Shown here: positions 1 through 64,000 of the stretch, piece after piece
How the letters are laid out: the number at the start of each line of letters is the position of its first letter
How positions within the stretch are numbered: the first letter of the stretch is position 1
NCBI RefSeq assembly: GCF_017084525.1
Contig: NZ_CP070950.1
Location: forward strand, 1,674,001 to 1,738,000
Origin: Conexibacter sp. SYSU D00693
GTDB taxonomy: Bacteria; Actinomycetota; Thermoleophilia; Solirubrobacterales; Solirubrobacteraceae
DNA: 64,000 nucleotides
Reading direction: 5' to 3'
Made by a program: the position numbers and the translations under genes
Notes under the pieces: generated by a model
Database searches by the model: none
What the model saw: only the letters and a program-made list of their open reading frames with translations
Told to the model about the DNA's origin: nothing

Positions 1-525
1 ACGAAGGTGCTCCTGCGCCCGGTCACCCGACGCATGCACCGCCTCGAGGAGGCCGCCGGCCCCCTGGCGTCGCCGTGGTTCGCCGTCGCCCTCTACGTCG
101 GGTTCATGTGGCTCTGGCACGTGCCGGCCATGTACGACGCCGCGCTCGAGCACGACGTCGTCCACGTCCTCGAGCACGTCTGCATGACGAGCGCCGGCTT
201 CCTCTACTGGTGGCACCTGCTCTCGCCGATCCGCCGCCGCTCGTTCTCCGGCCTGCAGCCCGTCGTCTACATGGTCGTCACGAAGGTCCTCGTCGGCGCG
301 GTCGGCATCGTCCTGACCTTCGCCCCCGAGCCCCTCTACGACTTCTACGTCCGCCAGGGCGACGTCTGGGGCCTCTCGCCGCAGGACGACCAGTCCTTCG
401 CCGGTGCGCTCATGGCCGTCGAGCAGTCGATCGTCATGGGCATCGCGCTGGCGTGGCTCTTCGTGCGCGCGCTCTCCGAGAGCGAGCGCGAGGAGGAGCG
501 GCGGGAGCGCTACGCGTCGTCGTAG
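1..525 (+). CDS. CtaG/caa3-type cytochrome oxidase assembly membrane protein (5' end missing)
   Basis: The frame is open from base 1, so the gene begins upstream of the window; 174 residues are visible. They contain about four hydrophobic segments and a His-rich stretch (LWHVP, then HDVVHVLEH and YWWHLL) typical of the caa3_CtaG family, membrane proteins that help assemble cytochrome c oxidase. The end is a charged tail rich in Glu and Arg, expected to be cytoplasmic. The downstream neighbour is convergent and separated by a 427-bp palindrome-rich gap. The family assignment rests on the His/Trp pattern and topology; a role in copper delivery is inferred from the family. Confidence 0.75.
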   Translation, partial: TKVLLRPVTRRMHRLEEAAGPLASPWFAVALYVGFMWLWHVPAMYDAALEHDVVHVLEHVCMTSAGFLYWWHLLSPIRRRSFSGLQPVVYMVVTKVLVGAVGIVLTFAPEPLYDFYVRQGDVWGLSPQDDQSFAGALMAVEQSIVMGIALAWLFVRALSESEREEERRERYASS

Positions 526-643
526 CGGGCTGCGGCGTTCAGTCCCGGCGTTCGTCGGGTGCGGGACGGTCGCGGTCTCGCACTGAGGGAGGGAAGCGCC
601 CGCCGGCGCGTCCTCCGCCGGCGCTGGTGGGGGTCCGGCGAGC

Positions 644-690
644 GTGAGTGGGGACTTGCGCTCGCTGTTCGAGCGCAACTCCCCACTCAC
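644..690. terminator. Long hairpin, probable bidirectional terminator
   Basis: GTGAGTGGGGACTTGCGCTC pairs with its reverse complement 7 nt later with one mismatch. It sits between the convergent CtaG-type and UDP-glucose pyrophosphorylase genes. The core GGGGACTTG is shared with the hairpin at 45018-45060. No U-tract is visible, so termination is inferred from position and stem strength. Confidence 0.55.
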
Positions 691-747
691 CGTCGTCAGG
701 GGCGCGAAGTGCGGACCGGCTCGCAGTTGGGCGCCGCTGGTTCGACG

Positions 748-788
748 ACCCTGTCGTGCGGCGCGATGATCGCGCCCGAGGACAGGGT
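748..788. repeat. Nested cruciform ACCCTGTC...GACAGGGT
   Basis: The outer arms ACCCTGTC (748-755) and GACAGGGT (781-788) enclose a second perfect palindrome, GGCGCGAT-G-ATCGCGCC (760-776). The right side continues CACGGTCGGCCGG, exactly as in element B at 9777-9790. The inner arms differ completely between copies while the outer ACCCTG/CAGGGT arms are kept. Confidence 0.7.
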
Positions 789-952
789 CACGGTCGGCCG
801 GCGGCGAACGGTCCGCCCGCGGCGCCCCGCGAACCACGCGCCCGCGAGGACCTTCCCTCCCTCGCTGCGAGACGGCCAACGCCCCGCCTCCCGCGACCGC
901 TCGAGCGGAACGCCACCGACGGCCGCGCGCCCCGCGACGCCGCAGCGCCCGC

Positions 953-2305
953 TCAGCCCACCAACCGCGCCCCGTCCGGCACGTCCTCGCCCACCTCGAC
1001 CTCCCCCTCGACGACGACGTCCGCCCCGAAGCGCACGTCGCCGCGCACCACGAGCCGGTCGCAGCGCACCAGCGACGGCGGGCCCGACGGGAAGCGCGCC
1101 TCGAAGTCGGCGACGAGCTTGAAGTGGTCGGGGTCGAGGTCGATGACCGGCGGCGCGGTGCGGGAGGGGTCGAGCTGGAGGGAGCCGTCGTCGGCGACGA
1201 CGTAGGCGTCGGAGCGCACGCCGAGGAGGTCGTTGGTCGTCTTGACCGGCGCGAAGCGGGTGCGGGGGACGCGCAGGGCCGCGGCGCCCTCGAAGACGTC
1301 GATCGCCGCGCCCATCGCCGTCTCGAGCTGGATGACCGGCGTCGAGCTCTTGTCGCCCGGATCGACCGTCTTGCGGTTGACGATCATCGGGAGGCCCAGG
1401 ACGCCGTCGCGCGCGCGCAGCGTCGCGGCGAGCGCCTCGAGGTCGACCCACAGCGTGTTCGTGTTGAAGAAGCGATGGCGCGCGGTGTCCTGGAAGGCGT
1501 CGACGTCCTCGTCGGGCGTCTGGGCGATCTCGCGCAGGACGAGGCCGCCGCCGTCGCGCCGCCGGGCGAGGTGGCCGCCCTTGCGGTCGGCCGCCGTGCG
1601 GTCGGCGACCTCCATGGCGAACGGGATCTCCTCGCGCACGACCCACGCGAGGATCCGCTCGTCGAGCACCGCGCCGAGGTTGTCGGCGTTGGAGACGAAC
1701 GCCCAGCGGTAGCCCGCGCCGAGCAGCTGCTCGAGCATCCCCGAGGTCTGCAGCGCGACGTAGAGGTCGCCGTGCCCGGGCGGCGCCCACTCCTTGTCCG
1801 GGTCGGCCTCCCACGTCACGGGCTCGAGGCTCTCCGCGTCGAGCTTCGGGACCTTGTTCTGCAGGAAGTCGAGCGGGACGTCGGCCTCGATGCCCTCGTG
1901 GCGGCGCAGGGCGGCCAGGGAGTCCTCGCGGGTGGCGAAGGAGTCCATGAGCACCAGCGGGACGCGCGCACCGGTGCGCTGGCGCAGCCCGAGGACCTGC
2001 GCCGCGATGACGTCGAGGAACGAGCGCCCCTCCTTCACCGGCAGCAGGGACTTGGCCTGCGTCATGCCCATCGACGTGCCCAGGCCGCCGTTGAGCTTGA
2101 GGACGACGACGCGGTCCAGCGCCGCGCGCGCGGTCTCTCCGTCCTCCGGCAGCTCGTCCATGTCGGGCACGTCCTGGACCGGCTCGAGCTCGGACTCGGG
2201 CAGCGCGCCGGCCTCGCCCTCGCGCAGCAGGGCGAGCTGGCGCTCGAAGGTCTGGACCGCGGCCTCCCCGACCCCGGCCTCCCGCAGCTTCTCGGCGGCG
2301 CTCAT
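953..2305 (-). CDS. UTP-glucose-1-phosphate uridylyltransferase, eukaryotic UGP2-like type
   Basis: Makes UDP-glucose from UTP and glucose-1-phosphate, the donor for cell-wall and storage polysaccharides. The 450-residue protein carries the UDPGP-family nucleotide loop LNGGLGTSMGMTQAKSLLPV (about residues 94-113), a sugar-binding NNxD-like segment (SNADNLG) and a C-terminal left-handed beta-helix-like tail. This is the long family of eukaryotes and some bacteria, not the short GalU type. It is the last gene of the minus-strand MerR-SAHH operon, only 12 nt after the SAHH-like gene. UDP-glucose is also the substrate of the dehydrogenase at 12124-13413, giving a metabolic link to the polysaccharide block. 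Confidence 0.92.
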   Translation of the reverse strand: MSAAEKLREAGVGEAAVQTFERQLALLREGEAGALPESELEPVQDVPDMDELPEDGETARAALDRVVVLKLNGGLGTSMGMTQAKSLLPVKEGRSFLDVIAAQVLGLRQRTGARVPLVLMDSFATREDSLAALRRHEGIEADVPLDFLQNKVPKLDAESLEPVTWEADPDKEWAPPGHGDLYVALQTSGMLEQLLGAGYRWAFVSNADNLGAVLDERILAWVVREEIPFAMEVADRTAADRKGGHLARRRDGGGLVLREIAQTPDEDVDAFQDTARHRFFNTNTLWVDLEALAATLRARDGVLGLPMIVNRKTVDPGDKSSTPVIQLETAMGAAIDVFEGAAALRVPRTRFAPVKTTNDLLGVRSDAYVVADDGSLQLDPSRTAPPVIDLDPDHFKLVADFEARFPSGPPSLVRCDRLVVRGDVRFGADVVVEGEVEVGEDVPDGARLVG

Positions 2306-2317
2306 CGGCGCCGGAAC

Positions 2318-3451
2318 CTACCCGCCGGCGCCGGGGTAGGAGCGTTGCTCGTCGGTGATGTCGTCGATCCGGACGCCCAGCGAGACGAGCTTGAGGCGCG
2401 CGACCTCGCGGTCCAGGACCTCCGGGACCGGCTGGACGCCGGACTCGAGCTCGCCCGCACAGCGCACGAGGTGCTCGACCGCCAGCGCCTGCAGCGCGAA
2501 CGAGATGTCCATGACCGACGCCGGGTGGCCCTGGCCCGCGGCGAGGTTCACGACCCGCCCCTGGGCCAGGAGGTTGAGTCGTCGGCCGCCGACTTCGTGC
2601 TGGGTGACCAGCGGCAGGACCTGCTCGCCGGCGCCCAGCGCGGCGAGGTCGATCTCCACGTCGAAGTGGCCCGCGTTGGCGAGGATCGCGCCGTCCTTCA
2701 TCCGCGCGAAGTGCTCGGCGCGCAGGACGCCCCGGCTGCCCGTCACGGTGATGAAGACGTCGCCGCGCTCGGCGGCCTCCAGCGCCGGCAGGACGTCGAA
2801 GCCCTCCATCCGCGCGTCGAGCGCGCGGACCGGGTCGACCTCGCAGACGAGGACCTGCGCCCCCGCCCCGCGGGCGCGCGCGGCGATGCCGCGGCCCGTC
2901 GTGCCGTAGCCCAGCACGACGACCGTCCGCCCCGGCCACAGGAGGTTCGTGGCGCGCAGGATGCCGTCGAGCACGGACTGCCCCGTGCCGTGGTGGTCGT
3001 TGAAGACGCGCTCCGAGCGCGCCTCGTTGACCGCCAACACCGGGCAGCGCAGCGCCGCGCGGCGCAGCAGCGACAGGCCGGTCGTGGTCTCCTCGGTCCC
3101 GCCGAGGAAGCCGTCGGGCAGGTCGCCAGCGACGTGGAGGCCGAGCACGAGGTCGGCGCCGTCGTCGAGCGTCACCCGCGGGGCGGTCGCCAGCACCTCG
3201 GCGATCCCCGCCGCCGGGTCCTGGCCCCGGGTGGCGTGGACGTCGCAGCCGTCGGCCCGCAGCGCCGCGACGACGTCGTCCTGCGTGGACAGCGGGTTGG
3301 GGGCGCACAGGCTGACGCGCGCCCCGCCCGCCGTCAGGGCCTGCACGAGGTTGGCCGTCTCGGCCGTCACGTGCAGGCAGGCGCCGACCGTCACCCCCTC
3401 GAGGGGACGGTCGGCGCCGAAGCGGTCGCGGATCGAGCGCAGGACGGGCAT
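2318..3451 (-). CDS. Divergent S-adenosylhomocysteine hydrolase-like protein (altered active site)
   Basis: A 377-residue SAHH-family protein of the short archaeal/Thermotoga type. It keeps the substrate His (H27), the EETTTG stretch (residues 120-125) and an NAD fold (GYGTTGRG, about 181). The usual catalytic segment VTKxKFDN reads RSERVFND here: the catalytic Lys is Glu147, and Asp-Asn are swapped to Asn151-Asp152. The first ATG is at 3451, but family-like residues (RIAWAGGQ) continue upstream to about 3482 with no ATG, GTG or TTG in frame, so either a rare start codon is used or the N-terminus is shortened. It follows the genuine SAHH gene with nearly no gap. Function unknown; it may bind SAH-like ligands without normal catalysis. 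Confidence 0.8.
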   Translation of the reverse strand: MPVLRSIRDRFGADRPLEGVTVGACLHVTAETANLVQALTAGGARVSLCAPNPLSTQDDVVAALRADGCDVHATRGQDPAAGIAEVLATAPRVTLDDGADLVLGLHVAGDLPDGFLGGTEETTTGLSLLRRAALRCPVLAVNEARSERVFNDHHGTGQSVLDGILRATNLLWPGRTVVVLGYGTTGRGIAARARGAGAQVLVCEVDPVRALDARMEGFDVLPALEAAERGDVFITVTGSRGVLRAEHFARMKDGAILANAGHFDVEIDLAALGAGEQVLPLVTQHEVGGRRLNLLAQGRVVNLAAGQGHPASVMDISFALQALAVEHLVRCAGELESGVQPVPEVLDREVARLKLVSLGVRIDDITDEQRSYPGAGG

Positions 3452-3488
3452 CTGCCCGCCCGCCCACGCGATCCGCGCGGAGCCCTGA

Positions 3489-5910
<2,422 letters not shown>

Positions 5911-5970
5911 GCGAGGGAGCCTGCCCGGCTGCTCCAGGCCCGAAAAGTGCGATCGGACACGCTGCCGCGC

Positions 5971-8900
5971 TCAGCCGCGGCGCACGACCTCGCAGTTGCG
6001 GACCCGGTCGTCCTTGTCGACGATCGCGCGGTCCTTGCCGGTGCCGCAGTCGATCGTGTCGCGGCCGTCGGCGGCCGCGCGGACCTCGTCGTCGCCGGGC
6101 CCGGCCTCGACGCGGTCCTTGCCCGCGCCCGTGCGGATCGTGTCGGCACCGAGGCCCCCGCGCAGCAGGTCGTCGCCGGCGTCGCCCTGGACGTAGTCGT
6201 CGCCCGCGCCGCCCTCGACGACGTCGGGCCCGCCCCCGCCGTACATCGTGTCGTCGCCCTCGCCGCCGCGCAGGAGGTCGGGGGCCGCCGTGCCGGGCCG
6301 CTGGTCGCCCCAGACGACGTCCTCCTCCCCGCCGCCGACGAGCACGTCGCCGCCGGCGCCGCCGAGGAGCTTGTCGCGGCGCGCGCCGCCGGCGCGGGCC
6401 TCGCCGCCGTCGGCGGTCAGGACCGTCGTGCCCTGCGCGGGGTCGGCCTCCGGGCGGTCCTGGACCTGGGTGCTCTCGCAGCCGGTCGCCTGGCGGGCCT
6501 TCGCGCGGCCCTCCTTGCCGGGCGCCACGACGAGGACGTCGGCGCCGGGACCGCAGTCGATGGCCCGGTCGGTCCCCGCGTCGAGGACGACGACCACGTC
6601 GTTGCCCGCGCCGCCGCTGAGCTCGTCGCCCGCGGTGCCGCCGACCAGGCGGTCGTCGCCGTCGCCGCCGCGCAGGACGTCGTTGCCCGAGCCGCCGTCG
6701 AGCTGGTCGTTGCCCGGGCCACCGTCGAGCAGGTCCGGCGCGTAGTCGCCGGTGAGGACGTCCTGGCCCGACCCGCCGCGCAGCTCGTCGTGGCCGAAGC
6801 CGCCCAGCAGCTGGTCGTCGCCCGCGCCGCCCGAGGCCTTGTCGTCGCCCGAGGCGCCGGTGATCGCGTCGTCGCCCGCGCCGCCGTCGAGGCGGTCCGA
6901 GCCGGTCTCGCCGAGCAGCGTGTCGTCGCCCGCGGCGCCGGTGAGGCGGTCGGGCGCCTCCTGGCCGCGCAGCACGTCGGTGCCGGCGCCGCCGTCGATG
7001 CGGTCCTCGCCGACGCCGCCGAGCACGCGGTCGCTGCCGCCGCGGCCGGAGAGGCGGTCGGCGCCGCGGCCGCCGTTGAGGCGGTCGGGGCCGGGGCCGC
7101 CGCGCAGGACGTCGTTCTTCGTGGAGCCGTGGCGGACGACCGAGGAGCGCGTGAGCCTGACCGGCGGCGGGACCGGGCGGGCGGTGAAGGTGATGCCCGA
7201 GGTGACGGCGGTCGGCGACGAGGCGGCGGTCAGCGGCGGCGGCGCGGCGTAGCGCTGGCGGACCGCGGCCGCCGAGCAGCCGCGCACCTTGTCGACCGTG
7301 TCGCCGGCCGCGAGGTCGGCCTTCGCGTCGCACACGAGGGTGTCGGCGGCGCCGTCGTAGGCCGACAGCGCGTCGCCGCCGGCCCCGCCGTCGAGGACGT
7401 CGGCGCCGACGCCGCCGATGAGCGCGTCGTCGCCGGGGCCGCCCTGGAGCGCGTCGTTGCCGGGGCCGCCCGAGAGGACGTCGACGCCCGCGCCGCCGGT
7501 GAGGCGGTCCGCACCCGAGCCGCCCTCGACCTCCTCGGTGTCGACGAGGTCGCCCTCGCCGGGCTCGCCGTCGCCGGCCTCGCCGTCGATCGTCACGGTG
7601 ACCGGGCCGCTGCGGGCCGCGTAGGAGGTGCGGTCCTCGCCGTCGCCGCCGCGCAGGACGTCGGGGCCGCCCTGGCCGTCGAGGACGTCGTCGCCGGGAC
7701 CACCGTCGAGGACCTCGCCGCCGTCGGTGCCGGTGAGGCGGTCGCCGAAGCGCGAGCCGACGAGCTGGTCGACCACGACGCCCTTGACGTCGAACCACGG
7801 CGCATCGTCGACGGTGTCGTCGCCGCCGAGGACCGGGGAGGTCACCGCGGCGGGCGCGAGGGAGAGCTCGAGCGTGTCGAAGCCCGGGCCGCCGGCGAAG
7901 GCCCGCGGCGGGGTCGCCGCGACGACGCGGTCGTCGCCGTTGCCGCCGAGGACCTTCTCGACGTCGTCCTGGACGTCGTCGTCCTCGCCGGGCTCGCCGT
8001 CGCCGCCGGCCACCCCGAGCGTGACGGTGACGCCGGCGCCGCGGGCGCGGAAGTCGGCGAGGTCGTTGTCCCCGGCGCCGCCGGCGAGCGCGTCGGGGCC
8101 GGCGCCGCCGTCCAGCAGGTCGTCCTGGGCGCCGCCCTCGAGGCGGTCGCGGCCGTCGCCGCCGTCGAGGCGGTCGTAGCCGTCGGCGCCGAGCAGGACG
8201 TCGTCGCCGGCGTCGCCGAGCAGGACGTCCTCGAGCGCGCCGCCGTCCAGGCCGTCGCTGCCCTCGCCGCCCTCGAGGCGGTCGCGGCCGTCACCGCCGA
8301 GGACCGTGTCGTCGTCGCCGCCGCCGAGCAGGCGGTCGTCGAGCGCGCCGCCGTCGAGGCGGTCGTCCCCGGCCTCGCCCTCGAGGCGGTCCACGCCGTC
8401 GCCGCCGGTGAGGCCGTCGGCGCCGGCGCCGCCGAGCAGGAGGTCGTCGCGCGGGCCCCCGTCGAGCGTGTCGCGCCCGTCGCCGGCCTCGAGGCGGTCG
8501 ACGCCGTCGCCCCCGTCGAGCACGTCGTCGCTCGCGCCGCCGTCGAGGACGTCGTCGTTCGCGGCGCCCGCCAGCGTGTCGGCGCCCTCGCCGCCCGACA
8601 GGCCGTCGTTGCCGGCGCCGCCGTCGAGCGCGTCGGACCCGTCGCCGCCGACGAGGCCGTCGATCCCGCCCTGGCCGGCGATGGTGTCGTTGCCGGGGCC
8701 GCCGTCGAGCGCCTCGTTGCCGTCGCCGCCGGTGATGCGGTCGTCGCCCGCGCCGCCGGAGATCGCCACCGAGGAGCGCGAGCCCTTGAGCACATCCGCG
8801 CCGCTGCCGCCGAGCAGGACCTCGACGTCCGAGCGCACGTCGTCGCCCTCCCCCGCCGCGCCGTCGCCAGTCAGGTCGTCGGCGGTGAGCGTGACCGGCT

Positions 8901-9426
8901 GGGTCTCGGCGCTGAAGTCCACGACGTCGCGCCCGCCGTCGCCCTTGAGGACGTCGCCTCCCGGGCCGTCGAGCAGCCGGTCGTCGCCCGAGCCGCCCAG
9001 CAGCCAGTCGGCGCCCTCGCCGTTGCGCAGCGTGTCGGCCGCCTGGCCGGTCTGCACGTAGTCGTTGCCGGCGCCGTCCTCGACCGTGGTCGGCGCCTTG
9101 AGGTTCGGCGCCGTGAAGGTGTCCGCGCCGTCGCCGAGGTCGACGTCGACCGAGGTCACGCCCGTGCAGATCGCGACGGTCGTCCCGCTCGCCGTGCACC
9201 CGGCGCCGATCGTCGGCCGCTTGCCCGTGTCGGAGAAGCGGATCGTCGTCGGCACCGAGGCGCTGGGGTGCGTCCCGGAGAGGGCGTTGGCCTCCCCCGC
9301 CCCGGCACGGACGGTGAGGACCCCGTCGGTGACGGCGAACGTCGCAGCCTGTGCGGCGGCAGGCGAGGTCAGGGCCAGCGCGGCGCTGGCCAGGAGGAGC
9401 AGACGGCGGCGGGGGGTGCGAGGCAC
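5971..9426 (-). CDS. Secreted RTX (hemolysin-type calcium-binding) repeat protein
   Basis: A 1151-residue exported protein. The GTG at 9426 is chosen because it opens a clean signal peptide (basic PRTPRRR, then LLLLASAALALTSPAAAQA) right after a GGGGAG ribosome site. After about 110 residues of non-repeat sequence come two long blocks of GGxGxDxLx nonapeptides, which fold as a Ca2+-binding beta-roll. A Pro/Val-rich linker (about residues 723-766) separates the blocks. Three copies of a DGxxGExDxVxxDVE module interrupt the repeats. The C-terminus is a Cys-containing cap (DTIDCGTGKDRAIVDKDD). The Sec signal differs from classical RTX toxins, which use type I export. Likely a surface or matrix protein; no catalytic domain seen. 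Confidence 0.88.
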   Translation of the reverse strand: MPRTPRRRLLLLASAALALTSPAAAQAATFAVTDGVLTVRAGAGEANALSGTHPSASVPTTIRFSDTGKRPTIGAGCTASGTTVAICTGVTSVDVDLGDGADTFTAPNLKAPTTVEDGAGNDYVQTGQAADTLRNGEGADWLLGGSGDDRLLDGPGGDVLKGDGGRDVVDFSAETQPVTLTADDLTGDGAAGEGDDVRSDVEVLLGGSGADVLKGSRSSVAISGGAGDDRITGGDGNEALDGGPGNDTIAGQGGIDGLVGGDGSDALDGGAGNDGLSGGEGADTLAGAANDDVLDGGASDDVLDGGDGVDRLEAGDGRDTLDGGPRDDLLLGGAGADGLTGGDGVDRLEGEAGDDRLDGGALDDRLLGGGDDDTVLGGDGRDRLEGGEGSDGLDGGALEDVLLGDAGDDVLLGADGYDRLDGGDGRDRLEGGAQDDLLDGGAGPDALAGGAGDNDLADFRARGAGVTVTLGVAGGDGEPGEDDDVQDDVEKVLGGNGDDRVVAATPPRAFAGGPGFDTLELSLAPAAVTSPVLGGDDTVDDAPWFDVKGVVVDQLVGSRFGDRLTGTDGGEVLDGGPGDDVLDGQGGPDVLRGGDGEDRTSYAARSGPVTVTIDGEAGDGEPGEGDLVDTEEVEGGSGADRLTGGAGVDVLSGGPGNDALQGGPGDDALIGGVGADVLDGGAGGDALSAYDGAADTLVCDAKADLAAGDTVDKVRGCSAAAVRQRYAAPPPLTAASSPTAVTSGITFTARPVPPPVRLTRSSVVRHGSTKNDVLRGGPGPDRLNGGRGADRLSGRGGSDRVLGGVGEDRIDGGAGTDVLRGQEAPDRLTGAAGDDTLLGETGSDRLDGGAGDDAITGASGDDKASGGAGDDQLLGGFGHDELRGGSGQDVLTGDYAPDLLDGGPGNDQLDGGSGNDVLRGGDGDDRLVGGTAGDELSGGAGNDVVVVLDAGTDRAIDCGPGADVLVVAPGKEGRAKARQATGCESTQVQDRPEADPAQGTTVLTADGGEARAGGARRDKLLGGAGGDVLVGGGEEDVVWGDQRPGTAAPDLLRGGEGDDTMYGGGGPDVVEGGAGDDYVQGDAGDDLLRGGLGADTIRTGAGKDRVEAGPGDDEVRAAADGRDTIDCGTGKDRAIVDKDDRVRNCEVVRRG

Positions 9427-9582
9427 GGCTCCCCGGAGATCGACCCGCCCGGGTGGTCCTTGATGGACGGTGTCCGGATCTTCGGTCGCGGCGGTCGTGG
9501 AGCTCCGCTCGGGCGTTCGGTGGCGCGCCGTTCGGGCGATCCCGGGGTCCGGAGCGGCCGTTGTCTCGCAGTGAAGGAGACG

Positions 9583-9657
9583 GACCGACCAACGCTCGCG
9601 AGATCCGCGAGGACGTTCGGGACCGACCCACGCTCGCGAGGTCCGCGAGACGTTCGG
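9583..9657. repeat. Tandem 37/38-bp direct repeat with internal hairpins
   Basis: Two adjacent copies (9583-9620 and 9621-9657) beginning GACCGACC and ending GACGTTCGG differ at three or four positions. Each holds CTCGCG followed 4-5 nt later by CGCGAG, so each can form its own small hairpin. Confidence 0.8.
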
Positions 9658-9660
9658 CCC

Positions 9661-9711
9661 CATCCGTTGGCGGATCCTCCGCCTGGAGAGCGGACGATCC
9701 GCCACTCGATG
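9661..9711. repeat. Palindromic repeat H1, copy 1
   Basis: The left arm (9661-9682) begins CATCCGTTGGCGGATCCTCC; the right arm (9690-9711) is its near reverse complement (18 of 22 positions) around a 7-nt loop. Two further copies are at 28135-28185 and 28376-28426. Confidence 0.85.
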
Positions 9712-9736
9712 GTCGACGGCGCCACCAACGACCGCG

Positions 9737-9777
9737 ACCCTGGAGTTGACCGCCGCATGGGCGGTCAACTTCAGGGT
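9737..9777. repeat. ACCCTG/CAGGGT hairpin with TTGACCGCC inner arms
   Basis: ACCCTGGAGTTGACCGCC pairs with GGCGGTCAACTTCAGGGT across a 5-nt loop with a single G-T position, an 18-bp stem. Nearly the same inner arms recur at 58974-59010. It is followed by CACGGTCGGCCGG as in element A. Confidence 0.85.
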
Positions 9778-9910
9778 CACGGTCGGCCGGGGCCGAACCG
9801 ACCGCCGCCCCGCCTCGCGTGCCACGCGCGGGCCGGCGCTCCCCCTCCCTCAGTGCGAGACGGCGAACGCCCCGCACCACCGGGACGCCTGAGCGGCGCT
9901 CCAGGAACGC

Positions 9911-10975
9911 CTACCGCGCCGCCAGCTCCGAGTTCAGCCGCGCGACGACGTCCACCGGCGTCGGGTCCACGCCCCGCAGCACCGCGAGGTACAGGGAGAC
10001 GAGGTCGCCGAGGAGCACGAGCGAGAAGACGCGCTCGACCGGCGTGGTCCCGAGGGACTGGACGCGGTGCGTCGAGGTGGCCTGGTCGCGGATGAGCTGC
10101 TCGGTGAGGTCGACGCGGTCGCGGATGCGCGGGTGGGTGTCGGAGTCCTCGAGGAAGAGCGCGGAGAAGCGGCCCTGCTCGGCGGCGCCGTGCCAGCCGG
10201 CGATCTCGTTGTGGTCGATCTCCGGCAGCTCGCCGGCGAAGGCCATGACCTGGGCGTTCTCGTTGAGCTGGGTCTTCCAGCGCCAGGCCAGCGGGGCGGT
10301 GAGGCCGGCACCGGTGACGACGGGCGTCGAGCCGGCGAGGGAGCGGGCCAGGGACTTGGCCAGGGAGTCCTCGGGGGCGTCGGGTCCCCACTCGGTCACG
10401 AGGGACTCGAGGTGCTCGGCGGCGACGTCGATGTCGGTCGTGATGCGCGGGCCGGCACCGCAGATGGCCGCGACCTCCAGGGCCGCGACGGTCAGGTACG
10501 CCACGGCGGAGCGGGGCTGCAGGCCGCCGGCGACCGGGATGACCGGGACGTTCTCCTGGCGGGCCAGCGAGGCGAGGCGGCCGCCCGAGGTGGCGACGAC
10601 GCGCGGGGCCCCCAGGGCGCCGGCGGCCTCGAAGCAGGCGAGGGTCTCCTCGGTGTTGCCGGAGTAGGACGCGCAGAGGACGGTCGTGTCCGGCTGCGTC
10701 CACGGCGGCAGGCCGTAGGCGCGCGCGGCCAGGATCGGGCGCGAGGCGGTGTCGCCGAGCGCGGCCTGGGCGAGCGCGCCGCCCTGGGCCGACACGCCCA
10801 TGCCGGCGACCACCAGGCCGCCCGGCGAGTCCCACAGCTCGAGGCCGGCGGACTCCACCTTCCACAGCGCATCGCGGAGGTGCTCGGGGATGGCGAGCAC
10901 GTCCGTCAGCTGGTCGTGGACGTCGACGCGTCCGATGGTCTCGCGGTCCAGCACGGCGTCCTGCATGGTCGTCAT
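9911..10975 (-). CDS. Bifunctional phosphoglucose/phosphomannose isomerase
   Basis: Interconverts fructose-6-phosphate with glucose-6-phosphate and mannose-6-phosphate, feeding NDP-sugar synthesis. 354 residues with an N-terminal SIS sugar-isomerase fold (VVAGMGVSAQGG; SYSGNTEETL, about residues 108-117; ATSGG) and a C-terminal PGI/PMI domain with the ELPEIDHNEIAGW segment carrying the catalytic Glu/His. The size matches the archaeal/actinobacterial PGI/PMI family. It ends the polysaccharide operon, 16 nt after the pyrophosphorylase gene. Confidence 0.92.
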   Translation of the reverse strand: MTTMQDAVLDRETIGRVDVHDQLTDVLAIPEHLRDALWKVESAGLELWDSPGGLVVAGMGVSAQGGALAQAALGDTASRPILAARAYGLPPWTQPDTTVLCASYSGNTEETLACFEAAGALGAPRVVATSGGRLASLARQENVPVIPVAGGLQPRSAVAYLTVAALEVAAICGAGPRITTDIDVAAEHLESLVTEWGPDAPEDSLAKSLARSLAGSTPVVTGAGLTAPLAWRWKTQLNENAQVMAFAGELPEIDHNEIAGWHGAAEQGRFSALFLEDSDTHPRIRDRVDLTEQLIRDQATSTHRVQSLGTTPVERVFSLVLLGDLVSLYLAVLRGVDPTPVDVVARLNSELAAR

Positions 10976-10991
10976 CTCTGGCTCTCTCTCC

Positions 10992-12104
10992 TCAGAACTT
11001 CACGGCCCCGTCGGGCAGCTCGACCCCGGGGAACAGCTTCATGCCTGCCGCCAGGACGCAGTCGTCACCGACCACCGCGCCCTCGCCCACCATCGCCAGC
11101 TCCCGCACCACCGTGCGGTCACCGATCCGCGCTCCCGGGCCGACGATGCAGTCGCGCAGCTCGCAGCCCGCGCCCACCACCGCCCCGTCGAGCACCACCG
11201 CCCGCTCGATGCGCGTGCCGCGCCCGACCTCGACCCCGCGGCCCAGGACGACCTGCGGCCCGACCGAGGAGCCGGTGCCGACCCGCGTCCCGGCGCCGAC
11301 GACGCCCGGCCCGAGCACGCGGCCCTCGAGCGTCGCGCCGCCGTCGACCGCGAGCGATCCCTCGCCCAGCCGGTCCAGCACCGCCGTGCGGACGTTGCCG
11401 TCGACGATGTCGAACGTGCCGTCGAGGTAGCGCTGGGGCGTCCCGATGTCGAGCCAGTAGGCGTCGCGCGCCGCGAAGCCGTACAGGCCGTTGCCGACGA
11501 GCGCCGGCCACACCTCGCGCTCGATCGAGACGTTGCGGTCGGGCTCGATGCGGTCGAGCACCGCGCGCTCGAGGACGTAGATGCCCGCGCTGATCAGGTA
11601 CTCGTCGATCCCGACGAGCTCGTCGTGGCCCGGCTTCTCGAGGAAGCCCGTGACCTCGCCCCCGTCGCGCGTCAGCACCAGCCCGTAGGCGCTCGGGTCC
11701 TCCACGGGCACCAGGCCGAGCGTGCCGACCGCGCCGGTCGCCTCGTGCTGGCGCAGTTGGGCGCTGACGTCGACGTCGGTCAGCACGTCGCCGTTGAGCA
11801 TGAGGAAGCGGTCCTCGAGCAGGTCCTCGGCGTACTTCAGCGCGCCCGCGGTGCCGCGCGGCTCGGGCTCGGTGACGTAGCGCAGGCGGATGCCGAGCGC
11901 CGAGCCGTCCCCCAGCGCCTCCTCGATCTTCGTGGGCAGGAAGCCGCACGAGAGGACCACGTCGTCGACGCCGTGGCCCCGCAGCCACTCGAGCATGAAG
12001 ACCATGAACGGCCGGTCGACGAGCTGGATGACCGGCTTGGGGTGCAGCGAGGTCAGGGGACGCAGCCGCGTGCCCTCCCCGCCGACGAGGATCACCGCCT
12101 GCAT
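10992..12104 (-). CDS. NDP-sugar pyrophosphorylase (probable mannose-1-phosphate guanylyltransferase)
   Basis: 370 residues: an N-terminal nucleotidyltransferase domain starting with the signature VILVGGEGTRLRPLT, followed by LHPKPVI and LNGDVL, and a C-terminal left-handed beta-helix of hexapeptide repeats (from about residue 255). The architecture fits GDP-mannose or related sugar nucleotide synthesis from hexose-1-phosphate and NTP. Placement between PGI/PMI and a nucleotide-sugar dehydrogenase supports GDP-mannose supply for a surface glycan. Base preference cannot be read with certainty; glucose-1-phosphate thymidylyltransferase is the main alternative. Confidence 0.85.
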   Translation of the reverse strand: MQAVILVGGEGTRLRPLTSLHPKPVIQLVDRPFMVFMLEWLRGHGVDDVVLSCGFLPTKIEEALGDGSALGIRLRYVTEPEPRGTAGALKYAEDLLEDRFLMLNGDVLTDVDVSAQLRQHEATGAVGTLGLVPVEDPSAYGLVLTRDGGEVTGFLEKPGHDELVGIDEYLISAGIYVLERAVLDRIEPDRNVSIEREVWPALVGNGLYGFAARDAYWLDIGTPQRYLDGTFDIVDGNVRTAVLDRLGEGSLAVDGGATLEGRVLGPGVVGAGTRVGTGSSVGPQVVLGRGVEVGRGTRIERAVVLDGAVVGAGCELRDCIVGPGARIGDRTVVRELAMVGEGAVVGDDCVLAAGMKLFPGVELPDGAVKF

Positions 12105-12123
12105 GCGGCCTCCTCGGGCGCCA

Positions 12124-13413
12124 TCAGCCCCGGCCGATGCCCTCGTAGGTGAGGCCGGCGGCCCGGAGCGCCTCCGGGTCCAGGGCGTTGCGCCCGTCGA
12201 CGACGACGTCGCCGGCCATGGCCTTCGCCGCCTCGTTCCAGTCCAGGCCCCTGAACTCGTCCCACTCGGTGACGAGGACGACGGCGTCGGCGTCGCGCAC
12301 GCAGTCCAGCGCGTCGGAGGCGAAGCGCACGCCGCGCACGAGCTTGCGCGCCTCCTCCTCGGCGATCGGGTCGTAGACCGAGACCTGCGCGCCGGCGGCC
12401 TGCAGCCGCGCGCTGAGGACGAGCGAGGACGCCTCGCGCATGTCGTCGGTGTTGGGCTTGAACGCCAGGCCGAGCAGCGCGATGCGCTTGCCGACGAGCG
12501 TCCCGCCGAGGTGCTTGTGGAGCTTGCCGATGACCCGGCGCTTCTGGAGCTCGTTGACCTCGATGACCGAGTTCAGCAGCTGGAAGTGGTAGCCCGAGTT
12601 GCCCGCGAGCTGCTTGAGCGCCTGGACGTCCTTGGGGAAGCACGAGCCGCCGAAGCCGATGCCGGCCTGGAGGAACTTCGGGCCGATGCGGTCGTCGAGG
12701 CCCATGCCCTTGGCGACCTCGAGGACGTCGGCGCCCGTCTCCTCGCACACGTTGGCGATCTCGTTGATGAACGAGATCTTCGTGGCCAGGAACGCGTTGG
12801 AGGCGAGCTTGACCATCTCGGCGCTGGCGATGTCCGTGCGCACGAGCGGCGCCTCGAGCGGCGCGTAGAGCTCGACCACCGCGTCGCCCGCCCAGTCGCC
12901 GTCGTCGCCGATGACGACGCGGTCCGGGTCCAGGAAGTCCGCCACCGCCGAGCCCTCCTTGAGGAACTCGGGGCACGAGACGTAGCGGAAGCCCTCCTTG
13001 CCCTGCTCGCGGAAGACCCGCTTGATCGCGGCGCCCGTGCCGGCCGGGACGGTGGACTTCATGACGAGCGCGTGGCGGTCGGACGCCGGCATGGCGTCGA
13101 CGACCGCGTGGACGGCCGACAGGTCGGCGTCGCCCGAGTACGTCGGGGGCGTGCCCACGGCGACGAACAGCAGCCGCGCGCGCTCGAGCGCGTCGCTGAT
13201 GTCCGTCGAGAACTGCAGGCGCTCGCGGTTCTTGGCCACGAGCTCCTCGAGCCCGGGCTCGTAGATCGGGATCTCGCCGCGCTTGAGGGCCTCGACCTTC
13301 TCCGCATCGATGTCGATGCAGATCACGTCGGAGCCGAGCTCGGCGAAGCCGGCCGCGGTGACGAGGCCGACGTAGCCGGTGCCGATGACGCCGATGGGCT
13401 CGCGTTCCGCCAT
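12124..13413 (-). CDS. UDP-glucose/GDP-mannose 6-dehydrogenase
   Basis: Oxidises a nucleotide hexose to the uronic acid with two NAD+. The 429-residue protein starts with an NAD-binding GTGYVGLV loop (residues 11-18), has the central hinge (SAEMVKLASNAFLATKISF) and the catalytic Cys258 in GIGFGGSCFPKD, and ends with a C-terminal substrate domain. UDP-glucose from the 953-2305 product is the likely substrate, giving UDP-glucuronate. A TAACGT box lies 11 nt upstream of the ATG, so an internal promoter is possible despite the 73-nt gap to the LCP gene. Confidence 0.93.
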   Translation of the reverse strand: MAEREPIGVIGTGYVGLVTAAGFAELGSDVICIDIDAEKVEALKRGEIPIYEPGLEELVAKNRERLQFSTDISDALERARLLFVAVGTPPTYSGDADLSAVHAVVDAMPASDRHALVMKSTVPAGTGAAIKRVFREQGKEGFRYVSCPEFLKEGSAVADFLDPDRVVIGDDGDWAGDAVVELYAPLEAPLVRTDIASAEMVKLASNAFLATKISFINEIANVCEETGADVLEVAKGMGLDDRIGPKFLQAGIGFGGSCFPKDVQALKQLAGNSGYHFQLLNSVIEVNELQKRRVIGKLHKHLGGTLVGKRIALLGLAFKPNTDDMREASSLVLSARLQAAGAQVSVYDPIAEEEARKLVRGVRFASDALDCVRDADAVVLVTEWDEFRGLDWNEAAKAMAGDVVVDGRNALDPEALRAAGLTYEGIGRG

Positions 13414-13486
13414 GGGGGCGCAGGACGTTATCCACCACGCCGTCGAGGCGTCGCGTCGGCCGGGGTGCCGCCCGCCGTCGGCCGGG

Positions 13487-14971
13487 CTACTTCGCGCCGA
13501 TGCGCGAGAGCGACTGCGCGAGCGCCAGCATCTGGCGGTTGCTGACCGTCTGCAGCAGCGAGTTCGAGACCCAGTAGACGGCGCCCTTGGTGCGCCACGC
13601 CACGAGCCGCAGCCGGTCGGCGTCGAAGAACAGCTCGTAGCGCCGGCCGCCGATCCGCCGCCGCTCGGACGGGCTGTCGAGGATCGGCGCGGCCTGCCAC
13701 GTCGTGCCCTGCACGCCGTAGTACTGGCCGATCTCGTTGGTCTTGAAGACCATGCGGTACGCGGGGTACCGGCGGCCCTGGCGGTTGACGATCGTGTAGG
13801 CGCGCGTGTCGTCGCCCTGCAGCGTCGCGGTCGACAGCTGGGCCTTGGGGAAGACGACCGGCATCCCGCGCGCGGCGGGCGACGTCGCCAGGCGCACCGC
13901 GACGTCCTCGTTGGCCGTCCGGTTGACCACCATGCCGGGCGGCAGGCCCGCGCGCCGCGCCCGCCGGCGCTTGGAGGCCGAGGTCCGCGCCGACGACGTC
14001 CGGCGCTCCTCGCCGCGGCGGCCGGGCGAGCCCTTGGCGTTGAGGAAGCGGTCGACCGCCCGCCGCAGCCCCTCGTCGGTGGCCTCGACGTAGTCGCCCT
14101 TGACGTCCCCCGGGAACTGGACCTCCTGCACCGGGTTGCGCGCGGACTCGACGGCGAGCTTCAGCAGCCGCAGGATCGCCTTGGTGCCGCGGATGTCGGT
14201 CTGCGTGTAGCGGGCGAAGATCCGCAGCAGCTCCTTGCGGTCGCTGAAGATCTTCGACACGCCGACCTGGTCCTTGGCCTGGCGCAGGAACTCCTGCTGG
14301 CGTGCGGCGCGCACGATGTCGGAGTCGAAGTGGCGGTAGCGGACGTAGTCCAGGGCGTCCTGGCCGCAGAGCTTCTGGTAGCCGGCCGAGACGTCGATCG
14401 TCGCGTAGTTCGGCCCGCCGCCGAAGGGCGGGTCGTTGTCGTTGAAGTACTTGCGGTCGACGTCGGCGTAGACGCAGCCCAGGCGGTTGACCGCCCGCCG
14501 GAAGCCGCCGAAGTTCACGTTGACGACGTGGTTGATCGGGAACGAGCCGGTGTCGGACGCCGGCGCCAGCAGCCCGCGGATCGTGCGCAGCACGAGCTTC
14601 TCCTGGCCGATCGCGTAGGCGGCGTTGAGCTTGTCGGTACCGTGGCCCGGGATGCGGACCTTGAGGTCGCGCGGCAGCGACATGACGGCCGTCGCGCCCT
14701 TCGACGGGTCCAGGCGCACGAGGATCATGGTGTCCGAGCGCACCGGCGCCTTGGTCTTGATGTCCGCGTACCGGCGGTCGGAGCCCAGCAGCAGGATCGT
14801 CTGCGGGCCGCCCGGGTCGACGTCGTCCAGCGCGCCCTGGATCTCCGGGATGTCGACGGACTCTTCGTCGAAGATGCCCGCGGCCGTGTCGACCTCGAGC
14901 AGGACGGTCGTCGCCGTGGTCGCCGCGGCGGCGACCATGATGAGCAGCCCGGCGAGGAGCGCGCGGAGCAT
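13487..14971 (-). CDS. LytR-CpsA-Psr (LCP) family glycopolymer ligase, copy 2 of the tandem pair
   Basis: A 494-residue membrane-anchored enzyme. LCP proteins transfer undecaprenyl-phosphate-linked glycopolymers to peptidoglycan outside the membrane. After one N-terminal membrane helix (LLAGLLIMVAAAATTATTVL) the catalytic domain shows LLGSDRR, RSDTMILVRLDP, SLPRDLKV and the C-terminal LDYVRYRH, with the pyrophosphate-binding Arg residues. Beyond residue about 330 is a Ser/Arg-rich linker and a C-terminal domain of about 130 residues (YYGVQGTTW, VYWVSNSL) shared with the upstream copy. ATG 14971 overlaps the previous stop by one base (TGATG). Confidence 0.9.
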   Translation of the reverse strand: MLRALLAGLLIMVAAAATTATTVLLEVDTAAGIFDEESVDIPEIQGALDDVDPGGPQTILLLGSDRRYADIKTKAPVRSDTMILVRLDPSKGATAVMSLPRDLKVRIPGHGTDKLNAAYAIGQEKLVLRTIRGLLAPASDTGSFPINHVVNVNFGGFRRAVNRLGCVYADVDRKYFNDNDPPFGGGPNYATIDVSAGYQKLCGQDALDYVRYRHFDSDIVRAARQQEFLRQAKDQVGVSKIFSDRKELLRIFARYTQTDIRGTKAILRLLKLAVESARNPVQEVQFPGDVKGDYVEATDEGLRRAVDRFLNAKGSPGRRGEERRTSSARTSASKRRRARRAGLPPGMVVNRTANEDVAVRLATSPAARGMPVVFPKAQLSTATLQGDDTRAYTIVNRQGRRYPAYRMVFKTNEIGQYYGVQGTTWQAAPILDSPSERRRIGGRRYELFFDADRLRLVAWRTKGAVYWVSNSLLQTVSNRQMLALAQSLSRIGAK

Positions 14972-16533
14972 CACTGGCCGAAGCGGCGCAGCGTCGAGGC
15001 GATGCCGCGCATCTGGTCGTTGGTGAGCCTGTTGTTGAGCGTGTTGGAGACCCAGTACACGCCACGCGGGGTCTTCCAGGCGATGAGCCGCAGCCGCGAG
15101 CCCGAGCGGAACAGCAGGAGCTTGCGCCCGCGGATCGTCTCGGTCGACGTCGGATGTGCGAGGAACGGCGGCTTGCGCCAGGTCGTGCCCTGGATGCCGT
15201 AGTACTGGCCCTCGAGGGCGTTCTGCACGACGACGAGCCGGTAGGCGTCGTGGGCCTTGCCGCCGCGGTCGCGGATCGTGTAGACGCGCGGCGCCCCGTC
15301 TTCGGTCGCGTAGCGGCCGAGCGTCGTGAGCTTCGACGGGAAGTACAGCGGGAAGTCGAGCTTGCCCTTGGCGACCGTCGGGGCGATGAGGTCCTCGCCC
15401 TGGCGGCGGCGGTCGACGAGGCCGGCCGTCGACGTCGAGCGGCTCGAGCGGCTCTTGGCCTTGCGGGTGAGCGACGGCGTCTTGCGCGGCGCGCTGAGCA
15501 CGGAGCGCGGGTGCAGGAAGCGCTGGACCGTGCGGTCGACCTCCGCCTGGGAGGCCTCGACGTACGAGTTGGTCTCGTCGCCGGCGAAGTGGGCGGGGAA
15601 CTGGATCTCCTGCACCGGCTTGCCCGCGGAGAAGATCCCGAGCTTCAGGACGCGCAGCAGGCCCTTGGTCGACTGCAGGCGCTTGTCCGTCGCGACGTTC
15701 TCGGCGAAGACGTCGATGAGCTTGTCGCGGTCGCCGATGAGCGCCGAGGTCGAGATCTGGTCCTTGGCGGCGCGCAGGAAGTCCTGCTGGCGGGCGGCGC
15801 GCACGAGGTCGGAGTCGGCGTGGCGGAAGCGCACGTAGTCCAGGGCGTCCTGGCCGCAGAGCTCCTGGTAGCCGGGGTCGATGTCGATCTCCGCGTAGTG
15901 CTGGGAGACCGGCAGGCCCGCGTTGGAGTGGTAGTAGCGGCGGTCGACGTCGACGTACACGCAGCCCACGGCGTTGACGGCGTCCTTGAAGCCGCCGAAG
16001 TTCACGTTGACGACGTGGTGGATCTTGAAGTCCTGGCCCAGCAGCGCCTTGAGCGTGCGGAAGGTCAGCTGCTCGCCGCCCAGCGAGTAGGCGTCGTTGA
16101 TCTTGGCCCGGCCGTGGCCCGGGATGTCGACCATGAGGTCGCGCGGCACGCTCATCACCGAGGTCACGCCCTCGCCGGGGTTCATGCGCACGAGCATGAG
16201 CGTGTCCGAGCGGGCGGGCGCGTCGCGCTTGAGGAGCTTGTTGTTCTTCTTGAGGTCGGCCCAGCGCCGGTCGGAGCCCAGCAGCAGGAACGTCTGCGGG
16301 GCACCGGCCTCGTCGGCGTCGATCTCGTCGGCCTCGTCGGCCGGGTCGTCGGCGAAGACGATCGCGGCCTGGCCGCTGCCCAGCCGGTTGCCGAGGTCGT
16401 CGACGGCCAGGATGCCGGCGGTCGCCGTCGCCACCGCGGCGAGGACGGTGACCAGCAGCGCGCCGACGCTGGCGCGCAACAGCAGCGATCGCCCCACGCG
16501 CGGGGGCTTGAGGTCCGGGAGCTCCGGGCTCAT
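14971..16533 (-). CDS. LytR-CpsA-Psr (LCP) family glycopolymer ligase, copy 1 of the tandem pair
   Basis: 520 residues: cytoplasmic tail, one membrane helix (about residues 18-42), an acidic spacer (ADDPADEADEIDADEAG) and an LCP catalytic domain (LLGSDRRW, RSDTLMLVRMNP, SVPRDLMVDIPG, LDYVRFRH). The C-terminal extension (RKTPSLTRKAKS linker, then YYGIQGTTW and VYWVSNTL) is homologous to that of the next gene, so the pair arose by duplication of the full two-domain gene. It probably attaches the polysaccharide made by the neighbouring sugar-nucleotide genes to the wall. Confidence 0.9.
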   Translation of the reverse strand: MSPELPDLKPPRVGRSLLLRASVGALLVTVLAAVATATAGILAVDDLGNRLGSGQAAIVFADDPADEADEIDADEAGAPQTFLLLGSDRRWADLKKNNKLLKRDAPARSDTLMLVRMNPGEGVTSVMSVPRDLMVDIPGHGRAKINDAYSLGGEQLTFRTLKALLGQDFKIHHVVNVNFGGFKDAVNAVGCVYVDVDRRYYHSNAGLPVSQHYAEIDIDPGYQELCGQDALDYVRFRHADSDLVRAARQQDFLRAAKDQISTSALIGDRDKLIDVFAENVATDKRLQSTKGLLRVLKLGIFSAGKPVQEIQFPAHFAGDETNSYVEASQAEVDRTVQRFLHPRSVLSAPRKTPSLTRKAKSRSSRSTSTAGLVDRRRQGEDLIAPTVAKGKLDFPLYFPSKLTTLGRYATEDGAPRVYTIRDRGGKAHDAYRLVVVQNALEGQYYGIQGTTWRKPPFLAHPTSTETIRGRKLLLFRSGSRLRLIAWKTPRGVYWVSNTLNNRLTNDQMRGIASTLRRFGQ

Positions 16534-16555
16534 GGCTCCCGGACATCTTCGCGGC

Positions 16556-17701
16556 TCATGCGGCGCCTCCCCCTTCCACGGCCCGCAGGCCGCCCGGGCG
16601 CCCGGCGCTCTCGCGCTCGAGCCAGGAGGGCAGCAGCCGCACGAAGTCCCCGAGGGCCTGGCGGAAGCGCGCGAGCGACGCGATGGAGACCCACTCGTCC
16701 GGCCCGTGGTGGCCCGCGCCGATCGGCCCGAACTCCACGGCCGGCACGCCGGCCTCCAGGAAGGAGATGGCGTCCGAGGCGCCGTCGCGCCCGACGCTGA
16801 GCGCCTCGCCCTCGATCGTGCGGCCCACCGCGTCGCGCAGGGCGCGCACGTACGGGTTGCGCCGCGAGACGATGGCCGGCGCGCGCGTGAAGCACTTCAC
16901 CACCTCGAGGTCCGGGATCGAGCGGATCTGCGCGAGGACCTCGCCCGGGTCCTGGTTGGGCAGGAAGCGGATGTCGACGTCCATCGTGCAGACGTCGGGG
17001 ACCTTGTTGAACGCGTCGCCGCCCTGGATGCGCGCGAGGTTGATCGACGGGCGGTCGAACAGGTCGCTGGACTCGCGCGAGAACGGCAGCGTCTCGATGC
17101 GCCGGAACGCGTCGTGGGCCTTGAGGATCGCGTTGTCGCCCATCCACGGGGTCGAGCCGTGGGCGGAGATGCCGGTCACCGCGACGCGCACCGCGAGCAC
17201 GCCCTTGGCCTGGACGCCGATGTGCAGGTCGGTCGGCTCGCCCGTGATGGCGAAGTCGCCCCGCAGGCCCTCGGCGACCAGCGTGTCGGTCGAGCGGCGC
17301 GAGACGTCCTCGGACTCCTCGTCGGGCACGCAGACGAAGCGCACGCGCACGCGGTCCTGGTCGGCGACGTCCTTGACCGCGCACATCATCGCGGCGAGCG
17401 CGCCCTTCATGTCGTAGGCGCCGCGGCCGATCAGCCGGTCGCCCTCGACGCGCGGGTCGAACTGGCCGGGGTGGGCGGGGACGACGTCCAGGTGGCCGTG
17501 CAGGACGACCGTCGGGGCCCCGGCGGAGGCGGGCGCGCCCACGTCGACGAGCACGACGGGCAGCCCGTCGTGCTCCACCCCCTGCACCAAGAGCTCGCGC
17601 GACTCGAGCCAGCCCTTGACGAAGCCGGCGGCGGCGCGCAGCCCGTCGAGCGTGGACGTGTCGTAGGTGATCAGCCGCTCGGCGAGGACCCGCTCGTCCA
17701 T
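16556..17701 (-). CDS. M20-family metallopeptidase (ArgE/DapE/CPG2-like)
   Basis: A 381-residue zinc hydrolase for N-acyl amino acids or dipeptides. It shows HGHLDVVPA (metal ligand and following Asp), GRGAYDMKG with the bridging Asp, PDEESE with the catalytic Glu and metal Glu, an interrupted dimerisation domain (TGISAHGSTPWMGDNA), and a C-terminal His in GAGHHGPDEW. The ATG at 17701 is chosen over longer frame openings because homology starts there and a TACCCT box sits 8 nt upstream, as for other leaderless genes here. ArgE/DapE-like substrate is unknown; it precedes the LCP pair by 22 nt. Confidence 0.88.
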   Translation of the reverse strand: MDERVLAERLITYDTSTLDGLRAAAGFVKGWLESRELLVQGVEHDGLPVVLVDVGAPASAGAPTVVLHGHLDVVPAHPGQFDPRVEGDRLIGRGAYDMKGALAAMMCAVKDVADQDRVRVRFVCVPDEESEDVSRRSTDTLVAEGLRGDFAITGEPTDLHIGVQAKGVLAVRVAVTGISAHGSTPWMGDNAILKAHDAFRRIETLPFSRESSDLFDRPSINLARIQGGDAFNKVPDVCTMDVDIRFLPNQDPGEVLAQIRSIPDLEVVKCFTRAPAIVSRRNPYVRALRDAVGRTIEGEALSVGRDGASDAISFLEAGVPAVEFGPIGAGHHGPDEWVSIASLARFRQALGDFVRLLPSWLERESAGRPGGLRAVEGGGAA

Positions 17702-17709
17702 CCGCAAGC

Positions 17710-17715
17710 AGGGTA
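17710..17715 (-). promoter_or_regulatory. -10 box of probable leaderless promoter, M20 peptidase
   Basis: Minus-strand TACCCT is followed by 8 nt and the ATG at 17701. This matches the TAnnnT-to-start spacing of several other genes in the window and supports the chosen start. Confidence 0.45.
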
Positions 17716-17817
17716 GCCGACGCGTGTCAGGCACCCGTCCGCGCGGAGTTGGCGCGTAGACGCTCACCATCGTCCACGGAAGCGCAAGTTCCGGGGCAAG
17801 GCGTCGTTGAGGCCACC

Positions 17818-18060
17818 ATGCGCAAGCTCAGCGAGTGCCAGGCGTGCGGGGCGCCCTTCGTGGTGCCGGTCGAGCTGCTCGACATCGTCGACGAGGGCCT
17901 CTACCTCGTCGCCCTGCACTGCACCAGCTGCGACGACCTCGCCGTGGACGAGCTCGAGGACGCCGAGCTCGAGGCCCTCGACCACCACCTGGCCGAGACC
18001 ACCGAGCAGATGCGCCTCGAGGCCGACGGGCTCGCCGCCGGCCTCGACGTGCGGATCTAG
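17818..18060 (+). CDS. Small zinc-ribbon protein
   Basis: 80 residues with two CxxC knuckles (CQACG near residue 6 and CTSCD near 38) that would bind one zinc, then an acidic helix (ELEDAELEALDHHLAET). The ATG at 17818 begins with a normal start just before the first knuckle. Function not recognised; such proteins often mediate protein contacts. The stop TAG shares the palindrome CTAG with the opposite-strand stop of atpC, so the two convergent genes overlap by four bases. Confidence 0.65.
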   Translation: MRKLSECQACGAPFVVPVELLDIVDEGLYLVALHCTSCDDLAVDELEDAELEALDHHLAETTEQMRLEADGLAAGLDVRI

Positions 18061-18473
18061 GCCTCGCCGCCGGCGAGGCGCAGGAAGGTCTCCCAGCGAC
18101 GCTTGTCGCGGGCGGCGACCTTCGCCGCCTCGGAGCCCTCCTCGCAGCGCGACAGCTCCTCCTCGGCGCGGCGGAGCTTGTCCTGCAGGTCGGACCGGTC
18201 GAGCTTCGACGGGTCCTGGGCCTCCTCGACGAGGAGCAGCACGCCCTTGTCGGAGACCTGGACGTAGCCCTCGCCCTGGGCGAGGGACACGACGTCGCTG
18301 TCGGACTTGTAGAGCCGCAGCTCGCCGGGCTCGAGCAAGCCGAGCAGCGGCTGGTGGCCGGCCAGGAACGAGATCGAGCCGGTCACCGTGCGGGTGGAGA
18401 CCTGCTCGACCTCGTCCTTGAAGACCTCCCCCTCGGGGGTCAGGACCTCGGCCGTGAACGTCGTGTGCGCCAC
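18057..18473 (-). CDS. atpC: ATP synthase epsilon subunit
   Basis: The central-stalk subunit of F1, 138 residues: an N-terminal beta-sandwich (TFTAEVLTPEGEVF, VTGSISFLAGHQPLLGLL, LAQGEGYVQVSDKGVLLL) and a C-terminal helical hairpin (LQDKLRRAEEELSRCEEG) that can inhibit rotation. Last gene of the operon, three bases after atpD. Confidence 0.96.
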   Translation of the reverse strand: MAHTTFTAEVLTPEGEVFKDEVEQVSTRTVTGSISFLAGHQPLLGLLEPGELRLYKSDSDVVSLAQGEGYVQVSDKGVLLLVEEAQDPSKLDRSDLQDKLRRAEEELSRCEEGSEAAKVAARDKRRWETFLRLAGGEA

Positions 18474-18476
18474 GCG

Positions 18477-19934
<1,458 letters not shown>

Positions 19935-20843
19935 CTAGCTGAGCGCCTCGGCGCCGCCGACGACTTCCATGATCTCCTGCGTGATCTCCGCCTGGCGCGC
20001 GCGGTTCATCTCGAGCGTCAGGTCGCTGATCACGTCACCGGCGTTCTCCGACGCGCTGCGCATGGCGGTCATGCGGGCGCCGTGCTCGGAGGCGGTGGAC
20101 TCCAGCATCGCGCGGAAGATCGAGATCTCCACGTAGTCCGGCACGAGCCGCTGGAGGATGTCCACCGGGTCGGGCTCGTACTCGACGAGGGCGTGGTGGC
20201 CCGAGTCGCCCTCGGAGCCCTCGCGGTCGCGCTCGTTGCCCTCGAGGATCGTCGCCTGCTGCAGCGGCAGCAGCGTCTCGCGCCGCACCTCCTGCACCAG
20301 CGGCGACACGTAGCCGTTGTAGAGGATCTCGACGCGGTCGACCTCGCCGTCGACGTAGGCGGCCATGAGCGCCTCGGCGACCTCGCGCGCGTTGGCGTAG
20401 GACGGCCGGTCGGTGAACCCGACGTAGCTGCCCTTGGGCTCACGGCCGCGGAACGTCAGCGACGACACGCCGCGGCGCCCCGTCGCGAAGTACTCGACCT
20501 GCTTGCCCTCGCCGACGAACTCGTCCGCGGCGCGGATGCCGGCGCGGATGATCTGCGAGTTGAACGCGCCGGCCAGGCCGCGGTCCGCGGTGACCATGAG
20601 GATCGCGACGGTCGACTCGGAGTCGCGCGAGGCGAGGATCGGCAGCTTGGACAGCTCACCGCTGCCGGCCGCCTCCGCCGCCTGGCGGGTCATGCGCCGG
20701 ATGGCGCCCGCGTAGGGCCGCAGCGCCTCGATGCGCTGCTCGGCCCGGCGCAGGCGCGCCGCCGCGACCATCTCCATCGCGCGCGTGATCTTGCGGATGT
20801 TCTGGACGGACGAGATCCGGTTCTTGATGTCGCGCTGGGACAA
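19935..20843 (-). CDS. atpG: ATP synthase gamma subunit
   Basis: The rotating shaft, 302 residues. Conserved ends are present: the N-terminal SQRDIKNRISSVQNIRKITR with AMEMVAAARLRRA, and the C-terminal RASENAGDVISDLTLEMNR with RQAEITQEIMEVVGGAEAL. The middle Rossmann-like domain includes TADRGLAGAFNSQII. Slightly longer than the E. coli protein because of a Glu/Arg-rich insertion (NERDREGSEGDSGHH). Confidence 0.97.
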   Translation of the reverse strand: MSQRDIKNRISSVQNIRKITRAMEMVAAARLRRAEQRIEALRPYAGAIRRMTRQAAEAAGSGELSKLPILASRDSESTVAILMVTADRGLAGAFNSQIIRAGIRAADEFVGEGKQVEYFATGRRGVSSLTFRGREPKGSYVGFTDRPSYANAREVAEALMAAYVDGEVDRVEILYNGYVSPLVQEVRRETLLPLQQATILEGNERDREGSEGDSGHHALVEYEPDPVDILQRLVPDYVEISIFRAMLESTASEHGARMTAMRSASENAGDVISDLTLEMNRARQAEITQEIMEVVGGAEALS

Positions 20844-20881
20844 GCGTGCTCCTCGTCAGCGAGTGGGCGTTGGCCGCGGCG

Positions 20882-22504
<1,623 letters not shown>

Positions 22505-22557
22505 CAGAAGAGGGGTCCTTGGTCGTGGCGGGGGTGCGGACGGGGCGTGCTTCCAGC

Positions 22558-23091
22558 CTAGGCGGCCTTGGCCACGTTCCTGCGGAGGTTGTCGAGGCGG
22601 TTGCGGATCGAGGCGTCGAGGACCTGGTTGCCGACCTGGAGGACCAGGCCGCCGAGGACGTCGCCGTCGACCTTCGTGGTGAGCTCGACCTTGCGGCCGG
22701 TCTGCTCGCCGATGCGATCGCCGATGGAGCGGACGGTCGCCTCGTCGAGCTCGATGGCGCTGGTGATCTGCACCGGCAGCAGGCGGTTCTCCTCCTCCCA
22801 CAGGGAGTCGAAGACGCGCCGGATGCGGTGTACGACCGGCATGCGGTGCTTCTCCACGAGCAGCTCGAGGAAGTTGCGCACCGTGTCGTCGGCCCCCTCG
22901 ACGACCCGGCTCAGCCCGTCCTTCTTCTCCTCGGTGGAGAAGTAGGGCGAGAAGAAGAACACCGACAGCTCGCGGTTCTGGTCGAGGGCCTCGCTGAGCT
23001 GGCCGAGCTGCTCGCGGACGAGGTCGAGCTTGTCCTGGGACTTGGCGACCTCGAACAGCGAGCGGGCGTAGACCTGGGCGATCTCTTCCAT
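22558..23091 (-). CDS. atpH: ATP synthase delta subunit
   Basis: Peripheral-stalk connector, 177 residues. N-terminal helical bundle begins [19 protein letters not shown]; the C-terminal part has the family motif [19 protein letters not shown] followed by [13 protein letters not shown]. Stands between atpF and atpA, matching standard F1Fo operon order. Confidence 0.96.
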
Positions 23092-23122
23092 GGGGGCGTC
23101 CTGTCGGCTCTGCGGTGGGTGG

Positions 23123-23695
23123 CTAGTTCTTGGAGAGGGACGAGAAGTCGAGCTCGCTCAGCGCCTCCTCCACGAGGCGGCGCTGGTCGTCCTCGGTCAG
23201 CGTCTTGCGCGTGACCTTCTCGGTGGCGGCCACCGTGAGGTCGGCGACCTCACGGCGGATCTCCTGGATGGCGCGACGGGTCTCGGCCTCGATGTCGCGG
23301 CGGGTCTGCTCCATGAGCTCCTCCCGCTGGACCTTGGCCTTCTCCTGGCTCTCGCGCTGGTGCTCCTCGCCGGCGCGCCGGGCGCGCGCGACGATGTCCT
23401 CGGCCTGCGTCCGGGCCTCCTTGAGGCGCTCGCGGTACTCCTCGAGCAGGTCGGCGGACTCCTTCTTGGTCCGCTCCGCGGCGTCGATGGACTCCTCGAT
23501 CGCGCGCTGGCGCTTGTCGAGCGCCTCGGCGATCTTCGGCCACGCCAGCCGGGAGAGCAGGACCATCGCGATGCCGAAGACGAGCAGCGTCCAGAGCATG
23601 AGCCCGACGCCGGGCTCGACCAGGAAGCTGCCGCCCTCCTCCTCGCCCTCGGCGGTGGCCGCGAGCGGGATCAGCGTGGTCAGGGACGTGAGCAT
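23123..23695 (-). CDS. atpF: ATP synthase b subunit
   Basis: Peripheral stalk, 190 residues. A membrane helix (GLMLWTLLVFGIAMVLLSRL, about residues 31-50) is followed by a long charged coiled coil through the C-terminus. About 25 N-terminal residues (LTTLIPLAATAEGEEEGG) look like a cleavable or extended periplasmic leader. Only one b-type gene is present, so the stalk is probably a homodimer. Confidence 0.95.
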   Translation of the reverse strand: MLTSLTTLIPLAATAEGEEEGGSFLVEPGVGLMLWTLLVFGIAMVLLSRLAWPKIAEALDKRQRAIEESIDAAERTKKESADLLEEYRERLKEARTQAEDIVARARRAGEEHQRESQEKAKVQREELMEQTRRDIEAETRRAIQEIRREVADLTVAATEKVTRKTLTEDDQRRLVEEALSELDFSSLSKN

Positions 23696-23701
23696 CGCGG
23701 C

Positions 23702-23983
23702 CTAGAGGAAGAAGGCGAGCAGGCCGGCCACGAGGCCGTAGAACACGCACGCCTCGGTGAGCGCGAAGCCCAGCCACTGGATGCCGGTGATCTCGTCGCG
23801 CATCTCCGGCTGGCGGGTCACCGACTCGATGACCTTGCCGAAGATGTAGCCGATGCCGACGCCGGCGCCCGCGGCGCCCAGGCCGCCGCCCAGACCCAGC
23901 GCGATCGCCTTGCCCGCGTCGCCGCCGGCGGCCTCGAGCTCAGCGCCCGCCTGGGCGATCGTGGTGATGACGGAGAGGTCCAT
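23702..23983 (-). CDS. atpE: ATP synthase c subunit
   Basis: Rotor ring subunit, 93 residues. Two glycine-rich hydrophobic helices flank the polar loop ESVTRQPEMRDEI; helix 2 carries the ion-binding Glu in FALTEACVFYGLVAG. The Gln/Ser set of Na+-binding c subunits is not evident, so H+ coupling is likely. An N-terminal extension of about 20 residues (AQAGAELEAAGGD) precedes helix 1. Confidence 0.96.
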   Translation of the reverse strand: MDLSVITTIAQAGAELEAAGGDAGKAIALGLGGGLGAAGAGVGIGYIFGKVIESVTRQPEMRDEITGIQWLGFALTEACVFYGLVAGLLAFFL

Positions 23984-24005
23984 GTGGGGTTGGCTCCTTG
24001 GTGAC

Positions 24006-24899
24006 CTAGTGGGACTCGGCGACCGCGCCGCCGAGGTAGATGGCAGTCAGGGTGGCGAAGATGAACGCCTGCAGCGTCGCGACGAGGCCCACCTCGAAGA
24101 GGAAGAGCACGACGCCCATCGGGAACGTGAGGATGCCGATGGCGGCGCTGCCGAGCAGGACGGCCAGCGCGCCGCCCATGAAGAGGATGATCAGGTGGCC
24201 CGCGAGGATGTTCGCGAACAGTCGCACGGAGAGCGACATGAGCCGCATGATGTTCGAGAAGAGCTCGAGGAAGAACAGCGGGCCCTTGAGCGGGCCGGGC
24301 ACGCCCGCGGGGATGAGCGACTTCATGTAGCCGATGAAGCCCTTGGCGCGGATGCCCTCGACGTTGTAGGCGACCCACACGACCAGGGCGAGCACCAGCG
24401 GGACGCTGAGGTTCGCGGTGGCGGCGTAGAGCGCGAAGGCCGGCACGTCGAGCCCGAAGATGTCGACCTTGTGCTCGGTGTTCGTCGGCAGCGGCAGGTA
24501 GCCGATGAGGTTCGAGAACCAGATGAAGAGGAAGATCGTCGCGATGAACGGGAACCACTTCCGGGCCATCTTCGGGTCCTCGAGGTTGCCGTTCGTGATG
24601 TTCTCGCGCATCAGCCCGTAGAGCATCTCGACGACGGTCTGCACCCGGTTGGGGCGCGCCTGCATGCGGTTGGCGACGTAGAGCATCGTCGCGACGGTCA
24701 GCACGCCGGCGGCGACGATGTAGAGGACCGCCTTGTTGATCGAGAAGATCCCCAGGTCGATCCAGTCGTCGAGCTTGAACTCGTTCTGGGGCTGGAACGC
24801 CTCGTTCTCGCCGCTGGAGCCGAAGATGAGGACGAAGGCGACGACCAGGGCGAAGTACAGGCCCAGGCCAAGGAACACCTTGCTGCGGGTGCTGCTCAT
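24006..24899 (-). CDS. atpB: ATP synthase a subunit
   Basis: Proton-channel subunit, 297 residues from ATG 24899. Five to six membrane helices; helix 4 has SLSVRLFANILAGHLII with the essential Arg, and the last helix is LVATLQAFIFATLTAIYLGG. The start overlaps the preceding stop as ATGA. Homology begins at SSTRSK, so longer frame openings are rejected. Confidence 0.96.
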   Translation of the reverse strand: MSSTRSKVFLGLGLYFALVVAFVLIFGSSGENEAFQPQNEFKLDDWIDLGIFSINKAVLYIVAAGVLTVATMLYVANRMQARPNRVQTVVEMLYGLMRENITNGNLEDPKMARKWFPFIATIFLFIWFSNLIGYLPLPTNTEHKVDIFGLDVPAFALYAATANLSVPLVLALVVWVAYNVEGIRAKGFIGYMKSLIPAGVPGPLKGPLFFLELFSNIMRLMSLSVRLFANILAGHLIILFMGGALAVLLGSAAIGILTFPMGVVLFLFEVGLVATLQAFIFATLTAIYLGGAVAESH

Positions 24900-25264
24900 G
24901 CGGTGGTGGAGCCTCTGCTCTCGAAGGACTTCAGGACGAGGGTCATGCCGAGGTGGACCGAGAAGGCGGCGAGGACGACGACGGCGGCGGTGGCACCGTC
25001 CTCGCGCTCGGCGGCCAGCCCGACGGCCAGGATCGTAAGCGCAACGAGCCAGCCGCGTCCGACGATGCCCGCCACCTGGAGGCCGACGGTGCTGCGGAGG
25101 TCCGTCTGCGCACGCGCGCGGCGGTCGATCACGCCCTGCGCGACGCGCTGCAGCGTCCACAGCACGGCCCCGACCACGTAGCCCAGGACGGGCAGGCCCG
25201 CGACGAGCACGAAGGGGGCGGCGAGCAGCACGAGGACGACGTCGAGCCACCGGACGACGAGCAT
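24896..25264 (-). CDS. AtpI-like small membrane protein of the ATP synthase operon
   Basis: 122 residues with about four hydrophobic segments (VVLVLLAAPFVLVAGLPVLG, GYVVGAVLWTL, GRGWLVALTILAVGLAA, AAVVVLAAFSVHLGMTLVL). It lies directly before atpB with an ATGA overlap, the usual place of AtpI, which aids c-ring assembly or Mg2+ uptake. Sequence identity to AtpI is not obvious, so the call rests on position and topology. Confidence 0.7.
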   Translation of the reverse strand: MLVVRWLDVVLVLLAAPFVLVAGLPVLGYVVGAVLWTLQRVAQGVIDRRARAQTDLRSTVGLQVAGIVGRGWLVALTILAVGLAAEREDGATAAVVVLAAFSVHLGMTLVLKSFESRGSTTA

Positions 25265-25631
25265 CCCGGGGTCCTCGGCGGGGGACGCAGCCGTCACGCG
25301 CGCGGGCACCCGGCGGCACCGCGGCGCCGCCGCACCAGGTGAGCGGGACGACGCCCCGCCGGCGCACCGCGACGGCGGCGCTGCGCGGCGCGCGCGGTGC
25401 AGCGCGCGCGGCGGTGCCGCGGCCCGGCGCCACGGGCGCGGGAGGCGTCGTCGGGACGCACGGGTCCCTCCTGGGCCCCCGCGTCGTCGCGGGTCGGGTC
25501 GTCGTCGGGGTGCTCGAGGTGGGGCATGAGGACAGGGACCGTCCCTGGACGCGCGAGCGCCCGCGGGCAGACGCGGGCGACGGCGGTGCAGAGCCGGGGA
25601 CAGGCGGCTCCGCGGGGCGGCGGCGCGCAGC

Positions 25632-25658
25632 TTAGTAGGTCCTTCGACTTTGTAACAA
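25632..25658 (-). promoter_or_regulatory. Promoter-like AT-rich patch upstream of the atp operon
   Basis: In this GC-rich gap the only AT-rich stretch reads, on the minus strand, TTGTTA (25658-25653), 15 nt, then TACTAA (25637-25632). The spacing is shorter than ideal; placement and composition are the main support. Confidence 0.4.
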
Positions 25659-25705
25659 CTTCGTGACAGTCGCCGCGAGCGGTCGGACACCCGCTGGGCG
25701 GCGAT

Positions 25706-25744
25706 GACGTGGCAGCCGCCGCGAGCGGCGGCGACTGCCACGTC
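25706..25744 (-). terminator. Terminator hairpin after the lipoprotein gene
   Basis: GACGTGGCAGCCGCCGC pairs with GCGGCGACTGCCACGTC across 5 nt, a 17-bp stem with one mismatch, 23 nt past the minus-strand stop at 25768. It also shields the atp operon promoter from upstream transcription. Confidence 0.7.
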
Positions 25745-25767
25745 GCGCACGGACCTCCGTGCGCGTT

Positions 25768-26238
25768 CTAGGAGGTGCGCGCGGAGGGGTTCGAGATGAG
25801 CCAGCGGCCGCCGGACTGGCTGAGCTCGAGGCGGTCCTCGCCGCTCGGTGCGACCTTCTTGTCCTGGCTCACGACGGCGGTGGCCTTGCCGTCGTCGGCG
25901 ACCTTCACGTCGCTGAGCTTCGACTGGGCGATGAGCTGGCGCGAAGCGGCCGGCGTCGCCTTGAGCAGGCCGTTGAGCGTGTCGATGCACGACGCGCCGC
26001 CGGCCTTCTGGGCCTCGGGCGTCAGCTGGTCGCACGCGCCCTGGGCGTCGCCGCGCCCGAGCGCGTCGTACCAGGCGTTCACCGTCTGCTCGACGCCCTG
26101 GCGCTCACTGGCGTTCGCGGCGCGGCCCGACGGCTCGTCGTCGCCCCCGTCGTCTCCCCCGCAGCCGGCGATCGCCGCACAGGCCGCGACGGCGGCCGTG
26201 CCGGCCAGCAGCCGCGCACCTCTCCCATGACCGATCAT
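25768..26238 (-). CDS. Lipoprotein with NTF2-like domain
   Basis: 156 residues. The N-terminus is a lipoprotein signal (RGARLLAGTAAVAACAAIAGC) with lipobox AIAGC, followed by an Asp/Gly linker. The mature part (ERQGVEQTVNAWYDALGRGD, later VVSQDKKVAPSGEDRLELS and GGRWLISNP) has the layout of small NTF2-like/DUF4878-type proteins: helix-rich start, Cys pair (CDQL...CIDTL) and a beta-sheet. Exact function is unknown. Divergent from the antiporter gene. Confidence 0.7.
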   Translation of the reverse strand: MIGHGRGARLLAGTAAVAACAAIAGCGGDDGGDDEPSGRAANASERQGVEQTVNAWYDALGRGDAQGACDQLTPEAQKAGGASCIDTLNGLLKATPAASRQLIAQSKLSDVKVADDGKATAVVSQDKKVAPSGEDRLELSQSGGRWLISNPSARTS

Positions 26239-26319
26239 GGCGCGAGGTCCTACCAGATGCGCGCCGCGTCGCGCGCCCGCACAGGGTGACCCGCGCTCGG
26301 CATGAGAAGCTGAGGGTGG

Positions 26320-28125
26320 ATGGAGCAGGGCGAGCTGATCCTCGTCGCCGGGCTGCTGCTGGCGGCGGGCCTCGCTGTGTCCCTGGTCGCCGACCGCGTC
26401 CGCGTGCCGTCGCTCGTCCTGTTCCTCGGCGTCGGGATGGCGCTCGGGTCCGACGGGCTCTCGCTGCTGCACTTCGACGACTACGAGCTGGCCCGCGACA
26501 TCGGGATCATCGCCCTCGCGCTGATCCTGTTCGAGGGCGGTCTGACCGCGGGCTGGCACGAGGTCCGGCCCGTGCTCGCCTCGTCGACGGCGCTCGCGGT
26601 CGTCGGCACCGCGGTCTCCGCGGCCGTCACCGGCCTGGCGGCGGCGTGGCTCTTCGACCTGTCCACGCTCGAGGGGCTGCTGCTGGGCTCGATCCTCGCC
26701 TCGACCGACGGCGCGGCGATCTTCGCGATCCTGCGCCAGTCGACGCTGCGCCGCCGGCTCGCGCGCACGCTGGAGGGCGAGTCGGGCCTCAACGACCCGG
26801 TGGCCGTCGTCCTCGTCCTCGGCTTCATCGAGGTCCTGACCCACGACGAGGCCGGCGTCGCCGAGTTCCTGAAGATCGCCGCCGAGGAGCTGGCGATCGG
26901 CCTGGTCGCGGGCCTCGCCGTCGGCTGGCTGGCGGTGCGCGTCTTCCAGACCGCGCGACTGTCGAACGTCGGGCTGTACCCCGTCGCCTCGCTGGCGACG
27001 GCCGCCCTGGCCTTCGGCTCGGCCGACGCGCTGCACGGCTCGGGCTTCCTCGCGGTCTACCTCGCCGGGCTGGCGATGGGCGGCGCGCCGCTGCCCGCCC
27101 AGCAGACGATCACCGCCTTCCACCAGGGCATGGCGTGGGTCGGCCAGCTCGTCATGTTCTTCGCGCTCGGGCTGCTCGTGTTCCCGTCGCAGCTCGGCGA
27201 CGTCGCGGTGCGCGGGACGCTGCTCGCGCTCATCCTCGTGTTCGTCGCGCGGCCCGCGGCGGTGTGGGCCTCGACCGTCGGCCAGCGCTTCAGCGCGGCG
27301 GAGAAGGCGGTCCTCGGGTGGGCGGGCCTGCGCGGCGCGGTGCCCGTCGTCCTCGCCACGTTCCCGGTGATCGACGGCGTGGAGGGCTCGCTCGAGTTCT
27401 TCAACCTCGTCTTCTTCGCGGTGCTCGTCTCGACGGTCCTGCAGGGGTCGACGATCGAGCCGTTCGCCCGCCTCCTGGGCGTGACGACGGCCGAGCCCGC
27501 GCTGCCCGCCCCGCTGGCCGAGGCCGGGACGATCCGCCGGCTGGGCGCGGAGGTCCTCGACTACCCCGTCGGGCCCGACGACGCGATCGTGGGCGCCCGC
27601 GTGCGCGAGCTGGGCCTCCCGCGCGAGGCGGTCGTCACCGTCGTCGTCCGCGAGGGCCAGGCGATCCCGCCGCGCGGCTCGATGCTCATCCACGCCGGCG
27701 ACCGCCTCCACATCCTCTACCGCGAGGAGTCGGCGCGCCGGATCCCGCCGCTCATGCAGCGCTGGCGCACCGGCTCGGACATGGCCGGCGGCGGTGCCCA
27801 GGTCCCCCGCCCCATCCGCCGCGGCGCCATGCCGGTCTTCTCGGTGCGCACCTGGACCACGGACGACGGCGACCCCGCCCACCCCGACGAGGTCGCGGGC
27901 ACCCCCGTCCACGACACCCTGCGCGTGCGCCGCGACGCCCCGGGCTGCCTCGTCGTCCTGGGCGACGCGCGCTACGCCGTCTGCGGCCCCCTGCTCGCCA
28001 TGGGCTCCCGCCGGGCGATCATGCGCTGGGCCCAGCGCCGGATGCCGGTCGCCGAGCCCGACGAGCGGGCGTGGATGCGCACGGTGATCGGCGCCCTGGC
28101 GGCGGAGGCGGCGGAGCGGCGCTGA
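26320..28125 (+). CDS. CPA1-family cation/proton antiporter with C-terminal RCK_C domain (NhaP2/CvrA-like)
   Basis: 601 residues: about 12 membrane helices in the first 390, including the ion-site region ASTDGAAIFAILR and GESGLNDPVAVVLVL with the paired acidic residues, then a cytosolic TrkA-C/RCK_C domain (VGARVRELGLPREAVVTVVV, GDRLHILYRE) that usually senses nucleotides. A further about 100 C-terminal residues are unassigned. The family exchanges K+ or Na+ for H+. The ATG at 26320 follows a GAGGGTGG ribosome site, unlike the leaderless genes around it. Confidence 0.9.
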   Translation: MEQGELILVAGLLLAAGLAVSLVADRVRVPSLVLFLGVGMALGSDGLSLLHFDDYELARDIGIIALALILFEGGLTAGWHEVRPVLASSTALAVVGTAVSAAVTGLAAAWLFDLSTLEGLLLGSILASTDGAAIFAILRQSTLRRRLARTLEGESGLNDPVAVVLVLGFIEVLTHDEAGVAEFLKIAAEELAIGLVAGLAVGWLAVRVFQTARLSNVGLYPVASLATAALAFGSADALHGSGFLAVYLAGLAMGGAPLPAQQTITAFHQGMAWVGQLVMFFALGLLVFPSQLGDVAVRGTLLALILVFVARPAAVWASTVGQRFSAAEKAVLGWAGLRGAVPVVLATFPVIDGVEGSLEFFNLVFFAVLVSTVLQGSTIEPFARLLGVTTAEPALPAPLAEAGTIRRLGAEVLDYPVGPDDAIVGARVRELGLPREAVVTVVVREGQAIPPRGSMLIHAGDRLHILYREESARRIPPLMQRWRTGSDMAGGGAQVPRPIRRGAMPVFSVRTWTTDDGDPAHPDEVAGTPVHDTLRVRRDAPGCLVVLGDARYAVCGPLLAMGSRRAIMRWAQRRMPVAEPDERAWMRTVIGALAAEAAERR

Positions 28126-28134
28126 GCTCGAGGC

Positions 28135-28185
28135 CATCCGTTGGCGGATCCTCCGCCTGGGGAGCGGAGAAGACGCCAATCGATG
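28135..28185. repeat. Palindromic repeat H1, copy 2
   Basis: Left arm 28135-28156 identical to the left arm of copies 1 and 3; the right arm (28164-28185) pairs at 17 of 22 positions around CTGGGGA. Confidence 0.85.
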
Positions 28186-28375
28186 CTCGGACCGCCCACG
28201 AAGGACGCGGCCGCCGACGGCTCCCCTCCCTCACTGCCGAACAGCCGACGCCGCGTCCCATGACGCCGCTCGGGCGGAGCTCAGCGCCGGCGGGCCTCCA
28301 GCGACGAGACCGCCGCCGATGGCACCGAGGGAGAGGGAGGGCGGTGCCGCCACCGGGCGCGCAAGACGCTCGCGT

Positions 28376-28426
28376 CATCCGTTGGCGGATCCTCCGCCTG
28401 GGGAGCGGAGAATGCGCCAATCGATG
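28376..28426. repeat. Palindromic repeat H1, copy 3
   Basis: The left half and loop are identical to copy 2; the right arm (28405-28426) pairs at 18 of 22 positions. The high identity of left arms against variable right arms suggests one strand is under constraint. Confidence 0.85.
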
Positions 28427-28449
28427 GTCCAACCGCCGCGGGCAACGCG

Positions 28450-28500
28450 ACCCTGGAGCCGCGGTCCTCACCGGCCCCGAAGTCCAGGGTCGTCGCGCCC
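28450..28500. repeat. ACCCTGGA/TCCAGGGT outer-arm repeat
   Basis: Outer arms at 28450-28457 and 28493-28500 are perfect complements and match those of elements A and B; the 35-nt interior is unrelated. Confidence 0.6.
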
Positions 28501-28554
28501 GACGCGCGAGACCGTCCCACCTCCCCGCCCGAGCCGGCCCCGGACCGGCGGCGC

Positions 28555-29052
28555 TCAGTCCAGGTCGAGGAACGCGAACGCGATCGCCCCGCCGCGGACG
28601 ACCGCCTCGCCCATGGTGTGGCGCGGCTGGCGGCGGCGCTCGGTCGGCGAGCCGGGGTTGAAGAGCTGGAAGGCGCCGTCCTCCGACGTCTGGTGCAGCG
28701 GGATGTGGGAGTGGCCGAAGACGACCGCGTCGCACGAGGGGAACGCGCGGCGCATGCGGGCGAGGCGGCCCTTGGCCGGCCCCGCGTCGTGGACGACGCC
28801 CAGCCGCACCCCGCCCTCGAGGTCGACCTCCACGCGCTCGGGCAGCCGGGCGCGGACCGGGGCGTCGTCGACGTTGCCGAAGACCGCCACCACCGGTGGT
28901 CCGAGGGCCTCGAGGAGCTCGAGGACCTCGACGCGCATGAGGTCGCCGGCGTGCACGACGAGGTCGGCGGCGCGCATCCGCGCGAGGGCCTCGTCGGGCA
29001 GGCGCCGCGCGCCGCGGGGCAGGTGCGTGTCGCTGACGATCGCCAGCCGCAC
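28555..29052 (-). CDS. YfcE/MJ0936-family metallophosphoesterase
   Basis: 165 residues of a compact calcineurin-like phosphoesterase with all metal-ligand blocks: SDTHLPRG, HAGDLM, GNVDD, a VVHDAG His and GHSHIP. Members hydrolyse phosphodiesters or phosphomonoesters; the physiological substrate is not known. Separated by 3 nt from the glycosidase gene, so likely cotranscribed, although the functions are not obviously related. Confidence 0.88.
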   Translation of the reverse strand: MRLAIVSDTHLPRGARRLPDEALARMRAADLVVHAGDLMRVEVLELLEALGPPVVAVFGNVDDAPVRARLPERVEVDLEGGVRLGVVHDAGPAKGRLARMRRAFPSCDAVVFGHSHIPLHQTSEDGAFQLFNPGSPTERRRQPRHTMGEAVVRGGAIAFAFLDLD

Positions 29053-29055
29053 GGA

Positions 29056-30018
29056 CTAGCGCGACGGGTCGGTGGCCTGGCCGAGCGGGACGCCCGGGAG
29101 CGCCGGTGCGAGCCGGCGCAGCACCTTGCGCAGGACGCGGAAGGCCGCCCGCGGCTGGTCGTGCTGGTTGACGAGCCCCGAGTCCCAGGACTGGCGGCCG
29201 GGCGGCGTGTTCCAGTGGTAGAGGTACACGCGCTGGATGCGCTTGCGGTCCAGCGGGACGAGCTTGTCGAAGACCCAGCGCGTCGCCTTCGCGGCGTGCG
29301 CGGAGGACTCGTTGAGCGGCACGTTGACCTTCGTGCGGCGCTTCACGATCCCGCCCGTCTCGGTGAACCAGACCTTGCCGCGCGTCGCGCGCAGCAGCGC
29401 GCGGGTGCCCGAGGTGCGGAAGCGGTTGGCGTCGATGTAGTTGTGCAGGCCCCAGATGCCCGGGTCGAAGCCGGCCGCGCGGCGGAAGCTGCGCACCCAC
29501 TTGGCCATGTTGGGCATGTCGAGCAGCTCGGAGGCCAGGACGCGGCACGAGCGGCACTCGCGGCGCATCGCCTTCCAGTAGGCGGCGACGAGCGCGGGCC
29601 GGTTGCAGGTCGGCTCGCCGCAGTGGTTGGCCTCGTTCCACGTCGCGAACGTCGTCACCCACGGGTAGCGCGCCCGGAACTTGCGGAACTGGAACTTGAA
29701 GAGCTCGGGCTTGGGCAGCGAGCGGCGGTTCGTGCGCGAGTGCCAGAACCCGACGAGCGGCTGGACGCCCGCCGCCTTCGCGCCCTGCAGCCAGGCGTCG
29801 AGCTCGCGGACCTGCCACGGGTGGTTCATCGCGTCCCACGAGACGGCGAGGCGGGCGTGGCGGATGCCCGTCTCGGCGAACAGCGGGTCGGCGAACATGT
29901 CCGGCTTCTGGTCGCCGATGCCGACGACGAGCGCCTGCGCCGGAGCGGGCGCGACGGCCGCCGAGCCGGCGGTCACGGCCGCCAGCGCGACCGCGAGGAG
30001 CACGAGCAGGCGCCTCAT
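29056..30018 (-). CDS. Secreted clan GH-A glycoside hydrolase-like protein (paralogue 1)
   Basis: 320 residues with a Sec signal peptide (MRRLLVLLAVALAAVTAGSA). The mature protein is a single TIM-barrel-like domain: FATWNEANH carries the presumed acid/base Glu and VWFTETGG the presumed nucleophile Glu, the pattern of clan GH-A (GH5/GH39-like). Four Cys residues (CGEPTC, CRSC) probably make disulphides. The substrate is unknown. It overlaps the cupin gene (ATGA) and has a paralogue at 30439-31350. Confidence 0.75.
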   Translation of the reverse strand: MRRLLVLLAVALAAVTAGSAAVAPAPAQALVVGIGDQKPDMFADPLFAETGIRHARLAVSWDAMNHPWQVRELDAWLQGAKAAGVQPLVGFWHSRTNRRSLPKPELFKFQFRKFRARYPWVTTFATWNEANHCGEPTCNRPALVAAYWKAMRRECRSCRVLASELLDMPNMAKWVRSFRRAAGFDPGIWGLHNYIDANRFRTSGTRALLRATRGKVWFTETGGIVKRRTKVNVPLNESSAHAAKATRWVFDKLVPLDRKRIQRVYLYHWNTPPGRQSWDSGLVNQHDQPRAAFRVLRKVLRRLAPALPGVPLGQATDPSR

Positions 30019-30401
30019 GCGGCCTCGTCGCCCGGCTCGGGCTCGGTCAGGACGGTGTCCTCGTGGCGGTACGCCGGGGCGCAGCAGCACAGCAGGACGA
30101 GCGGCACCTCGCCGGTGTTCCACATCTTGTGCTCGATCCCTGGCGGGATGACCGCGCAGTCGCCCGGCCGGACGTCGCGCTCCTCGTCGCCGATGCGCAG
30201 CCGCCCCGAGCCCGCGGTGAAGAAGTACAGCTCCTCGGCCTCGCGGTGGAAGTGGGCGGTGGTGGCGGCGCCGACGGGGACGGTCGCCTCGGCCAGCGAC
30301 TGGTTGCGCGCCGGCGTCCAGGCCGGCCCGCACACCTCGCGGATGGTCGAGCCGTCCTTCGTCGTGAAGGGCTCGCGGTCGTCGAGGTTGGCGACGTGCA
30401 C
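30015..30401 (-). CDS. Cupin-domain protein
   Basis: 128 residues forming one cupin barrel: motif 1 HFHREAEELYFFTAG provides the His/His/Glu metal ligands and motif 2 is PGDCAVIPPGIEHKMWN. Small proteins of this type bind sugars or serve as isomerases or dioxygenases; the reaction here is not identifiable. It lies between two secreted glycosidase paralogues and is coupled to one by ATGA, so a carbohydrate link is inferred. Confidence 0.85.
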   Translation of the reverse strand: MHVANLDDREPFTTKDGSTIREVCGPAWTPARNQSLAEATVPVGAATTAHFHREAEELYFFTAGSGRLRIGDEERDVRPGDCAVIPPGIEHKMWNTGEVPLVLLCCCAPAYRHEDTVLTEPEPGDEAA

Positions 30402-30438
30402 GAGCGCTCCAGCCTAGGGCGTCGCCTGGCGAGACCCG

Positions 30439-31350
30439 CTAGCGGCGGGCCTTGAGCCGCGCCTTGAGGACGTCGAGCGCCGGGCGGATCGAGCCGTCGG
30501 GGCCGATGAAGCCCGAGTCCCAGGACAGCGCGTCCGGGTGCGAGTTCCAGTGGTAGAGGTACACGCGCCGGATCCGCTTGCTCACCTTGGCGAGCTTGTC
30601 GAACAGGAAGGCCGTCGCCTTCGCGGCGTGCTGGGCGCCCGTGCCGGCGAACCTCACCGAGGACTTGTTGCGCCGCTCGACCACGCCGCCGGTCTCCGTC
30701 AGCCAGAACTCGCCCTTCACGGCGCGCAGGAGCTTCTTGGTCTCCTTCGTCGTGAACTGGTTGACGTCGACGTAGTTGTGCAGGCCCCAGTACTTGGGCG
30801 TGCGACCCGCCGCGCGGACGAAGTCCTGGGCCCAGCGGGCGATGTTCTTGTGGTCGACGAGGTCGACGCCGAGGATCGTGCAGGACGGGCAGGCCTTGCG
30901 CAGCGCGAGCCACTGCTTGGCGACGATCTTCGCGTTCTTGTTGATGTTCCCCTCGTTCCACGTGGAGAACTCGCGGATGAACGGCCAGCGCTTGCGGAAG
31001 CCGCGCAGCGAGCGGGCGAGCTCGGCCGGCGACGGGGTGACCGACTTGCGGCCGGGGCGGCGCGAGCGGTCGAAGGTCACGAGCGGGCTGATGCCGTCCG
31101 CCTTGGCATCGAGCAGCCACTGGTCGACGGCCGGGAGGGTGTCGGTGTCCTGCAGGACGTCGTAGGGGACGGAGATCCGCGCGTGGCGGATGCCGAGCTC
31201 CGTGAACCGCTCGTCGTGGAGGAAGTCGGTCTTCTGGTCGGCGATGCCGATCGTCACGCCCGCGTTCGCGGCGGGGGCGACGGAGAAGGCGCAGAGCAGG
31301 ACGGCGGGCAGGACGAGCCCAAGGCGGAGGCGGCGCATCGACCTCATCAT
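30439..31350 (-). CDS. Secreted clan GH-A glycoside hydrolase-like protein (paralogue 2)
   Basis: About 303 residues, homologous along its length to the product of 29056-30018: same signal peptide type, VGIxDQK start of the mature part, EFSTWNEGN acid/base and FWLTETGG nucleophile, CPSC pair and the end YLYHWNSHPDALSWDSGF. Start chosen at 31350 (ATGATG); ATG 31338 is equally possible and leaves the signal peptide intact. Substrate unknown; the two enzymes probably act on the same exported or environmental glycan. Confidence 0.75.
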   Translation of the reverse strand: MMRSMRRLRLGLVLPAVLLCAFSVAPAANAGVTIGIADQKTDFLHDERFTELGIRHARISVPYDVLQDTDTLPAVDQWLLDAKADGISPLVTFDRSRRPGRKSVTPSPAELARSLRGFRKRWPFIREFSTWNEGNINKNAKIVAKQWLALRKACPSCTILGVDLVDHKNIARWAQDFVRAAGRTPKYWGLHNYVDVNQFTTKETKKLLRAVKGEFWLTETGGVVERRNKSSVRFAGTGAQHAAKATAFLFDKLAKVSKRIRRVYLYHWNSHPDALSWDSGFIGPDGSIRPALDVLKARLKARR

Positions 31351-31420
31351 CGGCCATATCGCCGGCGACATGAGCGGGTCAGATCGCCTCCCGACCGCAG
31401 CCGGTCAGGGCCCCGGAAGA

Positions 31421-31448
31421 ACGGGCGGGGAGTCCCCTCCCCGCCCGT
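31421..31448 (-). terminator. Terminator hairpin after the R2-like oxidase gene
   Basis: ACGGGCGGGGA and TCCCCGCCCGT form a perfect 11-bp stem around GTCCCC, 18 nt past the minus-strand stop at 31467, followed on that strand by TTCTTCC. Confidence 0.75.
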
Positions 31449-31466
31449 CGAGCTCCAGCCGGCCGG

Positions 31467-32384
31467 CTAGGCGGGCACCGCCTCCTCGTCGGGCGCCTGG
31501 AGCGGCACGCCGATGACCTTGAGCCGGCGGGTCAGCGCGGTGAACGCGTAGCCCATGACCTCGTCACGGGTCTTGCCGAAGATCTCGTAGTTGTCCGCCG
31601 CGTCGACGCCGGGCGGGACGAGGACGCCGCTGGCGATCGGGATGAGCTCGAAGAGCCGGGCCTGGATGCGCTTGCGCAGCGCCGGGTCCTGCGCCGCCTG
31701 CTGCAGGAACCAGGTGCCGTAGGCGACGTGACGGTGCTCGTCCTGCGAGATGAGCCGGAAGCCCTCGAGGAAGCCGGGCATGATGCCGGCCTGCTCGAAC
31801 TGGTCGGTGATGTTCGCCTGCCCGGTCAGGGCGAGCGTCCCCTCGATGACCATGTGGTAGGTCACGACGAAGTCGACCTTCGCCTCGCGGTCGCCCGGGT
31901 CGCGCAGCAGCCGCTGGTTGGCCTCGACGAGCTTGTCGTCGAACAGCACCTTGAAGGCGTCCGAGACGTCCTCGCGCGCGCGGTCCAAGCGCGACTCGAA
32001 GGTGCCGTCGTAGCCGATGACCTGCTCGTAGAAGCGGTTGAAGTGCTGGGCGTGGCGGGCCTCGTCGACCTGCTGGGTGCAGAGGAACGCCTCCTCGGCC
32101 TGGCTCTCGTAGGCGCCGACCAGCCCGTTGAACTGGGTCGCCACGCGCTCCTCCCCGATGAAGAACGACGACAGGCCCCAGACGATCGCGTCCTTGTCGG
32201 CGTCCGAGAGGCCGGCCCAGTCCTCCTTGTCGCGCTCGAAGGAGATCGTGTGCGACTGCCAGTTCTGGCGCTCCCACAGCTCGTAGAGCTGCTGGGGCGT
32301 CATCAGCTTGACCGAGGACAGCTTGGACTCGTCCGTGATGGTGGCGACGTCGCCCTGCTGGGTCAGGTCGAGGAGGGTGCTCAT
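31467..32384 (-). CDS. R2-like ligand-binding oxidase (R2lox)
   Basis: 305 residues with the ferritin-like di-metal fold of ribonucleotide reductase R2: ligands E78, E108, H111 (VDEARH), E181, E216 and H219 (DEHRH). R2lox is set apart from R2 by a Val-Tyr ether crosslink near the metals; the matching Val81 (EERV) and Tyr176 (YHMVIEG) are both here, and there is no nrdA nearby. R2lox proteins hold a Mn/Fe cofactor and a fatty-acid-like ligand; their reaction in the cell is not established. A TAGCGT box ends 6 nt from the ATG. The divergent TetR gene probably regulates it. Confidence 0.88.
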   Translation of the reverse strand: MSTLLDLTQQGDVATITDESKLSSVKLMTPQQLYELWERQNWQSHTISFERDKEDWAGLSDADKDAIVWGLSSFFIGEERVATQFNGLVGAYESQAEEAFLCTQQVDEARHAQHFNRFYEQVIGYDGTFESRLDRAREDVSDAFKVLFDDKLVEANQRLLRDPGDREAKVDFVVTYHMVIEGTLALTGQANITDQFEQAGIMPGFLEGFRLISQDEHRHVAYGTWFLQQAAQDPALRKRIQARLFELIPIASGVLVPPGVDAADNYEIFGKTRDEVMGYAFTALTRRLKVIGVPLQAPDEEAVPA

Positions 32385-32390
32385 GGCGCG

Positions 32391-32420
32391 ACGCTAGAAC
32401 GCGGGTTGACACTGCGTCAA
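32391..32420 (-). promoter_or_regulatory. Promoter of the R2-like oxidase gene
   Basis: On the minus strand TTGACG (32420-32415), 18 nt, TAGCGT (32396-32391), then 6 nt to the ATG, predicting a leaderless or almost leaderless mRNA. The -35 lies inside TTGAC-N5-GTCAA (32406-32420). Confidence 0.6.
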
Positions 32421-32440
32421 GTCGAGTTCGACACCGTGTC
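32406..32440. promoter_or_regulatory. Dyad cluster, candidate TetR operator
   Basis: Three inverted repeats lie in the 91-bp divergent gap: TTGAC-N5-GTCAA (32406-32420), GTCGA-GT-TCGAC (32421-32432) and GACAC-C-GTGTC (32430-32440). They cover the -35 of the oxidase gene, so binding by the TetR product would block its promoter. Confidence 0.5.
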
Positions 32441-32462
32441 CGGTGGCGGCCGCGAGGCCGGG

Positions 32463-32468
32463 TATGCT
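32463..32468 (+). promoter_or_regulatory. -10 box of probable leaderless tetR promoter
   Basis: TATGCT followed by 7 nt and the ATG at 32476. No Shine-Dalgarno sequence is seen in those 7 nt. Confidence 0.55.
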
Positions 32469-32475
32469 CGCCGCG

Positions 32476-33108
32476 ATGGCACCCGTGGAGCCCCGCGAAG
32501 GACCGCAGACCGCCAAGCGCGCGCAGGTGCAGGCCGACGTCCTGCGCGCGACGGAGACGCTGCTGGGCGAGGGCTCGACCTACGCCGACCTCAACGTCGA
32601 GCGGATCGCCACCGCCGCGGGCATCTCGCGGACGGCCTTCTACTTCTACTTCCGCGACAAGCGCGAGCTGCTGATGCGCCTGGCGGCCGACGTCTCGGGA
32701 TCGCTCTACGAGCGCGCCGACCGGTGGTTCACCTCGGGCGGCGACACGGTCGGGGAGATGCGCGAAGCGCTCACCGCCATCGCCGAGCTCTACCGCGACC
32801 ACGGCGCGCTCCTGCGCGCCATCGTCGAGGTCTCGACCTACGACCCGGAGATCGCGACGTACTGGCGTGGGCTGCTCGGGCGCTTCGTCGACGCGACGGC
32901 GCAGCGGATCGTCACCGAGCAGCAGGCCGGGCGGGCGGGCGAGATGGACCCCGCCGCGACGGGCTTCGCGCTCGTGTGGATGACCGAGCGCACGCTCTAC
33001 CAGGAGCTCGTGCAGGGCAGCGCGGGCTCCTCGGCCGACGCGGTGGAGGCGCTGGCCGGCATCTGGCTGCGCGCCGTCTACGGGCGCGTCGAGCACCTCG
33101 AGGGCTAG
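32476..33108 (+). CDS. TetR-family transcriptional regulator
   Basis: 210 residues. The N-terminal helix-turn-helix is canonical (NVERIATAAGISRTAFYFYF, then RDKRELL). The C-terminal ligand domain (about residues 75-205) is of the acyl-CoA/lipophilic-ligand TetR type by length and helix pattern, but the ligand cannot be read. ATG 32476 is preferred over an upstream in-frame ATG because of the -10 box. Divergent from the R2-like oxidase gene, which it likely represses. Confidence 0.88.
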   Translation: MAPVEPREGPQTAKRAQVQADVLRATETLLGEGSTYADLNVERIATAAGISRTAFYFYFRDKRELLMRLAADVSGSLYERADRWFTSGGDTVGEMREALTAIAELYRDHGALLRAIVEVSTYDPEIATYWRGLLGRFVDATAQRIVTEQQAGRAGEMDPAATGFALVWMTERTLYQELVQGSAGSSADAVEALAGIWLRAVYGRVEHLEG

Positions 33109-33115
33109 CGCCCCC

Positions 33116-34321
33116 TCAGGGCTGCAGCCGCTGGAACTCCTCGGTCTCCCGGCGCACCGCCTCGAACTCGCCGGTCTCCATCCGCTGCTCGGCGTCCGCG
33201 TCGATCTCGTCCTGCGAGACGCCCGGCTGCTGGCGGCGCAGGCGCAGCGCGTTGAGCCGGCGGAACTTCAGGATCTCGAGGACGTAGACGAGGTAGACCG
33301 ACGCCGCGAGCACCACGAGCCCGAGCGCGCCCATGACCGCCGTCCACAGCGGGTCCAGCGTCCCGCTGTCGTCGGAGTAGGGCACGAAGCGCAGCGTGAT
33401 CGCGAAGACCCCGAGCATCGAGGCCCAGGCGTAGAGGTAGGCGACCGTCCGGCGCTGGCTGAAGCCGATGCGGCTGAAGCGGTGGTGGAAGTGGTTGGCG
33501 TCGGGCCGGTAGACGGGCCGGCGGTACTTCATCCGCTTGAGCACGACGAACGTCGTGTCCAGGAACGGGATCGCCAGGACCAGCAGCGGGAAGACGAGCG
33601 CGAGGACCGCCTGGGTCTTCACCGCGCCCTCGACGGCGATGCAGCCCAGCAGCAGGCCCAGGAGGTTGGACCCGCAGTCGCCCATGAAGACGCTGGCCGG
33701 GTGGAAGTTGTGGACGAGGAACCCCAGCGCGGCGCCGGCGGTGACCGCCGCGAGGATCCCGGCGTGGCCGCGGCCGAGGTCGAAGGCGATGACCGCGAAC
33801 GTCGCGGCGGCGATCGCGCAGACCCCGGCGGCGAGGCCGTCGACGCCGTCGGAGAAGTTCACGACGTTCATCACGGCGACGATCCCGATGACCGTCAGCG
33901 GCCCGCCGAGCGAGCCGAAGTCCTGGGCGCCGATGAACGGCAGCGTGATGTTCTCCACCTCGACCCCGGCGTTGACCGGGATCGCGGCGGCCACGACCTG
34001 CCCGGCGAGCTTCACGCCCGGGTGCAGCTCGAAGCGGTCGTCCAGGGCGCCGACGACGGCGATGAGGACGGCGCCGAGCAGGATGCCGGTGACGCGGTCC
34101 TCCACCCGCGGCGTGGGGTCCAGCGTCAGGAGGGTCGCGACGACGACGGCCGCGAGGATCGCCAGCCCGCCGAGCAGCGGCGTGGGCGCCTCGGCGAGCC
34201 CGCGCGCCCGCGGCTGGTCCACGGCGCCGACCGAGCGCGCGAAGCGCGCGGTGACCGGCGTGAGGACCGCGGCGACGGCGAACGCGGCCAAGAACCCCCA
34301 GAAGGCGTCCAGCTCGCCCAT
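33116..34321 (-). CDS. Undecaprenyl-phosphate GlcNAc-1-phosphate transferase (WecA/TagO/MraY family)
   Basis: 401 residues, about eleven membrane helices. It starts a surface glycopolymer by moving a sugar-1-phosphate to undecaprenyl phosphate on the inner face. Family motifs: AEAPTPLLGGLAI, GALDDRFEL, NVVNFSDGVDGLAAG, FMGDCGSN and the HIPP-like loop DANHFHHRF. The C-terminal 60 residues are charged and cytoplasmic. A TAGGGT box is 9 nt from the ATG. Along with the LCP proteins this supports wall teichoic-acid-like or arabinogalactan-like polymer synthesis. Confidence 0.92.
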   Translation of the reverse strand: MGELDAFWGFLAAFAVAAVLTPVTARFARSVGAVDQPRARGLAEAPTPLLGGLAILAAVVVATLLTLDPTPRVEDRVTGILLGAVLIAVVGALDDRFELHPGVKLAGQVVAAAIPVNAGVEVENITLPFIGAQDFGSLGGPLTVIGIVAVMNVVNFSDGVDGLAAGVCAIAAATFAVIAFDLGRGHAGILAAVTAGAALGFLVHNFHPASVFMGDCGSNLLGLLLGCIAVEGAVKTQAVLALVFPLLVLAIPFLDTTFVVLKRMKYRRPVYRPDANHFHHRFSRIGFSQRRTVAYLYAWASMLGVFAITLRFVPYSDDSGTLDPLWTAVMGALGLVVLAASVYLVYVLEILKFRRLNALRLRRQQPGVSQDEIDADAEQRMETGEFEAVRRETEEFQRLQP

Positions 34322-34381
34322 GCGCTGCGCACCCTACGGCTCCCTGCGGCGACGGCGGCCTGCTGGCAGCCTTCACGGACG

Positions 34382-35410
34382 GTGCGCGTCCTCGTCGTCA
34401 CGCAGATGTGGCCGGGTCCCGGCGACCCGGACCTCGGCGTCTTCGTCGCCGACCTCGTGCGCGAGCTGCGCGAGCTCGGCCACGAGGTCGACGTCGCGAG
34501 CATCGACCGGCGCGGCGGCCCGCCCACGAAGTACGCTCGGCTGACGGCCGACGCGGTTCGCCGGGCGCGCCGTGGCTCGCCCGACGTCGTCTTCGCCCAC
34601 TTCCTCTTCCCCGCGGGGGCGGCGGGCGCCGCCGCGGCGGCCGCGGCCCGCGCGCCGCTCGTCGTGATGGCCCACGGTCAGGACGTGCAGAACGCGCGCG
34701 ACTCCGCGCCGCTCGCGCGGGCGACCCGCGCGGTCCTGCGCCGGTGCGCGGCGCTCATCGCGAACTCCTCGTGGCTCGTCGAGCGCCTGGGCGACCTCGC
34801 GCGCGACGTGCCCGTCGAGGTCGTCGACTGCGGCGTGGACCTGCGGGTCTTCGCTCCTGCGGACGCCGCGGCGGCGCGCGGGGCGCTGGGCTGGGGCGCC
34901 GACGGCCCGGCGTTCCTCTGCGTCGGCTCGCTCATCGAGCGCAAGGGCGTCGTGGAGCTCGCCGACGCCTTCGCGCAGCTGGGTCGCGGGTCGCTGGCCT
35001 ACGTCGGCGACGGCCCGCTGCGCGGCGCGCTCGAGGGCCGGCCCGGCGTGCGCGTCGTCGGCCGGGTCCCCCACGCCGAGGTGCCGCGCTGGATCGCCGC
35101 CTGCGACGTGCTCTGCCAGCCCTCGCTGCTCGAGCCCTTCGGCCAGGCCGCGCTCGAGGCGCTCGCGATGGAGCGCTCGGTCGTCGCGACGACGCAGGGC
35201 GGCCCGCCGGAGTTCGTCACGCCGCAGGCCGGCGTGCTCGTCGACCCGGGCGACGTCGCCGCCCTCGCCGCCGCCCTGGAGCAGGCGGCGGCGCTGCCCT
35301 CGCCGAACCCCGCGGCGCGCGAGGCGGCCGCGGAGCACGACGTGCGCCGCCAGGCGGCGCGGATGGCGGACGTCCTGCAGCGTGCGGTGGACGCGCGCCG
35401 CTCGCGGTGA
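34382..35410 (+). CDS. GT4-type glycosyltransferase
   Basis: 342 residues with the two Rossmann-like halves of GT-B enzymes. Start is GTG at 34382 (VRVLVVTQMWPGPGDPDLGV), typical of GT4 N-termini; a longer in-frame opening runs through the opposite gene and is rejected. C-terminal sugar-nucleotide site: FLCVGSLIERKGV, then LLEPFGQAALEALAMERSVV with the EX7E pair. It probably extends the lipid-linked glycan begun by the divergent WecA-type gene. Confidence 0.87.
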   Translation: MRVLVVTQMWPGPGDPDLGVFVADLVRELRELGHEVDVASIDRRGGPPTKYARLTADAVRRARRGSPDVVFAHFLFPAGAAGAAAAAAARAPLVVMAHGQDVQNARDSAPLARATRAVLRRCAALIANSSWLVERLGDLARDVPVEVVDCGVDLRVFAPADAAAARGALGWGADGPAFLCVGSLIERKGVVELADAFAQLGRGSLAYVGDGPLRGALEGRPGVRVVGRVPHAEVPRWIAACDVLCQPSLLEPFGQAALEALAMERSVVATTQGGPPEFVTPQAGVLVDPGDVAALAAALEQAAALPSPNPAAREAAAEHDVRRQAARMADVLQRAVDARRSR

Positions 35411-35450
35411 GGGCGACGCGACACCGCCGGGACGGAACGCCGCGCGGCGG

Positions 35451-36740
35451 CTAGACCGCGGCCGGCTGGCCGAGCTGCTCGTACAGCGGGAACTTGTCCG
35501 CGACCGCGGTGACCCGCTCGGCGAGCTCGGCCTTCTGGCCGTCGTAGGCCGGCGTCAGGGCCTGCGCGAGGACCTGGCCGACCTCGCGGAAGTCCTCGGT
35601 CTGCAGGCCGCGGGTGGCCAGGGCCGGGGTGCCGATGCGCAGGCCGGAGGCGACCATCGGCGGGCGCGGGTCGAAGGGGACCGCGTTGCGGTTGACCGTG
35701 ATGCCGATCTCGTGGAGGCGGTCCTCGGCCTGCTGGCCGTCGAGCTCAGAGTTGCGCAGGTCCGCCAGGACGAGGTGGACGTCGGTGCCGCCGGTGAGGA
35801 CGTCGACGCCGTGGCCCGCGCCGAGCAGCTCCTCGGCCACCGCCTGGGCGCCGTCGATCGTGCGCTGCTGGCGCTCGCGGAAGGCCTCGGTCGAGGCGAT
35901 CTTCAGCGCGACCGCCTTCGCCGCGATCGCGTGCATGAGCGGGCCGCCCTGCTGGCCCGGGAAGACCGCCGAGTTGATCTTCTTCGCGTGCTCCTCGCGG
36001 CTGAGGATGAGGCCGGAGCGGGGGCCGCCGAGGGTCTTGTGGACCGTGGTGGTGACCACGTCGGCGTGGGGCACCGGCGACGGGTGCAGCCCGGCGGCGA
36101 CGAGCCCGGCGAAGTGCGCCATGTCGACCATGAAGAGCGCGCCGACCTCGTCGGCGATCGCGCGGAAGGCGGCGAAGTCGAGCTGGCGGGGGTAGGCCGA
36201 CCAGCCGGCGATGATGAGCTTGGGCCTGCGCTCCTGGGCGATCGCGGCGACCTGGTCCATGTCGACCCGGCTCGTCTCACGGTCGACCTCGTAGGCCGCG
36301 ACCTCGTAGAGGCGCCCCGACACGTTGAGCTTCATGCCGTGGGTCAGGTGGCCGCCGTGGGCCAGCGAGAGGCCCATGATCGTGTCGCCGGGCTGCAGCA
36401 GCGCGTGGAAGACCGCCGTGTTGGCCTGCGCGCCGGCGTGCGGCTGGACGTTGGCGTGCTCGGCCCCGAAGAGCGCCTTGGCGCGGTCGATCGCCAGCTG
36501 CTCGGCGACGTCGACGTGCTCGCAGCCCCCGTAGTAGCGCTTGCCGGGGTAGCCCTCGGCGTACTTGTTGGTCAGCACGCTGCCCTGGCAGTCGAGGACC
36601 GCCTGGGGCACGAAGTTCTCGCTGGCGATCATCTCGAGCGTCCGCCGCTGGCGGTCGAGCTCGAGCTGGAGGACCTCGGCGATCTCGGGGTCCACGTCCG
36701 CGACGGGGCGGCTGAAGAAGTCGGCAGGCAGGTCGGTCAT
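35451..36740 (-). CDS. glyA: Serine hydroxymethyltransferase
   Basis: Converts serine and tetrahydrofolate to glycine and methylene-THF. 429 residues from ATG 36740; motifs [34 protein letters not shown] and the PLP lysine K235 in [14 protein letters not shown] are all present. A TACCCT box lies 13 nt upstream. Links to the SAHH operon through one-carbon metabolism, though the loci are 30 kb apart. Confidence 0.97.
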
Positions 36741-36777
36741 GGCGGCCCGACCCAGGGTACCGGGCGGTGGGGTCGCG

Positions 36778-37407
36778 TCAGAGGACGCCCTGCAGGGCGT
36801 CACCGACGACCACCGCGCTGACCGCGCCCTCGCGCACGACCGACCACCCACCGTCGACCTCGAACCGGCGCAGGTCGACCACCGTCGACGGCGTCCCCGG
36901 CAGCTCGCCGCCGTCGAGGAGCAGGTCGGCCGCTTCGCGGATCGGTGCCGGGACGTCCTCGAGGCGGCGGGCGTCCGCGCCGCCGGAGGCGTTCGCGGAG
37001 GTCTGGAGGATGGGCCAGCGCACGCCGCCCAGCGCCTCGAGCGCCGGGGGCAGCGCCGGCACGCGCAGGCCGACGGTCGCCGGGTCGGGCCCGCAGGCCA
37101 GCGGGAAGCGCCGGGCGGGGTTGGGCAGCAGCAGCGTCAGCGCCCCGGGCAGCAGCGTCTCGACGGCCATGCGCGTGCGGGTGCCGAGCTCGGGCAGGGC
37201 CGCGAGGGCCAGCTCGAGCTGGAAGACGAGCACCGCCGACGGCTTGACCGGCGGGCGGCCCTTCATCGCGTAGATGCGGTCGACGGCCTCCTTGGCCTCG
37301 GGATCGCAGGCCAGGCCGTAGACGGTGTCGGCGGGGAAGACGGCGACGCCGCCGACGGCCATGCAGCGCTCGAGCGTCGCCGCCTCGTCGCGCGAGATCA
37401 GCGCCAC
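36778..37407 (-). CDS. tsaC: Threonylcarbamoyl-AMP synthase (TsaC/Sua5)
   Basis: First step of the tRNA t6A37 modification: makes threonylcarbamoyl-AMP from threonine, bicarbonate and ATP. 209 residues of YrdC fold with [27 protein letters not shown] and TSANASGG. No C-terminal Sua5 domain, so the short TsaC form. The start overlaps the end of prmC by 10 nt, a common translation-gene arrangement. Confidence 0.93.
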
Positions 37408-38231
37408 GCGACCACCACCCGGTCGTGGCCGGCAAGGTCCTGCACCGCGCGCGTCCCCGCCCAGCCGGCGAAGAGCGCGCGGACGGCGTCGGACTGGCCG
37501 GCCCCGTGCTCCAGCGCCACCCAGCGGACGGGCGCGGCCTGCGCCTGCGCGGCGAAGCGCCGCAGCGCGTCGAGCCCGTCGGGCCCGCTGAACAGCGCGC
37601 CGCGCGGCTCGTGGCCGAGCTCGGGCGCGAGCGTCGCGCCCTCCTCGACGTAGGGCAGGTTGGCCACGACGTGCTCGGCGTCGACCCCGGCGAGCAGGTC
37701 GCCCACCGAGAACGTGACGCGGTCGGCGAGCCCCAGCCGCGCGGCGTTCGAGCGCGCGACGGCCAGCGCGTCCTCGGAGAGGTCGCTGGCGCTGACGACG
37801 AGGTCCGGGCGCTCGTCGGCGAGCGCGAGCGCCACGGCCCCGCTGCCGGTCCCGACGTCGTGCACCCGCGCGTGCGGTGGCAGATCCTCGAGCGCGGCCT
37901 CGACGAGGTGCTCGGTCTCCGGCCGTGGCACGAGCACGCGCTCGTCGACCTCGAGCTCCAGGCGCCGGAAGCCCTTGTGCCCCACGAGGTAGGCGACCGG
38001 GACGCGCTCGACCGCCCGCCGGCGCACCGCGTCGCGCAGCCAGCGCGCGCCGTCGCCGGCGACCTCGAGGTCCTGGGTGATCAGCGCGGCGCGGTCGACG
38101 CCGCCCAGCGCGTGGGCGACGAGCAGCTCGGCGTCGAGGCGCGGGGTGTCGAGCCCCGCCGCGCGCAGCGCGACCAGGGCGGAGTCGAGGGCCTCGCGCG
38201 CGGGTGTCCCGCGCTGCAGCCCGCGCGCCAC
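37398..38231 (-). CDS. prmC: Release-factor glutamine methyltransferase (PrmC/HemK)
   Basis: Methylates the Gln of the GGQ motif in release factors. 277 residues: N-terminal helical RF-binding domain, then a SAM fold with VHDVGTGSGAVALALA. The catalytic NPPY motif reads NLPY (VVANLPYVEEG). Start is GTG 38231, one base after the prfA stop (TGACGTG), so it is coupled to its own substrate gene. Confidence 0.93.
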   Translation of the reverse strand: MARGLQRGTPAREALDSALVALRAAGLDTPRLDAELLVAHALGGVDRAALITQDLEVAGDGARWLRDAVRRRAVERVPVAYLVGHKGFRRLELEVDERVLVPRPETEHLVEAALEDLPPHARVHDVGTGSGAVALALADERPDLVVSASDLSEDALAVARSNAARLGLADRVTFSVGDLLAGVDAEHVVANLPYVEEGATLAPELGHEPRGALFSGPDGLDALRRFAAQAQAAPVRWVALEHGAGQSDAVRALFAGWAGTRAVQDLAGHDRVVVAWR

Positions 38232-38232
38232 G

Positions 38233-39288
38233 TCAGGAGGCGGCGCCCGCCGCCTGCTCCTCGAGCCGGCGGCGCTTCTCGTCGTCCTGGAGCGCCGACG
38301 TGAACTCACCGAGCTCGCCCTCGAGCACCTGGTCGAGGTCGTGGCGCGTGAGCTTGATGCGGTGGTCGGTGACCCGGCGCTCGCCGTAGTTGTACGTGCG
38401 GATCTTCTCCGCGCGGTCGCCCGTGCCGACCTGCGAGCGGCGCTCGGCGGCCGCCGCGGCCTGCTGCTCGGCCTGCGCGCGCTCGAAGAGCCGCGCGCGC
38501 AGCACGCGCATCGCCTTCTCGCGGTTCTGCAGCTGGCTCTTCTCGTCCTGCATCGAGACGACGGTGCCCGTCGGCTTGTGCGTGATGCGCACCGCCGAGT
38601 CGGTCGTGTTGACCGACTGGCCGCCCGGGCCCGAGGAGCGGTAGACGTCGACCTGCAGGTCGTTGGGGTCGATGTGCACGTCGACCTCCTCGGCCTCGGG
38701 CAGGACCGCCACGGTGGCCGTCGAGGTGTGGATGCGCCCCTGGGACTCGGTCGCCGGGACGCGCTGCACGCGGTGCGTGCCGCCCTCGAACTTGAAGACG
38801 CTGAACGCGCCGTCGCCTTTGACCGCGAAGGTGTGCTTGCCCTCGGAGGACTCCAGCGGCTCGGCCTTGAAGCCGCGGCGCTCGGCGTAGCGGGTGAGCA
38901 TCCGGAAGAGGTCGCCCGCCCAGAGGCCGGCCTCCTCGCCGCCCGCGCCCGCCTGGACCTCGACGATGACGTCCTTGTCGTCGTTGGGGTCGGGCTCGAC
39001 CATCGCGAGGCGGATCTCCTCGCCGAGCTCGTCGAGGCGCGCACGCGCGGTGCGCAGCATCTCGCGCACCTCCGGGTCCTCGCCCTCCTCGAGCAGCTCC
39101 TCGGCGCCGGCGGCGTCGTCGCTCGCGCGGCGCCACTCCTTCGCCAGGGCGGCGGCCGACTCGAGGCGGCGGTACTCGCGGCCGACCTCGGCGTAGCGCT
39201 GGCGGTCCCCGATGACCTCGGGGTCCACCATCTGGTCGCCGAGCTCGGCGAACCGCGACTCGATCTGGCTGACGAGCGACTCGATCAC
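38233..39288 (-). CDS. prfA: Peptide chain release factor 1
   Basis: Reads UAA and UAG stops. 351 residues with the codon-recognition PxT motif (P178-A-T180 in RVPATESQGR) that marks RF1 rather than RF2, and the hydrolysis GGQ motif at 222-224 (SSGPGGQSVNTTDSAVR). N-terminal coiled coil and C-terminal basic tail are normal. Confidence 0.97.
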   Translation of the reverse strand: MIESLVSQIESRFAELGDQMVDPEVIGDRQRYAEVGREYRRLESAAALAKEWRRASDDAAGAEELLEEGEDPEVREMLRTARARLDELGEEIRLAMVEPDPNDDKDVIVEVQAGAGGEEAGLWAGDLFRMLTRYAERRGFKAEPLESSEGKHTFAVKGDGAFSVFKFEGGTHRVQRVPATESQGRIHTSTATVAVLPEAEEVDVHIDPNDLQVDVYRSSGPGGQSVNTTDSAVRITHKPTGTVVSMQDEKSQLQNREKAMRVLRARLFERAQAEQQAAAAAERRSQVGTGDRAEKIRTYNYGERRVTDHRIKLTRHDLDQVLEGELGEFTSALQDDEKRRRLEEQAAGAAS

Positions 39289-39310
39289 GGCTGTGCGGGG
39301 ACGGACCTGG

Positions 39311-39332
39311 CCCGCGGCGGGGCCGCCGCGGG
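39311..39332 (-). terminator. Hairpin between rpmE and prfA
   Basis: CCCGCGGC and GCCGCGGG pair around a 6-nt loop, 19 nt past the rpmE stop. There is no U-run; it may be an attenuating hairpin rather than a full terminator. Confidence 0.45.
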
Positions 39333-39351
39333 GCGGGTCACGGTCTGGGGC

Positions 39352-39561
39352 CTACTTCTTGCCGGCGCGGGCCTGGCGGCGCTTGAAGCGCTCCACGCGG
39401 CCACCGGTGTCGACCAGCTTCTGGCGACCGGTGTAGAACGGGTGGCACTTGGCGCACAGCTCGACCCGGATCTCCGGCTCGGTCGAGCGCGTGTAGAACT
39501 CGTTGCCGCAGGTGCACTGGACGTGCGAGCGGACGTACTCCGGGTGGATCTCGGTCTTCAT
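39352..39561 (-). CDS. rpmE: 50S ribosomal protein L31, zinc-binding form
   Basis: 69 residues, full length. Begins [19 protein letters not shown] and has the second knuckle [10 protein letters not shown], the four-Cys/His set of the Zn-containing (C+) paralogue. The end is basic ([15 protein letters not shown]). rpmE beside prfA is a widely conserved pair. A TACCAT box is 12 nt upstream of the ATG. Confidence 0.97.
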
Positions 39562-39605
39562 GGGCGACCGTCCATGGTAGCGAAGCGCAACGGGCGGGCC
39601 GGCGG

Positions 39606-40415
39606 CTAGGCGAGCGGGCAGGGACGCCGCACGGCGTCGTCGCTCTCCCGGGCCTCGTCGACCGCCCCGTCGGCGTCCACGAGCACCTCGACGAGCGAGC
39701 CGGGCGCGCACGCCGGCGCCAGCGGCTTGAGCAGCTGGACGGCGCCCGCGGCGAGCGGCCCGACGACCATCGGCGGCTGCGTCTGGCCGCCCACGAGCAG
39801 GACCACCGACGCGGGCTTCGTCGTCGACGACATCCCGCTGTTGCGCACCTCGAGCGTGTAGCGGGCGCCCTCGCCCTCGCGGACGGCGCTGAGGGCGCCC
39901 AGGCGCAGGTCGGGCCGCGGGTCGGGCTCCACGCAGGTGCGCGTCGCGCGGCTGCGCGTGCGCAGGACGGTGCCGTCCGAGCGCAGCCAGCGGAAGCGCA
40001 CGACCGCCCGGTAGGAGGCGGGCGCCGCGAGCTCCTCGACGCGCTTGGTCAGCACGAGGCCGGGCCGTCCGGCCCGCGAGCTCTCCCAGCCCTCCCACCC
40101 CGCGACGCCGCGCACGCGGCGGTAGGGCCCGCGCTCGCCGAGGCGCTGCAGGAGGGTGAAGCGCAGCTGGACCTTCGCCGCGCCGCGCAGCCGGGGGGCC
40201 GAGGCGCGGAAGACGGCCACGCGATCGGCCGCGAGCGGGCCGACGGTGCACTGGGCGAGCGTCGCGCGCAGCGGCACACGCGCGGTGGGCGCCGGCAGCG
40301 GGCTGGTCGGCGAGACGACCGGCGGGCTCGGCGGGGCGGCCCCGGCAGGCGCGGCCGCGCCGGGGAGCGCGAGCACACCGAGGACCAGGAGGGCGAGGGG
40401 ACGGCGGTGCAGCAT
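39606..40415 (-). CDS. Secreted protein with CARDB-like domain
   Basis: About 269 residues. Signal peptide ([20 protein letters not shown]), a Pro/Ser-rich stretch, a first domain with a Cys pair, and a C-terminal CARDB-type beta-sandwich ([49 protein letters not shown]), an adhesion module of cell-surface proteins. ATG 40415 is chosen; ATG 40427 is possible. Role unknown. Confidence 0.7.
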
Positions 40416-40433
40416 GGGACGTCCCAAGAACCG

Positions 40434-40462
40434 ACGAGGGGCGCAGCAGTTGCGCCCCTCGT
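40434..40462 (-). terminator. Terminator of the ETF operon
   Basis: ACGAGGGGCGCA and TGCGCCCCTCGT make a perfect 12-bp stem around GCAGT, 31 nt past the ETF-QO stop on the minus strand, followed by TTCTT. Confidence 0.75.
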
Positions 40463-40493
40463 CCCGACGTCCGTCAGCTGTCGCAGGCCGCGC

Positions 40494-42251
40494 TCAGGTG
40501 ACCTGGTAGAGCGGCCCGTCGCCGCCCTCGGGCGTGGTGAGGCGGCCGCCCTTGGCGGTGATCGCCCCGCACTGGACGCAGTTCGTGTAGTTCACGATCA
40601 CGTCCACCGTCTCGCTCTCGGGCTTCTCGAGCTGCTCGTCCGGGATCTCGTAGACCCCGGCCGGGCACATCCAGCGCCACGTCTCCGCGACGACGCGCGG
40701 GACGCGCTTCTGCACGCGGATGTGGTTCGGCGCGTCGTCACGGGTCGCGTTGCCCGTGATGAAGACCGAGGACAGCTTGTCGAACGTGTACTTGCCGTCC
40801 GGCTTGGGATAGCCGTCCTTGGTCTTGCCGATGAACATCGGGTGGCTGTCGTCGCGGGTCCAGCCGATCTTGCCGATCGGCAGCTTGCCCTTGGCGACCG
40901 TCAGCATGCCGGTGACCGGCGCGCCGAAGATGAGCCCCTTCTGCGCCATCGGCTGACGCGTGTTGCGGACCTCGTAGAGCTCCTTGCCCACCGAGGACTC
41001 CTCGATGGCGTCCTCGTAGGCCGCGAAGCTCGTCTCGCCGCGCTTGAGCGCCGCGTAGATGGCCTCGGCGGCCAGGATGCCCGACTTGATGCAGTGGTGG
41101 ACGCCCTTGAGCGCCACCGTGTCGACCATGCCGCCGGCGTCGCCGACGAGCACCGCGCCCGGCATCGAGAGCTTGGGCATCGACCAGTAGCCGCCGCCGG
41201 GCAGCGCCTTGGCGCCCCAGGCCGTGCGCTCGCCGCCCTCGAGGATCTTCTTGACCAGCGGGTGCATCTTGAACTGCTGGAGCAGGTCGTGGACCGAGGT
41301 GGTCGCGTCCGCGTAGTGGAGGTCCGCCACGACGCCGATCGACACGAGGTCGTCGCCCGTCTTGGCGTCCTTCATCGGGTAGATCCAGGTGCCGCCGGTG
41401 TGGCCGTACTTGGAGGAGATCTTCAGCGGCCAGGGCCCCAGCGTGTGGATGACCTTGTCCAGCGGCTTCGGGACCTTCCAGACCTCCTTGACCCCGAGCT
41501 CCCACACCTGGGGCTCGGCGCCTGCGGAGAGGTCGAACTCGCGGATCGCGGCGCCCGTGAGGTGGCCCCAGCAGCCCTCGGCGAGGACCGTCGCGTGGGC
41601 GACGATGTCGGTGCCGGGCTCGAAGTTGCCCAGGGGCTCGCCGTCCTTGCCGCGGCCCTTGTCGCCCGAGCGCACGCCCTTCACGCGCCCGTCCTCGACC
41701 AGGAGCTGCGTCGCCGCGGTCTCCGTGAGGATGTACGCCCCGCCCTCCTCGGCCTTCTCGGCCTGGAACCGCGCGAGCGCCGAGACCGAGACGACCTCGT
41801 TGCCGTGGTTCTTGAAGTTCGGCGGCGTCGGGACCCGCAGGGAGGTCTTCCCGTTGGGCAGCATGTAGACGGCTTCCTTCTCGACCTCGCCGAAGGCGAA
41901 GCCCGCCGTGCGCCAGTCCTCCCGGGACATCTCCGGGAAGAGCTCGAGCAGCGGCTCCGGCCGCATGACCGCGCCGGACAGGTTGTGCCCGCCGCAGACC
42001 TTGGCCTTCTCGATGATCGCGACCGGGACCTCGCCCAGGCGCTCCATCGTCTCGGGGTCGTCCGCGAGGAGCTGCAGGAGGCGGTTGGCGGTGGCGAGGC
42101 CGGCGGTGCCACCGCCGACGATCGCCACGCCGACCTCGATCCGCTCGTCCTCCGCGTCGAGCTCACGCTTGATGAACTCGTTCGGGGAGTCGACGGGCGG
42201 CGGGTACGCCGCGGGGACCGCGGCGCGCCCGTTGCCGTTGTGTCCGGCCAT
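40494..42251 (-). CDS. Electron-transfer flavoprotein:quinone oxidoreductase, three-Cys variant
   Basis: Takes electrons from ETF and passes them to membrane quinone. 585 residues: FAD loop VAIVGGGTAGLATANRL (about residues 43-59), ETF-QO body (YGHTGGTWIYPMKD, VLVGDAGGMVDTVALKGVHH) and the C-terminal ferredoxin-like 4Fe-4S module. The usual four cluster cysteines are reduced to three: C529, C558 and C561; the fourth position (564) is Ile in NCVQCGAIT. The rest of the module (TPEGGDGPLYQ) is normal. Third gene of the etfB-etfA operon. Confidence 0.9.
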   Translation of the reverse strand: MAGHNGNGRAAVPAAYPPPVDSPNEFIKRELDAEDERIEVGVAIVGGGTAGLATANRLLQLLADDPETMERLGEVPVAIIEKAKVCGGHNLSGAVMRPEPLLELFPEMSREDWRTAGFAFGEVEKEAVYMLPNGKTSLRVPTPPNFKNHGNEVVSVSALARFQAEKAEEGGAYILTETAATQLLVEDGRVKGVRSGDKGRGKDGEPLGNFEPGTDIVAHATVLAEGCWGHLTGAAIREFDLSAGAEPQVWELGVKEVWKVPKPLDKVIHTLGPWPLKISSKYGHTGGTWIYPMKDAKTGDDLVSIGVVADLHYADATTSVHDLLQQFKMHPLVKKILEGGERTAWGAKALPGGGYWSMPKLSMPGAVLVGDAGGMVDTVALKGVHHCIKSGILAAEAIYAALKRGETSFAAYEDAIEESSVGKELYEVRNTRQPMAQKGLIFGAPVTGMLTVAKGKLPIGKIGWTRDDSHPMFIGKTKDGYPKPDGKYTFDKLSSVFITGNATRDDAPNHIRVQKRVPRVVAETWRWMCPAGVYEIPDEQLEKPESETVDVIVNYTNCVQCGAITAKGGRLTTPEGGDGPLYQVT

Positions 42252-42265
42252 GGGGTGAGTCCTTC

Positions 42266-43240
42266 CTAGCCGCGCTTCGCGGCGACGGCCTCGGTGAGCT
42301 TCGGCAGGATCTTGTTCAGGTCCCCGACGATGCCGAGGTCCGAGAACTCGAAGATCGGGGCGTTCGCGTCCTTGTTGATCGCCACGATGTTCTCCGACGA
42401 CTGCATGCCCACCTTGTGCTGGATGGCGCCGGAGATGCCGGCGGCCAGGTAGAGCTTCGGCGCGACCGTCTTGCCGGTCTGGCCGATCTGGGCGGCGTAC
42501 GGGTACCAGCCGGCGTCGACCACCGCGCGGGTCGCCGCGACGGACGCGCCGTCGCCGAACGCCTTCGCGAGGTCCTCGCAGAGCTGGAAGCCCTCGGCCT
42601 TGCCGAGGCCGCGGCCGCCGGCGACGAGGACGTCGGCGTCCTCGATGTTCACGTCGGCGCCGCGCTGCTCGCCGCGGACCTTGATGGTGGCCTGCGTCGA
42701 CTGCGGGGCCAGGTCGACCGAGACGTCCTCGACCGAGGCCGAGCCGCCGGACTCGCTGATCTCGAAGGCGTTGAGGCGGCCGATGATGACGCCCTTGCCC
42801 TTCGGGAAGTGGATCTCGGAGATCGCGGTGTCGCCGAGGATCGGGCGCTCGGCGACGAGGGCGTCGCCCTCGGCACGGACCGCCGTGACCTCCATCGCGA
42901 CGCCACCCTCGATGCGGGCGGCCAGGCCGGCGCCGACCTCGAAGCCCAGGAGGCCGCCGCCGAAGATCGCCCAGTTGATGCCGTTGTCGTCCATGACCTT
43001 GGCCATGGCGTCGACGACGGGCTGGGCGAGGCCCTCGGGGGCCTCGACGCGGTAGACCTTCGACGCGCCGTAGGCGCCCAGGGAGGACGCGGCGTCGTCG
43101 GAGATGCCCTCGCCCACGACGATCGCGTGCGCCTCGCCGCCCAGCGACTGGGCGAGCTTGGCGGCCTCGGAGACCGCGCCGAGCGAGTTCTTGTTGATCG
43201 CGCCCTCGTAGTGCAGCGCGTAGACCAGGATGTTCGCCAT
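42266..43240 (-). CDS. etfA: Electron-transfer flavoprotein alpha subunit
   Basis: Carries the FAD of ETF, 324 residues. The C-terminal FAD-binding domain shows [55 protein letters not shown] and [20 protein letters not shown]. The N-terminal domain pairs with EtfB. 15 nt after etfB and 14 nt before the ETF-QO gene. Confidence 0.97.
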
Positions 43241-43255
43241 CAGTTCTTCCTCTTC

Positions 43256-44050
43256 CTAGATCAGCTTGCGCTGCTCGAGCCAGGCGACGATCTTCTCGAC
43301 GGTCTCCGCCGTGTCCTCGTCCTCGATGATCTCGCCGGCGGCCTTCTGCGGCGGCTGCTTGGCGGCGGTCCAGCGCGCGCCCGAGTTCTCCTTGCCGACC
43401 TTGCCGGTGTCGACGTCGGCCTCGCCCGCGGCGAGCTTCTCGAGCGGCTTCTTCTTCGCGCCCATGATCGCCTTGAGCGACGGGTAGCGCGGCTCGTTGA
43501 TCGCGTCGCCGACCGAGATGACGGCCGGGACCTTGACCTCGACGGTGTCGTAGCCGTACTCGGCCTGGCGCTCGCAGGTGAGCGAGCTGCCGTCGCCGAT
43601 GTCGAGCTTGACGACCTGGGTGACCGACGGCATGCCGAGGTACTCGGCCACGACGGCGCCGATCGTGTAGCACTCGCCGTCGTCGGACTGCTGGCCGAGG
43701 AGGACGAGGTCCGGGTTCTCGCGCTTGAGCACCTGGCTGAGCGCGTAGCCCGTGGCGACGACGTCGGAGCCGGCGAGCGCGTCGTCGGAGAGGTGGACCG
43801 AGCGGTCGGCGCCCAGCGACACGGCCTTGTGCAGCGCGCGCATGGCCGACTCGGGGCCCATCGTCACGGCGACGACCTCGTCGACCGAGACGGCGCCGCC
43901 CTCCTTGATCTGCATCGCCGCCTCGATGGCGTGCGTGTCGTAGGGGTTCAGGTTCTTCTCCCCCGCGCGGTCCATGAGACCGCTCCCCGGGTCCAGCCGC
44001 TTCTGCACGGCGGCGTCCGGCACTTCTTTGACCAGCACGCAGATCTTCAT
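43256..44050 (-). CDS. etfB: Electron-transfer flavoprotein beta subunit
   Basis: 264 residues with the EtfB start KICVLVKEVPDA, NLNPYDTHAIEAAM, the AMP-site DLVLLGQQSDDGECYTIG and YPSLKAIMGAKKKPLEKL. ATG 44050 has a strong ribosome site AGGAGGACTTG directly before it, in contrast to the leaderless genes here. An operator-like palindrome lies about 50 nt upstream. Confidence 0.97.
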   Translation of the reverse strand: MKICVLVKEVPDAAVQKRLDPGSGLMDRAGEKNLNPYDTHAIEAAMQIKEGGAVSVDEVVAVTMGPESAMRALHKAVSLGADRSVHLSDDALAGSDVVATGYALSQVLKRENPDLVLLGQQSDDGECYTIGAVVAEYLGMPSVTQVVKLDIGDGSSLTCERQAEYGYDTVEVKVPAVISVGDAINEPRYPSLKAIMGAKKKPLEKLAAGEADVDTGKVGKENSGARWTAAKQPPQKAAGEIIEDEDTAETVEKIVAWLEQRKLI

Positions 44051-44096
44051 CAAGTCCTCCTGTGGCAAACGGACGTTCGGAACGATAGTGGAAGCG

Positions 44097-44116
44097 TTGA
44101 CTGACGAGTCAGTCGG
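44097..44116. promoter_or_regulatory. TetR/FadR-like operator upstream of the ETF operon
   Basis: ACTGAC-GA-GTCAGT (44100-44113) is a perfect palindrome within TTGACTGACGAGTCAGTCGG. Its shape (TGACTGAC-N2-GTCAGTC) resembles operators of TetR-type regulators of fatty-acid degradation. Resemblance and place are the only evidence. Confidence 0.5.
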
Positions 44117-44182
44117 GCCGCGTGGGGCGTCGAGGACCGGCGCGGAGACGCTCCGCGCCACCCCGCTGGTCGGCGTGCGCGG

Positions 44183-44599
44183 CTAGGCGCGCGCCGAGAC
44201 GCCGTTGCGGATGAAGTCGATGATGTCCTGGGTCGGCGATCCCGGGGTGAAGACCTCCGCCACCCCGAGCTCCTTGAGCTCCGGGATGTCGTCGGCCGGG
44301 ATCGTGCCCCCGACGGTCAGCAGCACGTCCTCGACGCCCTGCTCCTTGAGCAGCTCCGCGATGCGCGGCACGAGCGTCATGTGGGCGCCAGAGAGGATCG
44401 ACAGGCCGACCGCGTCGGCGTCCTCCTGGATGACGGTCTCGACGATCTGCTCCGGGGTCTGGTGCAGCCCCGTGTAGATGACCTCCATGCCGGCGTCGCG
44501 CAGCGCCCGCGCGATGATCTTCGCGCCCCGGTCGTGCCCGTCGAGCCCGGGCTTCGCGACGACGACGCGGATCTTGCGGGAGGTGGACGCACTGGCCAT
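44183..44599 (-). CDS. icmB: Acyl-CoA mutase small (cobalamin-binding) subunit, probable IcmB
   Basis: 138 residues: a free-standing B12-binding domain with D20xH22xxG25 ([11 protein letters not shown]; His replaces the lower cobalt ligand), SILSGAH and [11 protein letters not shown]. The size matches IcmB of Streptomyces (about 136 residues) and fits the separate catalytic subunit at 48092-49753. Together they would interconvert isobutyryl-CoA and n-butyryl-CoA by a radical mechanism. A TACGAT box is 9 nt upstream of the ATG. It could also serve a methylmalonyl-CoA mutase elsewhere. Confidence 0.85.
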
Positions 44600-44608
44600 G
44601 GGCGCGGG

Positions 44609-44614
44609 ATCGTA
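44609..44614 (-). promoter_or_regulatory. -10 box of probable leaderless icmB promoter
   Basis: Minus-strand TACGAT, 9 nt, ATG at 44599. No ribosome site fits in between. Confidence 0.5.
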
Positions 44615-44691
44615 CCTCCGCGCGCGCGAAGGACGCTTCCCGGTCGCAGGGGGGTGGCTCCGGTCTGAGCGAAGCCGCCCGCCACGGGCGG

Positions 44692-44697
44692 TAGCGT
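44692..44697 (+). promoter_or_regulatory. -10 box of probable leaderless promoter
   Basis: TAGCGT, 8 nt, ATG at 44706; preceded by the hairpin CCGCCCG-CCA-CGGGCGG (44675-44691). Confidence 0.5.
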
Positions 44698-44705
44698 CCG
44701 CGCCG

Positions 44706-44987
44706 ATGGCGGAGATCGAGGTCGGCGACGTGGTCCTCGCGCGCGGGTCGACCGGGCGCTTCTGGGCGCAGGTCAAGGCCGTCCGCCTCGGGCGCCTCGC
44801 GGTGGAGCGCTGCGACGGCCGCCCCTCCGGACCGCTGAGCCGGCGCGACGTGCTGCGCGTCTTCAAGGACGCCGGCGCGCCGGACGGGCGGCTGCCGTCG
44901 CCGGGGCGCGAGCGGCCGAGCGGGCAGCTGCGGCTGGACCTGGGCAAGGGCCCGGCGCCCGACGACGACGCCGCGGCGTCGGGCTGA
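44706..44987 (+). CDS. Small hypothetical protein
   Basis: 93 residues, not recognised. The first 55 ([20 protein letters not shown], then [14 protein letters not shown]) look like a small SH3-type beta-barrel; the rest is Pro/Asp-rich and probably disordered. The leaderless-type -10 box and strong GC-ending codon use support a real gene. Confidence 0.55.
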
Positions 44988-45017
44988 GCGACGACCCCGC
45001 GAGGCGGTCTGCTGGTC

Positions 45018-45060
45018 GAGCGGGGACTTGGGGTCGCCTGGCGACCCCAAGTCCCCGCTC
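45018..45060. terminator. Perfect 20-bp hairpin, bidirectional terminator
   Basis: GAGCGGGGACTTGGGGTCGC and its exact complement face each other around CTG, in the 92-bp gap between convergent genes. It shares the core GGGGACTTG with the hairpin at 644-690. Confidence 0.75.
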
Positions 45061-45079
45061 GTCCGTCGAGGCGGCAGGC

Positions 45080-45430
45080 CTACGCCGACCCCGCGCCCGC
45101 GACCCAGTCGACGAGCGCGTGCGGGTCGTCCTTGGGGACGACGCGGACGTCGAGGCCGGCGAGGGAGGCCTCCATCTCGTCCGAGGACCAGCCGGTGTAG
45201 ATCACCAGCGGGGTCTGGTCGCCGGCCTCGCGCAGGCGGATCGCGACCTCCGTGCCCGTGAGGTCGGGCATGCGGTGGTCGAGGACGACGGCGTCGAAGC
45301 GCTCGCGGCCCAGGCGGTCGAGGGCCGCGAGGCCGCCGCTCTCGTCCGCCACCTCCACCCCGCGCTCCTCGAGGAGCACGCGGTTGAGGAAGCGGATGGA
45401 GGGCTCGTCGTCGACGAGGAGCGCCCGCAT
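45080..45430 (-). CDS. Stand-alone response-regulator receiver domain
   Basis: 116 residues: only the receiver fold, no output domain. Acidic pocket D7/D8, phospho-acceptor D51 (VVLDHRMPDLTG), T79 and K100 (VVPKDD) are intact. Such CheY-like proteins act through partner contacts; no histidine kinase is in the window. Followed closely on the same strand is the secreted protein gene's stop (8 nt). Confidence 0.88.
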   Translation of the reverse strand: MRALLVDDEPSIRFLNRVLLEERGVEVADESGGLAALDRLGRERFDAVVLDHRMPDLTGTEVAIRLREAGDQTPLVIYTGWSSDEMEASLAGLDVRVVPKDDPHALVDWVAGAGSA

Positions 45431-45437
45431 GCTCGTC

Positions 45438-46067
45438 CTACCGGCTCTTGTAGGGGTCGACCTGGACGTCGTCGATCTGCCAGGTCGACGTGCCGACCGC
45501 GGTGAAGCGGAACGCGATGGGGGTCTTGAGGCCCGGGAGCAGCGGCAGCAGGTTCCCGACGACGAGGACCGGCGGGGTCGGCGCCCACTGGCCCTGGCGC
45601 AGGATCGTGCCGATCGGCAGCGAGTACAGGAGGCCGAGGGTGTCCTCGAGCAGGACGTCGACGCGCAGGTGGTCGAGCAGGCCGGCGATCGGCACGGTGC
45701 CCGAGGACTTGGCGAACAGGCGCAGGGTCGGGTGGCCGAGGCCGACGCACATCGCCGGCGAGGTCACGCTGGCGCCCGGCTCGAGGCGCAGGGAGCTCGT
45801 GTGGCCGTCGCCCAGGACGTTGAACGGCTCGTTGCCGTCGACGACGCTCGCGCCGTGGGTGGCGCCCCAGTGGTCCGAGCCCTCCTCGAAATCGCCGCCG
45901 GGCACCGTCGTGTAGTTCGCGATGTCCAGCCAGGGCAGGAAGGTCTTGTCGAGCGACTGCTGCGAGCAGTCCTTCGCCGTCTCCACCAGCAGCCCCGCCT
46001 GTGCGGCGGAGGGCGCGGCCAGCGCGGCGACGGTGGCGATGGCGGCAGCGAGCAGTCGTCCTCTCAT
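45438..46067 (-). CDS. Secreted hypothetical protein
   Basis: 209 residues with a signal peptide (RGRLLAAAIATVAALAAPSA). The mature part begins GLLVETAKDCSQQSLDKTF and holds a carbohydrate-binding-module-like beta-sandwich pattern (GGDFEEGSDHWG... STWQIDDVQVDPY), as in proteins with concanavalin-like domains. Longer starts upstream are possible (46157), but ATG 46067 opens the signal peptide directly. Function unknown. Confidence 0.6.
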   Translation of the reverse strand: MRGRLLAAAIATVAALAAPSAAQAGLLVETAKDCSQQSLDKTFLPWLDIANYTTVPGGDFEEGSDHWGATHGASVVDGNEPFNVLGDGHTSSLRLEPGASVTSPAMCVGLGHPTLRLFAKSSGTVPIAGLLDHLRVDVLLEDTLGLLYSLPIGTILRQGQWAPTPPVLVVGNLLPLLPGLKTPIAFRFTAVGTSTWQIDDVQVDPYKSR

Positions 46068-46242
46068 GCTTGGCCCATCGGTGTGTTCTGGGGAGGACGG
46101 CATCGAACATCCGTCCATCTCGACCCTGGACACCGGGCTCGTCGGACACCCGTCCACGCGGGACCGTCCGTCGGGCGCCGGTCATCCCGCGTCGTACACG
46201 AAGTCGATACATGCGCGCCGCTGGCAGGAGGACCATCGGCCC

Positions 46243-47739
46243 ATGCCACGCACGCGCCTCTCGGCCCTGGACGCGAGCTTCCTGCGGGTGGAGAGCCCCA
46301 CCGCCCACATGCACGTCGCCTGGAAGGGCCGGTTCCGCCCGCTGCCGGGCCGGCCGCTGCCGACGCTCGAGCTGCTGCGCCGGTCGATCGCCGCCCGCGT
46401 GGCCCACGCCGAGCGCTTCCGCCAGCGCCTCGCGTTCCCGCCCGGCGGGCTCGGCGAGCCGGTGTGGGTCGACGACGAGCACTTCTGCGTCGAGCACCAC
46501 GTGCGGGCGTTCAGCGCCGACGACGACGTCCTGGACCGCCGCGACTTCGACGCGCTGGCCGACCGCGCGCTCTCCGAGCCGCTGGACCGCCGGCGCGCGC
46601 TGTGGCGGGTGCACCTCGCGCCGCGGCTCGACGACGGGACGGTGGGCCTCGTCATGCAGGTCCACCACGCGATGGTCGACGGCCAGAGCGCGGTCGAGCT
46701 GGCGCTGCTGCTGCTCGACGTCGCGCCGGACGCCGAGGTGCCCGACACGCCGGTGGCCTGGCGTCCGGCCCCCGCGCCCTCCCCCACGCGGCTGGCCGTC
46801 GAGGCGCTGGCCGACGCGGGCGCCGAGTCGCTGCGCGCCGCGCGCAGCGCCGCCCGGACCGCGCGCTCACCGCGCGCGAGCGTCCGCATCGCCGACACGC
46901 TGCGGCGCACCGCGCTCACCCTCGGCGAGGACGTCCTGCGCCCGGCGCCGAGCTCGTACGTGAACGTGCCGATCGGCCCGCGCCGCACGCTCGTGCACCA
47001 CACGACGGCGCTCGGCCCGCTGCTCGAGCTGCGCCGGCGCCTGCACGTGACGCTCAACGACGTCTGCCTCGCCGCGGTGGCGGGGGCGATGCGCGAGCTG
47101 GCCCTGCGCGGCGGCGTGGCGCCCGCGCCGATGAAGGTCATGGTCCCGGTCTCGCGGCGCGGCGCCGACGAGGCGACCGACCTCGGCAACCGGATCGCGT
47201 TCGTCTTCGTCGAGCTGCCGGTCCACCTGGCGCGCGCGGCCGACCGCGTCGCGGCGGTGCACGCCGCGACCTCGCGGTTCAAGCGCGACGACCGCGCCTC
47301 CGGCGGCGAGGCCCTGCTGGGCGCGCTCGGCGTCCTGCCCGAGCCGCTGCGCGACCGCGCCGCCCGGCTGGCCGCCAGCCCGCGGATGTACAACATGGTC
47401 GTCTCGAACGTGCAGGGCCCGCGCTTCCCGGTCCACCTGCTGGGCTGCGAGCTGCTCGAGGCCGCGCCGGTGATCCCGCTCTCCGACGGCCACGCGCTGT
47501 CGGTCGGCATCTTCAGCCACCGCGACACGATCACCTTCGGGGCGTACGCGGACCCGACGGCGCTGCCGGACGTGGCCGACCTGCCCGGGGCGCTGTCGGC
47601 GGCGCTGCTCGCGCTGCAGGGGCTCGTCTCGCGCGGGCGCGACCACGGGCCGCGGCTGGCCTACGTCGCGCCGGAGGTGCGCGACCACGCCGACGGGACG
47701 CGGTTCGACCGCGAGCCCGTCCAGGCGCTGCGGCGCTAG
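46243..47739 (+). CDS. Wax ester synthase / diacylglycerol acyltransferase (WS/DGAT)
   Basis: Esterifies acyl-CoA to long alcohols or diacylglycerol to make storage lipid at the membrane. 498 residues; the catalytic motif HHxxxDG is H141-H142-A-M-V-D146-G147, with the later NVQGP block (MVVSNVQGPRFPVHLLG) and SLNDVCLAAVAGA-like VTLNDVCLAAVAGAM. An AGGAGG sits 12 nt before ATG 46243. The adjacent mutase, thiolase and ETF genes fit an acyl-CoA metabolism region. Confidence 0.92.
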   Translation: MPRTRLSALDASFLRVESPTAHMHVAWKGRFRPLPGRPLPTLELLRRSIAARVAHAERFRQRLAFPPGGLGEPVWVDDEHFCVEHHVRAFSADDDVLDRRDFDALADRALSEPLDRRRALWRVHLAPRLDDGTVGLVMQVHHAMVDGQSAVELALLLLDVAPDAEVPDTPVAWRPAPAPSPTRLAVEALADAGAESLRAARSAARTARSPRASVRIADTLRRTALTLGEDVLRPAPSSYVNVPIGPRRTLVHHTTALGPLLELRRRLHVTLNDVCLAAVAGAMRELALRGGVAPAPMKVMVPVSRRGADEATDLGNRIAFVFVELPVHLARAADRVAAVHAATSRFKRDDRASGGEALLGALGVLPEPLRDRAARLAASPRMYNMVVSNVQGPRFPVHLLGCELLEAAPVIPLSDGHALSVGIFSHRDTITFGAYADPTALPDVADLPGALSAALLALQGLVSRGRDHGPRLAYVAPEVRDHADGTRFDREPVQALRR

Positions 47740-48081
47740 CTAGCGGACGCGGAGCGTCATCCGCATGCCCTCGTCCTCGTGGAGGGTGCAGACGATGCGG
47801 TAGGTGCCCTTGCGGGTGAGGGTGCGGGTGTAGCTGCCCGAGGTCTGCGTCTTCGACGAGAACCGCTGCGGACCCCCGTCCACCACGACGTTGTGCGGCG
47901 CCTCGCCCTGCCACGTCCAGCGGACCTTCGTGCCCTTGCTCACGGTGAGCGACTTGGGCGCGAAGAGGTCGTCCTTCACGGCGACGGTCTTCGTGCCCGC
48001 GGCGCCGGCCGGACCGGCGACGACGACGGCCACCCCGGCGAGGGCGAGGGCGGTGAGGGCGGCGGGACGGCGAAGGTGCAT
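47740..48081 (-). CDS. Secreted plastocyanin-like blue copper protein
   Basis: 113 residues: signal peptide (PAALTALALAGVAVVVAG), then a cupredoxin barrel (TVAVKDDLFAPKSLTVSKGT). The copper ligands are complete: H63 (GEAPHNVV), C98, H101 and M106 (CTLHEDEGM). It would carry single electrons outside the membrane. Its stop and that of the convergent WS/DGAT gene are directly adjacent (TAGCTA). The partner is not evident. Confidence 0.9.
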   Translation of the reverse strand: MHLRRPAALTALALAGVAVVVAGPAGAAGTKTVAVKDDLFAPKSLTVSKGTKVRWTWQGEAPHNVVVDGGPQRFSSKTQTSGSYTRTLTRKGTYRIVCTLHEDEGMRMTLRVR

Positions 48082-48091
48082 GCCGGGTCTC

Positions 48092-49753
<1,662 letters not shown>

Positions 49754-49760
49754 GGCGCGA

Positions 49761-49766
49761 AGCGTA
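49761..49766 (-). promoter_or_regulatory. -10 box of probable leaderless icmA promoter
   Basis: Minus-strand TACGCT, 7 nt, ATG at 49753. Confidence 0.55.
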
Positions 49767-49796
49767 GTCGACGCCATGTCAGACGATGCGTCCGTC

Positions 49797-50579
49797 TCAG
49801 CGCATCGGCGCCAGGCGCCGGCCGGCCGCGCCGAGGGCCGCGGCGGCCGCCAGCGCGCCCGCCATCTTGAGCCGCCCACCGAGGCGGTCGAGGCGCACGA
49901 CCTCCCACCCCTCCTCGCGCGCGACACGCAGCAGCGGGCCGTCCGGGTTGACCGCCACGGGGTGGCCGACGGCGCGCAGCATCGGCAGGTCGGACTCCGA
50001 GTCCGAGTAGGCCCACGACTGCGCGAGGTCGATCCCCTCGCGCTCGGCCACGAGCGCCACGGCCTGCGCCTTGCCCTCGCGATAGGCCATCGGGCCGCTG
50101 AGGCGCCCGGTGTAGACGCCGTCGACCTCCTCGAGCCCGGTCCCGACCGCGCCGTCGAAGCCCAGCACGTGGGCCACCATGTCGGCGGTGTCCTGCGAGG
50201 CCGCGGTGGCGATGAACACCCGCCGGCCCGCGTCCTGGTGGTCCCAGGCGATCGCCAGCATCTGCGGGTACAGGCGGGGCAGGACGCCGGCCAGGACCTG
50301 CGGGCCGAGTCGCGCGAAGTCGACGACGCGCTTGCCCGTGAGCATGTCCCCCACCCGCTGGGAGACCTTGCGCGTTCCCTCGTCGGTCGACCCGCGCAGG
50401 CGGAAGAGGACGTTCTCGTAGGCGTCCGAGGCGAGCTGGCGGCGGCTCATCAGGCCCGCGCCGGCGGCGGCGCGGGCCCAGAAGTAGCCGCTCGAGCCGG
50501 ACATGAGCGTCCGGTCGAGGTCGAAGAAGGCGGCGCTGGCGCCGCCGGGCACGGCTGGGTCGCTAGGAGCCGTTCCCAT
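49797..50579 (-). CDS. HAD-superfamily IB phosphatase
   Basis: 260 residues with the subfamily IB layout: D20xD22 nucleophile pair ([13 protein letters not shown]), helical cap, TAASQ motif II (FIATAAS), Lys motif (GKAQAV) and [11 protein letters not shown] acidic motif. Relatives dephosphorylate phosphoserine or lysophospholipids; a C-terminal hydrophobic segment ([16 protein letters not shown]) suggests membrane contact. Overlaps the thiolase gene by 17 nt. Confidence 0.87.
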
Positions 50580-51753
50580 GGACGCGGAGGATCACCGCGT
50601 CGCCCTGGCCGCCGCCCGAGCAGATCGCCGCACAGCCGAGGCCGCCGCCGCGGCGGCGCAGCTCGTGCACGAGGGCCCCGAGGATGCGCGCGCCCGAGGC
50701 GCCGATCGGGTGGCCGAGGGCCACCGCGCCGCCGTTGACGTTCACGCGGTCCTCGTCGATGCCGAGCATGCGCATCGAGTGCAGGGTCACGGAGGCGAAG
50801 GCCTCGTTGATCTCCCACAGGTCGATGTCGCCCGGCTGCAGGCCAGCCTTCTCGAGCGCCTTCTGGGCCGAGGAGGCCGGCGTCGTGGCGAGGTACGGGA
50901 AGTCGTTGGCGGTCTGCGCGTGGGCGACGATCTCGGCGAGGACGGTCTTGCCGTTGGCCTGCGCCCACTCGTCGGAGGCCAGCACGAGCGCGCCGGCGCC
51001 GTCGTTGACACCCGGCGAGTTGCCGGCGGTGTGCGAGCCCTCCTTGCCGACGAGGCCCGGGAGCTTGGCCAGCGCCTCGAGTGTCGAGCCGCGGCGCGGG
51101 CCCTCGTCGACCTCGACGACCGTGTCGCCCTTGCGGCCGGAGATGGTCACCGAGACGATCTCGTCGGCCATGCGGCCCTCGTCGATGGCCTCGAGCGCCT
51201 TCTCGTGCGAGCGCAGCGCCCAGCGGTCGAGGTCGGGGCGCGTGATCTCGAACTCCTCGGAGGTCTCCGTCGCCTCGACGAACATCTGCTTGCCCGTGAA
51301 GGCGTTGGTGAGGCCGTCGTGGACCATCGCGTCGAGCGCCTTCGCGTCGCCCATGCGGTAGCCGAAGCGGGCCTTCGGCAGCAGGTAGGGCGCGCCGCTC
51401 ATGGACTCCATGCCGCCGCCGACGCCGACCGTGACGTCGCCCGCGCGGATCGCCTGGTCGAGCAGGACCGCGGAGCGCACGCCCGAGGCGCAGACCTTGT
51501 TGATGGTCTCCGACGAGACCTCCTTCGGGATGCCGGCCTCGATCTGCGCCTGGCGCGACGGGATCTGGCCCTGGCCGGCCTGCAGCACCTGGCCCATGAC
51601 CACGTGGTCCACCTGGTCGGGGGCGACGTCCGCGCGCTCGAGCGCGGACTTGATGGCGATCCCGCCGAGCTTCGTGGCGTCCAGCGAGGCCAGGCCGCCG
51701 CCGAGCTTGCCGATCGGGGTGCGGGCGCTGCCGAGGATCACGGTCTTGGGCAT
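50563..51753 (-). CDS. Acetyl-CoA acetyltransferase (thiolase II)
   Basis: Condenses or cleaves acyl-CoA. 396 residues; catalytic C88 (INKVCASG), H348 (NVNGGAVALGHPIGASG) and C378 (CSGGGQG). Length and the short loop are those of biosynthetic-type thiolases (AtoB/PhaA); with ETF and mutase genes nearby, a role in C4 acyl-CoA turnover is plausible. TACTGT sits 7 nt upstream of ATG 51753, in a palindrome shared with pepA. Confidence 0.94.
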   Translation of the reverse strand: MPKTVILGSARTPIGKLGGGLASLDATKLGGIAIKSALERADVAPDQVDHVVMGQVLQAGQGQIPSRQAQIEAGIPKEVSSETINKVCASGVRSAVLLDQAIRAGDVTVGVGGGMESMSGAPYLLPKARFGYRMGDAKALDAMVHDGLTNAFTGKQMFVEATETSEEFEITRPDLDRWALRSHEKALEAIDEGRMADEIVSVTISGRKGDTVVEVDEGPRRGSTLEALAKLPGLVGKEGSHTAGNSPGVNDGAGALVLASDEWAQANGKTVLAEIVAHAQTANDFPYLATTPASSAQKALEKAGLQPGDIDLWEINEAFASVTLHSMRMLGIDEDRVNVNGGAVALGHPIGASGARILGALVHELRRRGGGLGCAAICSGGGQGDAVILRVHGNGS

Positions 51754-51760
51754 GGGCGGG

Positions 51761-51770
51761 ACAGTACTGT
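51761..51770. promoter_or_regulatory. Symmetric bidirectional -10 element ACAGTACTGT
   Basis: A perfect 10-bp palindrome in the 25-bp gap between divergent ATGs. Read either way it gives TACTGT, 8 nt from the pepA ATG (51779) and 7 nt from the thiolase ATG (51753). The two boxes share the central TA. Confidence 0.65.
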
Positions 51771-51778
51771 CGGGCGGC

Positions 51779-53230
51779 ATGATCCGCGTGCAGGCGACGA
51801 CCGACCTGGCCGCCACGACGGCCGCCGACACCGTCGCGATCGGGCTCCTCGACGGCGAGCGCCTCCACCACGACACCGCCGACGGCGCGCTGGCCGCGCT
51901 CGTCGAGGCCGGCGAGGCCAGGGCGACGCCGCGCCACCTCGCCCAGACGCACGCCGACGGCAAGCGCTGGCTGCTCGTCGGGCTGGGCGAGCGCGACGAG
52001 CTCGACGACGAGGTCCTGCGCGCCGCCGCCGCCACGGTCCACGCGCGCGCGAGGGAGCTCGGCACGAAGGTCCTGTGCTGGGAGCTGCCGCACAAGCTCG
52101 GCGACGAGCTGCACCCCGCCCGCGCGGTCGTCGAGGGGACGCTCCTGGCCGCCCACCGCCTGGACCGCTGGAAGCGCCGCGACGAGGACGACGCGCCCCG
52201 GGGCGTCGAGCAGCTCATCGTCTCCGACCACGACGACCGCACCGCCGCGGTCGCGCGCGCTGTCGTCGTCGCCGAGGCCGTGAACGCGTGCCGGCGCCTG
52301 CAGGAGTCGCCCGCCAACGAGGCGACGCCCGAGGCGCTCGCCGCCCGCGCGCGCGAGCTGCACCCCGCCGTGCGCGTCGAGGTCGAGGGCCGCGACGGGA
52401 TCGAGGCGCGCGGCATGGGCGCCTTCGCCGCCGTCGCCCAGGGCACGCGGCGCGAGCCGCAGCTCATCACCCTGCGCTACGAGCCCGACGGCGCGACCGG
52501 GCCGGTGCTCGGCCTGGTCGGCAAGGCGGTGACGTTCGACACGGGCGGGATCTCGCTGAAGCCCGGGGCCAAGATGGCGGAGATGAAGTTCGACATGTCG
52601 GGCGGCGCCGCGGTCCTCGAGGCCATCGGCGCCATCGCCCGGCTCGGGCTGCCCGTGCGCGTCGTCGGCGTCGTCGGCGCGACGGAGAACATGCCAGGCG
52701 GCCAGGCCATGCGCCCGGGCGACATCGTGCGCAGCGCCGAGGGCCTGACCATCGAGGTGGACAACACCGACGCCGAGGGCCGCCTCGTCCTGGCCGACTG
52801 CCTCTTCCACGCGCGCCAGGAGGGCGCCGAGCGCCTCGTCGACGTCGCGACCCTCACCGGCGCGATCGTCGTCGCGCTGGGCTCGACGTACACGGGCATG
52901 GTGGCCAGCGACGACGCGTGGGCCGGCGAGGTCCTCGCCGCGACGGCCGACGCCGGCGAGCCGACGTGGCGCCTGCCGCTGCACCCCGAGTACGCGCGCG
53001 CGGTGCGCGGCAAGTACGCGGACCTCACGAACTCCCCCGAGGCGCGCAAGGCCGGCTCGATCACCGCGGGCGAGTTCCTCAAGCGCTTCACCGGCGACGT
53101 GCCGTGGGCGCACCTCGACATCGCCGGGACCGCCTGGGACGGCGGCCGGCCCTACGCGCCCAAGGGCGGCACGGGCGTGATGGTGCGCTCGCTCGTCGCG
53201 CTCGCCGAGCGTGTCGCCGCCGGCGCCTAG
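51779..53230 (+). CDS. pepA: Leucyl aminopeptidase (M17, PepA)
   Basis: Two-metal cytosolic aminopeptidase, normally hexameric. 483 residues; C-terminal catalytic half has VGKAVTFDTGGISLKPGA, AEMKFDMSGGAAV and the signature NTDAEGRLVLADCL, followed by the fold end (AHLDIAGTAW, GGTGVMVRSL). N-terminal macro-like domain is about 170 residues. Start ATG 51779 follows the shared -10 palindrome; the next gene's GTG overlaps the stop (TAGTG). Confidence 0.95.
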   Translation: MIRVQATTDLAATTAADTVAIGLLDGERLHHDTADGALAALVEAGEARATPRHLAQTHADGKRWLLVGLGERDELDDEVLRAAAATVHARARELGTKVLCWELPHKLGDELHPARAVVEGTLLAAHRLDRWKRRDEDDAPRGVEQLIVSDHDDRTAAVARAVVVAEAVNACRRLQESPANEATPEALAARARELHPAVRVEVEGRDGIEARGMGAFAAVAQGTRREPQLITLRYEPDGATGPVLGLVGKAVTFDTGGISLKPGAKMAEMKFDMSGGAAVLEAIGAIARLGLPVRVVGVVGATENMPGGQAMRPGDIVRSAEGLTIEVDNTDAEGRLVLADCLFHARQEGAERLVDVATLTGAIVVALGSTYTGMVASDDAWAGEVLAATADAGEPTWRLPLHPEYARAVRGKYADLTNSPEARKAGSITAGEFLKRFTGDVPWAHLDIAGTAWDGGRPYAPKGGTGVMVRSLVALAERVAAGA

Positions 53231-54516
53231 TGCGCCGCCACCTCCCGCTCTTCCTCGTGCTCTTCGCCGTGTACGCGGCGACGCTCGGCGTGGACGCCGT
53301 CGGTGGGGCAACCCCGTCGAAGACCTCGGACCCCGAGGCGCACACGCTGCTGACCGTCGAGTCGCTCGTCGACGACGGCGACCTCGACCTGCGCAACCAG
53401 TACCGCGACCGGGCGTGGACCGGCTTCTACGCCGGCGAGCTCAAGCCCAACGCGATCCCCCTGCCCGACGGCCGGCTCCACGAGCCCTCGGGCGTCGCCT
53501 TCCCGCTGCTGCTCGCACCCGCCTACGCCGTCGCCGGGCTCACCGGCGCGCGCCTGCTGCTGGCGGCCATCGCGGCGCTGACCTTCTGCCTCGCCGCCGC
53601 GCTCGGGCGCCGGCTGGTGCCCGACCCCTGGCCGGGGCGCGCCGCGCTCGTCGCCGGCCTGTCGGCGCCCGCCGTGGGCGCCGCCACGGCCGTCGGTCCC
53701 GAGATGCCCGCCGCCGCGCTCACCGCCGGCGCGGCGATCTTCGCGCTGCGCGTGCGCGAGAGCCCGCAGTCGCGCCCGACCGCCGGGACCGCCGCGCTCG
53801 CCGCCGTCCTCCCGTGGCTGGCGGCGAAGCTCCTGGTCCCGGCGATCGTCCTGGCCGCCGCGCTCTACCGCTGGCTGCGCCGCCGGCGCCGCGGGCTGCA
53901 GGGCTTCATCGCGCTCGAGGTCGTCCTGACCAGCGCCGTGGTCTACGTCACCGCCAACGGGCAGCTGTTCGGCGGCGTGACGCCCAACGACGCGGCGCTG
54001 CAGGAGGGCGGCGTCACCGGCGCGACCTCCGCCACCGACTACCTCGACCGCCTCCCCCGCGTGCTGGGTCTGTGGGTCGACCGCGACGCGGGGCTGCTGC
54101 GCTGGGCGCCGGTCTTCGCGCTGGCGGGCGTGGGCCTCTGGCTGCTGTGGCGCTCGCAGCGCGACCGGCTGGCGATGGTCGTCTCCGACCAGGTCGACGT
54201 CGAGGTGACCGCGCAGTTCTACGCGCTGCTGGCCGCCGCGCTCTTCGCGTCGGCGGTGGTCCTCGCGCCCGAGGACCTCGGACCGTGGTTCGCCGGACAC
54301 GAGCTCGTCGTCGCGCTGCCGCCGCTCACGGCGCTCGCGGCATGGGGGTGGCGCTTCGCGCCCCGCCTCGGCACGGCGCTCGCGGTCCTGACGGTCGCCG
54401 CGAGCGCCTGGGTGCTCATCGCCGGCTGGGGGTCAGCGGACGCTGGTCTGCGTCCTCCGACGGGGCCCCTGCCGTGGGGCGGTCTCCAGGACCTGCTGCC
54501 GCCGGTGCGGGGGTAG
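53230..54516 (+). CDS. Multi-pass membrane protein, GT-C-like, function unknown
   Basis: 428 residues starting at GTG 53230 (TAGTG overlap with pepA). About nine hydrophobic helices. The first loop after helix 1 holds acidic and aromatic residues (DPEAHTLLTVESLVDDGDLD, RDRAWTGFY) and a His/Pro loop (GRLHEPSG), the layout of GT-C mannosyltransferase-like proteins, but no family is certain. The 3' end overlaps the opposite FTR1 gene by 101 bp. Confidence 0.65.
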   Translation: MRRHLPLFLVLFAVYAATLGVDAVGGATPSKTSDPEAHTLLTVESLVDDGDLDLRNQYRDRAWTGFYAGELKPNAIPLPDGRLHEPSGVAFPLLLAPAYAVAGLTGARLLLAAIAALTFCLAAALGRRLVPDPWPGRAALVAGLSAPAVGAATAVGPEMPAAALTAGAAIFALRVRESPQSRPTAGTAALAAVLPWLAAKLLVPAIVLAAALYRWLRRRRRGLQGFIALEVVLTSAVVYVTANGQLFGGVTPNDAALQEGGVTGATSATDYLDRLPRVLGLWVDRDAGLLRWAPVFALAGVGLWLLWRSQRDRLAMVVSDQVDVEVTAQFYALLAAALFASAVVLAPEDLGPWFAGHELVVALPPLTALAAWGWRFAPRLGTALAVLTVAASAWVLIAGWGSADAGLRPPTGPLPWGGLQDLLPPVRG

Positions 54517-56851
54517 CGCCGGCCTTCGTGGCCTTGCGGCGCGGGCGCTTGACGCGCACCTCCTGGGCCAGCACGTAGGAGCCGATGACGAAGGCGGCGG
54601 CCAGCACCTGCGCCGCGATCGTCTCCCACGTCGGGTAGACGCCGAACCACAGGCCCGACCAGTACGGCAGGTCCGCATGGATCGGAGTGATCGAGAGCCA
54701 GCCCGTGCCCTGCATCGTGCGCGCGGTCTGGCCGACCATGACGACGAGGACGAAGCCGATCATCACGCCGGTGACGACCAGCATCCGCTTGTAGGGCAGC
54801 TTGCGCTGGAGCAGGAAGGTGACGGCGGCGACCGCGAAGGTCAGCGCCAGGCCGAGCCCCGCGCCCTCGATGACCGCCGCGGTGCCGGCGCTCAGCTCGA
54901 GCGACTGGAGGAAGAGGACGGTCTCGAAGCCCTCGCGGTAGACGCTCGTCAGGCCCAGGACGAACAGGCCGATGGCCTGCGCGCTGACGAACCCGCGCTT
55001 CTCGAGCTGCTCGTAGCGCTTGCGCTGGCGGTGGAAGCGGCCGATCCACTCCGACCAGTAGACCTTGTGGAAGAACCAGTTCGTGATCAGCAGCAGGACG
55101 CCGATCGCGATGAGGCCGACGACCGCCTCCAGCTTCTCGCCGTACTGGTCCAGGGAGTCCAGCAGCGTCTGGGCCAGCACCCAGGTGACGAGCGAGACGA
55201 GCAGGCCGGCGATCGCGCCGACCATCACCGGGCGGCGCAGCCGGCGACGGACGCCGATCATCGACGCGGTGATCGCCGCGAGGATGAGGACGCCCTCGAG
55301 GCCCTCGCGGAAGACGATGATCGCCGCGTTGGTCACGACGGTCGTCTGGTTGGCCGCGTCGCCGAGCGTCGCGGCGGCGTCGGCGAGCTTCGCGTCGAGG
55401 GTGATGCGCGTCTCGCGGATGTCGCGGCGCGGCGCGCGGTCGGCGATGAGCTCGGCGAGGCCGTCCTCGCCCGCGGCGCCGAACCAGATGAGGCCCTCGA
55501 CGTCGAGCGCCAGGCCCGGGTCGAAGGAGCGCAGCCGGCGCTCCGGGCCGAACTCGAAGAACGCGTAGGCCTCGAGGCGGGCCTGCTCGGCCTGCTGGTA
55601 CTGGCCGGCGCCGACCGCGGCCTCCATGCGGTCGAGCGTCAGGTCGATGAGGTCGTAGTCGGACTCGTCGGTCGGGGCCTCCCAGCGCTCGGGCATCGCC
55701 TGGCGCAGGAGCTGCTCCGTGCGCTCGGTCAGGCCCTCGACGGCGTCGGCGGAGGCGACGGCGTCGGGCGTGCGCTGCGCGCGGTCGACGGCGCCACCGA
55801 GGCGGTCCAGCCCCGCGGCGGCGGCGCGGGTGCTCGCCTCGTCGGCCTTGGCGAGCTGGTCGCGCAGGTCGTCGAAGGCGCTCTTGGCGCCGGTCCGGAA
55901 GGCGACGGCCTCCTGGATCTCGAAGTCCTTGGTGACCTTGCCGTCCTGGACGCCGCGGCCGTACTCGACGGGGACGAGCGCGAGGAAGCGCAGGAGCTGC
56001 TGGGCGCGGCGCGCCGCCTCCTCGTCGGTGAACGGCGCGGCGGTGAAGCCCTCGAGCGCCTGCGTGGCGGACCCGACCGCGGCGAGGAACGGGCGGCCGC
56101 CGTCGACGCTCGTGCGCTCGAGCGCGGCGAAGGCGTCGGCGGCACGGGCGGCGGCCGCGGCGCCGCGGTCCTCGACGTAGCGGTCGCGCAGCACGGCGAA
56201 CGTCCCCTGCGCCTGTGCCGCGGCCTCGGCGCGACGGGCCGGCAGGTCCTGCTCGTCGCCGCGGCGGGCGTCGGCCAGCAGCTCGCGCACGCGGGCCTGC
56301 GAGGCGTCGAGGAGGTCCTTGGCCACAGCCTGGCGGGTGGCCGCCGGGCTCAGGGTGCGACGGGCGAGGCGCTCGACGGCGAGCGTCGCGTCGGCGCCCG
56401 GCCGGGTGAAGCGCGTCGCGGTGCGGAAGTCGCGCAGCAGCAGCCAGCGCCGCGCGGTGACGGCATCGCCGCGCGCGGCCGCAGCGAGCGTCGTGGCGAA
56501 CGACCCGCGCAGGAGCGCGGCGCGCACGGTCCCGCGCGCCTCGGCCAGCGCGACCTGGTCGCCGCGGCGGACCGCGGCGCGGGCCGCGGCCAGCGCGCCG
56601 CGGACGTCGGGGGCGACGCCGCGGGTGCCCTCGGCGAGCGGGCCCGCGTAGGCGCGGGCGGCGCCACGGACCGCCCGCTGGGCGCTCGCGCGGTCGTCGA
56701 GGACGAGGTCGGTCTGCGCGCGGAACAGGCCGTCCTGGACCTGCTGGGCCGCTCGCCACGGCTCGGTCGCGGCGCTCGCGGCCTGCGCGCCGCACGCCAG
56801 GGCGAGCAGCGCGAGGGCGACGAGCGCGAGGGTGCGGCGCAGCGGCGTCAT
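54416..56851 (-). CDS. EfeU/FTR1-family iron permease with large N-terminal extracytoplasmic domain
   Basis: 811 residues. A signal peptide (TLALVALALLALACGAQAAS) and an about 470-residue Ala/Arg-rich helical domain precede the seven-helix FTR1 permease. The two iron-binding signatures are REGLE (515-519) and REGFE (639-643), both with the paired Glu. The N-terminal part (including YGRGVQDGKVTKDFEIQEA) resembles the extracytoplasmic helical domain of FTR1 fusions. With the EfeO-like lipoprotein 19 nt upstream it forms an iron importer. EfeB, the usual third partner, is absent here. Confidence 0.9.
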   Translation of the reverse strand: MTPLRRTLALVALALLALACGAQAASAATEPWRAAQQVQDGLFRAQTDLVLDDRASAQRAVRGAARAYAGPLAEGTRGVAPDVRGALAAARAAVRRGDQVALAEARGTVRAALLRGSFATTLAAAARGDAVTARRWLLLRDFRTATRFTRPGADATLAVERLARRTLSPAATRQAVAKDLLDASQARVRELLADARRGDEQDLPARRAEAAAQAQGTFAVLRDRYVEDRGAAAAARAADAFAALERTSVDGGRPFLAAVGSATQALEGFTAAPFTDEEAARRAQQLLRFLALVPVEYGRGVQDGKVTKDFEIQEAVAFRTGAKSAFDDLRDQLAKADEASTRAAAAGLDRLGGAVDRAQRTPDAVASADAVEGLTERTEQLLRQAMPERWEAPTDESDYDLIDLTLDRMEAAVGAGQYQQAEQARLEAYAFFEFGPERRLRSFDPGLALDVEGLIWFGAAGEDGLAELIADRAPRRDIRETRITLDAKLADAAATLGDAANQTTVVTNAAIIVFREGLEGVLILAAITASMIGVRRRLRRPVMVGAIAGLLVSLVTWVLAQTLLDSLDQYGEKLEAVVGLIAIGVLLLITNWFFHKVYWSEWIGRFHRQRKRYEQLEKRGFVSAQAIGLFVLGLTSVYREGFETVLFLQSLELSAGTAAVIEGAGLGLALTFAVAAVTFLLQRKLPYKRMLVVTGVMIGFVLVVMVGQTARTMQGTGWLSITPIHADLPYWSGLWFGVYPTWETIAAQVLAAAFVIGSYVLAQEVRVKRPRRKATKAGATPAPAAAGPGDRPTAGAPSEDADQRPLTPSRR

Positions 56852-56870
56852 GCCTCGGGCGCTCCTCGGG

Positions 56871-57962
56871 CTAGCTCTCGAGCGGGATGCCGAGGCGGCC
56901 GGCGGCCTGGGAGACCTGGCCCGCGATGGCCTCGGCGCGGCGCTGGGCCTCGCTGCCGAGCGTGTCGGCGTCCTGGGCGGTGAACCGCTTGCCCTGCGCC
57001 TCGGCGTCGCGCAGGCGGGCGGCGAAGCGCTCGAGCTCCTGCAGGTCCTTGCCCGTCTGGTCGGCCCGCTGGCCGTCGACCTTGGCGATGGACGGCTTGA
57101 CGTTGGCGTAGATGAGGTTCAGGCCGCCGAGGATGTCCGCGATGTCCTGCAGGCGCGAGGCGGCGACGAACGCCTTCTCGTCGGCCTTGTGGCCGGCGAC
57201 GAAGCGCGAGTTCTTCCAGGCGCCGAAGTACTCGGACATCGTCGGGGTCATCACGACCAGGGCGGTGAAGGCGTCCTGCGGCTTGGGCTCCCAGCCCTTG
57301 GCCGCCGCGTCGAGCTCCTGGGTGGTCTTCTCGAAGTCGCGCGCGGCGGCGACGAGGAAGTCGGCGTCGGGCAGCGCCTCGCCGAACTCGACCTTGCCGT
57401 CGCCGTCGAGGTCGGGCTCGACGCCCTTGGCGACGAACTTCGGCTCGGTGCCGAACGCGGCGGTCTCGATCAGGTAGTTGAAGTTGCCGGGCTGCTTGAA
57501 GGTCTTGCCGGCGGGCGTCTTCACCGAGAACGGCACGGCGTTCTCCGGGTCGCTGGCGTCGCCGCCCGCGTCGATGATCACGTCGTAGTCGGCGAGCTCC
57601 GGGACACCGGCGACGACGCCCTCCATCTCCTCGTAGGCCGGGTTGGCCTTGCGGAAGCCGTCCTGGAGGCGCTGCACGACGGCGGCGACCTCGTCGCGCT
57701 TGGTCTCGAGGAGCTGCTCGTAGTCGAAGTCCGCGCCCTCGGCGAGGCCGTAGTACGCCTCGGCGTCCGTCCGGATCGCCTTCGCGTCGGCCTGCAGGCG
57801 GGTCGTGTGGGCGAGCAGGTAGTCCTTGATGGCACCGAGGTCGGCGCCCTGGGCGGCCGGCGCGGCGGTGGTGGTGGCCGCCTGGTCGCCGTCGTCGTCG
57901 CCGCAGGCGGCGAGGCCGAGGGCGGCGGTCAGGGCGAGGGCGGCGACGGCGGAGCGCATCAT
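56871..57962 (-). CDS. EfeO/imelysin-type iron-uptake lipoprotein
   Basis: 363 residues. Lipoprotein signal with lipobox LAAC (C20), then an Asp/Thr linker and a helical M75/imelysin-type domain as in EfeO/EfeM, which hands iron to EfeU. Residues 184-195 form a textbook EF-hand loop (DLDGDGKVEFGE: D184, D186, D188, G189, V191, E195), unusual in this family. An iron-box-like site overlaps the promoter. Start at ATGATG 57962. Confidence 0.82.
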   Translation of the reverse strand: MMRSAVAALALTAALGLAACGDDDGDQAATTTAAPAAQGADLGAIKDYLLAHTTRLQADAKAIRTDAEAYYGLAEGADFDYEQLLETKRDEVAAVVQRLQDGFRKANPAYEEMEGVVAGVPELADYDVIIDAGGDASDPENAVPFSVKTPAGKTFKQPGNFNYLIETAAFGTEPKFVAKGVEPDLDGDGKVEFGEALPDADFLVAAARDFEKTTQELDAAAKGWEPKPQDAFTALVVMTPTMSEYFGAWKNSRFVAGHKADEKAFVAASRLQDIADILGGLNLIYANVKPSIAKVDGQRADQTGKDLQELERFAARLRDAEAQGKRFTAQDADTLGSEAQRRAEAIAGQVSQAAGRLGIPLES

Positions 57963-57965
57963 GGG

Positions 57966-57984
57966 TAAGGGAAGCCTAAACCAA
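57966..57984 (-). promoter_or_regulatory. DtxR/IdeR-like iron box
   Basis: The minus strand reads TTGGTTTAGGCTTCCCTTA, matching 14 of 19 positions of the IdeR/DtxR consensus TTAGGTTAGGCTAACCTAA. It contains the -10-like TAGGCT, 10 nt before the ATG, so a bound repressor would occlude the promoter when iron is plentiful. Confidence 0.6.
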
Positions 57985-58039
57985 TCCCGACGCTTGCGGT
58001 GGGTAATGAATCCCCGCTCCGTCTTGCCAGGCTGACGGC

Positions 58040-58891
58040 GTGGTGGACGACGTCCTCGACCTGCTGCGCTGCCCGGTCTGCGGGGCCGCGCTCGCCCGCG
58101 ACGGCGGCGCGCTGCGCTGCGAGGCGGGTCACGCGTTCGACGTCGCCCGCCAGGGGTTCGTGACGCTCCTGCCGGGCGACGCCCCCGCGCACCCCGGCGA
58201 CACGGCCGCGATGGTGCAGGCGCGCGACGCGGTCGTCGCGGCGGGTCACCTGACGCCGCTCAGCGTGGCGCTGGCGGAGGTCGTGGCCCGGGCGGTGGAC
58301 GGCGTCGACGGCGCCGTCGTGGACCTCGGGGCGGGCACCGGCCACCACCTCGCGGCGGTCCTCGACGGCCTGCCCCAGCGGCGCGGCCTGGCGCTCGACC
58401 GCTCCAAGCCGGCGCTGCGCCGCGCGGCCCGCATCCACCCGCGGGCGGCGGCGATCGGCGCGGACGCCTGGTCGGCGCTGCCGGTGCGCGACGGCGTCGC
58501 GGCGGCGGTGCTCAGCGTCTTCGCCCCCCGGTCGGCCGCGGAGGTCGCGCGGGTGCTCGCGCCCGGCGGCGCGTTCGTCGTCGCGACGCCGGCGGCCGAG
58601 CACCTCGGGTCCCTCGTGCGCGGGCTCGGGCTGCTGGCGGTCGACCCGGCGAAGGACGCGCGCGTGCGCGAGGCGCTCGAGACGTCGTTCGCGCTGGAGT
58701 CGTCGCGGCGGGTCGCGTGGCCGCTGTCGCTGTCGCGCGACGAGGCCGTGGCGTTCGCGGCGATGGGACCGAGCGCGTTCCACGTGGGGGCGGACGAGCT
58801 GGAGGCGCGGGCGGCGGGGGTGGCGGAGCCGCTCGAGACGTCGGGGGTGGTCGACGTGGCGGTGTGGCGTGCCGTCCGAGCGTCGAGGTGA
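58040..58891 (+). CDS. 23S rRNA (guanine-N1)-methyltransferase, RlmA family
   Basis: 283 residues: N-terminal zinc finger C11/C14/C27/H31 (RCPVCG, RCEAGHAFDVARQGFVTLL) unique to RlmA, then a class I SAM fold (VVDLGAGTGHHLAAVL). RlmA types modify G745 or G748 in 23S domain II. Start GTG 58040 directly precedes the homologous MVDDVLDLLRCP. Confidence 0.9.
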   Translation: MVDDVLDLLRCPVCGAALARDGGALRCEAGHAFDVARQGFVTLLPGDAPAHPGDTAAMVQARDAVVAAGHLTPLSVALAEVVARAVDGVDGAVVDLGAGTGHHLAAVLDGLPQRRGLALDRSKPALRRAARIHPRAAAIGADAWSALPVRDGVAAAVLSVFAPRSAAEVARVLAPGGAFVVATPAAEHLGSLVRGLGLLAVDPAKDARVREALETSFALESSRRVAWPLSLSRDEAVAFAAMGPSAFHVGADELEARAAGVAEPLETSGVVDVAVWRAVRASR

Positions 58892-59240
58892 GGCGGGGCG
58901 GTCGCGGTTCTGGCAGCGAGGAGGGGGAGTTCGGGGGCGCGAGGGGCGGTGGCGCGGGCTCCGCGGCCGCGAGCCTGAGGTTGACCGCCACATAGGCGGT
59001 CAACTTCAGGGTCACGATCATCCGGGCCGTCCTCGTCGATCGCGGTCTCCGGGAGACGCGAACTCCGCGAGGTCGACCCCACCGCCCCGCGCACCACACG
59101 GACGCCGGCCGGTCCCCCCTCCTCAGTGCCCGACGGCGAGCGCGCCGCTCTCCGCGACGCCCGAGCGGAGCTCCGCCCGCGCCGGGCCCCGACCGGCGCC
59201 CGAGCGGAGCTCCGCCCAGCGCAGCTCCCCCGCCCCGACC
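58892..59240. repeat. Intergenic composite palindromic element D (gene-free 349 bp)
   Basis: No gene is seen. Boundary-like repeats GGCAGCGAGGAGGGGGAG (58912-58929) and its inverse (59113-59136) flank the hairpin at 58974-59010, followed by two copies of the palindrome GCGGAGCTCCGC (59165-59176, 59204-59215), each inside CCGAGCGGAGCTCCGCCC. It lies between the convergent RlmA and MeaB genes. Confidence 0.7.
58974..59010. repeat. Hairpin with TTGACCGCC arms, second copy
   Basis: CCTGAGGTTGACCGCC pairs with GGCGGTCAACTTCAGG around ACATA (16 bp, one G-T). The right arm plus GGTCAC is identical to that of 9760-9779, 49 kb away. Confidence 0.85.
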
Positions 59241-60218
59241 TCAGTCCCCGGCGCCCGGCTCGGCCTGCGCCGGGTCCACCCGCCGCAGGATCTGCGTCGC
59301 CGCGCTCGCCGGATCGAGGCGCCGGGCGACGACCTCGTCGAGCAGGCGCTGGAACTCCTCGTCCTGCGCGAGCTGCTCCTCGAGCGCGGCGCGCATGCGG
59401 AAGGTGCAGATGCCGAGGACCTCGGAGCGCAGGTTGCGGCGGCGGCGCTCGGAGAGCGTGCCCTCCTGCTCGATGTGGGCGCGGTGCTCGTCGAGCCTCT
59501 CGACGAGCTCCGGGACGCCCTTGCCGCGGGAGGCCTCGGTCTTGACGATCGGCACGCGCCAGCCGCCGTGGGGCGCGAGGGAGAGGACGGCCCGGACCTC
59601 GCGGACCATCGTCTCGGTCAGCGGGTGGTCGGCCTTGTTGACGACGATGATGTCCGGGATCTCCATGACACCGGCCTTCAGCGCCTGGATGGAGTCGCCC
59701 GAACCCGGCATGAGCACCAGGACGACGGTGTCGGCGTGGTCGATGATGTCGACCTCGGCCTGGCCGACGCCGACGGTCTCGAGGAAGACGTCGTCGCGGC
59801 CGGCGGCGTCCATGAGCAGCGCGGCCTGCAGCGCGGCCTCGCTGAGGCCGCCCAGTGCGCCGCGGTTGGCCATCGAGCGGATGAAGACGCCCGGGTCCAG
59901 GAAGTGGTCGGTGAGGCGGATGCGGTCGCCGAGCAGCGCGCCCTGGGTGAAGGGCGAGCTCGGGTCGATCGAGAGGACCGCGACCTGGCGCTCCTGTTCG
60001 CGGCGCAGCTTCGTCAGCGCGCCGATGAGCGTCGACTTGCCGGCGCCCGGCGCGCCCGTGAGGCCGACGATCGTCGCCTGCCCGGTCTTGGGGTAGACCT
60101 CGCGGACGAGCTCCCACCCCGCCGGGTCGTCGCTCTCGACGAGCGTGATGGCCCGGGCGAGGGCGCGGCGGTCGCCGTCGAGGAGGCGCTGGGCGAGGCT
60201 GTCCGTCGTCTGGGCCAT
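59241..60218 (-). CDS. meaB: MeaB/ArgK-family GTPase, mutase chaperone
   Basis: 325 residues of a G3E P-loop GTPase that gates cobalamin loading and protects B12-dependent acyl-CoA mutases. Walker A is GAPGAGKST (55-63), switch regions include SIDPSSPFTQGALLGDRIRL and FLETVGVGQAEVDI, and the base motif is VVNKADH. C-terminal dimerisation arm is present. It probably serves the IcmA/IcmB mutase 10-15 kb away. TACCAT lies 10 nt from the ATG. Confidence 0.94.
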   Translation of the reverse strand: MAQTTDSLAQRLLDGDRRALARAITLVESDDPAGWELVREVYPKTGQATIVGLTGAPGAGKSTLIGALTKLRREQERQVAVLSIDPSSPFTQGALLGDRIRLTDHFLDPGVFIRSMANRGALGGLSEAALQAALLMDAAGRDDVFLETVGVGQAEVDIIDHADTVVLVLMPGSGDSIQALKAGVMEIPDIIVVNKADHPLTETMVREVRAVLSLAPHGGWRVPIVKTEASRGKGVPELVERLDEHRAHIEQEGTLSERRRRNLRSEVLGICTFRMRAALEEQLAQDEEFQRLLDEVVARRLDPASAATQILRRVDPAQAEPGAGD

Positions 60219-60228
60219 GGGGCGGCGG

Positions 60229-60252
60229 ATGGTACGAGAGCACCGCTACGCT
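60229..60252. promoter_or_regulatory. Back-to-back -10 boxes of a divergent leaderless promoter pair
   Basis: TACCAT on the minus strand (60234-60229), 10 nt from the meaB ATG, and TACGCT on the plus strand (60247-60252), 10 nt from ATG 60263, are 12 bp apart in a 44-bp gap. Confidence 0.55.
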
Positions 60253-60262
60253 CCGACGGCCG

Positions 60263-60949
60263 ATGAGGTCCGCCCTCGCGCCACCCGTGCCCTCGGGCGC
60301 CGAGGCCGCCCCGCTGCTGCGCGGCGAGCCGGCCCCGCTGCACGGCGGCCCGCTCGCGTTCCTGCGCTTCGCCAGGGCGCACGGGATGCTCAGCGCCAAG
60401 TACGCGCGCCTGGCCCTGCGCCTCGCCTGGCTGAAGCTGCGCTGGGGCAAGCGCCTGCAGACCGACGGCCTCGCGTTCGTCGGTCCCGGCGTCTCCTTCG
60501 AGATCGGCAAGGGCGCGGTGGTCAGGCTCGGCCGGTGGTCCTGGATCGGCCACGGCTGCAAGATCCGCGCGCACGAGGGCGTCGTCGAGATCGGGGCGAA
60601 GACCGTCATGGGCCAGGAGTGCACGATCTCCTCCTTCCAGAAGGTCTCGATCGGCCGCGAGTGCATCCTGGCCGACCGCGTGATGCTCATCGACTTCGAC
60701 CACGGCGTCGTCGAGGTCGAGCGGCCGATCCGCGAGCAGGGCATCTACAAGCGCGACGTGCGCGTGGGCAACAACGTGTGGGTCGGCTACGGCGCGTGCT
60801 TCCTGCGCGGCGTGACGGTGGGTGACAACTGCGTCGTCGGGACGAACACGGTCGTCACGAAGGACGTCCCCCAGGACGCGGTCATCGCGGGCGCGCCCGC
60901 GCGCGTGCTGCGCATGCGCGACGCGCCGCGTCGCCTGCGCTGGTCCTAG
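60263..60949 (+). CDS. Hexapeptide-repeat acyltransferase (LbH type)
   Basis: 228 residues: about 70 N-terminal residues with a basic helix (ARLALRLAWLKLRWGK), then a left-handed beta-helix (VVEIGAKTVMGQECTISSFQ, VRVGNNVWVGYGACFLRG, VTVGDNCVVGTNTVVTKDVP) ending in AIVAGAPARVLR-like VIAGAPARVLRMRD. The family O-acetylates sugars or glycans as trimers. Substrate unknown; the neighbouring surface protein suggests an envelope role. Confidence 0.87.
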   Translation: MRSALAPPVPSGAEAAPLLRGEPAPLHGGPLAFLRFARAHGMLSAKYARLALRLAWLKLRWGKRLQTDGLAFVGPGVSFEIGKGAVVRLGRWSWIGHGCKIRAHEGVVEIGAKTVMGQECTISSFQKVSIGRECILADRVMLIDFDHGVVEVERPIREQGIYKRDVRVGNNVWVGYGACFLRGVTVGDNCVVGTNTVVTKDVPQDAVIAGAPARVLRMRDAPRRLRWS

Positions 60950-60992
60950 CCCCACCCGTCACACCGCTTCACGGTCCGTTCACCGCTGGGTG

Positions 60993-61021
60993 TTGGACGA
61001 GCGTCCAGGTTCCGGTAGCTT
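60993..61021 (+). promoter_or_regulatory. Promoter of the tandem-repeat surface protein gene
   Basis: TTGGAC (60993-60998), 17 nt, TAGCTT (61016-61021), giving a leader of about 50 nt. The leader holds the 13-base sequence CTCAAGGGGGAGC twice (61036-61048 and 61062-61074); the second copy is the ribosome site, the first is sequestered in GTGCGG...CCCGCAC. Confidence 0.6.
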
Positions 61022-61080
61022 GCGCGCGCGTGCGGCTCAAGGGGGAGCCCGCACGACCAACCTCAAGGGGGAGCAGGACA

Positions 61081-64000
61081 GTGGCACGACGGGTCGTCGC
61101 GGCGGTCGCCGCGATCGTGGGTCTGGGCATCGGTGCGCAGGCGGCGGAGGCCGCTGCGCCCGTCATCGTCAACAACACCGGCGGGACCACCTGGCGGGAG
61201 TCCGAGGGCGTCAACAAGAACAACCGCCAGGTCGCGGTCACGTTCGTCGTGCGCCACGACCCGGGCCGCCGCGTCACCGGCCTGGCCATCGACCAGGACT
61301 ACAACGGCAACGACGACACCGGCGGCGTGGGCGTCACCGGCGTCACCGCCCAGACGCTGGGCGGCGCGAGCAACCGCCTGCAGTCGTCCGTCGTGCGCTT
61401 CACCTTCTCCCCGCCGGACCCCGGCGGCTTCAGCTGTCCCATCGCCGGCGGCGCCACCCGCCGGCGCGACCTCCCCCTGCGCTTCCGGGTCGTCGACAGC
61501 AGCGGCGAGCGTTCCGGCTCGGTCTCGCAGAACGTGCGCATCACCGAGAACGGCGACTGCCTCGCCCGCACGGACTACAGCGCGCTGGAGTCCTGGGGCC
61601 AGAGCGCCTCGACGGCGACCCCCGGCCAGAACGTCAACTTCTCGTTCCGCTGCGACGACGGCGACTCCTCGGGCGACAACGACGCCTGCGACTACATCCT
61701 CTGGCGCGCCCGGCGCCTGAACGACGGCGCGATCACCGACAGCGGCAACTGGAACGCCGACGACAACACCGACCGCACCTACGGCGCGAGCTTCCCGACG
61801 CGCGGCGTGTACGTCGTGGAGGGCCGGCTCTGCGGCGAGACCAACTGCAACGACGACGACCGCTACTGGCGCATCGGCTCGGTCATGGTCAACGAGACGA
61901 ACGCGCCGTCGCTGGACCTCAGCGGCCCGAGCGCGGTGAACGTCGGCCAGCCCGCGACCGTCTCCGCCACGGCGTCCGACGTCGGCACGAACGGCGACCC
62001 GCAGGTCATCGAGTGGGACGCCGACAACAACGGCGCGTTCGAGCGCACCGTCTTCACGACGCCGCAGAACAACGGCAGCGTCCTCTACCAGGACCCGATC
62101 AGCGGCGCCGCCCTCCAGCAGGCCGTGGACACGAGCACGCCCGGCATCAAGACCGTGCGGGCGCGCGTGTTCGACAACGGCGCGGTCGACGCCGCCGACG
62201 ACCTGCGCCGCGAGGCCAACGACTCCTTCCAGGTCCGCGTGAACGCGGCACCGACGGCGAGCGACATCTCGACCTCCACCGACGAGGACACGGCGAAGGC
62301 CATCGCCCTCCAGGGCGCCGATGCCGACAGCTTCCCGTCGGCGCTGACCTACGCGGTCGGCCAGCCGGCGGCGGGCACGGGCACGGTGTCGCTCTCGGGC
62401 GGGACCGCGACGTACACGCCGCCCGCCAACTGGTCGGGCACGACGAGCTTCACCTACCAGGCCAACGACGGCATGGCGCTGAGCCCGGTCCGCACCGTCA
62501 CCGTGACGGTCGACGCCGTGAACGACCTCCCGTCCGCCGGCGACACGTCGATCACCACGGCCGAGGACACGCCGGTCGACGTGACGCTGACCGCCACGGA
62601 CGTCGACGGCGACAGCCTCGCGTTCGCCGCCGGCGAAGCCGAGCACGGCACCGTCGCGTGCGACGGCGCGGACTGCACCTACACGCCCGACGCAGACTTC
62701 TCCGGCGAGGACGCCTTCCCGTTCACCGTCTCCGACGGCCACGGCGGCACGGACGCCGGCGTCGTCACGGTCACCGTCACGGCGCAGAACGACCCGCCGA
62801 CCGCCGGCGACGCCTCGATCGAGACCGACGAGGACACCCCGGTGACCTTCACGCCGCCGGCCTCCGACCCCGACGGCCCGTTCACGCTGAGCGCCACCGA
62901 CCCGGCCCACGGCACGGTCGACTGCGCGACCACCTGCACCTACACGCCCGACGCCGACTTCAGCGGCCCCGACGAGTTCGACTACACGGCCTCGGACGGC
63001 ACGAGCTCGGACACCGGCCACGTCACGGTGACGGTGAACGCGGTCAACGACGCCCCGTCGGCCGGTGACACGACCGCGACGACCGCGGAGGACACGCCGC
63101 TCGAGCTCCAGCTGGCCGGCACCGACGTCGACGGGGACGACCTGACGTTCGACGCAGGCGACCCCGAGCACGGCACGCTCGCGTGCGACGGCGCGGACTG
63201 CACCTACACGCCGGCCGCGAACTTCAGCGGCGAGGACTCGTTCACCTTCTCGGTGAGCGACGGCCACGGCGGCACCGACGAGGCGACCGTCTCGATCACC
63301 GTCTCGCCGGTGAACGACGCGCCGGTCGTCCAGGACACCTCGATCACCACCGACGAGGACAGCGACGTGACGTTCACGCCGCCCGCATCCGACGCCGACG
63401 ACGGCACGCTGACCCTGTCGGCCACCGACGCGGCCCACGGCACCGTCACCTGCGGCGCCACGACCTGCACCTACGCGCCCGACGCCGACTTCGCGGGCAC
63501 CGACGAGTTCGACGTCACCGCCACCGACGACGACGGCGCGTCCGACACCGGCCACGTGACGGTCACGGTCGACCCCGTCAACGACGCCCCGGTCGCCAAC
63601 GACCAGACCGTCACGACCGACGAGGACGAGGACGTGCGCTTCGACCTCAGCGGCCAGGACGTCGACGGCGACGACCTGACGTTCGACGCGGGCGCGCCCG
63701 AGCACGGCACGCTGGCCTGCGACGAGGAGGACTGCGAGTACACGCCGGCGCCGAACTTCAACGGCACCGACGGGTTCGACTTCACGGTCTCCGACGGCAA
63801 CGGCGGCACCGACACCGGCCGCGTCGACCTCATCGTCGCGGCGGTCAACGACGCGCCGAACGCCCAGGACGTCACGGCGACGACCGACGAGGACACCGCG
63901 GTGGAGCTCCTGCTCCTCGGCAGCGACCCCGACGGCGACACGCTGACCTACGCCGCGCAGGCGCCGTCGCACGGCGACGTCTCCTGCACCGCCGCGGGCT
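61081..64000 (+). CDS. Giant secreted tandem-95/cadherin-like repeat protein (3' end outside window)
   Basis: Open from GTG 61081 to the window end (973 codons, no stop). The start follows AGGGGGAGC and opens a signal peptide (RRVVAAVAAIVGLGIGAQAA). Residues 25 to about 385 are a unique region with Cys pairs and an Ig/PKD-like domain; then seven repeats of about 89 residues start near 62245, 62520, 62785, 63045, 63310, 63577 and 63845. Each has N-D-A-P, T-x-E-D-T, D-x-D-G-D, HGT and YTPxxxFSG, the tandem-95 (Ig-like/cadherin-like) motif. Six of them carry a CxxxxC-type pair before YTP. No catalytic domain seen; likely adhesion or surface structure. Confidence 0.85.
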   Translation, partial: MARRVVAAVAAIVGLGIGAQAAEAAAPVIVNNTGGTTWRESEGVNKNNRQVAVTFVVRHDPGRRVTGLAIDQDYNGNDDTGGVGVTGVTAQTLGGASNRLQSSVVRFTFSPPDPGGFSCPIAGGATRRRDLPLRFRVVDSSGERSGSVSQNVRITENGDCLARTDYSALESWGQSASTATPGQNVNFSFRCDDGDSSGDNDACDYILWRARRLNDGAITDSGNWNADDNTDRTYGASFPTRGVYVVEGRLCGETNCNDDDRYWRIGSVMVNETNAPSLDLSGPSAVNVGQPATVSATASDVGTNGDPQVIEWDADNNGAFERTVFTTPQNNGSVLYQDPISGAALQQAVDTSTPGIKTVRARVFDNGAVDAADDLRREANDSFQVRVNAAPTASDISTSTDEDTAKAIALQGADADSFPSALTYAVGQPAAGTGTVSLSGGTATYTPPANWSGTTSFTYQANDGMALSPVRTVTVTVDAVNDLPSAGDTSITTAEDTPVDVTLTATDVDGDSLAFAAGEAEHGTVACDGADCTYTPDADFSGEDAFPFTVSDGHGGTDAGVVTVTVTAQNDPPTAGDASIETDEDTPVTFTPPASDPDGPFTLSATDPAHGTVDCATTCTYTPDADFSGPDEFDYTASDGTSSDTGHVTVTVNAVNDAPSAGDTTATTAEDTPLELQLAGTDVDGDDLTFDAGDPEHGTLACDGADCTYTPAANFSGEDSFTFSVSDGHGGTDEATVSITVSPVNDAPVVQDTSITTDEDSDVTFTPPASDADDGTLTLSATDAAHGTVTCGATTCTYAPDADFAGTDEFDVTATDDDGASDTGHVTVTVDPVNDAPVANDQTVTTDEDEDVRFDLSGQDVDGDDLTFDAGAPEHGTLACDEEDCEYTPAPNFNGTDGFDFTVSDGNGGTDTGRVDLIVAAVNDAPNAQDVTATTDEDTAVELLLLGSDPDGDTLTYAAQAPSHGDVSCTAAG

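What the first reader, a model, noticed from the sequence alone, without database searches (positions are those of the whole stretch)
31467..32475. R2lox rather than ribonucleotide reductase, with TetR control
All six metal ligands and the crosslink residues Val81 and Tyr176 of R2-like ligand-binding oxidases are present and nrdA is absent. Automatic annotation would call it ribonucleotide reductase beta. The divergent TetR gene and three dyads over the promoter suggest induction by a lipophilic ligand, a clue to the unknown R2lox substrate.
Basis: partly seen in the sequence, partly recalled or inferred. Interest (0 to 1): 0.58.

Follow-up and report, generated by a model that had tools for sequence, protein, structure and literature searches.

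The report
R2lox-like oxidase in lipid-oxidation regulon
A gene that would be mislabelled as a DNA-precursor enzyme is really a metal-dependent oxidase from a little-known sister branch of the R2lox family, and its control sequence is shared with genes that oxidise alkanes and fats, which points to an oily substrate.

Summary
Window 31467-32384 (-) encodes a 305-aa ferritin-like protein with all six metal ligands and Val81/Tyr176. It is not a ribonucleotide reductase: the tree parts it from NrdB/NrdF with 100/100 support, its model fits R2lox (Z 28-31) better than NrdB (Z up to 25), and the genome's only RNR large subunit is class II NrdJ. It is not a standard R2lox either: it lies in a sister clade, scores under every NCBIfam R2lox cut-off, and has Arg110 and Gln189 where R2lox has Lys and Tyr175. 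One sister subclade has a C-terminal extension; all six of its ten members that I scanned carry an SCP2 lipid-carrier domain there. The TetR is EthR-like. Two copies of a TTGACACNGTGTCAA-type operator, 22 bp apart, overlap the promoter and are conserved in orthologues; the third dyad is not. In seven congeners, 16 of 17 other near-perfect operators sit beside oxidation genes (AlkB, P450, GMC oxidoreductase, Baeyer-Villiger-type monooxygenase, acyl-CoA ligase, beta-oxidation, SDR). Best reading: a dimetal lipid or alkane oxygenase released from repression by a lipid. Metals, crosslink, substrate and repressor binding are untested. New variant of a known kind.

The parts
31467..32384 (-). R2lox-like dimetal oxidase gene, 305 aa
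32151..32153 (-). codon of Glu78, metal ligand (others: Glu108 32061-32063, His111 32052-32054, Glu181 31842-31844, Glu216 31737-31739, His219 31728-31730)
   Evidence: invariant in 33 of 33 rows
32142..32144 (-). codon of Val81, crosslink partner by homology
31857..31859 (-). codon of Tyr176, crosslink partner by homology
32055..32057 (-). codon of Arg110, Lys in canonical R2lox
31818..31820 (-). codon of Gln189, position of Tyr175 of GkR2loxI
   Evidence: role of Tyr175 from PMC4118035
31830..31832 (-). codon of Ala185, position of tunnel residue Ala171 of GkR2loxI, Phe in RNR R2
   Evidence: PMC6399176
32406..32420 (.). proximal operator TTGACACTGCGTCAA, 1 mismatch to TTGACACNGTGTCAA
32428..32442 (.). 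distal operator TCGACACCGTGTCCG, 3 mismatches, 22 bp from the first
   Evidence: sequence, spacers
32391..32420 (-). putative oxidase promoter: -35 TTGACG (32420-32415) inside the operator, 18 bp, -10-like TAGCGT (32396-32391), then ATG: possibly leaderless
   Evidence: inference
32463..32468 (+). putative -10 (TATGCT) of the TetR gene, 7 bp before its ATG
   Evidence: sequence, inference
32476..33108 (+). EthR-like TetR regulator (ATG 32476 preferred; GTG 32443 also in frame)
   Evidence: EthR_C 72.6 bits, cut-off 27; EthR 3e-15

Best explanation
The gene encodes a dimetal (Mn/Fe or Fe/Fe) oxidase of a sister branch of the R2lox family. An EthR-like TetR repressor from the divergent gene binds two 15-bp operators that cover the oxidase promoter (the -35 element lies inside the proximal operator) and shuts the genes off; a long-chain lipophilic ligand releases it. 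The oxidase then activates O2 and oxidises a long aliphatic or sterol-like substrate reached through a tunnel left open by Ala185; the product goes to alcohol oxidation, CoA activation and beta-oxidation by enzymes whose genes carry the same operator. Shown by sequence or model: family, ligands, operator conservation, operator copies at other genes, SCP2 domains on relatives. Inferred: metals, crosslink, O2 chemistry, substrate, repressor binding, direction of control.
For: R2lox side of the family. Ligands, V81/Y176, Ala185 invariant. EthR-like divergent TetR. Operator conserved upstream of orthologues; 18 of 34 clade rows have adjacent TetR and operator, 14 neither, 2 operator only. Operator copies: 52 in 9 genomes against 2 for the mirrored control, 13 against 0 in the own genome. 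At up to 1 mismatch in 7 congeners, 16 of 17 sites off the R2 locus adjoin oxidation genes, among them AlkB with a perfect operator over its start. Three of the own genome's 4 GMC genes over cut-off lie at sites (p about 6e-7 if 4300 genes and 24 gene slots are assumed, counted after the fact). SCP2 on 6 of 6 scanned members of a sister subclade. Printed alkane claim for GkR2loxI.
Against: The oxidase is not in an operon with lipid genes; the link is only the operator. Seven EthR_C regulators pass the cut-off in the genome and at least one other sits on the same operator (L110), so the regulon may belong to a paralogue. Targets in congeners are often orthologues, about eight types, not 16 independent cases. 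At 2 mismatches several own-genome sites have no lipid link (L113, L114, L117). One clade of orthologues lacks TetR and operator altogether, so this control is not essential to the enzyme. TetR-operator matching rests on 3 independent pairs. Gln189 in place of Tyr175 may mean a different reaction.
Confidence: 0.6

Rival explanations
1. It is simply a divergent canonical R2lox with the same reaction as the M. tuberculosis and Geobacillus enzymes.
For: Same ligands and crosslink pair, same fold, R2lox as best named relatives.
Against: Sister clade with 98/91 support; Lys to Arg and Tyr to Gln in 49 of 49 rows of groups A, B, B2, C; under all R2lox cut-offs.
Confidence: 0.15
2. It is a lipid desaturase, or an oxidase that detoxifies xenobiotics, and the TetR answers to a foreign hydrophobic compound rather than to a growth substrate.
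For: EthR-like TetRs sense hydrophobic compounds (recalled); P450 and Baeyer-Villiger-type genes on the operator fit detoxification; a desaturase role for R2lox was proposed in print (PMC4118035).
Against: AlkB, acyl-CoA ligase, acyl-CoA dehydrogenase and 3-hydroxyacyl-CoA dehydrogenase on the same operator fit catabolism better.
Confidence: 0.22
3. It is the small subunit of a class I ribonucleotide reductase.
For: Pfam family name.
Against: No class I large subunit found; tree, fold and Ala185; no tyrosine in the last 26 residues.
Confidence: 0.01

Closest known systems
[quoted passage not shown] tuberculosis Rv0233 (3EE4/4AC8), GkR2loxI (4HR0), S. erythraea R2lox (7QBP), SaR2loxII (7QBK)
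   Same: Fold (Z 28-31), six ligands, Val/Tyr pair, Ala in the tunnel position, Gly before the first ligand, Arg before the last His
   Different: Sister clade; Arg110 for Lys, Gln189 for Tyr175, Gly87 for Pro; under NCBIfam cut-offs
GkR2loxI (GK2771) alkane monooxygenase cluster (PMC10867098)
   Same: R2lox-type gene tied to alcohol oxidation and beta-oxidation genes
   Different: There one gene cluster, here a shared operator at scattered loci; another clade; activity not tested here
EthR/EthA of M. tuberculosis
   Same: EthR-family repressor gene divergent from a monooxygenase-type gene (EthA arrangement recalled)
   Different: The oxygenase is R2lox-like, not a flavin monooxygenase; a Baeyer-Villiger-type gene with the same operator does occur in one congener (L134)
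AlkB alkane 1-monooxygenase (8F6T)
   Same: In congener G006 an AlkB gene carries a perfect copy of the operator
   Different: Unrelated membrane diiron enzyme; no match found in the own genome

Membership tests
R2lox (canonical) | Two-His four-Glu dimetal site with Glu as first ligand | tested here: met
   E78, E108, H111, E181, E216, H219
R2lox (canonical) | Valine and tyrosine that form the ether crosslink | tested here: met
   Residues present, V81/Y176; also found in 3 NrdB-side rows, so weak
R2lox (canonical) | Crosslink actually formed | not testable with these tools
   needs mass spectrometry or a crystal structure
R2lox (canonical) | Mn/Fe cofactor | not testable with these tools
   needs metal analysis
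R2lox (canonical) | Fatty-acid ligand in an open tunnel | tested here: inconclusive
   Ala185 at the tunnel position; tunnel and ligand not measured
R2lox (canonical) | Six R2lox-unique residues of PMC3824934 (passages) | tested here: not met
   3 of 6: Gly77, Ala185, Arg218 present; Pro is Gly87, Lys is Arg110, Tyr is Gln189 (positions mapped by me; exceptions are known in that paper)
R2lox (canonical) | Falls inside the clade of solved R2lox | tested here: not met
   Sister clade; 12-row R2lox clade 98/84, window's clade 98/91
R2lox (canonical) | Over an NCBIfam R2lox cut-off | tested here: not met
   Best 137.1 bits, cut-off 194
R2lox (canonical) | No conserved C-terminal tyrosine of RNR R2 | tested here: met
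   No Tyr in the last 26 residues
Class I RNR small subunit (NrdB/NrdF) | Groups with NrdB/NrdF in a tree | tested here: not met
   Parted with 100/100 support
Class I RNR small subunit (NrdB/NrdF) | Partner NrdA/NrdE in the genome | tested here: not met
   Only class II NrdJ found
EthR-like TetR (neighbour) | EthR_C and TetR_N domains over cut-off | tested here: met
   72.6 bits (cut-off 27) and 35.7 (24); EthR best in PDB
EthR-like TetR (neighbour) | Binds the operator and is released by a hydrophobic ligand | not testable with these tools
   needs EMSA and ligand screen

The most novel reading that the evidence does not exclude
A separate, widespread actinobacterial family of dimetal lipid oxygenases, sister to R2lox and marked by Gln for Tyr175 and Arg for Lys, some with a fused SCP2 domain that hands over the lipid; in this lineage one member serves as an alternative to AlkB in an EthR-type alkane/lipid regulon.
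Probability: 0.4. Interest if true: 0.75.

Novelty: new variant of a known kind. Interest (0 to 1): 0.58.

Why it matters
The role of R2lox proteins was called unknown in 2014 and 2019 (PMC4118035, PMC6399176; passages), and the 2024 alkane claim rests on crude lysate. Two independent genomic clues here, an operator shared with AlkB, P450 and beta-oxidation genes and SCP2 lipid-carrier fusions in the sister branch, make the question directly testable: which lipid releases the TetR, and does the enzyme oxidise it. The branch also looks large: 61 of 198 sampled Actinomycetota genomes match an R2lox model but only 9 pass its cut-off (the weak matches among the 61 include NrdB-type genes).

Tried and rejected
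Ribonucleotide reductase: rejected by genome content, tree and fold. Val+Tyr as proof of R2lox: rejected, L075-L077 on the NrdB side carry all eight residues. Third dyad as an operator: rejected, it lies in a spacer that differs between orthologues. TetR/operator co-occurrence as statistical proof: the Fisher p of 6e-5 is not to be trusted, since my de-duplication left three genomes in twice (L005/L027, L006/L031, L008/L032) and the rows are related; on the tree only 3 independent pairs exist on supported branches. The L118 protein looked SCP2-like to me by eye; Pfam and NCBIfam gave nothing, so it is not used. The AlkB search in the own genome was empty without a positive control. Operator strings in papers: none of 5 exact strings found, and such strings rarely appear in text. 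R2lox with SCP2: no paper in the library held both words; a search on RNR with SCP2 sterol-binding and ferritin-like gave listings only, none of the 10 shown holding the SCP2 term; R2lox/TetR listing, of which only PMC3824934 was opened for passages; five terms on TetR control of alkane hydroxylases found none. PMC10811679 was opened for passages and concerns another Mn/Fe family. The downstream secreted protein 30439-31371 gave no Pfam, NCBIfam or PDB match. Tunnel geometry was not measured.

Dropped rows: L048 (fragment) left out of the tree; L021-L023 and L049 too short for it; L024 and L034 left out (too little upstream DNA). Trait states were typed by hand, operator threshold 3 mismatches. 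The 17 sites are those with at most 1 mismatch in G000-G006, leaving out those at the R2/TetR locus, including G004:C109 (a TetR at a contig end, taken by me as the split-off partner of that genome's oxidase).

Full report
What is there. The finding's coordinates cover one - strand gene, 31467-32384 (305 aa), and the 91 bp between it and the ATG of a divergent TetR gene at 32476. The protein keeps four Glu and two His ligands, Val81 and Tyr176; all eight are the same in 33 of 33 orthologue rows. Relatives were found on 20 contigs of GTDB genomes, the records titled Conexibacter, Solirubrobacteraceae/-ales, Thermoleophilaceae or Actinobacteria, at 61-77% identity; 78 of 101 related genomes hold a homologue.

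Not a ribonucleotide reductase. The genome (one contig, 97% complete) has a single PF00268 gene, this one, and a single RNR large subunit, which is class II NrdJ. phmmer against the PDB lists R2lox chains and one aldehyde deformylating oxygenase, but no chain I recognise as NrdB at E 1e-3. A maximum-likelihood tree of 80 rows parts 67 R2lox-type rows from 13 NrdB/F rows with 100/100 support. The AlphaFold model (mean pLDDT 90.5, 18 sequences) aligns to R2lox entries at Z 28.4-31.2 and to the best NrdB at 24.9. Ala185 stands where 13 of 13 NrdB/F rows have Phe; in GkR2loxI a Phe there blocks the fatty-acid tunnel (PMC6399176, passages).

Not quite R2lox. Inside the 67 rows, canonical R2lox with all three PDB references form one clade (12 rows, 98/84) and the window protein lies in the other (55 rows, 98/91; 54 rows, 94/93); some long rows (L059, L062, L074, L089x) are unsure. 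Groups A, B, B2 and C of that clade (49 rows) have Arg at 110 and Gln at 189 without exception; canonical R2lox have Lys in 10 of 11 and Tyr in 11 of 11. That Tyr (Y175 of GkR2loxI) was suggested to take part in substrate oxidation (PMC4118035, passages). Of six residues called R2lox-unique (PMC3824934, passages; positions mapped by me) three are met and three not. NCBIfam's R2lox models score 98-137 bits, under cut-offs of 194-346. Three relatives (L050-L052) have Ile for Val81; V72I in GkR2loxI still forms the crosslink (PMC6399176).

Lipid-carrier fusions. One subclade (10 rows) has roughly 140-190 more residues behind the oxidase domain. Six of the ten were scanned and all six carry an SCP2 domain over the Pfam cut-off there (23.0-41.5 bits, cut-off 21.3). 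Four were not scanned, and in one of these (L101) the tail reads unlike the rest, perhaps a frameshift. A carrier domain for sterols and other lipids fused to the oxidase suggests lipid substrates for the wider branch. The window protein has no such domain.

Regulation. The TetR has an EthR_C domain and EthR as best solved relative (3e-15). Two copies of a palindrome, TTGACAC-N-GTGTCAA with 1 and 3 mismatches, lie 22 bp apart between the genes. The palindrome stands upstream of many orthologues, in five congeners twice with the same 22-bp step (G001, G002, G004, G005, G006), while the spacer differs. In congeners its left half is a good -35 box with 17-18 bp to a -10-like hexamer just before the ATG, so a bound repressor would block polymerase; this is inference. 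Of 34 clade rows with enough upstream DNA, 18 have both an adjacent TetR and the operator, 14 have neither, 2 have the operator only. With only 3 independent pairs on the tree this supports but does not prove that regulator and site belong together.

Other targets. The operator occurs 52 times in 9 genomes at up to 2 mismatches, the mirrored control 2 times; in the own genome 13 against 0. At up to 1 mismatch in the seven congeners and away from the R2 locus there are 17 sites. Sixteen lie at: P450 with a desaturase-family gene (L109), P450 with another EthR-like TetR (L110), GMC oxidoreductase (L112), GMC and SDR (L121, L125, L131), SDR (L128), P450 followed by acyl-CoA dehydrogenase (L122, L127), P450 (L132, L133), Baeyer-Villiger-type flavin monooxygenase (L134), acyl-CoA ligase (L123, L126), 3-hydroxyacyl-CoA dehydrogenase/enoyl-CoA hydratase (L129), and AlkB (L124), where a perfect operator overlaps the start of the reading frame (the SDR beside L121 was read by eye, not scanned). 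The odd one is L111 (ferredoxin oxidoreductase and GntR). Many are orthologues of each other, about eight target types in all. At 2 mismatches the own genome adds two further GMC genes, a CoA transferase and an acyl-CoA ligase, but also a histidine kinase, a small secreted protein and sites without a clear target. Three of the own genome's four GMC genes over cut-off and two of about 19 P450s (20 matches, one gene split) are at such sites; taking 4300 genes and 24 gene slots, chance is about 6e-7 and 0.005, counted after the fact. No AlkB match was found in the own genome (no positive control).

Mechanism. The simplest account is an oxygenase that oxidises a long aliphatic or sterol-like molecule, switched on with alcohol oxidases, acyl-CoA ligase and beta-oxidation when the TetR's lipid ligand appears. 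This fits the claimed alkane activity of GkR2loxI (PMC10867098; introduction and first part of the results read), which however used crude lysate, with 11-21% difference between wild type and the metal-ligand mutant. Open: whether this TetR or a paralogue (seven EthR_C proteins over cut-off) governs the other sites, and what the substrate is.

Verdict. The protein is best filed as R2lox-like rather than R2lox: a member of a sister branch for which I found no name in my searches. What is added is the regulon and the SCP2 fusions, which give the substrate question concrete tests.

Noticed in passing
L099:4902-6245, L100:4872-6278, L066, L069, L070, L071: R2lox-like oxidases fused to a C-terminal SCP2 lipid-carrier domain (6 of 6 scanned).
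   Followed up: partly
L075, L076, L077: NrdB-side proteins that carry all eight R2lox hallmark residues, Val and Tyr included, so that motif alone misleads; they have Phe at the Ala185 position.
   Followed up: no
L050, L051, L052: Relatives with Ile at the crosslink valine, Gly at the Ala185 position and Phe or Ser at Gln189: a further active-site variant.
   Followed up: no
window 30439-31371 and 29056-30333: Two similar-looking secreted proteins without Pfam or PDB match (the first tested) flank a cupin gene; relatives of the first lie near the oxidase in 9 of 26 neighbourhoods compared, window included.
   Followed up: partly
L110:1957-3845 (own genome near 1.044 Mb): A P450 gene divergent from a second EthR-like TetR with the same operator between them: the same layout with another oxygenase.
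   Followed up: partly
L109 (own genome near 3.2365 Mb): The only perfect operator of the own genome lies between a desaturase/hydroxylase-family membrane gene and two P450 genes in a row.
   Followed up: partly
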